Source of the DNA: Polynucleobacter sp.
GTDB lineage: Bacteria > Pseudomonadota > Gammaproteobacteria > Burkholderiales > Burkholderiaceae
Length of the DNA: 48,538 nucleotides
Reading direction: 5' to 3'
NCBI GenBank assembly: GCA_030696845.1
Contig: JAUYRJ010000007.1
Location: 1 to 48,538, forward strand
The notes beneath the pieces were generated by a model. The model worked only from the letters and a program-made list of their open reading frames with translations. It was not told the DNA's origin and searched no databases. Shown in pieces: positions 1 to 48,538 of this stretch; position 1 is the stretch's first letter; each line of letters opens with the position of its first letter. The position numbers were made by a program, and so were the translations under genes.

Positions 1-1631
1 CGATTAATCGAGAGCACGGGCTCGGTGAGCACATTCTCAAAGACCCAGGACTGGGAACGCTCGGTTAATTCCAGCAAACGCTCAGCCACGTTCGATTGAT
101 CTTGTTCTGCTGGCTTCGCAAATAACAGGCGGGTGCGTAGCGGAATGTGAAAGGGAGCTTTCTCACTCTGACCTGGGGTGCTCGGGCACGATTGCGTCAA
201 GGTCAATTGATAGCGCTTTGCGGTAGCGTCGAACTCGGTTTTAACCTGCACACGGGGTGTTCCTGCCTGACCATACCAATGTTTAAACTGGCTTAAATTC
301 CTGTCATTGGCATCGGCCATGGCAGCCAAAAAATCATCGCACGTTACCGCCTGACCATCATGGCGCGCAAAGTATAAGTCCATGCCTTTGCGAAAGCCTT
401 CTACCCCAAGCAGGGTTTGATACATCCGCACGACCTCAGCGCCTTTTTCATAGACGGTGACGGTATAAAAATTATTGATCTCTTGGTATTCATCCGGCCG
501 AATCGGATGCGCCATCGGGCCAGCATCCTCGGGAAACTGCAATTGACGTAATAAGCGCACATCCTCAATCCGTTTAACCGCCCTACCCGACTCGCTACCC
601 ATTTGATCGGCGGAAAACTCTTGATCGCGAAATACGGTCAAGCCTTCTTTCAGGGAAAGCTGGAACCAATCACGGCAGGTAACGCGGTTACCCGTCCAGT
701 TATGAAAATACTCGTGCGCGACAACACTCTCGATATTCGCAAAATCCGTATCGGTGGCCGTCTCGGGCTGCGCTAATACAAATTTGGTATTAAAAATATT
801 GAGGCCCTTATTTTCCATCGCACCCATATTGAAGTCGCCCACCGCGACAATCATGAAACGATCTAAATCGAGCTCCAAGCCATAGCGCTGTTCGTCCCAG
901 CGAATCGAATGAATTAAAGAATTCATCGCGTGGCGCGTTTTAGACAGATCGTGCGGCTCCACCCAAATTTGCAATTGTTTTTTAGCGCCGCTACCAGTGG
1001 TGATTTCTTCTTCAATGCACTCCAGCTTGCCCGCCACCAGCGCGAATAAATACGATGGTTTTGGAAAGGGATCTTCCCAAACAGCGCTATGCCAACCGTT
1101 GGGTAGCTTTTCCGTACTGATTAAATTGCCATTGGCTAGTAGTACGGGGTATTGCGACTCGACTGCGCGTAAGGTCACGCGGTAGCGCGCCATCACATCG
1201 GGCCTGTCTAAAAAATAGGTAATCTTGCGAAACCCCTCTGCCTCGCACTGCGTAAAGAAATTCCCATTTGATACATAAAGCCCCATGAGCGAGGTATTTT
1301 TTTCGGGCACGCAGATGCAGATGATTTCCAGCACAAAGGGCTCAGCCCCATTGCCCGGCAAAGAATGAATGCTGAGGCTGTGCGGTGTTAACTCAAAATG
1401 GCGGTGGGCTTGGCCATTAATGCGCAAGCTCATGAATTCCAGGTCGTGTCCTTGCAGTACCAAACTGCTGGCTTGATCTCCTGCGAGTGCGGGATTCGGC
1501 AAAACCTCAATCCGACTTTTGACAACGGTTTTTGCGGGGTCAAGTGCGATATCTAAATCGACCTGCTTAAACAAAAACTCGGGTGGACGATAGGCAAGGC
1601 GCTGGAAAGAATGGGCAAGATCGGTTTTCAT
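1..1631 (-). CDS. pepN: Aminopeptidase N, N-terminal part (runs off the left edge)
   Basis: This is a zinc metallopeptidase of family M1 that removes N-terminal residues from peptides in the cytoplasm. I translated the minus strand from the ATG at 1631, and the frame stays open to base 1, giving about 543 residues with the C-terminus outside the window. The product starts MKTDLAHSFQRLAYRPPEF. It contains the M1 exopeptidase motif GAMEN near residue 270 and the zinc site HEYFHNW near residue 306, with the downstream Glu region (FRDQEFSAD) following. These positions match Escherichia-type PepN closely. It lies 25 bases after the Gdt1-type exporter on the same strand, so the two may share a transcript. 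No frameshift or missing catalytic residue is visible in the part present. Confidence 0.93.
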   Translation of the reverse strand, partial: MKTDLAHSFQRLAYRPPEFLFKQVDLDIALDPAKTVVKSRIEVLPNPALAGDQASSLVLQGHDLEFMSLRINGQAHRHFELTPHSLSIHSLPGNGAEPFVLEIICICVPEKNTSLMGLYVSNGNFFTQCEAEGFRKITYFLDRPDVMARYRVTLRAVESQYPVLLANGNLISTEKLPNGWHSAVWEDPFPKPSYLFALVAGKLECIEEEITTGSGAKKQLQIWVEPHDLSKTRHAMNSLIHSIRWDEQRYGLELDLDRFMIVAVGDFNMGAMENKGLNIFNTKFVLAQPETATDTDFANIESVVAHEYFHNWTGNRVTCRDWFQLSLKEGLTVFRDQEFSADQMGSESGRAVKRIEDVRLLRQLQFPEDAGPMAHPIRPDEYQEINNFYTVTVYEKGAEVVRMYQTLLGVEGFRKGMDLYFARHDGQAVTCDDFLAAMADANDRNLSQFKHWYGQAGTPRVQVKTEFDATAKRYQLTLTQSCPSTPGQSEKAPFHIPLRTRLLFAKPAEQDQSNVAERLLELTERSQSWVFENVLTEPVLSIN

Positions 1632-1656
1632 CACCCCATTTTATGTCGTGCCGAAT

Positions 1657-2235
1657 CTATTGGTAGGCTAAGGTCACCAGCCCAATCACAATGAAGGTAA
1701 TGGCCGCCACCGCATGCACCCACCGAATCGGTATTCGGTTTGTAAATCGCGCTCCAATCCAAACCGCTGGCGCATTAGCCAGCATCATCCCTAAGGTAGT
1801 ACCGATCGTGACCGCGATGACATCCGCATAGCGGGCACCCAGCGCAATCGTGGCAATCTGGGTTTTATCGCCCATTTCTGCCAGGAAGAAGAGGCCGGTA
1901 GTTAAGAAAAATACAGGCCATGCCGCATTTTTGGCTTTGGCGCTCCCTGCATCGTCTAATCGGTCTGGCACCAAGAGCCACAATCCGATCGCCAAGAACC
2001 CCAAGCCGAGTATCCAGCGCATGACATCTGGACTCATGAAACTAGCAAGCCAATGGCCAAAATACGCCGCACAGGCGTGATTGGCTATCGTCGCGAGCAG
2101 GATTCCGGCGATAATAGGGCCTGCTTGGCGTGGGTAGCGCGCCGCCAACATCAGTGACAGCAATTGGGTTTTATCGCCCATTTCCGCTAAGGCCACTACC
2201 CCTGTCGAAAGAAATAATGCAGAAAAGTCGATCAT
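1657..2235 (-). CDS. Gdt1/TMEM165 (UPF0016) family cation exporter
   Basis: This is a 192-residue membrane protein with about six hydrophobic segments in two homologous halves. Each half carries the family signature E-x-G-D-K-T, at residues 18-23 and 120-125. The family is known to move Mn2+ or Ca2+, and bacterial members are mostly manganese exporters; the substrate here is inferred. The ATG at 2235 has no good Shine-Dalgarno sequence, but it places the first signature where the family expects it. The gene is divergent from the Fe-S protein gene at 2386 and is followed 25 bases later by pepN. I looked for a manganese (yybP-ykoY) riboswitch in the 150-base leader and saw none. Confidence 0.88.
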   Translation of the reverse strand: MIDFSALFLSTGVVALAEMGDKTQLLSLMLAARYPRQAGPIIAGILLATIANHACAAYFGHWLASFMSPDVMRWILGLGFLAIGLWLLVPDRLDDAGSAKAKNAAWPVFFLTTGLFFLAEMGDKTQIATIALGARYADVIAVTIGTTLGMMLANAPAVWIGARFTNRIPIRWVHAVAAITFIVIGLVTLAYQ

Positions 2236-2265
2236 ATGCAGTTAGTTAGATATTTTCTATCGATA

Positions 2266-2281
2266 TTGTTAATTAATACAA
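2266..2281. promoter_or_regulatory. Possible operator palindrome TTGT-N8-ACAA
   Basis: An AT-rich imperfect palindrome, TTGTTAATTAATACAA, lies in the 150-base divergent region between the Gdt1-type gene and the Fe-S/DUF3501 pair. It could bind a dimeric regulator, but no regulator is encoded next to it and AT-rich promoter DNA gives such matches by chance. Confidence 0.2.
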
Positions 2282-2385
2282 TTTGGCTATTGACCATTCC
2301 ACTCTTAAACTTAGGGTTATCCCAAATAGTATGTAAGCATAACGAGATTGCTTACCGAACCCATTCAAAATTAGCGAGGAAGTAA

Positions 2386-3723
2386 ATGAGCACACGCGAA
2401 GGTAGTTTAGAGGCCCCAACACGGCATGCACTGGATTGGAAAAATCCCGAGTTTTACGACCGCGAGAATCTGGAAGCGGAAATGGAGCGCGTATTTGACT
2501 TGTGCCATGGCTGCCGCCGTTGCTTAAGCCTCTGCGGATCATTCCCCACCCTCTTTGACTTAATTGACGCTACCGAAGACGGCGAAGTCGAGCAAGTCGC
2601 TAAGGCGGACTACCAAGCCGTGGTCGATCAGTGCTACCTCTGCGACGTCTGTTACATGACGAAGTGCCCATACGTTCCACCACACCCTTGGAACCTGGAC
2701 TTCCCCCACCTCATGCTGCGCGCCAAAGCCGTTAGCTTCAAAGAAGACAAAGCCACCTTCCGCGATAAATTGCTGTCCTCCACCGATAAACTGGGCCACT
2801 TCGCCGGTATTCCGATTGTGACGCAGGCGGTGAATGCCATAAACCAAACGGGCGTTGCGCGTCTGGCAATGGAAGGCGCCCTAGGCGTCGATAAAAAGGC
2901 GTGGATTCCAGAATACGCGCCCAAGACATTCCCTCAGTTAGCTGAAAAATCAACTGCGTTTCCAGTCAAAGACGGCGCCAAAACGCCCGGTAAGGTTGCG
3001 ATTTACGCGACCTGCTATGTGAACTACAACGAGCCTGGTATTGGTCAAGACCTAATCAAAATTTTGCAGCACAACCAAATCCCCTATGAGCTGGTTGATA
3101 AAGAAGCGTGCTGCGGTATGCCTAAGTTGGAATTAGGCGACTTGGATTCCGTTGAAGAAAACAAGAACAAGAACATTCCTAAATTGGCTAAGTTGGCCAA
3201 GGAAGGGTATGCTATCCTCACGCCAATCCCATCGTGCACCTTGATGTTTAAGCAAGAGTTGCCACTCATGTTCCCAGACGACGCTGATGTGCAACTCGTT
3301 AAGCAAGCGATGTGGGACCCCTTCGAGTACTTGGTTGCGCGGAACTCCGATGGCTTACTTAAGACCGACTACAAAACCGAATTAGGTCATGTTAGCTATC
3401 ACGTTGCCTGCCACTCCCGCGTGCAAAACGTTGGACAAAAGACCGCTGAAGCACTCAAGATGATTCCAGGTACGGAAGTGAATGTGGTTGAGCGTTGCTC
3501 AGGTCACTCGGGCACTTGGGGCGTTAAAAAAGAGTTCCATGCAATGGCAATGAAGATTGGTAAGCCCGTATTCAAGAGCATGGCTGAAAACGAGCCCGAT
3601 TACATTAGCTCCGATTGCCAACTAGCCGGTCATCATATTGCGCAGGGTATGGAGAAGCTTGGCTTACCGAAGTCCGCCATGGCGCACCCACTTACCTTGA
3701 TGGCGAAAGCCTACGGTCTGTAA
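2386..3723 (+). CDS. Fe-S oxidoreductase with 2x[4Fe-4S] and two CCG domains (GlpC/HdrD-like)
   Basis: This 445-residue soluble protein has two ferredoxin-like clusters near the N-terminus: Cys40/43/46/50 and Cys83/86/89/94 followed by Pro. Two cysteine-rich CCG-type domains follow, one with ATCYVNYN and EACCGMPK (Cys242-Cys243) and one with VACHSR and ERCSGHSG. This is the build of GlpC, GlcF and heterodisulfide reductase subunit D, which pass electrons between a partner and a quinone or thiol. No substrate can be assigned. The start is supported by GAGGAAG just upstream of the ATG. The next gene, 49 bases on, is a DUF3501 protein. In other Proteobacteria this pair usually follows a rubrerythrin gene, which is absent here. 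A role in peroxide or redox stress is inferred from that wider association only. Confidence 0.82.
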   Translation: MSTREGSLEAPTRHALDWKNPEFYDRENLEAEMERVFDLCHGCRRCLSLCGSFPTLFDLIDATEDGEVEQVAKADYQAVVDQCYLCDVCYMTKCPYVPPHPWNLDFPHLMLRAKAVSFKEDKATFRDKLLSSTDKLGHFAGIPIVTQAVNAINQTGVARLAMEGALGVDKKAWIPEYAPKTFPQLAEKSTAFPVKDGAKTPGKVAIYATCYVNYNEPGIGQDLIKILQHNQIPYELVDKEACCGMPKLELGDLDSVEENKNKNIPKLAKLAKEGYAILTPIPSCTLMFKQELPLMFPDDADVQLVKQAMWDPFEYLVARNSDGLLKTDYKTELGHVSYHVACHSRVQNVGQKTAEALKMIPGTEVNVVERCSGHSGTWGVKKEFHAMAMKIGKPVFKSMAENEPDYISSDCQLAGHHIAQGMEKLGLPKSAMAHPLTLMAKAYGL

Positions 3724-3772
3724 ACCGATTTAATCAATTGATACTTTTAACAGATATAGGAATAAAAGCAGC

Positions 3773-4357
3773 ATGGGAAAAATTACGCGCGAAAGCCTCT
3801 TAAGCCTCGAGGCATACCACAAGGATCGCCCAGCGATTCGGGAAAAGGCTATTCAAGAACGCCGCATTCGGACGGTGCACTTGGGTGACCACCTCACCAT
3901 GATTTTTGAGAACGAATTCTTGATGCGTTATCAAATTCAGGAGATGTTGCGTGTTGAGAAAACCTTCGAAGAAGAGGGCATTCAAGATGAGCTCGATGCC
4001 TACAACCCCTTAGTACCGGATGGCACTAACTTTAAAGCCACCATGATGTTGGAGTACCCCAACGAAGGCGATCGCAAGGTCGCGCTCGCCAAACTCCTTG
4101 GTATTGAAGACAAAATCTTTATTGAAGTCGAAGGTCAGCCACGCGTCTATGCTTTAGCCGATGAGGACTTGGAGCGCTCGACCGCGGAAAAAACATCCGC
4201 CGTGCACTTCATGCGCTTTGAACTCACACCCGATATGATCAAGGCGCTCAAAGCGGGCGCCCAAATGATGGTGGGTTGCGATCACAAAGAGTACCCCATG
4301 CATGTGAAGACCCTGCCCCACGAGACATTGGCTTCGCTTATTACCGATCTGAGCTAA
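3773..4357 (+). CDS. DUF3501 family protein
   Basis: This 194-residue soluble protein has no known catalytic motif and no membrane or signal segment. The opening (ITRESLLSLEAYHKDRPAIR), the internal DHLTMIFEN stretch and the MVGCDHKEYP stretch near the C-terminus are what I recognise as DUF3501. The family's function is unknown. It follows the Fe-S/CCG protein by 49 bases on the same strand, and the two almost certainly form an operon. AGGAA upstream of the ATG supports the start. It may be a partner subunit or assembly factor of the Fe-S protein; that is inference from conserved neighbourhood. Confidence 0.8.
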   Translation: MGKITRESLLSLEAYHKDRPAIREKAIQERRIRTVHLGDHLTMIFENEFLMRYQIQEMLRVEKTFEEEGIQDELDAYNPLVPDGTNFKATMMLEYPNEGDRKVALAKLLGIEDKIFIEVEGQPRVYALADEDLERSTAEKTSAVHFMRFELTPDMIKALKAGAQMMVGCDHKEYPMHVKTLPHETLASLITDLS

Positions 4358-4388
4358 GCCGCTGTCATCGCTTTACTGATTTATTGCT

Positions 4389-5507
4389 TTACGCCGCTAA
4401 TAGCTCAGTCGCTGGCACAAAGTCCAGCTGCTGAGCAATAGCCACCGGCTCTGATGCGAGCTGCCCGCGATACACATTCAGTCCATTGCGCAAATGCGCA
4501 TCCTGCCTGAGTGCCGCCACCAAGCCATAGTTTGCCAGCGCCTCCACAAACGGATAGGTTGCATTGGTGAGTCCGAAAGTTGATGTTCTCGCTACGGCGC
4601 CTGGCATATTCGCTACGCAGTAATGAATCACCTCTCCAACCAAATAACTGGGATCGCTGTGCGTAGTCGGCTTCGAGGTCTCAAAACAGCCGCCTTGATC
4701 AATCGCCACGTCCACCACTACAGACCCGGGTTTCATTTTCGTGACCATGCTCCTGGTTACCAATTTTGGCGCTGCTCCACCGGGCAACAGCACCGCACCG
4801 ATCACGACATCGGCCGCCAGCACTTCCCGTTCAATAGACAAGGGATCGGAGTAGTAGGTCCGCACACGATTGCCGTAGAGGGCATCAATCTGACGCAGTC
4901 GATCTATATCCTTATCGATAATTGAAACGTCCGCCCCAATCCCCACAGCGATCTGCAATGCATTTCGACCAACTACCCCCGCCCCAAGAATGACGACCTT
5001 TGCCGCCGCCACACCTGGAATGCCCGCGAGCAATATGCCAGGTCCGCCATGGGTCTTTTCCATTTCGGTTGCCGCCGCCTGAATCGACATACGCCCCGCC
5101 ACCTCACTCATTGGCGCCAACAAGGGCAAAGTGCCCGCACGCGACGTGACGGTTTCATAGGCGATGCAACTGGAACCTGAATGAAGCAGCGCTTTGGTTT
5201 GCATGGGATCCGGCGCGAGATGCAAATACGTAAACAGAATTTGATCCTCTCGAAGCATGGCGCATTCTTGTGGCTGCGGCTCTTTTACCTTCACCACCAT
5301 CTGCGCTTTGCCATACACCTCGGTTGCGCTATCCACCAGAGAAGCGCCTGCAGCGCGATACAACTCATCCGTTAAGCCAATCTGCTGACCGGCTCCGCGC
5401 TGAATCAGAATCGAATGCCCTTGCGCCGCTAAACCACTGACATTTCCCGGGGTTAAGCCCACGCGAAATTCATTATCTTTTACTTCTTTTGGTACGCCAA
5501 TAATCAT
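4389..5507 (-). CDS. ald: Alanine dehydrogenase
   Basis: This 372-residue enzyme interconverts L-alanine and pyruvate plus ammonia using NAD. The expected substrate-binding and catalytic residues are present at family positions: Arg15, Lys75 and His96. A Rossmann motif (LGAGVVGRNA) lies near residue 175. Length is normal for the family. The ATG at 5507 is preceded by TAAGGAG at good spacing, and this Shine-Dalgarno sequence overlaps the stop codon of the upstream permease gene, so the two are translated from one message. The pairing suggests alanine or a related amino acid is imported by the permease and deaminated by this enzyme. Confidence 0.95.
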   Translation of the reverse strand: MIIGVPKEVKDNEFRVGLTPGNVSGLAAQGHSILIQRGAGQQIGLTDELYRAAGASLVDSATEVYGKAQMVVKVKEPQPQECAMLREDQILFTYLHLAPDPMQTKALLHSGSSCIAYETVTSRAGTLPLLAPMSEVAGRMSIQAAATEMEKTHGGPGILLAGIPGVAAAKVVILGAGVVGRNALQIAVGIGADVSIIDKDIDRLRQIDALYGNRVRTYYSDPLSIEREVLAADVVIGAVLLPGGAAPKLVTRSMVTKMKPGSVVVDVAIDQGGCFETSKPTTHSDPSYLVGEVIHYCVANMPGAVARTSTFGLTNATYPFVEALANYGLVAALRQDAHLRNGLNVYRGQLASEPVAIAQQLDFVPATELLAA

Positions 5508-5517
5508 CTGTTTCTCC

Positions 5518-6888
5518 TTATTTCAATTTATTTTTACGATGCAAGCCCATCACGTAATACATCAGGCAATATACCGCTAACAAGCACGGGCCCAGGATCA
5601 AAGCGGCGCGCGCATCTTCATGAAAACCCATCAAGACAATGACAAGTACAATGAAGGCAAGAGCAAACCACGATGAATACGGCCACCATGGCGTGCGATA
5701 ACTCAGACTTTCCAATTGCGCTGGAGTCAGTGATTTTCTGAAGCGCATTTGGGTATATAAAATCGAAATCCAAACCATGAGCCCGATGAAAGTTACTGCG
5801 GCCATGACGTATTGAAATGCCTTATCTGGTACAAAGTAGTTCAGCACCACCCCAATCATGGGCACCATCACGGCCGCCATCACAGCACGATGCGGTACGC
5901 CGTTGGTAGAAAGGTGCGCAAACTTCTCAGGAGCGTATCCGTTGACGGATAAAGAGTACAGTAGGCGGCCGCCACTAAAAATTCCTGCATTGCAGGACGA
6001 TAAGGCAGCGGTAATCACCACGAAATTCACAATGCCGGCGGCCTCACGCAAACCGAGGCGTTCAAACATCACGACAAACGGGCTTCCCTGTTGGCCTACT
6101 TCATTCCACGGAAAGATCGCCAAGATCACCAAGATCGCGCCCATATAAAAAATCAAGATGCGCCAAGCAAGGGAATCGATCGCCATTGGAATCGTCTTTT
6201 TGGGATTTTCCGCTTCGCCCGCAGAGAGGCCAATCATCTCAATACCCACATAAGCGAAGAGCACCATCTGCAGCGACATGAGGAGTCCGCCAATACCATT
6301 GGGGAAAAAGCCACCATGAATCCACAAATTATCAAATCCCAGCGGAACCCAATCATTAGTAAAGCCAAAAAACACCACTGCCGCGCCCATCGCAATCAAT
6401 ACGATGATGGCAACAACTTTAATGAGCGAGAACCAAAACTCAAACTCGCCAAAGAGCCGAACAGCGATCATGTTAATTAAGCCCATCAAAATGATGGAAG
6501 ACAGAGCCCAAACCCATTGCGGCATGTCCGGAAACCAAATGCCCATGTAAATGCCCACCGCAGTTACTTCGGCAATACTCACGACAATCCAGTAAGTCCA
6601 GTAACCCCAACCCACCATGTAACCCGCTAGCGGTCCAACATAGGAATTGGCATACGCCGCAAATGAGCCGGCGACCGGCTCGTGCACCGCCATTTCACCT
6701 AAGGTGCGCAGCACAATAAAAGCGACGATTCCAGCCAGTAAATAACCCAACAGAATCGACGGACCAGCCAATTGGATTGCGCTAGCGGAACCTAAAAATA
6801 ATCCGACACCAATCGTGGAACCTAATGCCATTAGGCGAATGTGACGAACCTTGAGATGGCGTTTTAAGCCAGTGTGTTCTGTCTGCAA
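5518..6888 (-). CDS. Amino-acid permease of the AAT family (APC superfamily)
   Basis: This is a 12-segment membrane transporter of about 456 residues. The first segment carries the APC consensus GSTIGVGLFLGSA, and the following segments (GYLLAGIVAFIVLRTLGEMA; AGEAENPKKTIPMAI) match the ProY/CycA/GabP group. The substrate cannot be read from sequence; its partner ald points to alanine, glycine or D-amino acids. I prefer the TTG start at 6888 (protein starting with QTEHTGLKRH after the initiator) over the ATG at 6906. A perfect AGGAGG lies inside codons 3-4 of the longer frame and sits six bases before this TTG, while the ATG has no ribosome-binding site. The gene is followed by ald after 10 bases. 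Confidence 0.85.
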   Translation of the reverse strand: MQTEHTGLKRHLKVRHIRLMALGSTIGVGLFLGSASAIQLAGPSILLGYLLAGIVAFIVLRTLGEMAVHEPVAGSFAAYANSYVGPLAGYMVGWGYWTYWIVVSIAEVTAVGIYMGIWFPDMPQWVWALSSIILMGLINMIAVRLFGEFEFWFSLIKVVAIIVLIAMGAAVVFFGFTNDWVPLGFDNLWIHGGFFPNGIGGLLMSLQMVLFAYVGIEMIGLSAGEAENPKKTIPMAIDSLAWRILIFYMGAILVILAIFPWNEVGQQGSPFVVMFERLGLREAAGIVNFVVITAALSSCNAGIFSGGRLLYSLSVNGYAPEKFAHLSTNGVPHRAVMAAVMVPMIGVVLNYFVPDKAFQYVMAAVTFIGLMVWISILYTQMRFRKSLTPAQLESLSYRTPWWPYSSWFALAFIVLVIVLMGFHEDARAALILGPCLLAVYCLMYYVMGLHRKNKLK

Positions 6889-6894
6889 GAGAGA

Positions 6895-6901
6895 CCTCCT
6901 T
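6895..6901 (-). promoter_or_regulatory. Shine-Dalgarno AAGGAGG that sets the permease start
   Basis: On the minus strand AAGGAGG is followed by TCTCTC and then TTG at 6888. It lies downstream of the ATG at 6906, so it cannot serve that codon. This is direct evidence for TTG initiation. Confidence 0.7.
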
Positions 6902-6970
6902 TTCATTTTGACATTGGTAATTCACCAACGGAGCAAAGTCTAGGGAGGACTTGTGGATAGGACTAGTGCC

Positions 6971-6990
6971 TAAATATTCGTTAAATATTC
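6971..6990. promoter_or_regulatory. Helically phased direct repeat TAAATATTC upstream of permease-ald
   Basis: Two exact copies of the 9-mer TAAATATTC (6971-6979 and 6982-6990) are repeated with an 11-base period, one DNA turn, about 83-102 bases upstream of the permease start. This is the geometry of a regulator binding two adjacent sites on one face. Ald genes are often controlled by Lrp/AsnC proteins, but no regulator is encoded nearby and the identity is unknown. Confidence 0.35.
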
Positions 6991-7080
6991 AAAACCAAAT
7001 AAATAACAGCTAGAAATAAGATGAGCCCAAGCAGTAGCAGTATTTACGCTTAAAAAAAATATTTCGTCCTACAAAAGAAT

Positions 7081-7096
7081 CTGTAATTTCTTACAG
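7081..7096 (-). terminator. Possible weak terminator after tcdA
   Basis: On the minus strand CTGTAA-GAAA-TTACAG forms a six-pair stem closed by a GNRA-type tetraloop, followed by ATTCTTTTG. It lies about 55 bases past the tcdA stop codon. The T-run is interrupted, so termination would be weak. A perfect GGGAATTCCC palindrome adjoins it at 7096-7105. Confidence 0.3.
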
Positions 7097-7149
7097 GGAA
7101 TTCCCGAAGGACTTTCGATGAAATTTGCAACCTAGATGGGTATTTTGAT

Positions 7150-7932
7150 TTACTGCGCGGATTTGTGAGTGCGAATTAGCGTCAAAATCTCTGCGGCAGC
7201 AACCAGTCCGGCCGCGGCCGTCACCGTTACCGCGGAGCCATAACCCGAACACGCCAAGCCGCCGGTGGCAGAGCCTGCTCTGGGCTCTTTGGAATACACC
7301 GCCCGAATTCCCATCTTCTTTTTAAGATCACGTGAGAAGCCGTGGTTTGTGCGCAGACCAACGCGTACCTTGGCAAGCAAAGCATCTTGCTCTGTTTTTG
7401 ATAAATCATCGCAGCGCAATTGCGTGGGGTCTGCCTTGCCGCCCGAAGCGCCGCACATCACCAGCAAACGCTGGTTCGCTACACTCCATGCGGCTAAAGC
7501 AATTTTCACCTGTACCGAGTCGGTTGCATCTAACACCAAGGCATCTGCTGGCACTAGGGCGTTGATGTTTTCTGGCTCCAAAAATGCGTCGTGGCAAGTC
7601 AATTGAATATGCGGATTAATTTGCAATATCCGCTCAGCCATCACTTTTACTTTGGCTTTGCCGTATTCATCACCCAGTGCGTGCAATTGCCGATTCGTAT
7701 TGCTCTCCGCAATGTGGTCAAAATCAATCAAGACCAAATGCCCGATAGCGGACCTAGCCAACGCTTCAGCCGCCCACGAACCCACGCCACCCAAGCCGGC
7801 AACTACTACAGTAGCGGCCCTAAACTGCGTCAGAGCCAAATCTCCATAGAGCCGCGCCACACCTCCAAAGCGGCGATCGGCGGGATTTATCGCCTGATCC
7901 ACCGCAGGGGCTTGAAAGTTCTCATTTGTCAT
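7150..7932 (-). CDS. tcdA: tRNA threonylcarbamoyladenosine dehydratase
   Basis: This 260-residue E1-like enzyme uses ATP to cyclise t6A at position 37 of ANN-decoding tRNAs to ct6A. It has the nucleotide-binding motif [17 protein letters not shown] near residue 47, the [15 protein letters not shown] stretch with its conserved Asp, and the TcdA-type lysine/arginine-rich region ([16 protein letters not shown]). These separate it from ThiF and MoeB. Length is typical. The ATG at 7932 is preceded by AGAGAAG. It is divergent from pdxH, with only 22 bases between the start codons. Confidence 0.92.
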
Positions 7933-7942
7933 AGCTTCTCTT

Positions 7943-7954
7943 TATACTAAATAC
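7943..7954 (+). promoter_or_regulatory. -10 hexamer placed for a leaderless pdxH transcript
   Basis: TATACT occupies 7943-7948 and is followed by exactly six bases before the pdxH ATG, so a transcript would be expected to start at or within a base of the A of the ATG. No Shine-Dalgarno sequence is present. A good -35 hexamer at 16-18 bases is not seen, which lowers confidence. Confidence 0.35.
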
Positions 7955-8590
7955 ATGGAATCCATTGCTCAACTGCGTAAAAACTACACCCATGACCAAC
8001 TCTCGGAGGGCGATGTTCCGAGCGAGCCGTTTAGCCTCTTTCACACGTGGTTTGACCAAGCGGTGAAGGCGCAATGCCCCGAACCCAATGCAATGGCCCT
8101 AGCTACAGCGAATCGCGATGGCATTCCTTCGGTGCGTATTGTCCTATTAAAGGCGGCCGATCAAAACGGCTTTACCTTTTTTACCAACTACACCAGCCAA
8201 AAAGGCGTGGAATTGGCTGAGCAGCCCCATGCTTCGCTGCTCTTTCACTGGCATGAGCTGGAGCGGCAAGTACGCATTAATGGCATAGTCGAGCCCGTAA
8301 GCGCTGCTGAGAGCGATGCGTACTTTCACTCTAGGCCACCTGCCTCGCGGATTGGTGCCTGGGCCTCACCCCAGAGCGCGGTAATACCCAACCGGGAATT
8401 CTTAGAAGAGCAAGAGAAGCAATTTAAAGCGGCGCACGGCGACAATCCGCCACGTCCCCCGCACTGGGGTGGCTATCGACTCAAACCGACGCAAATCGAG
8501 TTTTGGCAAGGTCGACCTTCCCGCTTACACGACCGGATTTGCTACCGACATACGGACACTGGCTGGACGATTACGCGCCTAGCACCCTAA
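7955..8590 (+). CDS. pdxH: Pyridoxamine 5'-phosphate oxidase
   Basis: This FMN enzyme of 211 residues oxidises pyridoxine or pyridoxamine 5'-phosphate to pyridoxal 5'-phosphate, the last step of vitamin B6 cofactor synthesis and salvage. Its N-terminus (IAQLRKNY) aligns with known PdxH. The FMN-binding stretches are intact ([49 protein letters not shown]), as is the C-terminal substrate region ([13 protein letters not shown]). It ends in a four-base convergent overlap with msrA. There is no ribosome-binding site ahead of the ATG, which fits a leaderless message. Confidence 0.95.
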
Positions 8591-9147
8591 TTAAAAACGG
8601 GGTTCACTAAGCGGGCGAAGGTCGAGCGGAACTTAGCTAGCTTCGGCGCAACTACAGCCATGCAATAGCCCTGCGCAGGGTGCTGTTGAAAGTAATTTTG
8701 ATGGTAGGCCTCAGCAGGATAAAACACTGGAGCAGGTGCAATCACGGTAACGATTGGCCGCCCATACGCACCCTCATCACCTAAGGTTTTCACGATTGCT
8801 TTAGCAGTCTCGGCTTGGGCATCCGAGTGCGTAAAAATAACTGAGCGGTAGCGAGCGCCCACATCGTGTCCCTGGTAATTCAGGGTGGTGGGATCGTGAA
8901 TCACAAAAAATACTTCCAGAATCTCGCGATACGACACGATTGCAGGATCAAATTGAATTTGCACTACCTCGGCATGCCCCGTAGTTTCAGAGCACACTGC
9001 CTCGTAAGTCGGATTTGGCGCATGCCCACCCGCATACCCCGAAACCACCGAGCGCACGCCATGCAATTGCTGATAAACCGCCTCCAAACACCAAAAGCAT
9101 CCACCGCCGAGGGTTGCCGTCTCAAAAGTACCGTGTTTTTCTTCCAT
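8587..9147 (-). CDS. msrA: Peptide methionine-S-sulfoxide reductase A
   Basis: This 186-residue repair enzyme reduces methionine-S-sulfoxide in proteins and free methionine. The catalytic motif GCFWC is present with the nucleophile at Cys17, followed by [12 protein letters not shown] and the conserved GHAEVVQI and [10 protein letters not shown] stretches. A C-terminal cysteine (QGYCMAVV) can act as resolving cysteine. AGGA eight bases before the ATG supports the start. No MsrB domain is fused. Confidence 0.95.
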
Positions 9148-9209
9148 GGCTTTATCCTAACGCCTTATTGCTTACTTTGCATTAACCCACTTCACCCCAT
9201 GCGCCCTTT

Positions 9210-10625
9210 ATGAACCGCCTCACCATTCAACTCGACGAAATCAAGGCAGCTGATGCTGCTGAACCGCACGCCAGCCTAGCACTGCGTCTGGAGCGCATCA
9301 GTAGAGTAGAGGCCATGCTGCGCGCTAATGAGGACAAACTCTGCAAAGTGCTTGCGGCGGACTTTGGTAACCGGCACCCGATTGAGACGCAACTCGCCGA
9401 ATTTTCGCAAATTTACCAAGCTTGTCGATTTGCCAAAAAACACCTTAAAGAGTGGATGAAGCCTGTCGCGCTCGATACCCCATCCTACTTGGGCAGCTCT
9501 TCTGCATGGATGCAGGCCCAACCCAAAGGCATCGTCGGCATCATGAGTCCGTGGAATTATCCAATTCTCCTCGCGCTAGCACCCGCCGTAGCAGCCCTAG
9601 CCGCAGGCAATCGCGTGTGGCTCAAACCCTCCGAGCGCAGCAGTCGAAGCTCGGGGTTTTTGGCTGGACTGATTCAAGAATACTTTCACTTTACTGAATT
9701 CAATGTCACTACGGGTGACGCCAATACCGCCGCTGATTTTGCGGCGCTGCCACTTGACCATCTCTTCTTTAGCGGCAGCACTGCTACCGGTAAAAAAGTG
9801 ATGCGCGCTGCCGCGGAGCATTTGGTTCCACTGACTTTAGAGTTGGGTGGTAAATCACCAGCCATTGTGGATGCGTCCGCCAATCTGCGTGAAGCGGCTG
9901 CCAGCATTATTTACGGCAAATTACTCAATGCTGGGCAAACCTGCATTGCCCCAGACTATGTCATCGTTGGCGCGCATCAACGTGACACCTTGGTTGCCGA
10001 GTTACAACATGCGGCGCAAACGCAATTTAGCAACCCCGCGGAACTAACTGGCCCGATCGATGTCGAGCAAACCGCACGCTGGCATTTTTTACTTGAAGAT
10101 GCGCTGGCGCAAGGTGCGACAGCCCTACCCTTACTGCACCCACACACCCAAGATCAAAGGGTGTTTGAGCCTGTGATTTTGCTCAACGTCAGCGCGAATG
10201 CGGCTGTGATGCAAGAAGAAATCTTTGCTCCTATTTTGCCCATCATGACCGTGGTTGATGGGCCTAATGCGACAAGTGAAACCATTCGCATGATCAATCA
10301 GGGTGGTTCACCAACGCCCTTAGCCCTGTATTGGTTTGGAAAAAACAAGGTCAATATGAAGCGCATCATTGCCGATACACGCTCCGGCGGCATTACAGTC
10401 AATGATGTGTTCTTGCATGCGGCATGCGAAACCATTCCCTTTGGCGGCATCGGGGCAAGTGGCATGGGCGCTTACCATGGCAAGACGGGCTTCGATACGT
10501 TTAGCCACTACAAGCCGGTATTGCAAGTGCGTGGCCTATTGGGGCTTGACTGGTTACGCGGCACTAGTGCTGCTCACCCACCCTACGGTAAAAAAGTAGC
10601 GCGCTTATTAAAGTATCTCAAGTAA
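9210..10625 (+). CDS. Aldehyde dehydrogenase, coniferyl-aldehyde dehydrogenase type
   Basis: This 471-residue NAD(P)-dependent aldehyde dehydrogenase is of the short class without an N-terminal extension. The catalytic Glu lies in LELGGKSP near residue 214 and the nucleophilic Cys in GQTCIAPDY. The glycine motif FFSGSTATGKKV precedes them. The family includes CalB coniferyl aldehyde dehydrogenase and class 3 fatty-aldehyde enzymes, so the real substrate is uncertain. No clear Shine-Dalgarno sequence precedes the ATG. Its end overlaps the convergent exporter gene by 18 bases. Confidence 0.85.
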   Translation: MNRLTIQLDEIKAADAAEPHASLALRLERISRVEAMLRANEDKLCKVLAADFGNRHPIETQLAEFSQIYQACRFAKKHLKEWMKPVALDTPSYLGSSSAWMQAQPKGIVGIMSPWNYPILLALAPAVAALAAGNRVWLKPSERSSRSSGFLAGLIQEYFHFTEFNVTTGDANTAADFAALPLDHLFFSGSTATGKKVMRAAAEHLVPLTLELGGKSPAIVDASANLREAAASIIYGKLLNAGQTCIAPDYVIVGAHQRDTLVAELQHAAQTQFSNPAELTGPIDVEQTARWHFLLEDALAQGATALPLLHPHTQDQRVFEPVILLNVSANAAVMQEEIFAPILPIMTVVDGPNATSETIRMINQGGSPTPLALYWFGKNKVNMKRIIADTRSGGITVNDVFLHAACETIPFGGIGASGMGAYHGKTGFDTFSHYKPVLQVRGLLGLDWLRGTSAAHPPYGKKVARLLKYLK

Positions 10626-11288
10626 CAGGCGCGCACTAAACGCCATCAAGACCATGCCAGTAGCAAACCAAATGATTGCCGTCATATTGGGGTGGGTCTT
10701 TGTTATACGTAAGCAATACTGACCAGCAGCAATCACCACGATCAGATAAGCCATGCTAATGATTTGTGTCACTACCGCAAGATAGAAAAAACTCAATGCA
10801 GGCGCGTGGAAATCAGGGTTCACAAACTGCGTGAAAAAAGAAATAAAAAAGAAAATGGCTTTAGGGTTGGTCAGCGAAAGCAGGAGTGAGGCAAGCAGTG
10901 GATGCAAGCGCATCACGCCAGCTGCAGTTCCAAGCCCGCGAGCAGCAGAGACATCCGCATGGGCGCCAAGGCGAGCCAATCCAGAGCGAAAGATGCCAAT
11001 ACCTAGCCACGCCAAATAGGCTGCGCCCAGCAAGCGGAGGGTATTAAATACCAGTGGTGAAGATTGGAGCAGAGTGGCGGCGCCCAAAGCAACGCCCAGC
11101 ATGATGATCGCATCGCCAATAAAAATGCCGAATGCCGCCCACGCTCCTTGGCGCCAGCCTTGCTGCGCGGAAACAGTTAAAACATACAGTGAATTGGGTC
11201 CCGGCAGCAGGATAATAAGAATGGCGCCCAGCACATAGCCAGGGAAGTTCATAATGCCAGCGTCCGACCAATGCAATAAAAAGCCCAT
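10608..11288 (-). CDS. LysE/RhtB family amino-acid exporter, LeuE-like
   Basis: This membrane protein of about 226 residues has six hydrophobic segments. The LysE-family signature GAILIILLPGPNSLYVL in the first segment and LSLTNPKAIFFFISFFTQF in the middle are closest to leucine exporter LeuE. The exported amino acid is unproven. The frame can be extended to a GTG at 11315, but I chose the ATG at 11288 because it puts the first segment at the LeuE position. None of the candidate starts, including an ATG at 11252, has a clear ribosome-binding site. Confidence 0.8.
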   Translation of the reverse strand: MGFLLHWSDAGIMNFPGYVLGAILIILLPGPNSLYVLTVSAQQGWRQGAWAAFGIFIGDAIIMLGVALGAATLLQSSPLVFNTLRLLGAAYLAWLGIGIFRSGLARLGAHADVSAARGLGTAAGVMRLHPLLASLLLSLTNPKAIFFFISFFTQFVNPDFHAPALSFFYLAVVTQIISMAYLIVVIAAGQYCLRITKTHPNMTAIIWFATGMVLMAFSARLLLEIL

Positions 11289-11322
11289 GGAATGATGATA
11301 ATCAGAATAAATCACCTAGGGA

Positions 11323-11351
11323 TTGCCCTAGGCTTCTAACCGTGCCATAAT
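11323..11351 (+). promoter_or_regulatory. Sigma-70-type promoter for the DEAD-box helicase
   Basis: TTGCCC (11323-11328) and CATAAT (11346-11351) are separated by exactly 17 bases. Transcription would start near 11358 and give a leader of about 165 bases ahead of the helicase ATG. This is a sequence match only. Confidence 0.5.
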
Positions 11352-11438
11352 GGAGGGCTTTTTGAAACATCGTCCCCAGCAATATACATATTCAGCGAAT
11401 CAGTTTAGTAGCAATAAACACACCGCTGCCGCTTGTCT

Positions 11439-11515
11439 GATGGTCGATGCCCTAGACCATCGCGCCCTTTAAAACCCTGAGGCGCAACAACCGGAGACAT
11501 CCCCGACGGGGATGT
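11439..11515 (+). promoter_or_regulatory. Structured 5' leader with three hairpins before the helicase gene
   Basis: Three stem-loops follow one another. The first is GATGGTC/GACCATC at 11439-11461 (7 pairs, 9-base loop). The second is GCGCC/GGCGC at 11462-11485. The third is ACATCCCC/GGGGATGT at 11497-11515 (8 pairs, 3-base loop). The third contains the GGGG that could serve as ribosome-binding site six to ten bases before the ATG. A GGAG lies just upstream of it at 11493-11496 and would be brought close to the start only if the hairpin forms. Translational control is inferred. Confidence 0.45.
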
Positions 11516-11521
11516 GATTGC

Positions 11522-13162
11522 ATGACTTTTTCGAACGAAACACACTCTGCGTCTTTTGACGCCAATCTTGACACCACTGCCGATGAAAAAATAACGGTTT
11601 CCGTGGTGACTTCAAACGCCAATGCATTTGCATCGTTTGGCTTAGCGGCTCCGCTGCTGCAAAACGTCGCTGAATTAGGCTTTACCCAAGCAACCCCTGT
11701 GCAGGCTAAAGTAATACCAGCCGCTCTGGCTGGCGGTGATCTCTTGGTCAGCAGCCAAACGGGTAGCGGTAAAACAGCGGCGTTTTTATTGCCCCTGTTA
11801 AATCAATTGCTTGCCAGCAACCCAAGCAACTCGCCTGTTCCTGGACGCGCGCAGCCCAAAGTATTGGTGCTTTGCCCTACCCGCGAACTCGCGCAACAAG
11901 TTGCTGCCGACGCGATTAATCTAGCGCGCGGTTTTAAAGGCATTCGCATTGCAACCGTGATGGGTGGCATGCCTTATGGCAAACAAATTCAGGCGCTCAA
12001 AGGCGCTTTGTTGGTTGTTGCTACTCCTGGTCGTTTACTCGACTTGAGCGATAGCCGCGCCATTCGCCTAGACGATGTGAAGCAACTCGTCATCGACGAA
12101 GCGGATCGCATGCTCGACATGGGCTTTGCTGATGACCTAGAGGCAATAGATGAGCGCTGCAAGCAACGCACCCAAACCCTCATGTTCTCGGCAACATTTG
12201 CGCCCAAGGTCATGTCATTGGCAACGCAATTAACAAACGATGCAAAGCGCATTGAACTGGCGCAAGCAGGTGATGTGCACTCCAATATCGAGCAAAAAAT
12301 GCATTGGGCCGACAACATGGCGCACAAGCATCGCTTGTTAGAGCACCTCTTAACCGATCCTACTTTGGATCAAGCAGTGGTTTTCGCTAGCACACAGGTC
12401 GAGAGCGAGAAGATTGCCGATACGCTGCGCGCCAACGGATACGAAGCAACTGCGCTACACGGCGCGATGCCACAAGCTGTGCGGATGCGCCGCTTGGAGT
12501 CACTGCGTAAAGGCCACACCAAGATTTTGGTTGCAACCGACGTTGCCGCACGCGGCATCGACGTGCCCCGCATTAGCCACGTGATTAACTTTGGCCTTCC
12601 AATGAAGCCAGAGGATTACACCCACCGCATCGGCCGTACTGGTCGTGCAGGCCGTAATGGTGTTGCGATTACCTTAGTAGAGCATCGCGATCGCGCCAAG
12701 ATTCGGAATATCGAACGCTTTACTCAGCAAGATATCGTTGCATCCGTCATTCCCGGTCTTGAGCCACAAGCCAAGCCTAGCTTTGGTGGTGGCGGTGGAC
12801 GTCCTGGCGCCCGCTCAGGTGGTCGCCCAGGCGTACGCTCAGACTCGCGCCCAGGTAATCGTTCGGTTGGCCGTTTCGAATCCCGCTCTGGCGGCGGTCA
12901 TTTTGAAGCGCGATCGGGTGGAGATTCCCGCCCGGCAGCGCGTTACGATGCAAAACCAGCAGGCGGCTTTTCCGGCGATTCCCGCCCAACAGGTCGCTTT
13001 GATTCCAAGCCCGCAGGCGCACGTTCGGGCGATTCCCGCCCAACAGGTCGCTTTGATTCCAAACCCGCAGGTGCTCGCTCCGGCGATTCCCGTCCTACTG
13101 GTCCCCGTTTTGGCAAGCCCAAAGCGGCTGGTGGTCAACGGAGATCGTTTAGCGGCAACTAA
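11522..13162 (+). CDS. DEAD-box ATP-dependent RNA helicase, RhlE-like, with basic repeat tail
   Basis: This 546-residue helicase would unwind or remodel RNA, for instance in ribosome assembly or RNA decay. The Q motif region lies near residues 39-66, Walker A (QTGSGKT) near 79-85 and DEAD at 192-195. SAT follows in MFSATF, then the helicase C domain with VATDVAARGIDVP and HRIGRTGR. The last 125 residues are a disordered Gly/Arg/Ser/Pro tail with repeated GDSRPTGRFDSKPAGARS units, typical of RNA-binding tails. The start follows a long hairpin-rich leader. ubiC follows after two bases. Confidence 0.92.
   Translation: MTFSNETHSASFDANLDTTADEKITVSVVTSNANAFASFGLAAPLLQNVAELGFTQATPVQAKVIPAALAGGDLLVSSQTGSGKTAAFLLPLLNQLLASNPSNSPVPGRAQPKVLVLCPTRELAQQVAADAINLARGFKGIRIATVMGGMPYGKQIQALKGALLVVATPGRLLDLSDSRAIRLDDVKQLVIDEADRMLDMGFADDLEAIDERCKQRTQTLMFSATFAPKVMSLATQLTNDAKRIELAQAGDVHSNIEQKMHWADNMAHKHRLLEHLLTDPTLDQAVVFASTQVESEKIADTLRANGYEATALHGAMPQAVRMRRLESLRKGHTKILVATDVAARGIDVPRISHVINFGLPMKPEDYTHRIGRTGRAGRNGVAITLVEHRDRAKIRNIERFTQQDIVASVIPGLEPQAKPSFGGGGGRPGARSGGRPGVRSDSRPGNRSVGRFESRSGGGHFEARSGGDSRPAARYDAKPAGGFSGDSRPTGRFDSKPAGARSGDSRPTGRFDSKPAGARSGDSRPTGPRFGKPKAAGGQRRSFSGN
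12974..13105 (+). repeat. 54-base in-frame tandem repeat in the helicase tail
   Basis: Copies start at 12974, 13028 and 13082 (the last partial). Each begins GGCGATTCCCG and encodes GDSRPTG followed by RFDSKPAGARS in the full copies. The first two copies differ at only a few bases, so the repeat is recent or kept uniform. Confidence 0.85.
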
Positions 13163-13164
13163 GC

Positions 13165-13743
13165 ATGATTCACCGTAATCGCCTCTGTTCCCTATGGAAT
13201 CGGGTCGGTTCCGGTGAAATTCACCTTGCACCACGGCAGTGGCAACCATGGCTGAGTGATACTGGCTCCTTAACGCGTAAATTAGAGGCTGCTTTTAACA
13301 GTCGCATTGAGGTGCTGGTTTTAGCCGACCGTCTTCAAACCATTCATAGCGACGAAAGTCGCTTTTTTCATGGCCGAATCAAACGCTGCCGTGTACGCGA
13401 GGTCCTATTACTAATCGATAAACAGCCAATCGTCATCGCGCGTAGCATTATTCCGATACTCACGGCAAGCGGCAGTAATCACGCCATCCTCAAATTAGGT
13501 AAAAAGCCGCTGGGGGCTGTTTTGTTTCAGGGTCACAATCGCAATCGCAATCGGATTAAAGCCCATCGCGAGATTGCCCAACTTGATCGTCGGCACCCCT
13601 TATGGAAGGATTGTCACCGTCGCTATCCTGAAATGCCCACAGGCTCATGGGCTCGAAGAACCCTCTATCATTTAAAGGGGCATCCTTTATTGGTTAATGA
13701 GGTTTTTTTAACGATGCCTCCAACCAAGTCACCACAGCCCTAA
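13165..13743 (+). CDS. ubiC: Chorismate-pyruvate lyase
   Basis: This 192-residue enzyme removes pyruvate from chorismate to give 4-hydroxybenzoate, the first committed step of ubiquinone synthesis. UbiC landmarks are present: WLSDTGSLTRKLE near the N-terminus, VREVLLLIDKQPIVIARSI in the middle, LGKKPLGAVLF, and the C-terminal WARRTLYHLKGHPLLVNEVFL with its conserved Arg and Glu. It begins two bases after the helicase stop codon and may share its transcript. Its last 50 bases overlap the end of hemD on the other strand. Confidence 0.9.
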   Translation: MIHRNRLCSLWNRVGSGEIHLAPRQWQPWLSDTGSLTRKLEAAFNSRIEVLVLADRLQTIHSDESRFFHGRIKRCRVREVLLLIDKQPIVIARSIIPILTASGSNHAILKLGKKPLGAVLFQGHNRNRNRIKAHREIAQLDRRHPLWKDCHRRYPEMPTGSWARRTLYHLKGHPLLVNEVFLTMPPTKSPQP

Positions 13744-14554
13744 CCAAAGCGGCATCGCCAGAGTGGCACTCGAGTACGGTTGCAAAGCCAATCTCTTTTG
13801 CGCTGCTGGCGATATTGTGATGTGGGCACAGCGCGCTGACGCCCGCTACATAATCTTGGCGACCGCGCTGCTTTAAAACAGCGCCCAAATGCCGCACAGC
13901 CTCCGATGAGGTCAGAATCCAAAGGGTATTTTCCGCATCGGTATCGAGTGCCTCACCCCACAACGGGCTAGACTCGCTCAGCGGAATACGTGAATAGACT
14001 GCCATTGCCTCCACATGCGCCCCCACCGACTGCAATTGATCGGCTAGCCACTCGCGGCCACCATCACCCCGCAACAAAACCACCCGTCGACCCGCCCAGC
14101 TCGGAAAGCGACTTTGGATCACACTCCATAAACCTTCCGAATCCCACGCGGTTGGATCGCTCGGCATCCAAATCGGGGTTGGAGAATTCGCTTCTACGCC
14201 GATACCGTGGCGCTGAAGGGCCTGGAAACTGCTTTGACCTACGACCCCAATGGGGATGGGGCGCCCTGCAATCGACTGCCAATCACCGCCCAATAAGCGC
14301 ATAGTGCAGTCGATGGCATTCGGGCTAACGAATACCGCTAAATCAGCAGTCTGCAATGCGGAACGAATCGCTGAGCTTGTATTCAGGTCGGATTTTGGAA
14401 CGATCGTTAAGAGCGGCAAGGCAAGGATCTGTGGCCTTGGCCAATCCATCTCCCTGCGTGAAGCCCCGATGCTCGCAATCGCCGCTTGCAGCGCCTCAAT
14501 TAAGGCGTTGGCTTGACCACTTGGCCGAGTTACAACCAGCGTAGCGGATCTCAT
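13694..14554 (-). CDS. hemD: Uroporphyrinogen-III synthase
   Basis: This 286-residue enzyme closes hydroxymethylbilane to uroporphyrinogen III in heme and siroheme synthesis. The family is weakly conserved, but VTRPSGQANALIEAL at the start, VFVSPNAIDCTMRLL, VLLRGDGGREWLADQL and ILTSSEAVRHL match it. It starts five bases after hemC on the same strand, the usual order. Its 3' end runs 50 bases into ubiC on the opposite strand. Neither frame looks damaged. Confidence 0.9.
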   Translation of the reverse strand: MRSATLVVTRPSGQANALIEALQAAIASIGASRREMDWPRPQILALPLLTIVPKSDLNTSSAIRSALQTADLAVFVSPNAIDCTMRLLGGDWQSIAGRPIPIGVVGQSSFQALQRHGIGVEANSPTPIWMPSDPTAWDSEGLWSVIQSRFPSWAGRRVVLLRGDGGREWLADQLQSVGAHVEAMAVYSRIPLSESSPLWGEALDTDAENTLWILTSSEAVRHLGAVLKQRGRQDYVAGVSALCPHHNIASSAKEIGFATVLECHSGDAALVRAVVTWLEASLKKPH

Positions 14555-14559
14555 AACGG

Positions 14560-15516
14560 TTAGGGGAGTAAAGCGCTCGCACCTTGGGAGAGCAAGTCCT
14601 GCGCAACCGATAGGCCCAGCGCTTCGGCGTCCGCAATGGTTTTAATGGAGGCTGCGCCGCTCGCCAAACAAATCTTCGAACCATCCACACTGGCCACAAA
14701 CGAACGAATGCTGAGCTGGGATTCATTCCACATCGCATGCGCCGCCAGTGGCACTTCGCACGAGCCACCCAATTGCCGTGACACCATACGCTCTGCTGAA
14801 ACCGCAAGCAAGGTGGGGTGGTCGTTTAACGGAGCAAGCCACGCCTTCATATCGGTTCGCTTACTGAGCGTCTCGATGCCCAATGCACCCTGACCCGCCG
14901 CAGGCGTATAAGGATCCAGCGGCAAATAGGCCTTAATGCGACTAGCCAAGCCCAAACGCTTTAAGCCCGCAGCGGCCAAAATAATCGCCTGGTATTCACC
15001 GCGATCCAATTTACCCATGCGTGTATCTAAATTGCCGCGCAAGGGCTGAATCACTAAATGGGGAAAGTGCAGACGCAAAATAGCCTCGCGCCGCAAACTG
15101 GATGTGCCGACCACCGCACCCTGAGGAAGTGCCTCTAATGATGCATAGTCGTTGGATACAAACGCATCTCGAGCATCCTCACGGCTCATCACACAGGTCA
15201 AATCGAAGCCATCGGGCATGATCATGGGCACGTCTTTTAAAGAATGCACCGCTAAATCCGCCCTGCCATCCTCTAAAGCAGCCTCAAGTTCCTTTACAAA
15301 TAGCCCTTTACCGCCCACTTTAGATAGGGTGCGATCCAAAATTTGATCGCCCCGGGTCGTCATTCCAAGAATCTCGACATGGCAAGCAGGATAGAGGGTT
15401 TTTAGGCAACTTTGGAGGTGTTCAGCCTGCCACATCGCCAGACGACTCTCTCGGGAGGCAATCACCAGCCGCTCTGGGGCGGCAAGGGAGGAGGAAGAAT
15501 TCAGGTGTTGGACCAT
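14560..15516 (-). CDS. hemC: Hydroxymethylbilane synthase (porphobilinogen deaminase)
   Basis: This enzyme joins four porphobilinogens to hydroxymethylbilane. The dipyrromethane cofactor cysteine is Cys253 ([12 protein letters not shown]), the catalytic Asp is Asp95 (HSLKDVP), and the arginine-rich GTSSLRREA and RGNLDTR stretches are intact. I start the gene at the ATG at 15516, giving 318 residues as is normal. A frame extension reaches 15672 but would run across the divergent argH start at 15559 and carries no family sequence. It is followed by hemD. Confidence 0.95.
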
Positions 15517-15558
15517 AACATTTAAAATAGTGGTTACTGACACCAATATACTGCCTTT

Positions 15559-16983
15559 ATGAGCTCCTCTAAAAATTCCCTGGCCAACAAGGCCCAAGCT
15601 TGGTCGGCGCGCTTTGCCGAACCCGTTGATGAACTGGTCCAGCGCTATACCGCCTCGATTGGCTTCGATCACCGCTTTGCGCTGGTAGACATTCAGGGTT
15701 CATTAGCCCATGCTGAGATGCTGGCAGCCAAGGGCATCATCAGCACCCAAGATCTCGCCTATATCCAAAAGGGAATGGCGCAAATTAAAGCGGAAATCGA
15801 GGCCGGTCAGTTCGAATGGCAACTCGCCTTGGAGGATGTTCACCTCAATATCGAGGCCCGCCTTACCGCCCTCGTTGGCGATGCCGGAAAGCGTCTGCAT
15901 ACCGGCCGCTCACGCAACGACCAGGTTGCCACCGATTTGCGTTTATGGCTTCGCAACAATATCGATGAAATTCAGATTTCCTTAACTGCATTGCGTTCCG
16001 CATTACTCCATTTAGCGCAAACGCATGCGGCAACGATCATGCCAGGCCACACCCATTTGCAAGTCGCCCAGCCCATTACTTTTGGCCACCACCTCATGGC
16101 CTATTTTGAAATGTTTAGCCGCGATGCCAGCCGCTTAGCCGACTGCCGCAAACGCATGAACCGTCTACCGCTGGGAGCGGCTGCTTTGGCGGGTACAAGC
16201 TATCCCATTGATCGCGCTATGGTGGCGCAAAAACTCGGTTTTGATGGGATTTGCAACAATTCCTTAGATGCGGTATCTGATCGGGATTTTGCGATTGAAT
16301 TTTGCGCCTTTGCCGCCACCTTAATGATGCATGTCTCGCGCCTATCCGAAGAATTAATTCTGTGGCTTAGCCCCCGCTTTGGCTTTATTGATTTACCAGA
16401 TCGCTTTTGTACTGGTAGCTCCATCATGCCGCAGAAAAAAAATCCCGACGTTCCTGAGCTGGCGCGCGGCAAAACTGGCCGTGTCTACGGCGACTTGATT
16501 GCCCTCTTAACGCTCATGAAAAGTCAGCCCCTCGCCTACAACAAAGACAATCAAGAAGATAAAGAACCCTTGTTTGACGCGGTAGATACCGTGCAAGACA
16601 CATTGCGCATTTTTGCCGACATGATTCCGCACATTGAAGTGCAAAAAGACGTCATGCAGGCCGCCGCCGAGGAAGGTTTTGCTACCGCGACTGACTTAGC
16701 CGACTACTTGGTTAAAAAGGGGCTGGCGTTTCGGGATGCGCACGAGGCAGTAGCTCATGCAGTGAAAGCCTGCGTTGGCAGAAAATGCACCTTAACCGAT
16801 TTAAGTCTTTCTGAGCTGCGTTTTGCCTGCGGTCTAGATGCGCGCCCAGATCTATTGGGTGACGATGTATTCCCCCTCTTGACCGTAACAGGTTCGGTAC
16901 GCTCGCGACAACATCCTGGCGGCACTGCCCCCGAACAAGTGCTTGCCGCGGTCGCGCGGGGTCGTGCTGAGCTCGGCAACTAA
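15559..16983 (+). CDS. argH: Argininosuccinate lyase
   Basis: This 474-residue enzyme splits argininosuccinate into arginine and fumarate, the last step of arginine synthesis. The fumarase/aspartase superfamily signature [20 protein letters not shown] is intact near residue 290. The substrate regions [13 protein letters not shown] and [17 protein letters not shown] are also present. Length is typical. It is divergent from hemC with 42 bases between the start codons and is followed after about 20 bases by a TRAP transporter. Confidence 0.97.
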
Positions 16984-17006
16984 CACGAAGCACTGGCGGC
17001 GCCGTG

Positions 17007-17558
17007 ATGGCATTTTGGAAGCGCATTTCCCACGGCATTGATCGCCTCAATAGCGGGCTTGGTCAGCTCGCGAGCATTTTGATTTTGCTGTCTTGCCTTA
17101 TTTCCGCAGTCAATGCCGTCATGCGTTACGGCTTTGATCTCAGCGATAACTGGCCATTGGAATTGCAGTGGTATCTGTTTGCCGCGGCGGTCATGCTGGG
17201 CGCGTCGTACACCCTCAAACGCAATGAGCATGTGCGAGTCGATTTAATTTACTCTAGACTCTCGGATCGCGGGCGTATTGGGGTTGATTTATTCGGCTTC
17301 ATATTCTTTTTAATGCCGGCCTGCATCCTCTTTACCTGGCTTTCGTGGACCGCGCTGTTCTACCCCTCTTTTTTAGCCCTAGAGCATTCGATTAACTCGG
17401 GCGGTTTAATCCGCTACCCCATTAAGTTTGTTGTGCCCCTCGGCTTTTTTCTGCTCTGCCTACAGGGCCTTTCGGAAATTATTAAACGGATTGCGCTTCT
17501 GCGCGGAGATTTGGTAACAGCTCCCGACGCCCTTCGCTACGAACAGCCCAAGCAATGA
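17007..17558 (+). CDS. TRAP transporter small membrane subunit (DctQ-like)
   Basis: This is a membrane protein of 183 residues with four hydrophobic segments and the DctQ features LNSGLGQLASILILLSCLISAVNAVMRY (in part) and LEQWQ-like WPLELQWYLFAAAVMLGASYTLKRNEHVRVD-type sequence, here in pieces of the same order. With DctM it forms the membrane part of a sodium-driven uptake system that needs a periplasmic DctP/TAXI binding protein. None is encoded in this window. I chose the ATG at 17007 over the adjacent GTG at 17004. It overlaps dctM by four bases. Confidence 0.85.
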   Translation: MAFWKRISHGIDRLNSGLGQLASILILLSCLISAVNAVMRYGFDLSDNWPLELQWYLFAAAVMLGASYTLKRNEHVRVDLIYSRLSDRGRIGVDLFGFIFFLMPACILFTWLSWTALFYPSFLALEHSINSGGLIRYPIKFVVPLGFFLLCLQGLSEIIKRIALLRGDLVTAPDALRYEQPKQ

Positions 17559-19090
17559 TTCCGATTACGTGGATGCCTCCCCTGATGTTTGCGGGACTAA
17601 TTGTCTTTATGCTGATCGGTTTTCCGGTGGCGTTTTCCTTGATGGCTGCCGGCCTCTTTTTCGCGGCAATCGCCATCAGCCAGGGATTTTTTGATCTCGT
17701 ATTTTTGCAAGCCATTCCAGAGCGTATTTTTGGTGGCGTACTTGCAAACGATTTATTACTGGCCATTCCCTTTTTCACCTTCATGGGTGCGATTCTGGAG
17801 CGCTGCGGACTCGCAGAAGACATGCTTGATTCGATGGGTCAGTTATTTGGGCGTATTCGGGGTGGCTTAGGCTACTCGGTGATTATCGTAGGCTTTGTGC
17901 TGGGCGCCATCACCGGCACGGTTGCGGCGCAAGTGATCGCGATGGCCATGATCTCTTTGCCGATCATGATGCGCTACGGCTACAACATGCGCTATGCCAC
18001 GGGCGTATTGGCGGCATCGGGAACCATTACGCAGTTAGTGCCGCCTTCTTTGGTATTAATTGTGCTTGCCGATCAACTCAAAACCCAAACGGGTAGCGCC
18101 GATGTCGGCAGCATGTATTTGGGCGCTTGGGGTCCATCCCTGATTCAAATTGGGCTTTTTGCCCTCTACACCTTCATTCTCTCGCGCCTACGACCCGATT
18201 GGCTGCCAGCAGCGCCACTGGACGAAGTGCAAATGAGCGGCTGGGTTCTGTGGAAAAAATGCCTTGCTGGCATCATTCCATCGGCTATTCTGATTTTTTT
18301 AGTATTGGGTACCATCATGCTTGGCATTGCGACCCCTACTGAGTCTGGCGCGATGGGCGCCATGGGCGCGCTCTTCTTGGCCTGGCTCCGGCGCGCCAAG
18401 ATCGCGCATCTCGGCAGAAATATTAAAGAGTCTTACCAGAACACCATGCGCATTACCTCCATGGTGATTTTTATTTTGATTGGTTCAACCTGTTTCTCAG
18501 TGGTGTTTCAGGGGGTTGACGGCGGCACCTGGGTTGAAGAGTTGTTTACGCACATTCCAGGAGGCTGGATTGGCTTTTTGATTGTGGTGAATCTCTTTGT
18601 CTTTTTCTTGGCGTTCTTTTTAGACTTCTTTGAGATCGCTTTCATCGTCGTGCCCTTACTGGCACCCGTAGCGGAAAAATTATTAGCGCCTGTACTACTG
18701 GAGTCAATGGGCGGTAATCTACAGGCGGCATCGACTGCTGCACTAGTCTGGTTTGGAGTCATGCTGTGCGTGAATATGCAAACCTCATTTATGCATCCCC
18801 CGTTTGGCTTTGCGCTCTTTTACCTGCGCGGCGTTGCCTCAAAAGAGGTCAAAAGCAGCGACATTTATTGGGGGGCATTGCCCTGGGTTGGTTTACAGCT
18901 GGTGATGGTGGCGCTGGTCATGTTCTTTCCGGCGCTCGTCACCACCTTCCTCGATAAGCCTGCTCCGATTGCGGCAAGCCAAGAGTTTGATTTTGGGGGC
19001 GAACAAGAGAAAAGCATTCATGCTGATCCCGCAGGATCACCCGACCCTGACGCCCCCGTACGCTTCGAACTAGAAAAACCCAATCGATAG
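17555..19090 (+). CDS. TRAP transporter large permease subunit (DctM-like)
   Basis: This 511-residue inner-membrane protein has about twelve hydrophobic segments. DctM landmarks include PFFTFMGAILERCGLAEDM, GAITGTVAAQVIAMAMISLP and GIATPTESGAMGAMGAL. It resembles the subgroup annotated for mannitol or chloroaromatic acids and C4 acids, but the substrate cannot be read from sequence. The C-terminal 45 residues form an acidic soluble tail. The gene starts inside the dctQ stop codon region (ATGA overlap), which indicates coupled translation. Confidence 0.88.
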   Translation: MIPITWMPPLMFAGLIVFMLIGFPVAFSLMAAGLFFAAIAISQGFFDLVFLQAIPERIFGGVLANDLLLAIPFFTFMGAILERCGLAEDMLDSMGQLFGRIRGGLGYSVIIVGFVLGAITGTVAAQVIAMAMISLPIMMRYGYNMRYATGVLAASGTITQLVPPSLVLIVLADQLKTQTGSADVGSMYLGAWGPSLIQIGLFALYTFILSRLRPDWLPAAPLDEVQMSGWVLWKKCLAGIIPSAILIFLVLGTIMLGIATPTESGAMGAMGALFLAWLRRAKIAHLGRNIKESYQNTMRITSMVIFILIGSTCFSVVFQGVDGGTWVEELFTHIPGGWIGFLIVVNLFVFFLAFFLDFFEIAFIVVPLLAPVAEKLLAPVLLESMGGNLQAASTAALVWFGVMLCVNMQTSFMHPPFGFALFYLRGVASKEVKSSDIYWGALPWVGLQLVMVALVMFFPALVTTFLDKPAPIAASQEFDFGGEQEKSIHADPAGSPDPDAPVRFELEKPNR

Positions 19091-19123
19091 CTCACGGCAA
19101 GATCGGTGCAACAGATGCGGCGC

Positions 19124-21379
19124 TTATGTTTCTGAGCGAACGCAATCCACGTAGTATTCGCTACGCCCGCTTTGGCCGGTCTTCACTAAACCATGGATAT
19201 CTGTCTCAAAACCCGGGAACTGTTCATTAAAGTCTCGCGCGAAATAAAGGTAATCCACAATCCGCTTATTAAAGCGCTCACCCGGAATGAGTAGCGGAAT
19301 GCCTGGCGGATATGGGGTTACTAACATCGCTGTCACGCGTCCCTCGAGCTGATCCAATGGCACGCGATCCACTTCTTTATGCGCCATCTTCGCCCATGCG
19401 TCCGACGGCATCATGGCGGGAACCATATCGGACGTATACATTTCCGTCGTCATGCGGGCCACATCACGGGCCTTATAAAACGCATGAATCTGCTGACAGA
19501 TGTCATGTAAGCCAACGCGCTCATAGCGGGGGTGTTTTGCCACAAACTCCGGTAACACTTTCCAGAGCGGCGCGTTTTTATCAAAGTGGTCTTTAAATTG
19601 CTGAAGCTCGGTAACCAAGGTATTCCAGCGCCCCTTGGTGATGCCGATTGTGAACATGATGAAGAAGGAGTACAAACCGCATTTCTCGACGATCACACCA
19701 TGTTCGGCCAAGTACTTGGTCACAATGCTGGCAGGAATACCAACCTCGCCAAAGTTCCCTTCAATATCAAGCCCGGGAGTCACTACCGTCGCCTTAATTG
19801 GGTCGAGCATATTAAAGTCTTTAGCGAGATTACCAAAGTCATGCCAAGATGCTTTGGGCTCTAATATCCAGTCACTACGCTCGCCAATACCCTCTTCCGC
19901 CAAATGATCTGGGCCCCACACCTTAAACCACCAGTCGGCACCAAACTGCGCATCCACCTCACGCATTGCCCTACGGAAATCCATCGCCTCCGCAATCGAC
20001 TCTTCGACTAAGGTTGTACCGCCAGGCGCTTCCATCATCGCCGCAGAAACGTCGCAAGAAGCAATAATGGCGTATTGCGGGCTCGTTGAGGTGTGCATTA
20101 AATACGCTTCATTAAAGCAATCGCGATCCAACTTATGCTCTTCTGCGTCTTGCACCAAAACCTGCGATGCTTGGGAGAGGCCAGCCAAAAGCTTGTGGGT
20201 TGATTGCGTCGCAAACATCAAGCTCTTTTTGGTACGCTTTCGGTCTGCGCCAATCGCGTGCATGTCTTTATAAAACGGGTGGAAAGCAGCGTGCGGCAAC
20301 CATGCCTCGTCAAAATGCAAGGAATCCACTTTACCGTCAAGCATTGTTTTGATCATCTCGACGTTGTAAATAATGCCGTCGTACGTGCTTTGCGTCAGCG
20401 TCATCACGCGCGGTACCGCGTTTTTATCTTTAATGAAGGGGTTGGCGTCAATTTTCTTTTTGATGTTAGCCCACTCAAACTCTTCTTTTGGAATAGGGCC
20501 AATGATGCCGAGGTGATTGCGGGTAGGCATTAAGAAGATTGGAATCGCGCCCATCATCGTAATCGAGTGAATCACCGATTTATGGCAGTTCCGATCCACC
20601 AAGACGATATCGCCAGGAGCAACGGTGGAGTGCCACACAATTTTGTTTGAGGTTGATGTGCCGTTGGTCACAAAGAATAAGTGATCGGTATTGAAAATGC
20701 GCGCCGCATTGTGTTCGCTGGCGAGCACTGGGCCAGTATGGTCTAGCAGCTGCCCCAACTCCTCTACCGCGTTGCAAACGTCTGCGCGCAGCATATTTTC
20801 ACCGAAGAATTGATGAAACATGCGGCCGACTGGGCTTTTCAGAAAAGCAACGCCGCCGGAGTGGCCCGGGCAGTGCCATGAATACGAACCTTCAGATGCG
20901 TAATGGGTTAAGGCGCGAAAGAAGGGGGGCGCCAAGGAATCCAAGTACACCTTCGCCTCACGAATAATGTGGCGCGCCACGAACTCGGGCGTATCTTCAT
21001 TCATATGAATAAAGCCATGCAACTCACGCAAAATGTCGTTGGGCATATGGCGTGAGGTACGCGTTTCTCCGTACAAGAAGATCGGAATATCTTCATTGCG
21101 CTTGCGCACCTCAACCACAAAGGCGCGCAAATTATTCAACGCCGGTAAATCGTTGTCCTCAGTGTCGCTAATGAACTCTTCATCGTCGATCGACAAAATA
21201 AAGCACGAGGCGCGAGATGCTTGTTGCGCAAACGAGGTCAGATCGCCATAACTCGTTAAGCCGATCACTTCGATGCCCTCCCCTTCGATAGCTAATGCCA
21301 GATCGCGAATACCGGATCCGGAAATATTTTCAGAGCGAAAGTCCTCATCAATAATGATGATTGGGAAACGAAATTTCAT
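19124..21379 (-). CDS. Arginine/lysine/ornithine decarboxylase, fold type I
   Basis: This 751-residue PLP enzyme decarboxylates a basic amino acid, consuming a proton and producing a polyamine or agmatine. It has an N-terminal wing domain (about residues 1-130). The PLP lysine is Lys396 in TQSTHKLLAGLSQ, with Asp357 in HFDEAW and His266 in NCHKSVIHS as cofactor contacts. Length equals that of AdiA, LdcC and SpeF, but which substrate is used cannot be settled. No antiporter gene is adjacent, so a biosynthetic or general pH role is as likely as acid resistance. AAGG precedes the ATG. It follows dcd by 29 bases. Confidence 0.9.
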   Translation of the reverse strand: MKFRFPIIIIDEDFRSENISGSGIRDLALAIEGEGIEVIGLTSYGDLTSFAQQASRASCFILSIDDEEFISDTEDNDLPALNNLRAFVVEVRKRNEDIPIFLYGETRTSRHMPNDILRELHGFIHMNEDTPEFVARHIIREAKVYLDSLAPPFFRALTHYASEGSYSWHCPGHSGGVAFLKSPVGRMFHQFFGENMLRADVCNAVEELGQLLDHTGPVLASEHNAARIFNTDHLFFVTNGTSTSNKIVWHSTVAPGDIVLVDRNCHKSVIHSITMMGAIPIFLMPTRNHLGIIGPIPKEEFEWANIKKKIDANPFIKDKNAVPRVMTLTQSTYDGIIYNVEMIKTMLDGKVDSLHFDEAWLPHAAFHPFYKDMHAIGADRKRTKKSLMFATQSTHKLLAGLSQASQVLVQDAEEHKLDRDCFNEAYLMHTSTSPQYAIIASCDVSAAMMEAPGGTTLVEESIAEAMDFRRAMREVDAQFGADWWFKVWGPDHLAEEGIGERSDWILEPKASWHDFGNLAKDFNMLDPIKATVVTPGLDIEGNFGEVGIPASIVTKYLAEHGVIVEKCGLYSFFIMFTIGITKGRWNTLVTELQQFKDHFDKNAPLWKVLPEFVAKHPRYERVGLHDICQQIHAFYKARDVARMTTEMYTSDMVPAMMPSDAWAKMAHKEVDRVPLDQLEGRVTAMLVTPYPPGIPLLIPGERFNKRIVDYLYFARDFNEQFPGFETDIHGLVKTGQSGRSEYYVDCVRSET

Positions 21380-21408
21380 TTGCGCCTTTAGTTGATTGCG
21401 TGGTGCAA

Positions 21409-21975
21409 TTAGGTCTTGGGCAGGGTTACGCCCTGTTGCCCTTGGTATTTACCGCCGCGGTCTTTATACGATGTGCCGCACACTTCATCGCTCTCAAAAA
21501 AGAGTACTTGAGCACAGCCTTCGCCAGCATAAATCTTGGCTGGCAATGGCGTTGTATTCGAAAACTCGAGGGTGACATAACCCTCCCACTCGGGTTCAAA
21601 CGGCGTGACATTAACGATGATGCCGCACCGCGCGTAGGTGCTTTTTCCAACGCAAATGGTGAGCACGCTGCGCGGAATCTTGAAGTACTCGACAGTACGC
21701 GCCAAGGCAAACGAGTTGGGCGGAATAATGCAAACATCACCCTTAAAGTCCACGAAGGATTTTTCGTCAAACTGCTTGGGATCAACGATCGTGCTGTTGA
21801 TGTTCGTAAAGATCTTGAATTCATTCGCGCAGCGAATGTCATAGCCATAGCTCGATGTGCCGTAGCTCACAATCTTTTGTCCAGCGGCGTCTTGGCGGAT
21901 TTGGCCAGGCTCGAACGGGCTAATCATGCCCTGCTCTGCCATGCGGCGTATCCAGTGGTCGGATTTAATAGTCAT
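21409..21975 (-). CDS. dcd: dCTP deaminase
   Basis: This 188-residue enzyme deaminates dCTP to dUTP, feeding dTMP synthesis. Conserved blocks are [18 protein letters not shown] at the start, [47 protein letters not shown] (catalytic Arg and Glu region, partly) and [18 protein letters not shown]. The GKSTYARCG form is that of the monofunctional deaminase. It lies between fdhD (41 bases upstream) and the decarboxylase gene, all on one strand. Confidence 0.96.
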
Positions 21976-22016
21976 GGCGGAATTGTAAAACCAACCCGCC
22001 CTGAAAAACCACCTAT

Positions 22017-22865
22017 TTACGGGTCTAAATGACTAAAAACCACGCGCTCGGGCGCGTTGTAAATCTCGAAATGCTTACCCGAACAGCGGGATAAGAGGGT
22101 TAAGTTCGTCTTGCGCGCCAGTTCCAGACCCATTTGCGTGACACCAGAACGGGTCAGCAGGAATGGAATGCCCATTTGCGCGCCCTTGATGACCATTTCG
22201 GAGGTTAATCGCCCCGTAGTGAAAAACACCAAATCGCGCCCTGCCTTATCCGCAAGCCACATCAAGCCGGAAATCGAATCCACCGCATTATGGCGACCCA
22301 CATCTTCGATAAAGTGAAGGAGCTCCACCCGATCCTCGCCCTTGCGCTCAAAGACAGCGCAAGCATGCACCGACCCCGATTTTTTGTAGATGGTGTCATG
22401 TTGGCGTATCTGGTCAATCAGATCCACAATCGCGGCCTGGTGGAGAACAGGACCGTCTGGCAAGCGAATCTGCTCCATCTCCTCAATTAAGCCGCCAAAC
22501 ATCGTGCCCTGACCACAGCCGGTAGTGACGATGCGCTTGCTGGTGAGCTTATCGATATCGACGGTACTGCGGCGGGTTTTGACTGCCGCCGAATCGGTCT
22601 CCCAGTCAACCTGAATGCTCTCAATATCATCGGGCGATTCCACCAGACGCTGATTGCGCAGGTAGCCCAATACCAGGGCTTCTGGAGCGCTGCCCAGGGT
22701 CATCAAGGTGACCACTTCACGCTTGTCCAGATAGATGGTTAAGGACCGCTCACCCGGCACGTGTACCGTCTTTTGACGGCCAACTTCATCGATGATCTGG
22801 ACTTCGTGCACCAGAGGTACCGAGGCATTGGACATCGCGATACGGGGATTTGCAGCCATTGACAC
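22017..22865 (-). CDS. fdhD: Formate dehydrogenase accessory sulfurtransferase FdhD
   Basis: This 282-residue protein delivers sulfur from a cysteine desulfurase to the molybdenum cofactor of formate dehydrogenase. Family blocks are present: FHLD-like [13 protein letters not shown] near residue 185, [30 protein letters not shown], and GCGQGT at the position of the active loop. The loop has one Cys where the well-studied enterobacterial protein has a CxxC pair. No formate dehydrogenase is encoded in this window, though the oxalate module would yield formate. It is divergent from metG. Confidence 0.92.
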
Positions 22866-23000
22866 ATTCCTTTGCAGTTTTTTATTGCTTTAAAACGGTA
22901 TTCACTTTAACCGCAGACTAAAATTAGCGCTGTACCAGCATAATCCCTTATTACAACCGTATTTATTCTTTGACCTGAATTACCACCGAAACCCATCCGT

Positions 23001-24671
23001 ATGAGCAGCTCCCCCCGTCGCCTTCTTGTCACATCCGCCCTGCCTTACGCCAACGGGCAGATTCATATCGGCCACTTGGTGGAGTATGTCCAAACCGATA
23101 TTTGGGTGCGCTTTCAGCGGATGCGGGGTCATGAAGTGCATTACATGGGCGCCGACGATACCCACGGCACGCCCATCATGCTGCGCGCCGAAAAAGAGGG
23201 TTTGAGCCCCAAAGAGCTGATCGCCAAGGTATGGGCCGAGCACAAGCGCGACTTTGATGCCTTCCTAATTTCCTTCGATCACTACTACACCACCGACAGC
23301 CCTGAGAATGAAAAACTCGCGGGCGATATTTACCTCAAATTACGCGATGCGGGCCTGATTGAAAAGCGCGCGATCGAGCAAGCCTATGACCCCGTAAAAG
23401 AGATGTTCTTGCCAGACCGTTTTATTAAAGGCAAGTGCCCCAAATGCAAAGCGGCTGATCAATACGGCGACTCCTGTGAAAAATGCGGCGCCACCTATGC
23501 GCCCACCGATTTGATTGACCCCTTCTCAGTGGTCAGCGGTGCCACACCCATTCGTAAGGTGTCGGATCACTACTTCTTCAAATTATCCGATCCACGCTGC
23601 GAAACCTTCTTGCGCGACTGGACTCAGGTTAAGACGCCTTTGCAACCCGAAGCGCGCAACAAAATGAAAGAATGGGTGGGGCAGCCTGGCGAGAGCAAAT
23701 TAGGCGACTGGGATATCTCGCGCGACGCGCCCTACTTTGGTTTTGAAATACCGGATGCCCCGGGTAAATATTTTTACGTGTGGCTCGATGCGCCGATCGG
23801 CTACTACGCCAGCTTTTTAAAGTATTGCATTGATCGTGGCCTTGATTTTAATGAGTGGGTTAAGCCGGATACCACTACCGAGCAATACCATTTCATTGGC
23901 AAAGATATTCTGTATTTTCATACGCTGTTTTGGCCTGCCACCCTGCACTTCTCCGGCTACCGCACTCCAACGAATGTCTTTGCGCACGGCTTCTTAACGG
24001 TCGACGGCGAAAAGATGAGCAAGTCGCGCGGTACGCTAATTTCCGCTAACAGCGTGATCGAATCCGGCTTTAATCCAGAGTGGTTCCGGTATTACTTTGC
24101 GACCAAGCTGAACGACAGCATGGAAGACCTTGATCTCAACCTCAGCGACTTTGTGGCGCGCGTGAATAGCGACCTGATCGGAAAGTACATCAATATCGCT
24201 AGCCGTAGTGCGGGCTTTTTAGTCAAACGCTTTGGCGGTGTTGTGGCTGATGATGCGATGAGCCACCCATTGCTTATTAGCATTCGAGCAGCCAGCGAGA
24301 AAATTGCCGCGCTCTACGAAGGTCGTGAGTACGCCAAGGCCCTTCGCTCCATCATGGAACTGGCCGACCAAGTCAATGCCTTCGTTGATGAAAACAAGCC
24401 CTGGGATATCGCCAAGGACCCCGAGCGCACCGCCGATCTGCAGACTGTTTGCAGCATCACCTTAGAAGCCTTCCGGGGGCTTAGCCTATACCTTAAGCCA
24501 GTTATTCCCCATGTGGCCGCTGGCGTTGAGCGCTTCTTGGCACTCCCTCCAATGGCTTGGGGCGATATCAACGCCCCCTTATCGAGCGCAAATGCCATCC
24601 AGCCTTACGTCCACCTGATGAGCCGAGTAGAGCCCACCCAAATCGATGCCTTATTGGCGGCTAATCTCTAA
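23001..24671 (+). CDS. metG: Methionyl-tRNA synthetase, short form
   Basis: This enzyme charges tRNA-Met. HIGH is at residues 22-25 ([10 protein letters not shown]), a zinc knuckle with four cysteines lies near residues 145-162 ([17 protein letters not shown]), and KMSKS near residue 340. The protein has 556 residues and stops after the anticodon-binding helical domain. The C-terminal tRNA-binding (EMAP-II-like) domain found in many ~680-residue homologues is absent, and no remnant of it lies downstream. The core is complete, so the short form should be active. Confidence 0.95.
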
Positions 24672-24731
24672 AAATACAGCGCCAGCACAAATCTAGCTCA
24701 GGCATGCCAAAATCGTTAATAATGATGGGTG

Positions 24732-24753
24732 CCCAAGCTCATGGGATTTTTTT
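24732..24753 (+). terminator. Possible short terminator after metG
   Basis: CCCA-AGCTCA-TGGG forms a four-pair stem followed by A and seven Ts, about 60 bases after the metG stop. The stem is short, so it may be inefficient. Confidence 0.3.
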
Positions 24754-24780
24754 AAGTTATTGAATTTATTGAGAATTTTT

Positions 24781-24967
24781 ATGGTTATGCGTAAGTATCA
24801 GTCGGATATCACTTTGTTTCTTGAAAAACTCAAGGCGGCCAAACCCGATGTAGAACAAGGTCAGCAAGCAGGTCGCGCCTTGCTTTGGGATAAAGAACCG
24901 ATCAGCCCCGAAGAACAGCGTCGCCAAAAAGCGGCCAAACTCAAACAGCGGGCCTACGTCTATTCCA

Positions 24968-24975
<8 letters not shown>
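24781..24975 (+). CDS. DUF3460 family small protein
   Basis: This is a basic soluble protein of 64 residues starting MVMRKYQSDITLFLEKLKA. I recognise it as DUF3460, a small family of unknown function found mainly in Burkholderiales. The frame could begin at a TTG at 24760, but GAGA sits well ahead of the ATG at 24781, and homologues begin close to the RKYQSDIT stretch. It overlaps scpA by eight bases (ATGAATGA), so its translation is coupled to that of the condensin subunit. Confidence 0.8.
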
Positions 24976-26679
<1,704 letters not shown>

Positions 26680-26707
26680 AGTCGCACCGGCCCTCACTTT
26701 TTTTGAT

Positions 26708-27640
26708 TCAAATGCTGAAGAATTGGTCGACTTGCAATTCAAGGTTTTTGGCTAATTCCGCGCCGCTGACCTTGCCTGCCGGACCCTTGGCCTTGAGAAC
26801 CTCGATTTGACCGCCGTGGCAGGCGACAAAGAACGACTCTGGGCCAATTGCAGTAATTTGCCCAGGCTTACCTTTGACTGCGCCATAAGTGGCTACAACG
26901 TGTTTTTTCACATCGTAAATTTGCACTTTTTGCTCACCCAGCATGGTCCATGCTCCTGGCGCGGGATTGCAGGCACGGATCAGATTATGAATCTGCGTAA
27001 TGTGCGTTGACCAATGAATGCGCGCCGCATTTTGATCAAACCAGCCCTCATAGTTTGCGAGGGCTTCGTCTTGAACCACTTCCTGATGCTTGCCGGCCGC
27101 CACCAGATCAGCAGCCTCTAGAAGCGCCTGCACCCCCAGCGGGAAGAGGTGATCGAAATAGACCGTGCCCAGCGTGTCATTCTCACCAATAGCAACTTCT
27201 TTTTGCAAAATCACAGCGCCTTCATCCAGACCATCTGATGGGCGGAAGATAGTCAGGCCGGTTTTTTGCTCGCCCAAGGCAATTGCCCAGTTAATCGCAC
27301 TGGGACCGCGGTATTTAGGCAGGAGGGAGGGGTGATATTGGATCGTGCCCAAGCGCGGAATGTTCGCAAGCTCTTGCGGTACAAACTGCAACACATAAGC
27401 CATCACGCAGATATCTGCGCCACTATCCCGCATCGCCTGAGCGGCTTCAGGACCCTTGAGCGAGGCAAACTGTAAAGGCACGAGGCCTTTAGCCAGCGTC
27501 GCCTCTTTGAGAATCTCCGGCTTGGTTGCCTTGGGATTATCGGGCGGACAAAAGACAGCGACTACTTCGTCGCCGCGCGCCAAGAAAGCCTCTAATGCCG
27601 CTTTACCAAAATCTTGGCTGCCAATCAGGGCGACTCGCAC
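26708..27640 (-). CDS. Stand-alone formyltransferase resembling the hydrolase domain of 10-formyl-THF dehydrogenase
   Basis: This 310-residue protein has a formyltransferase N domain followed by an FMT C-terminal-like domain (from about residue 205). The active-site stretch QYHPSLLPKYRGPSAINW (His103) and SDGLDEGAVILQKE (Asp139) match His106 and Asp142 of the hydrolase domain of animal 10-formyl-THF dehydrogenase. The Asn of methionyl-tRNA formyltransferase (N-x-H-x-S) is replaced, as in that domain. The start is a GTG placed on the base right after the upstream frc stop codon, so translation is coupled. It probably handles a formyl group on folate; direct use of formyl-CoA is inference. Annotating it as fmt would likely be wrong. 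Confidence 0.8.
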   Translation of the reverse strand: MRVALIGSQDFGKAALEAFLARGDEVVAVFCPPDNPKATKPEILKEATLAKGLVPLQFASLKGPEAAQAMRDSGADICVMAYVLQFVPQELANIPRLGTIQYHPSLLPKYRGPSAINWAIALGEQKTGLTIFRPSDGLDEGAVILQKEVAIGENDTLGTVYFDHLFPLGVQALLEAADLVAAGKHQEVVQDEALANYEGWFDQNAARIHWSTHITQIHNLIRACNPAPGAWTMLGEQKVQIYDVKKHVVATYGAVKGKPGQITAIGPESFFVACHGGQIEVLKAKGPAGKVSGAELAKNLELQVDQFFSI

Positions 27641-28888
27641 TTAAATGACTTTCCGATGGCGTAAGTCAATCAACTCATCAATATTAAATCCGAGCTCTTG
27701 AAGAATCTCATCTGTATGCTCACCTAGCAATGGTGAACGCGTGACTTCAGTTGTGCTGTCCGACAACTTGATGGGATTGCCCACTGTCAAATACTTACCA
27801 CGAATGGGGTGATCGACTTCAACAATCGTACCCGTTGCACGCAGAGCGGGTTCTTCGGCGATTTCTTTCATCGACAAAATGGGGCCGCATGGCACATCAT
27901 ATTTATTCAGGATGTCCATCACCTCAAACTTGGTTTTGGTCATAGTCCACTTTTCGATCTCGCCAAAGATGTGCATGAGCCGCGGTAAACGCGCCATGGG
28001 GGAGGAATAGTCATGATCGGTAATCCACTCTTCTTTACCAATAACCTTGCAGATCGCTTCCCAAACCGCAGCTTGAACGACCACATAGATATAGGAGTTG
28101 GGATCATTTTCCCAGCCCTTGCATTTCAAGATCCAACCTGGCTGACCGCCACCCGAAGCATTACCTGCGCGCGGAACCGAATCACCAAAGTGGCCATTCG
28201 GAAACTGCGGATACTCTTGCATCATGCCATTACGCTCTAGGCGTTGCTGATCACGCAACTTCACGCGGCATAAATTCAATACCGCATCTTGCATTGCTGC
28301 TTGAACACGCTGACCGCGACCCGAGTGGGTACGCTGAAACAACGCAGTCACAATACCCAAAGCGAGGTGTAATCCTGTTCCACTATCACCAATTTGCGCG
28401 CCGGTAACCATGGGAGGGCCATCATCAAAACCGGTAGTGGATGCAGAGCCGCCAGCGCATTGCGCTACGTTCTCATACACTTTGCAATCCTCATATGGAC
28501 CGGGACCAAAGCCTTTGATCGATGCCATGATCATGCGAGGATTTAGATGCTGAATATGCTCCCATGTAAACCCCATGCGATCCAATGCGCCTGGTGCGAA
28601 ATTTTCAACGAGCACATCGCACTCTTTAATCAAGCGCTCAAGAATGTCTTTACCTTCGGGAGTTTTCGTATTGACTGTGATCGAACGCTTATTGTGATTA
28701 AGCATCGTGAAATACAAACTATCCGCATCGGGAATATCGCGCAACTGACCGCGCGTCGCATCCCCCTCACCAGAGCGCTCCACCTTAATTACATCAGCGC
28801 CAAACCATGCCAACAACTGCGTGCAGGTCGGGCCAGATTGAACGTGTGTGAAATCAAGAACCTTTACTCCTTCAAGTGCTTTTGCCAT
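27641..28888 (-). CDS. frc: Formyl-CoA:oxalate CoA-transferase, copy 1
   Basis: This 415-residue class III CoA-transferase moves CoA from formyl-CoA to oxalate, giving oxalyl-CoA and formate. The catalytic Asp168 ([14 protein letters not shown]) corresponds to Asp169 of the Oxalobacter enzyme, and Gln17 (FTHVQSGP) is also present. The glycine loop [11 protein letters not shown] is intact. It is closely similar to the second copy at 29514 over its whole length. AGGAC precedes the ATG. The downstream formyltransferase gene starts immediately at its stop codon. It may have its own promoter in 28889-29003. Confidence 0.92.
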
Positions 28889-29003
28889 TACCGTAGTCCT
28901 AATAAGAATTGAAATTTTGAATTACTCAAATTCTACCAGTCGGCATATGCTGCATTGCCCTCTTTTACCTTATTGAACCTAGGCTCCTAGCGCCAGCCAA
29001 GGT

Positions 29004-29447
29004 CTACTTTGGCGCTCCTGGATTAGCGGCGCTCTCAAGCTCTGAAAGTCGATTTCGCAATGCGCGATCCGTGTGAAAACGTTCTGTTTCATCACGAATC
29101 GTAGCCGCCACCCCGGTAGCGCGATGTGCCTCATCAAAGAGCATGGTTACCGTGAAGGCAATCGAGAGGGTTCTACCGTCCTTGTGCAGCGCGGGCACTT
29201 TTAAGAGCTGCGTTCCATAGCGGGTTGTGCCCGTTTCCATCGATTTTTCATAGCCCTCCCAATGCCGATGTCGAAAGCGCTCAGGCGTAATGAGATCCAA
29301 ACGCTTGCCTAGGGCCTCCGCCTCGGTATATCCGAATATACGCTCTGCCGCCTTATTCCATAGCACGATATCCCCTTGCGCATCCGAGACAATCACTGCA
29401 TCACCCATGCCATGGACCAACTGCTTGTAATCGATTGCATCCTTCAT
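29004..29447 (-). CDS. Single-domain PAS protein inside the oxalate module
   Basis: This 147-residue soluble protein is almost entirely one PAS domain (residues about 5-122), followed by a short helical tail (DRALRNRLSELES). Typical PAS blocks are DAVIVSDAQGDIVLWNKAAERIFGY and the final TGVAATIRDETER. ERFRHRHWEGY (His60, His62) lies where heme PAS domains such as FixL carry the heme histidine, but this stretch is also common in non-heme PAS domains. There is no output domain, so it may act by binding another protein. CAGGAG precedes the ATG, and an intrinsic terminator ends only about 14 bases upstream of the start. Confidence 0.8.
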   Translation of the reverse strand: MKDAIDYKQLVHGMGDAVIVSDAQGDIVLWNKAAERIFGYTEAEALGKRLDLITPERFRHRHWEGYEKSMETGTTRYGTQLLKVPALHKDGRTLSIAFTVTMLFDEAHRATGVAATIRDETERFHTDRALRNRLSELESAANPGAPK

Positions 29448-29461
29448 GCGCTCTCCTGAAT

Positions 29462-29488
29462 AAAAAAGGCACTCACAAGGAGCGCCTT
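29462..29488 (-). terminator. Intrinsic terminator between frc copy 2 and the PAS gene
   Basis: On the minus strand AAGGCGCTC and GAGTGCCTT form a nine-pair stem with one G-U pair and a five-base loop, followed directly by TTTTTT. This is a textbook terminator for the oxc-frc message. It lies about 15 bases before the PAS start codon, so PAS expression needs read-through or antitermination. Confidence 0.8.
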
Positions 29489-29513
29489 AAAGGGTCAAAC
29501 TAAATTATTGTTA

Positions 29514-30764
29514 TTAAACTGCTTTTGCCGCATGCAACTTGGCAATATCATCTTTTCCGTAGCCAAGGTCAGCCAACACTTCATCAGTGTGCTCACCTAA
29601 AACTGGGGATGGCTTCACTTCGACCTTCAAGTCCGAGAACTTAATTGGGCTACCAATTGTCAAGTACTTACCGCGCACTTTGTGGTCGACTTCAACAATC
29701 GAACCGCTCGCACGTAAGTCAGGAGACTCAGCCAGTTCCTTCATCGAGAGTACTGGAGCGCAAGGAATATCAAACTTACGCAAGATATCGACTGCTTCGT
29801 ACTTGGTCTTGTCTTTGAGCCAATCTTCAATGGTTGCGAAGATGTCAAAAATCTTGTCTTGACGCGCTTGTGCAGTCATGTAAGCAGGGTCGGTTGCCCA
29901 CTCTGGACGACCTAAAGCCTTGGTAATTGGCTCCCAAGCGTGACCTTGGATGGTGAAGTAAATGTAAGCGTTTGGATCGGTTTCCCAACCTTTACACTTC
30001 AAAACCCAGCCTGGCTGACCGCCGCCACCGGCATTGCCGCCGCGGGGCACAACATCCGAGAATGTGCCATGGGGATACTGTGGGTACTCTTCCAAGTAAC
30101 CAACGCGATCCAAACGTTGCTGGTCGCGCAATTTAACGCGGCACAAGTTCAATACAGCGTCTTGCATCGAGCAAGCAACCTTCTGACCACGGCCAGTCTT
30201 CTCGCGGTGCATCAGCGCTGTCAAAATACCAATCGCCAAGTGCATACCGGTATTGCTATCGCCCAAAGCGGCAGCAGATACGGTAGGAGGACCATCCCAG
30301 AAACCAGTTGTGGAAGCGGCACCGCCAGCACACTGAGCCACGTTCTCATACACTTTTAAATCTTCGTATGAGTGGCCATCGCTAAAGCCTTTTACCGATG
30401 CCATGATCATGCGTGGGTTGAGTTCCATGATGCGTTCCCATGAGAAACCCATGCGATCCAAAGCGCCTGGACCGAAGTTCTCAACCATGACGTCGGAAAC
30501 CTTAATCAACTTCTCCAATACTTCTTTGCCTTCTGCGGTCTTAGTATCCAATGTCAACGAACGCTTGTTGCCGTTGAGCATGGTGAAATATAAAGCGTCT
30601 GCATCAGGAATATCGCGCAACTGACTACGGGTTACATCGCCAGAACCAGGACGTTCTACTTTGATCACGTCCGCGCCGTACCATGCCAACAACTGGGTAC
30701 ATGCAGGGCCTGCTTGTACGTGTGTGAAATCGATGATGCGGATTCCGTCTAATGGCTTGCTCAT
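29514..30764 (-). CDS. frc: Formyl-CoA:oxalate CoA-transferase, copy 2 (with oxc)
   Basis: This 416-residue class III CoA-transferase has catalytic Asp169 ([14 protein letters not shown]), Gln17 (FTHVQAGP) and the glycine loop [11 protein letters not shown], as in the characterised Oxalobacter enzyme. It lies 42 bases after oxc with a strong Shine-Dalgarno sequence (AAGGAG), so oxc and this gene form the core oxalate operon: CoA is transferred from formyl-CoA to oxalate, oxalyl-CoA is decarboxylated by Oxc, and formyl-CoA is recycled. It is followed by a clear terminator. Confidence 0.94.
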
Positions 30765-30806
30765 ATTAAATCTCCTTAGGGTTGCTTACTACTTAACTCT
30801 ACAAAA

Positions 30807-32516
30807 TTACTTCTTTGTCGCAGTACTTGCTGGGTTGAGATTCGTCAGGCGACCACTTTCGGTACCTGCTGTTTCGTCAATGACAGCATTGATTAGTGCT
30901 GGCTTGCCTGCGGCTATTGCCTCAGTCAACGCCTTCTCTAATTCCTGTGGGGTGGTGACGTTGTAACCGATTCCACCAAACGCTTCCATCATCTTGTCAT
31001 AGCGAGCGTTTTTCACGAATACGGTAGGAGCAACATCAGCACCACCGGTTGGGTTTACGTCAGTACCGCGGTAAACACCATTGTTATTGAAAATCACGGT
31101 GGTGATTGGCAGGTTGTAACGGCAAATGGTTTCGAGTTCCATACCGCTAAAACCAAACGCGCTATCGCCCTCAACTGCGACAACTGGCAAGCCGCTGGTT
31201 ACTGCTGCACCAATGGAATAACCCATACCAATACCCATAATGCCCCATGTACCCGAGTCAAAACGCTTGCGTGGTTTGTACATATCCACGATGGAGCGGC
31301 AATAGTCGAGTGTATTTGCGCCTTCGTTAACCAGGTTAACGTCTGGGTTTTTCTTGATGACATCACGAATCACACGCAAGGCGCCATGGAAGTTCATTGG
31401 CGATGCTTCTTTGGCAAGTGTTTCTGCCATCTTCGCCATGTTCTTATCTTTCTTCTCATTGATGGCGCCAATCCACTCTGCGCTTGGCTTAGGTACCGAT
31501 GCGATACCTTTCAAGAGTTCGCCTACGCATGAACCAATATCACCAATCAATGGAGCGTCGATTTGAACGTTGCTATCGACTTCGTTTGCCTGAATATCGA
31601 TTTGAATAAATTGCTTACGCTCTTTACCCCATGTCTTACCTTTACCGTGGGCAAGCAACCAGTTCAAGCGGGCGCCGACCAAGAGCACTGCGTCGGCTTC
31701 AGCCAATACAAAAGAACGTGCCGCAGCAGCGGACTGTGGGTGATTGTCTGGCAACAAGCCTTTAGCCATCGACATTGGCAAGTAAGGAATGCCGGATTTT
31801 TCGATCAGCGCACGAATGTCCGCGTCGGCTTGAGCATAGGCAGCGCCTTTACCCAAGAGAATTAAGGGACGCTTAGCGCCTTTGAGTACGTTGAGCGCGC
31901 GCTCAACTGCATCAGCAGCTGGAATCTGGCGTGGAACAGGGTCGATGACTTTGAAAATCGACTTCTTGGCTTCTGCTACTGACAGAGTCTGGGAGAGCAG
32001 TTGTGCTGGTAGATCCAAATACACACCGCCTGGACGACCAGAAACGGCTGCGCGAATAGCGCGTGCGATACCAATGCCGATATCTTCAGCATGGTTAATA
32101 CGGTATGCGGCTTTAGCGTATGGCTTAGCTGCGTTGAGCTGATCCATCTCTTCGTAATCACCCTGCTGCAAGTCAACGATCTCGCGCTCACTCGATCCGC
32201 TGATCAGAATCATTGGGAAGCAGTTCACTGTCGCGTTTGCCAAAGCGGTCAAACCATTCAAAAAGCCTGGAGCGGATACGGTCATGCAAATACCTGGCTT
32301 TTGAGTCATGTAACCAGCGATCGCGGCTGCGTTACCGGCATGCTGCTCATGGCGGAAACCGATGAAGCGCATTCCTTCTGCTTGAGCTAAACGGCACAAG
32401 TCCGTAATCGGAATACCTACGAGACCATAAATGGTGTCGATGTCGTTTGCCTTTAAGGCGTCGATAACAAGGTGGAATCCGTCTGTTAATTCTTGGTTTT
32501 GATTTTCGTTTGTCAT
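30807..32516 (-). CDS. oxc: Oxalyl-CoA decarboxylase
   Basis: This 569-residue thiamine-diphosphate enzyme converts oxalyl-CoA to formyl-CoA and CO2. The TPP-activating Glu57 lies in GFRHEQHAG, the position of Glu56 in the Oxalobacter enzyme. The C-terminal TPP/Mg motif is [37 protein letters not shown] (in part) near residue 450. It starts at the ATG at 32516 with only a weak ribosome-binding sequence (AAGAA). It is followed by frc copy 2. Upstream lies a palindrome suited to the neighbouring Crp/Fnr-type regulator. Confidence 0.95.
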
Positions 32517-32648
32517 AAAAGTATTCTTGGTTTGATTGCTTCAGTCCACAGATGCAGAACAAGGCAATTTAGCTAGTGCTATTTGTCTCCGATTAAAAGT
32601 ACTCCTAAAACAAAGTGAAAAATACAAACTCCGTTTAGGTTGGTATGC

Positions 32649-32690
32649 ATCTTAGGCTTGGGGGTACAGATCATCATTGACTTGCGTCAA
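32649..32690 (-). promoter_or_regulatory. Candidate oxc promoter with FNR-type operator
   Basis: TTGAC-TTGC-GTCAA (32677-32690) is a perfect 5+5 palindrome with the half-site spacing of FNR-type regulators. On the minus strand TAAGAT (32654-32649) lies where a -10 element would be if the operator is centred at -41.5, putting the start at about 32642 and a leader of about 126 bases before oxc. This is the class II activator layout. It is a pattern match, not proven. Confidence 0.55.
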
Positions 32691-32705
32691 TTTCCCCTAA
32701 AAACC

Positions 32706-32752
32706 AATAAAAACCGAGGGTTAGAGCCTGTCAGGGACAGACTCAAAACCCC
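32706..32752 (-). terminator. Intrinsic terminator after the Crp/Fnr regulator gene
   Basis: On the minus strand GAGTCTGTC and GACAGGCTC form a nine-pair stem with one wobble pair (32724-32744), flanked by a further GGGTT/AACCC pairing, then CGGTTTTT and a second T-run. It lies just after the regulator stop codon and separates its transcript from oxc. Confidence 0.75.
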
Positions 32753-32759
32753 ACAAAAT

Positions 32760-33377
32760 TTAGACAAATAGGTCTTTATGCTTTGTTTTAAGGCGACTTA
32801 AGGTCTCAGGCGATAAATTCAAATAGGCCGCTAGTTCTTTTTTGGGCAAAAGACCAAACAAACTCTCGTATTTACGCAAAAAGCGCTCAACCCGCCCTGG
32901 AGCATCGAGCATATGGAGCGTGATGGTATGCGCCATGATTTCACTCATCAGGCGCATGACCTCAAACTCAAAGCTTTCTTTGAGCGGGGTGTGCTGCTCT
33001 AAAAACTCCGTCCATTTTTTCATTGGCATCCGAGCAACCCTGGCCTTGGTGACACAGGCAATGCTGTAAGGGGCAGATTTTTTCAGTCGCCACGCCGCGT
33101 AACTGGTCTCAATATCTTTTTCAATCGAGAACCGTAGGATCATTTCTTTGGCATCTGAACTGGAGACAATCCGCTTCAAAATGCCGTCCAGCACAAAGTA
33201 CTGCTCCATCTGGTGGTCACCTTGATGCAGCAATATCTCTGATTTTTTTAAGTCCGCAATCTCTAAATGGCGCTCTAGCTCAGACATGCTTTCTGGTCCA
33301 AGGCTTTTTAAAACCACGTTTTGGCTGAGTTGCAAACGAATCAGATTTTTCTCGGGATGTTTTTCTAATACAGTCAT
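32760..33377 (-). CDS. Crp/Fnr family transcription regulator, likely regulator of oxalate genes
   Basis: This 205-residue protein has an N-terminal cyclic-nucleotide-like beta-roll (about residues 20-125), a long dimer helix, and a C-terminal winged helix-turn-helix (LPKKELAAYLNLSPETLSRLK). The recognition helix carries Glu191, Ser194 and Arg195, the E-x-x-S-R pattern by which FNR reads TTGA half-sites. There is no N-terminal cysteine cluster, and the only Cys is Cys108, so it is not an Fe-S oxygen sensor. The cAMP-binding residues of Crp are not evident, so the ligand is unknown. AGGA supports the start. Control of oxc is inferred from position and the matching palindrome. Confidence 0.85.
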   Translation of the reverse strand: MTVLEKHPEKNLIRLQLSQNVVLKSLGPESMSELERHLEIADLKKSEILLHQGDHQMEQYFVLDGILKRIVSSSDAKEMILRFSIEKDIETSYAAWRLKKSAPYSIACVTKARVARMPMKKWTEFLEQHTPLKESFEFEVMRLMSEIMAHTITLHMLDAPGRVERFLRKYESLFGLLPKKELAAYLNLSPETLSRLKTKHKDLFV

Positions 33378-33465
33378 AAATCCTTGTTCCTAAGACTACT
33401 ATTGTAGGCTCTTTAAGTAGAAACCCCGACAATTTGATTAATTAAATAAGGTAATATCAATCCGT

Positions 33466-33650
33466 CGTGGTGCTTTGTTGCAATGCAATAAAGTTAAACG
33501 GGAAACACTATCAAAACGTGTGCTGCCCCCGCAACGGTAAGCAAATGTGTCTGGTTGCAAAAGACACGGAGAACTTGGAAATAGCCACTGTGCGCGTCAA
33601 TCGCATGGGAAGGTCAAGTTTTTGAATTTGCCAGCCCGGATACCGGCCAA
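33466..33650 (+). ncRNA. Cobalamin riboswitch
   Basis: The order of conserved elements matches the B12 riboswitch: GGTGCTTTG at the 5' end, ACGGGAAACA, then GTGCTGCCCCCGCAACGGTAA at 33524-33540 region, the B12 box AGCCACTG near 33583-33590, GGGAAGG at 33607-33613, and the closing GCCCGGATACCGGCC (33633-33647). It lies upstream of btuB and would repress the uptake operon when adenosylcobalamin is plentiful. Confidence 0.93.
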
Positions 33651-33815
33651 GACAGGTGGAATTTTGCGGACGGGGATCCTTCGCGCGCCAGTAGAAGCGT
33701 TTGCGTGGATCCCATGCGCCGCACATATTGACGTTCTGGAAGCTCGCCCAATGAATTCTGTTCGACTCGGCTAACGGGGAAGTTGGCTTGGTCATTCGAC
33801 GGCAGAAGGTTCATC
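33651..33815 (+). promoter_or_regulatory. Riboswitch expression platform ahead of btuB
   Basis: This stretch holds no gene. It contains GGGATCC/GGATCCC arms (33673-33679 and 33707-33713), with CTTC/GAAG inside, that can pair, and the ribosome-binding site AGAAGG at 33804-33809. No T-run follows the hairpin, so control of translation is more likely than transcription termination. Confidence 0.5.
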
Positions 33816-35750
33816 ATGAAACAGCAGTTCAGCATCAGACAGTGCGCATCCGCACTGAGTCTTACTCTTTTAACAACAGCAACCCCTTGGCAATTCGCGC
33901 TTGCGCAAACGCCCAAGGTATCGGTTTCTAATACGGCCGACCCACTCAATCCAATCATTGTCACCGCTACACGTACACCAACCAAAGCAAGCGATGTATT
34001 AGCGGACAACATCTACATTGGCCCTGAAGAAATTGCGCAAGCAGGACAAACTAGTCTCGTGGAGTTATTACAACGGCAACGGGGTGTTGAGATTACTGGT
34101 GCTACAGGTAGCGGCGGCAGTGGCACAAGTGTTTTTTTAAGAGGGACAAGCAATCAACAAACTTTGCTCCTAATTGATGGTGTACGCGTTGAGGCTGGTT
34201 TTTTAGGTGGCCCCTCATGGTCTGCCATTCCTTTAGCAATCATTGATCACATTGAAATTATTTTTGGTCCGCAAAGCAGCTTGTATGGCTCAGACGCTAT
34301 TGGTGGAGTTATTCAAATCTTTACAAAAACAGGTGACGGGCCATTTCAAGCAACCGCATCATCAGGCTATGGAACCTACGGAACCACTATTAGTGAAGCT
34401 GGTATTTTTGGCAGGGGTGGAAAAGATAATCAAGTGAAGTACTCTATCAGCGCCACTCAAGAGGTTTCGTCAGGATTTAACCTGATCGCCAACAATATGC
34501 CGTTTCGCTCGGGCTATAACACTAGTCAAAATATGGGGTACACAAAAGATGGCGGCACTGGAAAGATTAGTTATGAATTTAGTAAAAACCAAGAGCTTGG
34601 GGTGCAATTTTTTGCTAGTCGATTAAAGTCACAGGCCTCAGCAAATCAAACCAGCCTTGCAGAGTCAATTGGTAGCGTTAGTAGTTTTTCAGTTTTCTCT
34701 AAGAATCAGATCACGGACATTTGGAAAAGTTATCTACAAGCCTCTCAGTCATATGACTCTGGTCAAAACCTCTACTACAACTCCTTGTATAACACCAAGC
34801 AAAATATTTATACATGGCAAAACGACATTCAAATTGGGCAAGATGTACTTCAGCTATTGGCTGAACGAAGAACGCAAAATGTTTACTCCGATGCGGTAAA
34901 TTTCAATACCTCCTATCAACAGGAGCAGTTTTCGCAAACTCGAAATACCAACTCTCTCGCAGGTCTATATCAACTAAATCGAGGACCTCATTTAGCCAAT
35001 CTGTCATTTAGAAATGACAACATTACGGGATACGGATCTCAAAATACAGGGGGAATTTCTTATGGGTACTTCTTCACAAAACAGCTCAGGATGAATGTGA
35101 ATTACGGAACCGGCTTTCGAGCTCCAACATTCAACGATCTTTACTATCCAGGCTACGGCAACGCTAATATTCAAGCGGAAAAAAGTAAAAATACCGAAGC
35201 CGGCATTCACTATGAGTCCCGCACATACGACGCCCGGCTGGTTGCTTACAGCAATACGATTACGAATTTAATTCAATCGTCCGGCAGCATTACAACACAA
35301 TGCGCCCCAGGGAGCTACGGCTTTTCTGGATGCGCAACCAATGTTGGCGCTGCAAAAATAACAGGGCTATCGATTGGTGGCGCTCTAAGAACAGGCAATT
35401 TCAGTTTTAGGGGTTCCTTCGATCAGCAAAATCCGGTGAATGAAACTTCAGGTGAAGTTTTGGCTAAGCGAGCCAAACAATTTGGTAATGCCGGCATTGA
35501 ATATCAAAAAGGATTAATTAAGGCTGGGGCTGAAGGGAATTTTGTGGGTAGGCGCTATGACAGCTATCCCGCCAATGCACCAATGGGTGGATATGCACTC
35601 TTCAATCTCTACGGTGATTATCAGCTAATGCGAGATTTATCTTTATTCGCTCGCTGGAATAACGTCTTCAACAAAGATTATCAATTAAGCTATGGCTACA
35701 ACACGCCCGGATCGAATGTCTTTGTTGGCCTTCGTTACGCCATGAAATAA
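33816..35750 (+). CDS. btuB: TonB-dependent vitamin B12 receptor
   Basis: This 644-residue outer-membrane receptor imports cobalamin with energy from TonB. It has a signal peptide (about residues 1-31, ending in FALAQ), a TonB box-like IIVTATRTPTKASDV, a plug domain with LLQRQRGVEI, VFLRGTSNQQTLLLIDGVR and IEIIFGPQSSLYGSDAIGG, then a 22-strand type barrel. The barrel ends in a terminal aromatic-rich strand VFVGLRYAMK. The ATG at 33816 follows AGAAGG; a TTG at 33783 opens the same frame but lacks a signal-like start. The barrel is more AT-rich than its neighbours. The riboswitch and btuFCD identify the substrate. Confidence 0.9.
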   Translation: MKQQFSIRQCASALSLTLLTTATPWQFALAQTPKVSVSNTADPLNPIIVTATRTPTKASDVLADNIYIGPEEIAQAGQTSLVELLQRQRGVEITGATGSGGSGTSVFLRGTSNQQTLLLIDGVRVEAGFLGGPSWSAIPLAIIDHIEIIFGPQSSLYGSDAIGGVIQIFTKTGDGPFQATASSGYGTYGTTISEAGIFGRGGKDNQVKYSISATQEVSSGFNLIANNMPFRSGYNTSQNMGYTKDGGTGKISYEFSKNQELGVQFFASRLKSQASANQTSLAESIGSVSSFSVFSKNQITDIWKSYLQASQSYDSGQNLYYNSLYNTKQNIYTWQNDIQIGQDVLQLLAERRTQNVYSDAVNFNTSYQQEQFSQTRNTNSLAGLYQLNRGPHLANLSFRNDNITGYGSQNTGGISYGYFFTKQLRMNVNYGTGFRAPTFNDLYYPGYGNANIQAEKSKNTEAGIHYESRTYDARLVAYSNTITNLIQSSGSITTQCAPGSYGFSGCATNVGAAKITGLSIGGALRTGNFSFRGSFDQQNPVNETSGEVLAKRAKQFGNAGIEYQKGLIKAGAEGNFVGRRYDSYPANAPMGGYALFNLYGDYQLMRDLSLFARWNNVFNKDYQLSYGYNTPGSNVFVGLRYAMK

Positions 35751-35759
35751 ACCCCGTAT

Positions 35760-36662
35760 ATGAATCGCACACAACTACCAAAAAATAAGCGCCTCAAAAT
35801 CGCTTCAATGCTGTGTATTGTTGTGTACTTTTCTGTATTCAGTATCGAGGCGTTTGCAAGCATCTTAGTCAAAGACGATCGCGGTGTTGAGCTTCGTTTA
35901 AATGCGCCCGCGCAGCGCGTCATTAGTATGCTGCCCTCCCTCACTGAGTCGGTTTGCGCTCTAGGCAAGTGTTCTGTCTTGGTTGGGGTGGACCGCTTTT
36001 CAAATTGGCCTAAAGCCCTTGATCGCCTGCCTCGCCTTGGCGGCATTGCCGATGCCAATCTCGAAGGGATTGTTCGGCTTAAACCCGATCTGGTCTTATT
36101 AGAAAAGTCTTCGCCCATCATTTTGCGTCTGCAAGCCTTAGGTATTCCAGTAATGGCATTTGATGTGCAATCGATAGCCGATGTACAGCGCTCCTTGCGG
36201 AAACTGGATACAGTCTTGGGCTCTACTGAGTCGGGCGCAGTATGGGATCGGATTCAGCTTGACATTGCGCGCGCCAGCCGCAACCTGACGCCATCGCAAA
36301 AAGGCATTCAAGTGTATTTTGAAGTCAATCCCGCGCCCTTTGCGGCCGGTAAGACTTCGTTTATCGGTGAGTTGCTAGAGCGCCTTGGTGTACAAAACAT
36401 CGTTACTGAAAAGATGGGGGCCTTTCCAAAAATCAATCCTGAGTTCGTGGTGCAATCAAAGCCCGCTTTAATCATGACGTCCGAAAGCTCTGCCGCGCAG
36501 TTAGCGCAGCGTCCGGGCTGGAAATCCATTCCAGCAATTAAAGATGGCCGGGTATGTTTATTCAACGCATCGGATGCGGATGTATTGGTGCGCCCCGGTC
36601 CACGGGTTGGCGAGGCAGCCTCTATCATCGGACAATGCATTGCACGCACCATACCAAAGTGA
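35760..36662 (+). CDS. btuF: Periplasmic vitamin B12-binding protein
   Basis: This 300-residue class III binding protein delivers cobalamin from BtuB to BtuCD. An N-terminal signal segment (LKIASMLCIVVYFSVFSIEAFAS) covers residues 12-34. The BtuF/FhuD pattern RVISMLPSLTESVCALG, VGVDRFSNWP, LKPDLVLLE and a conserved GKTSFIGELLERLG follow. The ATG comes nine bases after the btuB stop codon without an obvious ribosome-binding site, so translation may depend on btuB. Confidence 0.88.
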   Translation: MNRTQLPKNKRLKIASMLCIVVYFSVFSIEAFASILVKDDRGVELRLNAPAQRVISMLPSLTESVCALGKCSVLVGVDRFSNWPKALDRLPRLGGIADANLEGIVRLKPDLVLLEKSSPIILRLQALGIPVMAFDVQSIADVQRSLRKLDTVLGSTESGAVWDRIQLDIARASRNLTPSQKGIQVYFEVNPAPFAAGKTSFIGELLERLGVQNIVTEKMGAFPKINPEFVVQSKPALIMTSESSAAQLAQRPGWKSIPAIKDGRVCLFNASDADVLVRPGPRVGEAASIIGQCIARTIPK

Positions 36663-36672
36663 TTACCTAGTC

Positions 36673-37656
36673 ATGCACCCCTCCTTTGCACCCAAAATCA
36701 GTTTGCTATTGGTCATTAGCATTGGCTTATTAGGGATTGGCGCGGCCGTAGGTAGCGGTGGCTTGAGCTGGAATCTCGACTCGGGTGTTTTACAGAACAC
36801 CATCGTGCTCGATATTCGTCTGCCTCGCTCAACTGGGGCATGGCTGGCTGGCGCGCTCTTGGGTCTGGCCGGCGCAATTGCGCAAGGTGTATTTCGTAAC
36901 CCGCTAGCCGATCCGTATTTACTGGGAAGCGCCTCTGGAGCGCTGATGGGTGTAGCGCTGATCTTAGGCTTTGCGCACCTCGCGCCCGACTCTTGGATTG
37001 AGCTGATCGGCCTTAACGGCAGCGCATTTGTGGGGGCGCTTCTGGGAGTGTTGGCAGCGCTCATACTGGCTGGCGGCTATCGCAGCTCGTTGCGACTACT
37101 GCTCTCTGGTGTCGTGATTAGCGTCATTCTAGGAGCGGGGAATGCGCTCTTCACCTTTGTGCGCCCCGATCTCTATCAGCGCTTGCAGGCCTTTATGCTA
37201 GGCAACACCAGTCTTTTGGACTGGCAAGGCGTTTACATCCTGCTTCTGGTTTGGTTTATTTGTATTGCGCTCACCTTATTAATGAGTGCAGCGCTTGATG
37301 CTTTAAGTCTGGGCGAGAACACCGCCAAAACCGTTGGCCTGCCGATTGACCAAATGCGCCTCGGACTAATTGGTATTCTGGCCATTGCTACGGGCTGCGC
37401 TGTCGCGCAAACCGGCTTAATCGCCTTTGTTGGTTTGGCTGCGCCACACTTGGTTCGGCGACTTGCCAATGGCCATCAGCGGATGCATTTAATCCTATCC
37501 AGCCTTGCCGGCGGCATTTTGCTACTGTCATCTGATCTGCTTGCGCGTAGTGCACTCGCACCCCTGGAACTGCCCGTCGGCATCATTACCGCTGTCGTTG
37601 GCGGCATTTACCTACTGGTGCTACTGCGCCGTCAGTCAGTGGGGGCTAGCGGATGA
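36673..37656 (+). CDS. btuC: Vitamin B12 ABC transporter permease
   Basis: This 327-residue FecCD/BtuC-type permease has about ten membrane segments. LPRSTGAWLAGALLGLAGA, FRNPLADPYLLGSASGALMG and FVGLAAPHLVRRLANGHQR are family blocks, the last being near the cytoplasmic loop that docks on the ATPase. I start at the ATG at 36673, ten bases after btuF. The frame extends upstream through btuF, but that extension has no family sequence. It overlaps btuD by four bases. Confidence 0.92.
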   Translation: MHPSFAPKISLLLVISIGLLGIGAAVGSGGLSWNLDSGVLQNTIVLDIRLPRSTGAWLAGALLGLAGAIAQGVFRNPLADPYLLGSASGALMGVALILGFAHLAPDSWIELIGLNGSAFVGALLGVLAALILAGGYRSSLRLLLSGVVISVILGAGNALFTFVRPDLYQRLQAFMLGNTSLLDWQGVYILLLVWFICIALTLLMSAALDALSLGENTAKTVGLPIDQMRLGLIGILAIATGCAVAQTGLIAFVGLAAPHLVRRLANGHQRMHLILSSLAGGILLLSSDLLARSALAPLELPVGIITAVVGGIYLLVLLRRQSVGASG

Positions 37657-38423
37657 ACGCAATCCAGACGCGCCAGCTTTCGGTATTCAGAAACGCTAAA
37701 CCCATGTTGAGTGATCTCGATTTGGATTTTCCAAGCGGCAAATGGACCAGTGTTGTTGGCCCTAACGGCGCCGGCAAATCTACACTCCTTCACGCTTTAG
37801 CGGGCCTTCTACCTTATACCGGGTCAGTAACAATGGGTGACTTAGAACTCTCCCTTGTCTCGTTGAGAAACCGCGCCCGCCGTATTGCATGGCTTGAACA
37901 AAGCAGTGCCGCGCCCGAAGGCTTGGATTTTGGTCCTCGCGTATACGATATCGTGATGCTGGGTCGCCTACCCCATCAAAGCTGGCTTCACCTACCCAGT
38001 GAGGGCGATCATGCAATGCTTGAGCACGTCATGCGCCAAACCGATGTTTGGGACTTGCGCAATCGTTTTTTTAGCCAACTCTCAGGAGGGGAGCGCCAAC
38101 GCGTTCTTTTAGCTCGGCTACTGGCCGTCGATGCCGAGGTCCTTCTAATGGACGAGCCGCTTGCCAACTTAGACCCGCCACATCAGTCGGACTGGCTAGA
38201 GTGGCAAAAAAGACTTGTTTCCCATGGCAAAACCACTATTACGGTCTTGCATGAGATTCAGTTTGCCTTAGAAGCCGAGCACCTGATTCTGTTGCGTGAA
38301 GGTCGCCTCTTTTATCAAGGCGGAAGTGATGATCCACTCACCCACAAGGCTTTAATTGATCTATTTGATGGACGCATTCATCTGCAAAAACTCGGTAATC
38401 ACTGGGTTACGCTGCCTCGGTAA
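37653..38423 (+). CDS. btuD: Vitamin B12 ABC transporter ATP-binding protein
   Basis: This 256-residue ATPase powers the BtuC channel. Walker A (GPNGAGKST) is at residues 36-44, the ABC signature (LSGGERQRV) and Walker B (VLLMDEPLANLD) follow, and the switch His lies in VLHEIQ. Its ATG overlaps the btuC stop codon. It ends the riboswitch-controlled operon. No cobalamin biosynthesis gene lies in the window. Confidence 0.92.
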   Translation: MNAIQTRQLSVFRNAKPMLSDLDLDFPSGKWTSVVGPNGAGKSTLLHALAGLLPYTGSVTMGDLELSLVSLRNRARRIAWLEQSSAAPEGLDFGPRVYDIVMLGRLPHQSWLHLPSEGDHAMLEHVMRQTDVWDLRNRFFSQLSGGERQRVLLARLLAVDAEVLLMDEPLANLDPPHQSDWLEWQKRLVSHGKTTITVLHEIQFALEAEHLILLREGRLFYQGGSDDPLTHKALIDLFDGRIHLQKLGNHWVTLPR

Positions 38424-38478
38424 AAATCAGGGTATCAAGGACCTCAATTGACCGGCAATCAGAGGCTACAATGTATCA

Positions 38479-38757
38479 ATGCATGATTCATCCGACTCTA
38501 CAACCGCTTCTTTAGACGGCATTCACCAATTGCTTGCGCGCCTACAAGAAAAGCTCGGCGTTGCCATCAAAACGGCGGATGCCCTGCGGCAAGATCGGGT
38601 TCGACTTGAGGCCAAGATTGAAGACGCCCAAAGTCGTATTCAGCATATTCTGAGCCGCCTGCCGGAACAAAACGATACGCGCCAGCTCAATTTGCTCGGC
38701 GCAAGCGATCCAGCACCCACCAATCCGGACGATGACCATGAGCCAACAACGCATTGA
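38479..38757 (+). CDS. Small coiled-coil protein preceding zapA (TIGR02449-like)
   Basis: This 92-residue protein has a predicted coiled coil (about residues 12-62, IHQLLARLQEKLGVAIKTAD onward) and an acidic, disordered C-terminus. A small coiled-coil gene is common directly before zapA in Beta- and Gammaproteobacteria. A role in division alongside ZapA, like that of ZapB, is plausible but unproven. Its 3' end overlaps the zapA start by 20-26 bases. Confidence 0.7.
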   Translation: MHDSSDSTTASLDGIHQLLARLQEKLGVAIKTADALRQDRVRLEAKIEDAQSRIQHILSRLPEQNDTRQLNLLGASDPAPTNPDDDHEPTTH

Positions 38758-39106
38758 GGTCACTCTTGCCGGCCAAAAAATTACTCTGGCCACAACCACT
38801 GAGCACGAACCCCTGTTGCGCGAGGCCTGCGCTATGGTAGATGAGCAAATTCAGCTTGCTATCGCCGGAGGCAATCGCAGCATTGAGCGGGCCACCATGA
38901 TGGCCGCCCTGAAGTTGGCGGGCGATTTAATTTCAAGTCAGCGCATGGCGGCCGAGGCCGCTGTAGCGCCATCAACTGAGACTGCCGCAATTGCAGCCGA
39001 GGAACTCGTACGCCTTGATGGCGAACTGAGAAACCTCGAAGAGCAAGTCGATGCGTTGATGCAAACCCTTTCCCTGCCTGGCTCGCCAAGGCCAATAGAT
39101 CTTTGA
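38732..39106 (+). CDS. zapA: Cell division protein ZapA
   Basis: This 124-residue protein binds and bundles FtsZ filaments at the division ring. The N-terminal domain (IEVTLAGQKITLATTTEHEPLL) and the following AAMVDEQI-type helix and C-terminal coiled coil are ZapA features. An alternative ATG two codons later (38738) is equally possible. The gene is followed directly by 6S RNA, a conserved arrangement in Proteobacteria. Confidence 0.88.
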   Translation: MTMSQQRIEVTLAGQKITLATTTEHEPLLREACAMVDEQIQLAIAGGNRSIERATMMAALKLAGDLISSQRMAAEAAVAPSTETAAIAAEELVRLDGELRNLEEQVDALMQTLSLPGSPRPIDL

Positions 39107-39288
39107 ACCGATGCGCAAGCATACGGAGCGATCTTTGCAATGTGGGCGTGAGCGTTTCGCAACCGCACAGTGGCAGCCTCGAGCTGTTCACTCCCTGCGC
39201 TGCTTAGTGCACCCGAAGCATGGCGGCCGCTCCACCTTGAACCCGAGGGTTCAGGATAAGGGCCTAGCGGCTAAGGCGGGGAATTCAT
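39105..39288 (+). ncRNA. ssrS: 6S RNA
   Basis: The stretch CACCTTGAACCCGAGGGTTCA near 39231-39251 followed by GGGCCTAGCGGCTAAGG matches the most conserved 3' part of 6S RNA, and the position directly after zapA is its usual place. 6S RNA mimics an open promoter and binds sigma-70 RNA polymerase in stationary phase. The ends are approximate. Usually a 5-formyl-THF cyclo-ligase gene follows; here it is replaced by a TauE/SafE gene. Confidence 0.85.
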
Positions 39289-39289
39289 T

Positions 39290-40108
39290 TTGGAATTAAT
39301 CGACATCCTGATTCTGATCTCCTGTGGCGCAGTATCCGGAGTGCTTGCCGGTATGCTCGGTATCGGAGGAGGCATGATTCTCGTGCCTTTCATGATCATT
39401 GTGTTCAATCACCAGCAATTTGATCAAGGCATCATTGTTCACATGGCGATTGCCACCGGCATGGCCACCATCTTATTTACTTCGCTATCCGCCATCCGCG
39501 CCCACCACAAACACGGTACCATTGACTGGAAACTGGTTCTGGCACTCACGCCAGGCATCATTGCGGGCGGACTGGTTGGCGGCAGTGAATTATTCGACGC
39601 CTTCCCTACGAGCTGGCTCTCTTTGTTTTTCGCGCTCTTTATCGTCTACACCTCGATTCAGATGTTTATTAATAAGAAGCCCAAGCCTGGACGTCAATTA
39701 CCCGGCAAAGTAGGTCTTTTTTCCTTTGGCACATTTGTTGGCGCCCTCTCCAGTCTGCTTGGCGCTGGCGGCGCATTTGTCACGGTGCCATTTATGATCT
39801 GGTGCAATGTCACACCCCATGTGGCCATGGCATCCGCATCAGGATTGGGGTTCCCGATTGCGGTTGCCGCCACCATCGGCTACGTATTTGGTAGCTGGAA
39901 CCATCCCGGCTTACCCCCGGGTTCACTGGGCTATATCTACTTACCCGCAGTCGCCTGCATTGTTGTGGCAAGCGTATTTACTGCGCCGTTAGGCGCTAAG
40001 CTAGCGCGCAACATGAACACCGCCAATCTCAAGCGAGTATTCGGAGTAATGCTATTTTTCCTTGCGGCTTTCATGTTTAACGAAAGCCGCAAGGCGTTTG
40101 GGTTTTAA
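39290..40108 (+). CDS. TauE/SafE (UPF0721) family membrane transporter
   Basis: This 272-residue membrane protein has about eight hydrophobic segments. The GVLAGMLGIGGGMILVPFMI motif in the first half and GALSSLLGAGGAFVTVPFMIW in the second are the family's twin signatures. Members export sulfite, sulfoacetate or related anions, but the substrate here is unknown. The start is TTG, supported by GGCGGGG at spacing of eight bases, which lies within the 3' end of 6S RNA. The end contains a perfect hairpin. Confidence 0.85.
   Translation: MELIDILILISCGAVSGVLAGMLGIGGGMILVPFMIIVFNHQQFDQGIIVHMAIATGMATILFTSLSAIRAHHKHGTIDWKLVLALTPGIIAGGLVGGSELFDAFPTSWLSLFFALFIVYTSIQMFINKKPKPGRQLPGKVGLFSFGTFVGALSSLLGAGGAFVTVPFMIWCNVTPHVAMASASGLGFPIAVAATIGYVFGSWNHPGLPPGSLGYIYLPAVACIVVASVFTAPLGAKLARNMNTANLKRVFGVMLFFLAAFMFNESRKAFGF
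40060..40094 (+). terminator. Perfect 13-pair hairpin at the tauE 3' end
   Basis: CCTTGCGGCTTTC (40060-40072) pairs exactly with GAAAGCCGCAAGG (40082-40094) around a nine-base loop. On the plus strand it is followed by CGTTTGGGTTTTAATT, so it may act as a terminator for tauE before the convergent malonyl-CoA synthetase gene. The T-run is imperfect. It lies inside coding sequence. Confidence 0.5.
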
Positions 40109-40119
40109 TTCCTACCGAA

Positions 40120-41646
40120 TTATTTTGGAGTGTATTGCTGGCGCAGGATGTTTTTCTGTACCTTGCCCATCGCGTTGCGCGGCAAGTCGGCAACAATCTC
40201 AATTCGCTTTGGCACTTTAAAGTTGGCGATTTGCCCTTTGAGCGCATCAATCATGGCTTGCGAGTCGAGTTTTGCGCCCGGTTTAGCAACCACGACCGCC
40301 ATCACTGCTTCGCCAAAATCTGGATGGGGCACCCCAATCACCGCGCTTTCGTCTACGCCCGCCATGTCATCAATAAAGCTTTCAATCTCTTTGGGGTAGA
40401 CGTTGTATCCACCCGAAATAATTAAGTCTTTACTGCGCCCAACAATGCACAAGTAGTTATCCGGTACCTTAGCGCCATTTGCTATGCCGCCAAAGCGGCC
40501 CACATCACCGGTTTTAAACCAGCCATCGGCAGTAAATTCTTCAGCCGTTTTTTCTGGCATGCGCCAGTACCCCTTAAATACATTAGGGCCCTTAACCTGA
40601 ATACTACCAATCTCATCCACGCTGCACGGTTTATTGTTTTCATTTACCACACGCACCTTCACGCCCGTGAGCGGCACGCCTACCGAGCCACCCACTCGCG
40701 CGCCTTTATATGGATTGGAGACTAACATCACAGTCTCGCTCATGCCATAACGCTCCAAAATAGTTTGGCCCGTCACTTCCTTGAAGGTATTAAACGTCTC
40801 TGTTAGTAGTGGCGCTGATCCCGAGACAAACAAACGCATATTGCGGCATACGTCTTTAGTAAAGTTTTGATCAGCTAAGAGGCGTACATAGAATGTCGGC
40901 ACACCCATCATGACGGTTGATCGAGGCATATGCTGAATCAGCGCCGCGGTGTCGAGGCGTGGCAACCAAATCATTTTGCTGCCGTTAATCAAAGCGCCAT
41001 GGGCCGCCACAAATAAACCGTGAACATGGAATATTGGTAAAGCATGCAATAGCACATCGCCTTTTTGCCAGCCCCAGAATTTCTGCAAAACCAATGCGTT
41101 GCTACCCAAGTTTTTGTGGGTCAGCATTGCACCCTTACTGCGTCCCGTTGTACCCGAGGTATACAAAATCGCTGCGAGGTCGTCGTCATCGCGAGCGACT
41201 GTTTTAAATTGATCACTCTGCACGGCTGAGCGCTCCAACAGGGTTCCGGTGCGGTTCTCATCCAAGGTAAAGACGTGGTTCGTCCCCGACTTGAATGCGA
41301 TTTTAGAAACCCAGGCGAAATTTTTGCTACTACAAACCATCACTGCTGGCTCGGCATTCTGAATAAAATATTCGATTTCAGCGGCTTGATAGGCGGTATT
41401 GAGAGGCAAATACACATAGCCAGCGCGAATTGTGGCTAGGTATAAAAAGAGCGCCTCGGGGGATTTTTCAACTTGAACCGCAACCCGCGATCCCGCTGGA
41501 ATTTTTAAACCCTTCAGGAGGTTTGCCATCATGGCGGTAGCGCGCTCTAGATCACTCCAAGAGTAATAGAGGCCATCATGCGTCTCCAGGGCGCAGGCCT
41601 GGCGATCTTTGGGAAACCCTTTTTCCAGCACTGAATACAAATTCAT
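40120..41646 (-). CDS. matB: Malonyl-CoA synthetase (AMP-forming)
   Basis: This 508-residue acyl-adenylate enzyme activates malonate with ATP and CoA. Adenylation motifs are A3 YTSGTTGRSKGAMLTH near residue 163, A5 ILERYGMSET, A8 NYLCIVGRSKDLIISGGYN and the A10 lysine in NAMGKVQK. The assignment to malonate rests on overall resemblance to MatB and on the malonyl-CoA decarboxylase gene just upstream. GAGG six bases ahead of the ATG supports the start. It is convergent with tauE. Confidence 0.88.
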   Translation of the reverse strand: MNLYSVLEKGFPKDRQACALETHDGLYYSWSDLERATAMMANLLKGLKIPAGSRVAVQVEKSPEALFLYLATIRAGYVYLPLNTAYQAAEIEYFIQNAEPAVMVCSSKNFAWVSKIAFKSGTNHVFTLDENRTGTLLERSAVQSDQFKTVARDDDDLAAILYTSGTTGRSKGAMLTHKNLGSNALVLQKFWGWQKGDVLLHALPIFHVHGLFVAAHGALINGSKMIWLPRLDTAALIQHMPRSTVMMGVPTFYVRLLADQNFTKDVCRNMRLFVSGSAPLLTETFNTFKEVTGQTILERYGMSETVMLVSNPYKGARVGGSVGVPLTGVKVRVVNENNKPCSVDEIGSIQVKGPNVFKGYWRMPEKTAEEFTADGWFKTGDVGRFGGIANGAKVPDNYLCIVGRSKDLIISGGYNVYPKEIESFIDDMAGVDESAVIGVPHPDFGEAVMAVVVAKPGAKLDSQAMIDALKGQIANFKVPKRIEIVADLPRNAMGKVQKNILRQQYTPK

Positions 41647-41748
41647 GAAAACCTCGAAGCGAACGAATTAATCAAGACAACCCTTTACCGAAGGCGGTTA
41701 GCCCTCATCAGTAATGGCATATTTTACGATCTACTGAGCATTAAAAGC

Positions 41749-43053
41749 CTAAACACTCATTAATTTGCCGACCGCACGCGAATACATGATTTCACCATTG
41801 ACAAAGCGCTCATGGTTTTCCTCCACGCTGGACAGGTCATACAGGTAGTTCACCATAATGCCGGCAGACTGGCGCAAACCCTTGCGCGAGAGGTCGCCCG
41901 CCCAGTTAATCAGGTGCAATTTAGCGCCATTGCCCAAATGGAACTTGGCTACAGGGTTACCTTCGCGTCCGGTTGAGGCGAGCCCAAGGTAAATTGCGGT
42001 TAAACACAAAAGGGCCTCTTTTTCTTTTTCTGGCGCATCGTCAGGATGCCAGCCGCTACTCAGGCGCTCAGCCCAGGAACGCTTATCCAGACCCAATGTC
42101 GCCAGGGCTTGATCTCGCCTCGCTTTTAATGCAGGCTTGAGGCGGTCTAGCGGCACGCCATCCCCTAAGTGTGCTCCTGCTGCAATCCATTCCATCAAGC
42201 CCGGAATCGGCGACAGAGTGATGAAGGTTTTGAGACTGGGAAACTCCTCGTGTAACTGCTCGGCCACCCGCTTAATCAGGAAGTTACCCATCGATACGCC
42301 GCGTAAACCCGGTTCGCAGTTACTGATGGAATAAAACACTGCTACCTTATATTGTTGGGCTTGCGTCACGGTCTCCGCTTTTTTGTCCACGAGGGGCGCA
42401 ATCGCCAGCGGCACTTCCGGCAATAGCGCCACTTCGACGAAGATCAAGGGCTCATTGGGCAATTGCGGATGAAAAAAAGCGAAGCAACGACGGTCTGGCT
42501 GCAAGCGGCGACGTAAATCATCCCAGCCGTCAATGGCGTGCACCGCCTCATGCTGGATTAATTTTTCCAATACTTCAGCAGGCGACTTCCAATCCACTCG
42601 GTGCATTTTCAAAAAACCAGGATTAAACCAGGATGAAAGCAGGTGGCGCATATCAAAATCCACTGCCGCTAACTCTGGTTTTTTATCCAGCAACTGCAAG
42701 AGATCCCGACGCATCTCGACCACCGCGGCAGTGCCATTGCGACCGCGATTTAAGCGGCGCATAAATTCCTGGCGAGGCGATTCCGAAACCTTTTGCAAGC
42801 GAATGTAGTTGCGCGCATTGGCCTCTGCCGCAAAGGCCTGCGATGCCGCCATGACATCAGCCGGATTGGGGCTCAGCTTTTCAATCAGGGCCGTAAAAAA
42901 TTTAATGTGCTGGTCTTTACTCAATTTGCGGTAGTGCTCGATTACATCATCGGCCATGCTGACCGCATTAGACTCGCCACGCTCGGAAGTTAGGCGCTGA
43001 ACCGCGCTCAATGCTTTGGATAAATGGCGGGTTTTGGTGATGAGCTCGAGCAT
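41749..43053 (-). CDS. Malonyl-CoA decarboxylase
   Basis: This enzyme of 434 residues turns malonyl-CoA into acetyl-CoA and CO2. It belongs to the single-chain eukaryote-like MCD family, with a helical N-terminal domain and a GNAT-fold C-terminal domain. Conserved blocks are HEAVHAIDGWDDLRRRL, YSISNCEPGLRGVSMGNFL, TLSPIPG (catalytic Ser) and AKFHLGNGAKL (catalytic His). I start at the ATG at 43053, preceded by AGAAAG; a longer frame to 43107 lacks a ribosome-binding site. With MatB it completes malonate use. Confidence 0.9.
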   Translation of the reverse strand: MLELITKTRHLSKALSAVQRLTSERGESNAVSMADDVIEHYRKLSKDQHIKFFTALIEKLSPNPADVMAASQAFAAEANARNYIRLQKVSESPRQEFMRRLNRGRNGTAAVVEMRRDLLQLLDKKPELAAVDFDMRHLLSSWFNPGFLKMHRVDWKSPAEVLEKLIQHEAVHAIDGWDDLRRRLQPDRRCFAFFHPQLPNEPLIFVEVALLPEVPLAIAPLVDKKAETVTQAQQYKVAVFYSISNCEPGLRGVSMGNFLIKRVAEQLHEEFPSLKTFITLSPIPGLMEWIAAGAHLGDGVPLDRLKPALKARRDQALATLGLDKRSWAERLSSGWHPDDAPEKEKEALLCLTAIYLGLASTGREGNPVAKFHLGNGAKLHLINWAGDLSRKGLRQSAGIMVNYLYDLSSVEENHERFVNGEIMYSRAVGKLMSV

Positions 43054-43113
43054 GAATGGTCTTTCTGATGACGGAAGTTCAATATGAAATCGTGTTTTGC
43101 CTAGCATAGGAAG

Positions 43114-43147
43114 AAAAAGCCTCTTTTATCTAAAAAAGAGGGCTTTT
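43114..43147 (-). terminator. Intrinsic terminator after lgt
   Basis: On the minus strand AAAAGCCCTCTTTT and AAAAGAGGCTTTTT form a stem of about 13 pairs with one bulged G and a short loop, ending in TTTTTC. It separates pepA-holC-lgt from the malonyl-CoA genes. The near symmetry lets it also work on the plus strand. Confidence 0.75.
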
Positions 43148-43216
43148 AAATCCAATAAAATGTTTTTTTACGATGTTAACTACAGATGATACTAAAAAAG
43201 ATATTTTTAGAAGCAG

Positions 43217-44008
43217 TTAACGTGTATTTCCGCCTTGGCTACGACTCATTAAATAAATACCGAATAAAATCATAGGCATAGAGAGCCACTGACCCATCGA
43301 AAGACCTAAACCCAGTAAGCCTAAAAACGCATCAGGCTCGCGCGCGAACTCCACTAAAAAGCGGCAGAGCCCATAACCGAGCAAAAAGAGGCCCGAAACC
43401 TGCCCTAATTTTCGGGGTTTTTGCGCATAGAGCCACAAAACTACCCCGAGCAGCACCCCCTCAAGGAGCAATTGGTAGATTTGCGACGGGTGGCGCGGAA
43501 TGGCATCAACCAGCGGAAAGACCATCGCCCAAGGCAAATCCGTCGGTCTGCCCCACAATTCCCCGTTCAAAAAGTTACCGAGGCGACCAAAAGCAAGCCC
43601 AAATGGCACAAGCGGCGCGACTAAATCGCTTACCATCCAAAAGGAGGCCTGCTTGCGACGCGCAAACCAAACCATGGCTGCAATCACGCCCAATAAACCA
43701 CCATGAAAGGACATGCCGCCCTCCCATACTTTCAAAATACTCAACGGGTTCGATAGGTAGTACTCCGGCATGTAAAACAGGGAGTAGCCTAGACGACCGC
43801 CTAAAACAACGCCCAGCACACCTGCAAATAAGAGGTCTTCTAAATCCTTGGTCGTCCACCCCAAGGCAACATACTGCGGACGCCGAATGTAAATGCGCCC
43901 CAACAGTATGAATTGGGCAAAGGCAAGTAAATACATCAAGCCATACCAATGGATACCAAAGGATCCAATTTGAATTGCTACCGGATCAATTTGCGGATGA
44001 ATCAACAT
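43217..44008 (-). CDS. lgt: Prolipoprotein diacylglyceryl transferase
   Basis: This 263-residue inner-membrane enzyme attaches diacylglycerol to the lipobox cysteine of lipoproteins. Seven membrane segments are visible. The Lgt signature [20 protein letters not shown] with its essential Arg is intact, as are [11 protein letters not shown] and [11 protein letters not shown]. It follows holC by 15 bases and ends the pepA-holC-lgt operon. Confidence 0.96.
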
Positions 44009-44023
44009 GGAGGTGTAGTGCCT

Positions 44024-44488
44024 TTAACTTTTGGCTTGATCGAAATTGTGCAATTCATGACCCAAATCGCGATACGCTTTATAGCGCTCACGCCCGGCTA
44101 GGCGCTCGGCTTCATCCACGGTGACCACTTCAACAATCCGGGGGAAGCGCGCAGCTAGCGCGGCAACATCGTTTGGCATTCGCGTACCCAAATGAATCAG
44201 CACATCCGCATGCGGCAGGCTGACCAAGGCCGGCGCCGAAAAATCATCAGCGAGCACAATCGGGGTTTCCGGCGCCGCCTCATGATCCACAAAACAATGT
44301 GGCAAGAAATCCGTTTTACTAAAAGCCCAAAGCAATGCATCTAAGCGTTTTAGATCCGTCTTTTCGCCAACCATCACAATATTGCGCACCGGCTCGCCTT
44401 CGGGTGTAGCGCTCCAAATCTTGCGACTCAGGCGACATGCGTACTCAAGCTTATCGCCCACATTACTATGAAAATCAATGCGCGCCAT
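44024..44488 (-). CDS. holC: DNA polymerase III chi subunit
   Basis: This 154-residue clamp-loader accessory protein links the replisome to single-strand-binding protein. HolC features include MARIDFHSNVGDKLEYACRL at the start and the DALLWAFSKTDFLPH stretch with the conserved WxF region, plus RIVEVVTVDEAERLAGRERY near the end. It starts eight bases after pepA, the normal arrangement (pepA-holC). Confidence 0.92.
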   Translation of the reverse strand: MARIDFHSNVGDKLEYACRLSRKIWSATPEGEPVRNIVMVGEKTDLKRLDALLWAFSKTDFLPHCFVDHEAAPETPIVLADDFSAPALVSLPHADVLIHLGTRMPNDVAALAARFPRIVEVVTVDEAERLAGRERYKAYRDLGHELHNFDQAKS

Positions 44489-44496
44489 CGCAGTGA

Positions 44497-46113
44497 CTAC
44501 TGCGCCAACAGGAAGTTAACTAAAAGTGGTACTGGCCTGCCCGTGGATCCTTTGGCAGCGCCGCCTTTCCATGCGGTACCCGCGATATCCAAATGCGCCC
44601 ATTTGTATTTTTCTGTGAAGCGTTTCAGAAAGCATGCTGCCGTTACGCTACCCGCGGGGCGACCGCCGATATTGGCCACGTCCGCGAAATTGGATTTCAA
44701 CTGCTCTTGATACGCAGCGTCCAGCGGCATACGCCAGACGGTATCCAATGAATCGTGGCCAGCCTCGGTTAAAGCATCCACTAAACCAGCATCATCCGAG
44801 AACATGCCGCTATGGACGGCGCCCAAGGCGATGACGCAGGCTCCCGTTAAGGTGGCGATGTCAATTACCGCCTTCGGCTTAAAGCGTTCAACGTAGGTAA
44901 GCGCATCACACAAAATCAAACGCCCTTCCGCGTCGGTGTTCAGAATCTCGATTGTTTGGCCCGACATACTCTTCACAATATCGCCCGGTCTTGTAGCGCG
45001 GCCGGATGGCATATTCTCGCAAGTGGGGATCACGCCAATCACATTCTGTTTCAACCCAAGTAAGTCGCAAGAGAGCATGGTGCCCATCACCGACGCTGCT
45101 CCGCACATGTCGTACTTCATCTCATCCATCGCCTCGCCAGGCTTTAGGGAAATCCCGCCCGTATCAAAGGTAATGCCTTTACCAACGAATACCATTGGCG
45201 ACTCGCTGGCCTTGCCACCGCTATGGCGAATGATGATGAACTGCGGCGGCGCCTCTGAGCCTTGCGCTACCGACAAAAATGAGCCCATGCCCAAGGCTTC
45301 CATTTGCTTGCGCGTCAGTAACTCCACTTTAAGTTTGGTTTGCTTAACGAGACCCTGCGCTGTTTTAGCCAAGTAGCTTGGGGTACAGACATTGGGTGGC
45401 AAATTGCCCAAATCCTTTGCCAAATTCATACCCTCAACCAAGGCGGCGCCTTGCTGAACCGCCAGCTGCACGGCTTTCGAACTGCTTTTTACGGTGGCAA
45501 AGACCAATTGATGGAATGGATCGGCCAGGTCTTTAACCTTGAATTTCATGGCAGGCTGACGAACACCAAATCGGTAGGTCTGCTCTCCAGCCAATTGCGC
45601 CGCCAAGCGCACTTGCTTGAGCAACATGTCGGCATCGGCGTGCCGAGCAAAACTGGGTACAAACCACAGTGCGGAGTGCATCGCGCCGCCACTCAGCGCC
45701 TTAAAGGCGACCTTGGCTATCTTTGCGAAACTGGTCAAAGCCAAGTTATCTTTTACTCCTAAATCACCCAAACCGACTAGTAGCACCCGCTTTACTTTGA
45801 CCCCCTTTTTTTGCCACGCGTCGTCAGCGCGTAACAAGCAAATGCTGGCTTCTTTGCCATCCAAATCGCCCGCGGCCTTCGCGCGCGCAATAGCGCCATT
45901 TAAGAGCGCATCCAACTCAACCAAGGGGCTGCCTAAGGTCTTTTTTCCGAGCTCGTTTTTGGTGTAACCCAAAATCAAGCAATCGCTAGTTTGGGACGCC
46001 AAAGAGGATAAAGCCAGCTTGATGTGCTGTGCGGAGGCAAAATCGGTTTCAGGAAGAATTTTCGTGCTAAATTGAATTTGCATAGGAATGAGAGAATAAG
46101 TGGTTTTTTCCAT
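44497..46113 (-). CDS. pepA: Leucyl aminopeptidase (M17)
   Basis: This two-metal aminopeptidase works in the cytoplasm. The C-terminal catalytic domain has GKGITFDTGGISLKP with the metal and catalytic Lys/Asp, MKYDMCGAASV, and the signature NTDAEGRLILCDAL. The N-terminal domain is complete. The ATG at 46113 has GGAGG only three bases upstream, while the ATG at 46083 (MQIQFSTKI) has none; I keep 46113 (538 residues), but the shorter 528-residue form resembles homologues more. Some PepA proteins also bind DNA. It is divergent from lptF. Confidence 0.95.
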   Translation of the reverse strand: MEKTTYSLIPMQIQFSTKILPETDFASAQHIKLALSSLASQTSDCLILGYTKNELGKKTLGSPLVELDALLNGAIARAKAAGDLDGKEASICLLRADDAWQKKGVKVKRVLLVGLGDLGVKDNLALTSFAKIAKVAFKALSGGAMHSALWFVPSFARHADADMLLKQVRLAAQLAGEQTYRFGVRQPAMKFKVKDLADPFHQLVFATVKSSSKAVQLAVQQGAALVEGMNLAKDLGNLPPNVCTPSYLAKTAQGLVKQTKLKVELLTRKQMEALGMGSFLSVAQGSEAPPQFIIIRHSGGKASESPMVFVGKGITFDTGGISLKPGEAMDEMKYDMCGAASVMGTMLSCDLLGLKQNVIGVIPTCENMPSGRATRPGDIVKSMSGQTIEILNTDAEGRLILCDALTYVERFKPKAVIDIATLTGACVIALGAVHSGMFSDDAGLVDALTEAGHDSLDTVWRMPLDAAYQEQLKSNFADVANIGGRPAGSVTAACFLKRFTEKYKWAHLDIAGTAWKGGAAKGSTGRPVPLLVNFLLAQ

Positions 46114-46202
46114 TATCCTCCGAGCGTAAACTTTCTTTGTATTTGCAGCCGAATTCCCCTATTAAACCCCCTCTTTTTTAAGAACAAAGTCGCATTTAGA
46201 CC

Positions 46203-47303
46203 ATGATTTTTGAGCAAGCCCTTCGTCGCGAACTGAGTTTTACCACTGGAGGCGTATTTCTGGTGCTCGTGACCATCATGATCACCACTTTAGTGATTCG
46301 CATCTTAGGCTTTGCCGCCAACGGGGTGGTCAATCCGGAAGACGCGCTGGTTCTCATTGCGCTAGCCACTTTGGGATACATGGCTGTTTTACTAACCGTA
46401 TCCCTGTTTGTCGCAGTTTTAATTGTGTTGGTACGCTGGTACAAAGACTCGGAAATGATTGTGTGGTTTGCCAGCGGCCTGAGTATTGTTAGCTTGATTC
46501 CGCCGATCTTGCGATTTGCCACCCCTCTGATCATCATCATCGCCCTTCTTGCCTTAATCGTATGGCCTTGGGCGAATCGAGAATCCACTCTCATTAGCCA
46601 ACGCTTTCAGCAGCGCGACGATGTATCGATGGTCACAGCCGGGCAATTTCGAGAGTCCGCCAAAGCTGAACGGGTATTTTTTATTGAGGAGCTTGATGTT
46701 GACAATAGCGAAGTCAAGAATATTTTCGTCGCGGATTCGCGCAATCAGCGCCTAAGTATTGTCGTAGCCGCCACTGGGTTTATTGAAAATACTCCCGCTG
46801 GTGAAAAAAACATCATCCTCAAGAATGGTCGCCGCTATGAAGGTCAACCGACCCAGCCCGACTTTCGGATTCTAGAATTTGACGAATACGAGACCAAACT
46901 CCGCAGCAAAGAAATTACCGAGCCGGCCGTACGCGACCGCGAACGCACCGTCATGGAACTCATCAAAGACCCGACTCGACCGCACCTAGGCGAGCTCCTT
47001 TGGCGTCTTGGTTTACCGCTCATGGCCTTAGGCCTGGTATTTATCGCCATTCCACTGGCGTACGTTAACCCGCGCCTAGGAAACTACACGGCGATGTTTT
47101 ACGCCGTCCTCATATACTTAATCTACAGTAACTTACTTAATTTAGCGCAGAACTTTGTTTCACAAGGCCGACTAGATTTTTTTGTTGCGATCTGGCCAAT
47201 TCATGTGATCGCCTTACTCATTGCGACCGTGCTGATACGCAACCGAATCAATCCCTCACTCAAATGGTGGAAGCGGCAACTGCCCGCCTTCCTCACGCGC
47301 TAA
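46203..47303 (+). CDS. lptF: LPS export ABC transporter permease LptF
   Basis: This 366-residue YjgP/YjgQ-family permease is one half of the inner-membrane part of the LptBFG lipopolysaccharide extractor. It starts with MIFEQALRRELSFTTGGVFL, has three membrane segments, a periplasmic beta-jellyroll domain (about 130-260) and three more segments. The order lptF-lptG is conserved. It overlaps lptG by one base (TAATG). Confidence 0.93.
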   Translation: MIFEQALRRELSFTTGGVFLVLVTIMITTLVIRILGFAANGVVNPEDALVLIALATLGYMAVLLTVSLFVAVLIVLVRWYKDSEMIVWFASGLSIVSLIPPILRFATPLIIIIALLALIVWPWANRESTLISQRFQQRDDVSMVTAGQFRESAKAERVFFIEELDVDNSEVKNIFVADSRNQRLSIVVAATGFIENTPAGEKNIILKNGRRYEGQPTQPDFRILEFDEYETKLRSKEITEPAVRDRERTVMELIKDPTRPHLGELLWRLGLPLMALGLVFIAIPLAYVNPRLGNYTAMFYAVLIYLIYSNLLNLAQNFVSQGRLDFFVAIWPIHVIALLIATVLIRNRINPSLKWWKRQLPAFLTR

Positions 47304-48457
47304 TGCATTTTCTATTTCCACTTATTTACGAGCGCTACCTAGCCAAGCAGATTTATGCTGCATTTGGTTTTATTTTATTTGCGCTCGTTGCGCTCTTCTT
47401 GTTCTTTGACATTTTGAGCGAGCTGGGCTCGGTGAATCAGCAGTACACACTCTTAATTGCACTTGGTCACGTATTACTTAAAGCGCCTAGCCGAATTGTC
47501 GAGATCATTCCAATTGCCGGCTTAATTGGAAGCATTTACGTGTTTGCAATGTTAGCCAGCCAATCTGAATTCACGATCTTCCGAATTGCGGGACTTGATA
47601 TCCGCCGCGGCCTCATTACCTTGGGCAAGATTTCACTACCGATTGTGGTGCTCACTTTAATCATGAGCGAATGGCTAGGCCCCTATGCAGAATCGGTTTC
47701 AGATCGCATGCGCATGAAAGCCTTGGGCTCGAGCTTTTCCGCACAGTTCCGCTCGGGCGTGTGGGTCAAAGACCAATTACGCGATGCGGACGGCACAGGC
47801 CCTATTCGACCGGGCGTACGTTACATCAATGTGGGACGCATTGAGCGTGATCAGCAGGTGCGCAATATTCGCATGTATGAGTTTGACGATGCCTATCGCC
47901 TCTTATCGATTCGCAATGCTGAATCAGGTCGTTTTGATGAATCGGGGTCATGGGAACTCAATGATGTAGTTGAGACACGCTTCAAAGAAGTCAAACCCAA
48001 GAATCCGCTGGACCCTGTTTACACCGCTAGCACAACCCAAAAATCGTCCATGACGGTGGCCTCCGAAGTGACGCCACAAATTTTAGGGGTACTCTTAATC
48101 AACCCTGAGCGGATGTCGATTTATAGCCTGGGCCGGTTCATCAATCACCTGACGGAAAACAAACAAGATATCCAGCGGCATGCGATCGCATTTTGGAAAA
48201 AGGTCATTTACCCCTTTATTATTTTCGTCATGCTCGCCCTTGCGCTGCCTTTTGCTTACATCAAAGTACGCGCTGGCGGCGTGGGCATTCGGGTATTTGG
48301 CGGCATCATGCTAGGCATGAGCTTTCAGCTCTTTAACTCGCTCTTCTCGAATGTGGGCTTACTAGGCGCCTGGCCCGCCTTTTTGACTGCATTAACCCCG
48401 CCCTTGGTCTATTTCCTGCTGGCGATTGCTGGACTCAAATGGGTTTCGCGATCCTAA
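47303..48457 (+). CDS. lptG: LPS export ABC transporter permease LptG
   Basis: This 384-residue partner of LptF has the same six-segment plan around a periplasmic domain. YERYLAKQIYAAFGFILFA and the coupling region RMKALGSSFSAQFRSGVWVKD match LptG. The ATG at 47303 shares its first base with the lptF stop codon. The frame also opens at 47264 inside lptF, but the shared-base start agrees with coupled translation. LptB and LptC are not in this window. Confidence 0.93.
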   Translation: MHFLFPLIYERYLAKQIYAAFGFILFALVALFLFFDILSELGSVNQQYTLLIALGHVLLKAPSRIVEIIPIAGLIGSIYVFAMLASQSEFTIFRIAGLDIRRGLITLGKISLPIVVLTLIMSEWLGPYAESVSDRMRMKALGSSFSAQFRSGVWVKDQLRDADGTGPIRPGVRYINVGRIERDQQVRNIRMYEFDDAYRLLSIRNAESGRFDESGSWELNDVVETRFKEVKPKNPLDPVYTASTTQKSSMTVASEVTPQILGVLLINPERMSIYSLGRFINHLTENKQDIQRHAIAFWKKVIYPFIIFVMLALALPFAYIKVRAGGVGIRVFGGIMLGMSFQLFNSLFSNVGLLGAWPAFLTALTPPLVYFLLAIAGLKWVSRS

Positions 48458-48519
48458 ATACCTAAAACTAATTTAGAATTTAGCTCCTATATCGCTAATG
48501 ATATATAAGGACTTTATTC

Positions 48520-48538
48520 ATGAATCTGCACCAATTCC
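48520..48538 (+). CDS. cysB: Start of a LysR-type regulator, probably CysB (cut by the window edge)
   Basis: Only six codons are visible, reading MNLHQF, the usual N-terminus of betaproteobacterial CysB. AAGG stands ten bases ahead of the ATG. The identification rests on this short match and on the position after lptG, so it is tentative. CysB activates sulfur assimilation genes. Confidence 0.5.

Follow-up and report, generated by a model that had tools for sequence, protein, structure and literature searches.

Oxalobacter and Escherichia coli degrade oxalate through a described pathway comprising Oxc/YfdU, which converts oxalyl-CoA to formyl-CoA and CO2, and Frc/YfdW, which exchanges CoA between formyl-CoA and oxalate with release of formate. 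The cluster considered here, at positions 26708 to 33377 of the window (the whole stretch of 48,538 nucleotides analysed, from the Polynucleobacter-like genome of a freshwater bacterium), has oxc and frcA in common with this pathway, both scoring above equivalog cut-offs, but adds a formyltransferase gene (FT), a second Frc with an SGGG loop (frcB), a PAS protein and a Crp-type regulator. All six ORFs lie on the minus strand, and their positions, together with family scans, confirm the transcription order given in the first-pass annotation: Crp-type regulator, oxc, frcA, PAS, frcB and FT.

With respect to FT, two described protein domains are of particular relevance. According to PMC8748788, the N-domain of ALDH1L1 (10-formyl-THF dehydrogenase) moves the formyl group off 10-formyl-THF to a phosphopantetheine arm, and the N-domain of HypX (also HoxX) passes it from N10-formyl-THF to CoA, as stated in a review (PMC12134894) and proposed in PMC6802093. 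For two steps of bacterial oxalate degradation, oxalate CoA-transferase (EC 2.8.3.2) and formyl-CoA hydrolase (EC 3.1.2.10), PMC10192776 states that the gene has been missing since the early 1960s. In the open-licence literature, as far as its accessible text extends and with most subscription papers outside this scope, we found no description of a formyltransferase in an oxalate cluster, and a gene for formyl transfer from formyl-CoA to folate seems not to have been described before.

Gene content and order of the cluster

The oxalyl-CoA decarboxylase gene oxc (30807..32516) scores 1026 bits against PRK09259 (cut-off 557) and 994 against TIGR03254 (cut-off 739), and the two Frc proteins, frcA (29514..30764) and frcB (27641..28888), reach 734 and 737 bits against TIGR03253 (cut-off 504). 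The locus thus holds adjacent oxc and frc genes above curated equivalog cut-offs, as in Oxc/Frc (type II) oxalate catabolism, which bears out their earlier assignment to the known oxalate cycle. Specifically, frcA is a YfdW-like formyl-CoA:oxalate CoA-transferase with a GGGG glycine loop that matches YfdW with 695 bits along nearly its entire length, while frcB is a class III CoA-transferase of an SGGG-loop subfamily that adjoins FT. Both match YfdW far better than YfdE, and they align to each other with 66% identity over 416 aa. The GDS stretch, which contains the catalytic Asp, is kept in both proteins, in agreement with the earlier statement that the second copy retains its catalytic residues and is not decaying. 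Outside the family, all 32 of the FT genomes checked (from 54 FT genomes there) encode a single Frc above the cut-off, and we therefore reject the idea that the second frc is a mere spare; frcB belongs to a distinct subfamily.

The six genes are nevertheless not one uniform module, because a terminator-like hairpin followed by a T run (29466..29488, minus strand) lies between frcA and PAS and separates oxc–frcA from PAS–frcB–FT. This element, kept in Polynucleobacter-type loci, is found 3′ of frcA in 43/43 loci with PAS and in 9/9 without it, as against 1.6 and 6.7% of shuffles, and on this account the cluster can no longer be called self-contained. Of 80 named loci, 36 keep the six genes in exactly this order, 5 lack only PAS, 14 have shorter runs of it and 25 show other arrangements. 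Conservation in related genomes, on which the first-pass annotation let its proposal depend, fails for the full arrangement outside the genus but holds for a core. This more widely conserved unit consists of oxc (or, in its place, a related TPP enzyme), frcB and FT together with the Crp gene. A single six-gene operon as the conserved unit was also rejected in view of the absence of PAS from the 5 otherwise whole loci and from genome G031, and of two other genomes of the family that carry PAS after oxc–frcA without FT. A search for consensus promoters returned 4, with 8.1 expected.

The FT family and its genomic linkage

FT (26708..27640; GTG start) encodes a protein of 310 aa whose only recognised domains are Formyl_trans_N and Formyl_trans_C, with neither a fused carrier and aldehyde dehydrogenase domain nor a crotonase domain. 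Among PDB sequences, the ALDH1L1 N-domain comes closest to FT (1s3i, E 2e-47), and the two have in common the HPSLLP..RGxSAINW and PGAWT motifs, the His/Ser/Asp triad and a joint clade. In the tree, where ALDH1L1 and HypX each form a long branch represented by a single row, FT groups with the ALDH1L1 N-domain (support 98/88) and apart from Fmt and ArnA. A structure model with mean pLDDT 94.6 fits the folds of Fmt, the ALDH1L1 N-domain and ArnA, and that of HypX less well. FT differs from ALDH1L1 in being a stand-alone bacterial protein linked to formyl-CoA enzymes. With HypX it shares the absence of the NxH Asn and an HP plus RGxSALDW motif, although it lacks the crotonase/decarbonylase domain and the identity is 18–19% in Foldseek alignments.

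The NxH Asn is absent from 62/62 FT sequences, as it is from the single ALDH1L1 and single HypX rows, whereas 22 of 24 Fmt/ArnA rows contain it, the other two being fragments without that stretch. The catalytic His of FT stands in an H-P pair, and RGxSxx[NDS]W and the triad His and Asp are likewise present; together with the missing NxH Asn, these features make up a thiol-directed signature that we drew up from a single row each of ALDH1L1 and HypX and that is not a curated model. His103, Ser105, Asp139 and Tyr197 are kept in all 58 FT orthologs. Like Fmt, FT has the fold and both Formyl_trans domains, but we rejected it as the Fmt of this genome: it falls below the TIGR00460 cut-off (158.5 versus 201.5 bits), lacks NxH and lies apart in the tree, and a different gene of the genome is Fmt-like in both tree position and motif. 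Motif and tree place FT next to the N-domain of ALDH1L1, with motifs resembling those of HypX, among enzymes that move formyl groups between 10-formyl-THF and the thiol of phosphopantetheine or CoA. Membership in this family is by itself compatible with formyl transfer to THF, with hydrolysis and with the reverse reaction.

FT orthologs occur in 58 of 300 genomes sampled from the order at 293.7 bits or more, set off by a score gap from the next best match at 163.8. In this sample oxc is found in 51 genomes and both genes in 47, an odds ratio of 254 that is not corrected for phylogeny. Within 57 fetched FT loci, frc lies directly upstream of FT in 52 (the frcB–FT gap has a median of 1 bp over 56 loci), oxc is present in 40, and 9 contain a different TPP enzyme that most resembles 2-hydroxyacyl-CoA lyase. 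Three of these nine loci also hold an OxlT-like gene, so this TPP enzyme may still serve oxalate. The 8 remaining stretches contain neither enzyme, with oxc elsewhere in the genome for at least five (G180, G002, G052, G008 and G242); in another genome, G638, FT and oxc lie 165 kb apart on one contig. No oxc above the cut-off was found in 11 of the 58 FT genomes, and in 5 of the 80 named loci the examined stretch contains FT but neither oxc nor a full frc, two of them (L159 and L168) at contig ends. Across the phylum, the oxc–frc–FT arrangement recurs in two distant genomes with FT identities of 41–50%. FT is missing from 20 of the 29 genomes with oxc in the phylum sample and is thus not required for oxalate use. 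On plasmids, FT was represented by one record (40%).

Proposed role of FT in one-carbon metabolism

Formate–THF ligase was not found in the window's genome (99% complete), nor in three other sampled genomes of the genus at E <= 1e-100. The window's genome does contain PurU, and it encodes the alpha subunit of a formate dehydrogenase next to a NuoF-like gene. In the wider sample the ligase is present in 50 of 58 FT genomes and in 69 of 242 others, a comparison not corrected for phylogeny, and the association may reflect shared ancestry. Outside the genus, therefore, FT is no stand-in for the ligase.

Taken together, these observations lead us to favor, with a probability of roughly 0.55, a model in which oxalate is broken down through the known Oxc/Frc reactions of the cluster, with FT as an accessory enzyme converting formyl-CoA and THF to 10-formyl-THF and CoA. 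FT would take formyl-CoA made by Oxc and hand its formyl group to THF, so that one-carbon units would reach the folate pool free of the ATP cost of formate–THF ligase. Such a reaction would be the reverse of that of the HypX N-domain and the mirror of that of the ALDH1L1 N-domain, with a His-Ser-Asp triad in common. These substrates, this direction and this coupling appear the most likely in light of the gene content, linkage, motifs, predicted fold and missing ligase. The first-pass proposal that formyl groups are diverted into one-carbon metabolism is, on the strength of linkage, motifs, tree and missing ligase, probably the best reading of FT. More tentatively, FT could be a dedicated formyl-CoA:THF formyltransferase that serves as an ATP-free bridge to folate from oxalate (and from the 2-hydroxyacyl-CoA lyase product), could permit recovery of ATP from the formyl thioester where the ligase runs in reverse, and may be, among the bacterial proteins seen here, the one most closely related to the animal ALDH1L1 N-domain. 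FT and the SGGG-type frcB are concrete and widely conserved candidates for formyl-CoA handling and for a separate CoA transfer. In synthetic one-carbon pathways the step from formate to folate costs ATP, and a formyl-CoA:THF transferase, if this role is correct, would be a useful part.

The reaction might instead run from 10-formyl-THF and CoA to formyl-CoA. At low formyl-CoA levels it would then prime the Frc cycle, or it would supply a carbon-joining lyase. We regard this as unlikely: a thioester is a richer compound than 10-formyl-THF, and the forward direction should therefore be favored, and the reverse would need 10-formyl-THF, for which the genus lacks the ligase route from formate. The presence of the ligase in most FT genomes, and directly beside FT at locus L214 in a genome without oxc above the cut-off, would suit the reverse direction, which is also that of HypX. 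A precedent for priming by a separate CoA-transferase is YfdE (PMC3720670); however, six other family III CoA-transferases in the window's genome might be primers themselves.

Quite unlikely, in our estimation, is that FT supplies the missing formyl-CoA hydrolase, yielding formate and CoA alone or as a net reaction with PurU and feeding formate dehydrogenase. Such an assignment would fill an EC number with no linked gene since 1963 (PMC10192776), the PDB names for the related ALDH1L1 N-domain include 10-formyl-THF hydrolase activity, and both PurU and formate dehydrogenase are encoded in the genome. Yet hydrolysis would be wasteful because Frc already frees formate with the CoA bond saved, and the frequent co-occurrence of FT with formate–THF ligase points to folate. 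Formylation of some other acceptor (a protein, sugar or amino compound) with the abundant formyl donor of the cluster would fit the many acceptors spanned by Formyl_trans_N/C, but is very improbable given that the NxH Asn of the amine-directed Fmt/ArnA rows is missing from every FT sequence. Inspection by eye of the recurrent FT neighbors likewise recognized no biosynthetic partner; outside the genus, it is signalling genes that recur downstream.

The Crp-type regulator and PAS protein

The regulator gene (32760..33377), a Crp/Fnr-superfamily member of the cNMP-binding family, is conserved with the cluster and lies near FT in 50 of 57 fetched loci. The Fnr-type cysteine set for an Fe-S cluster is absent from the window's protein, which has one Cys, and of 108 relatives 63 lack Cys altogether in the aligned region and 107 have at most two. 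These features do not fit an Fnr redox regulator. The PAS gene (29004..29447; 147 aa) was observed in loci of the Polynucleobacter type and otherwise only in the two other genomes of the family, and a family scan of its product returned a single PAS domain and no output (kinase) domain. The suggestion that the system senses redox or oxalate state is consequently weak, with a Crp protein that lacks the Fnr cysteine set and a PAS protein that lacks an output domain. Even so, alignment places a His (His62 in the window) at the FixL haem-ligand position in 43/43 PAS copies.

Nature and proposed reaction of the formyltransferase

The interest of the locus lies in its 310-residue formyltransferase (FT; 26708..27640, minus strand); the six-gene arrangement around it is genus-level. 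The FT family is apparently undescribed, and among the literature matches listed there was no description of such an enzyme in oxalate clusters. Its nearest PDB sequences were ALDH1L1 N-domains (E 2e-47), followed by methionyl-tRNA formyltransferase (Fmt), ArnA and, weakly, HypX. An AlphaFold model built from 58 family members (mean pLDDT 94.6) fits the Fmt and ALDH1L1 N-domain folds alike, so the fold by itself is not decisive; as judged from the alignments, motifs are the better discriminator. Specifically, all 62 FT sequences compared carry His-Pro and RGxSxx[NS]W and lack the NxH Asn (replaced by Gln in 60 and by Cys in 2), a combination shared by rat ALDH1L1 and Cupriavidus HypX. NxH is present in 22 of 24 Fmt/ArnA rows, the remaining two being fragments lacking that stretch. 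The His-Ser-Asp triad is invariant (58/58), and so is the Tyr aligning with ALDH1L1 Tyr200 (58/58). A 48-row tree joined FT with the ALDH1L1 N-domains (98/88), apart from Fmt and ArnA; an FT group excluding ALDH1L1 had support of just 88/40. FT has a signature in common with the N-domains of ALDH1L1 and HypX, and its own gene adjoins those of enzymes producing formyl-CoA.

With respect to reaction, the ALDH1L1 N-domain takes formyl off 10-formyl-THF and the phosphopantetheine arm of a carrier accepts it, according to an excerpt of PMC8748788. For the HypX N-domain, formyl transfer to CoA was proposed from the structure (PMC6802093, in excerpt) and later shown, as stated in part of a 2025 review (PMC12134894). 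FT operating in reverse, from 10-formyl-THF to formyl-CoA, is a reading that we regard as unlikely here, and hydrolysis of formyl-CoA by FT as slightly less likely still. We favor, at a probability of roughly 0.55, a transfer in which FT would move formyl from formyl-CoA to THF and so feed folate, a direction that we infer from chemistry and context. Formate-THF ligase was not found in the window's genome or in three further genomes sampled from the genus; the former encodes PurU together with the alpha subunit of a formate dehydrogenase. The ligase is present in 50 of 58 FT genomes, which counts against a simple replacement of the ligase by FT, and FT may therefore work together with it elsewhere, in either direction. 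Of the eight FT genomes without the ligase, four belong to the genus; the others are G048, G103, G128 and G200.

Linkage of FT to oxc, frc and possible formyl-CoA sources

A profile scan recovered FT in 58 of 300 order-level genomes at 293.7 to 695.8 bits, the next match scoring 163.8, a gap that on sequence grounds separates the family widely from Fmt. The oxalyl-CoA decarboxylase gene (oxc) was over cut-off in 51 of the 300; 47 genomes held both, 11 FT without oxc and 4 oxc without FT. Among 57 order-level FT loci (the window's own excluded), a CoA-transferase gene (frc) lies directly upstream on the same strand in 52 (gaps 2-262 bp), and the stretch contains oxc in 40, a Crp gene in 50, a TctA-like gene in 34, OxlT in 9 and formate-THF ligase in 7. 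All five loci without frc upstream (L043, L045, L052, L067, L080) have oxc in the stretch.

Nine of the 57 loci (10 by gene clustering) encode another TPP enzyme, which at 248 bits fell short of the Oxc cut-off of 739 and whose nearest PDB sequence is 2-hydroxyacyl-CoA lyase. That class also produces formyl-CoA, and the enzyme is possibly another source of it. The pattern suggests that FT goes with formyl-CoA and not with oxalate, although three of the nine loci also hold an OxlT-like gene, and the enzyme may yet act on oxalate. In eight loci the stretch lacked both oxc and the other TPP enzyme, and at least five of these genomes (G180, G002, G052, G008, G242) carry oxc elsewhere. By gene clustering, the other enzyme (cluster c13) stands where oxc would be, ahead of frc-FT, in L056, L058, L060, L064 and L072, and likewise in L078, L079, L085, L087 and L095.

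In a phylum-wide sample, FT was found in 10 of 398 genomes at 318 bits or above; oxc was over cut-off in nine of these ten, and 20 of 29 oxc genomes had no FT. FT is therefore an optional companion of oxc. The order oxc-frc-FT is kept in two far genomes (L213, L215), and in G638 and G008 FT and oxc lie far apart or on separate contigs. Three further rows, at 190-204 bits, show the Fmt motif. At L214:2264-4942, in a genome with no oxc over cut-off, FT immediately follows formate-tetrahydrofolate ligase; at L224:4806-9197, oxc lies about 2 kb from the ligase in a genome without FT.

Gene order and the two Frc copies

The first-pass annotation's six ORFs (26708-33377) were borne out in coordinates and strand, and their names agree with family scans; the genome is 1.95 Mb, 99% complete and in 86 contigs. 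Conservation of the order across genomes, the check named there, held in part: the full arrangement proved a genus-level assembly, and the core (oxc or a related TPP enzyme, frcB and FT, with the Crp gene) reaches further. Among the best 80 loci from an FT profile scan of named genomes, 36 have the full Crp-oxc-frcA-PAS-frcB-FT order, 5 the same order minus PAS, 14 shorter runs in order (mainly short contigs), 12 a divergent Crp-oxc-frc-FT and 13 other arrangements, including 5 with FT alone (two, L159 and L168, at contig ends, L168 with a piece of frc). The nearest of these 80 are titled Polynucleobacter, or untyped Burkholderiaceae or betaproteobacterial MAGs; FT identity to the window's is 72-94% in the Polynucleobacter rows. 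In the order sample, the usual layout outside the genus is TctC/TctB/TctA-like genes, divergent Crp, oxc, frc and FT, the Tct genes being named by eye, with no NCBIfam match to TctA among the matches listed.

The Frc copies differ in loop type, frcA being YfdW-like with GGGG and frcB carrying SGGG. Among 182 family III sequences, 123 have SGGG, 51 GGGG and 8 other loops, the last being six unrelated CoA-transferases of the window's genome plus L094 and L095. GGGG copies are limited to the genus among the 57 order-level loci and the window; they are present as well in L165 and L170 of the best 80 named loci, titled Comamonadaceae, and three other genomes of the family have frcA-like copies. Outside the family, each of the 32 FT genomes checked has exactly one Frc over cut-off, so that single Frc must serve the pathway there.

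By-eye naming shows kinase-like (c7, 28), FHA-like (c8, 26), phosphatase-like (c9, 25) and cyclase-like (c10, 19 of 58 loci) genes recurring 3' of FT outside the genus, as in L044, L046, L055, L063, L089 and other order-level loci; none is at the window's locus. A MAG contig titled Ferrovum (L149:8001-8936) encodes an FT 74% identical to the window's beside molybdate-transporter-like genes (by eye), with no oxc or frc on that contig; it represents a binning error or else a stand-alone FT.

Regulation and apparent segmentation of the locus

In the window, ORF coordinates give gaps of 243 bp (Crp-oxc), 42 bp (oxc-frcA), 66 bp (frcA-PAS) and 115 bp (PAS-frcB), with frcB and FT abutting. The frcA-PAS gap contains a hairpin with a T run on its 3' side. 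The whole scan for such terminator-type hairpins was at chance level (8 found vs 8.4 expected), and this one is credible because it is conserved across loci. Applying a criterion of under -8 kcal/mol before T4+, with shuffles as control, we found it in 43/43 loci with PAS (1.6% in shuffles), kin and thus not 43 independent events, and in the frcA-frcB gap of 9/9 loci without PAS (6.7%). The other gaps gave 1/46 (Crp-oxc), 0/47 (oxc-frcA), 5/43 (PAS-frcB) and 0/56 (frcB-FT). Given this conservation, oxc-frcA and PAS-frcB-FT look like two separate expression segments. Within the latter, frcB and FT are tightly coupled, with a median gap of 1 bp over 56 loci.

The conserved regulator is the Crp protein; no Fe-S-type cysteine set was found in it. 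PAS copies in the best 80 named loci are 60-73% identical to the window's, and family scans detected no output domain in PAS. His62 is kept in 43/43 copies and aligns with the FixL position that we take to be the haem ligand; in two other genomes of the family, oxc-frcA is followed, without FT, by a PAS carrying this His too. An earlier interpretation of the genes as one module that senses and diverts formyl into one-carbon metabolism is partly supported overall, diversion being our favored reading and the single module giving way to the two apparent segments.

Among the best 80, the named loci nearest the window (L101-L104; FT 91-94%) have no recognisable PAS and remoter loci have it, a distribution that reads as patchy loss. 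Elsewhere in the window, an FdhD-like gene (22017-22865) scores under each of the two NCBIfam cut-offs for FdhD (129 vs 269 bits; 124 vs 141 bits). Adjoining the oxalate cluster at 33783-38423 are divergent genes for a TonB receptor, a periplasmic binding protein, a permease and an ATPase (the last named by eye), a set resembling vitamin B12/siderophore uptake, and an acyl-CoA ligase resembling malonyl-CoA synthase (855 vs 558 bits) lies about 7 kb off the cluster at 40120-41646.
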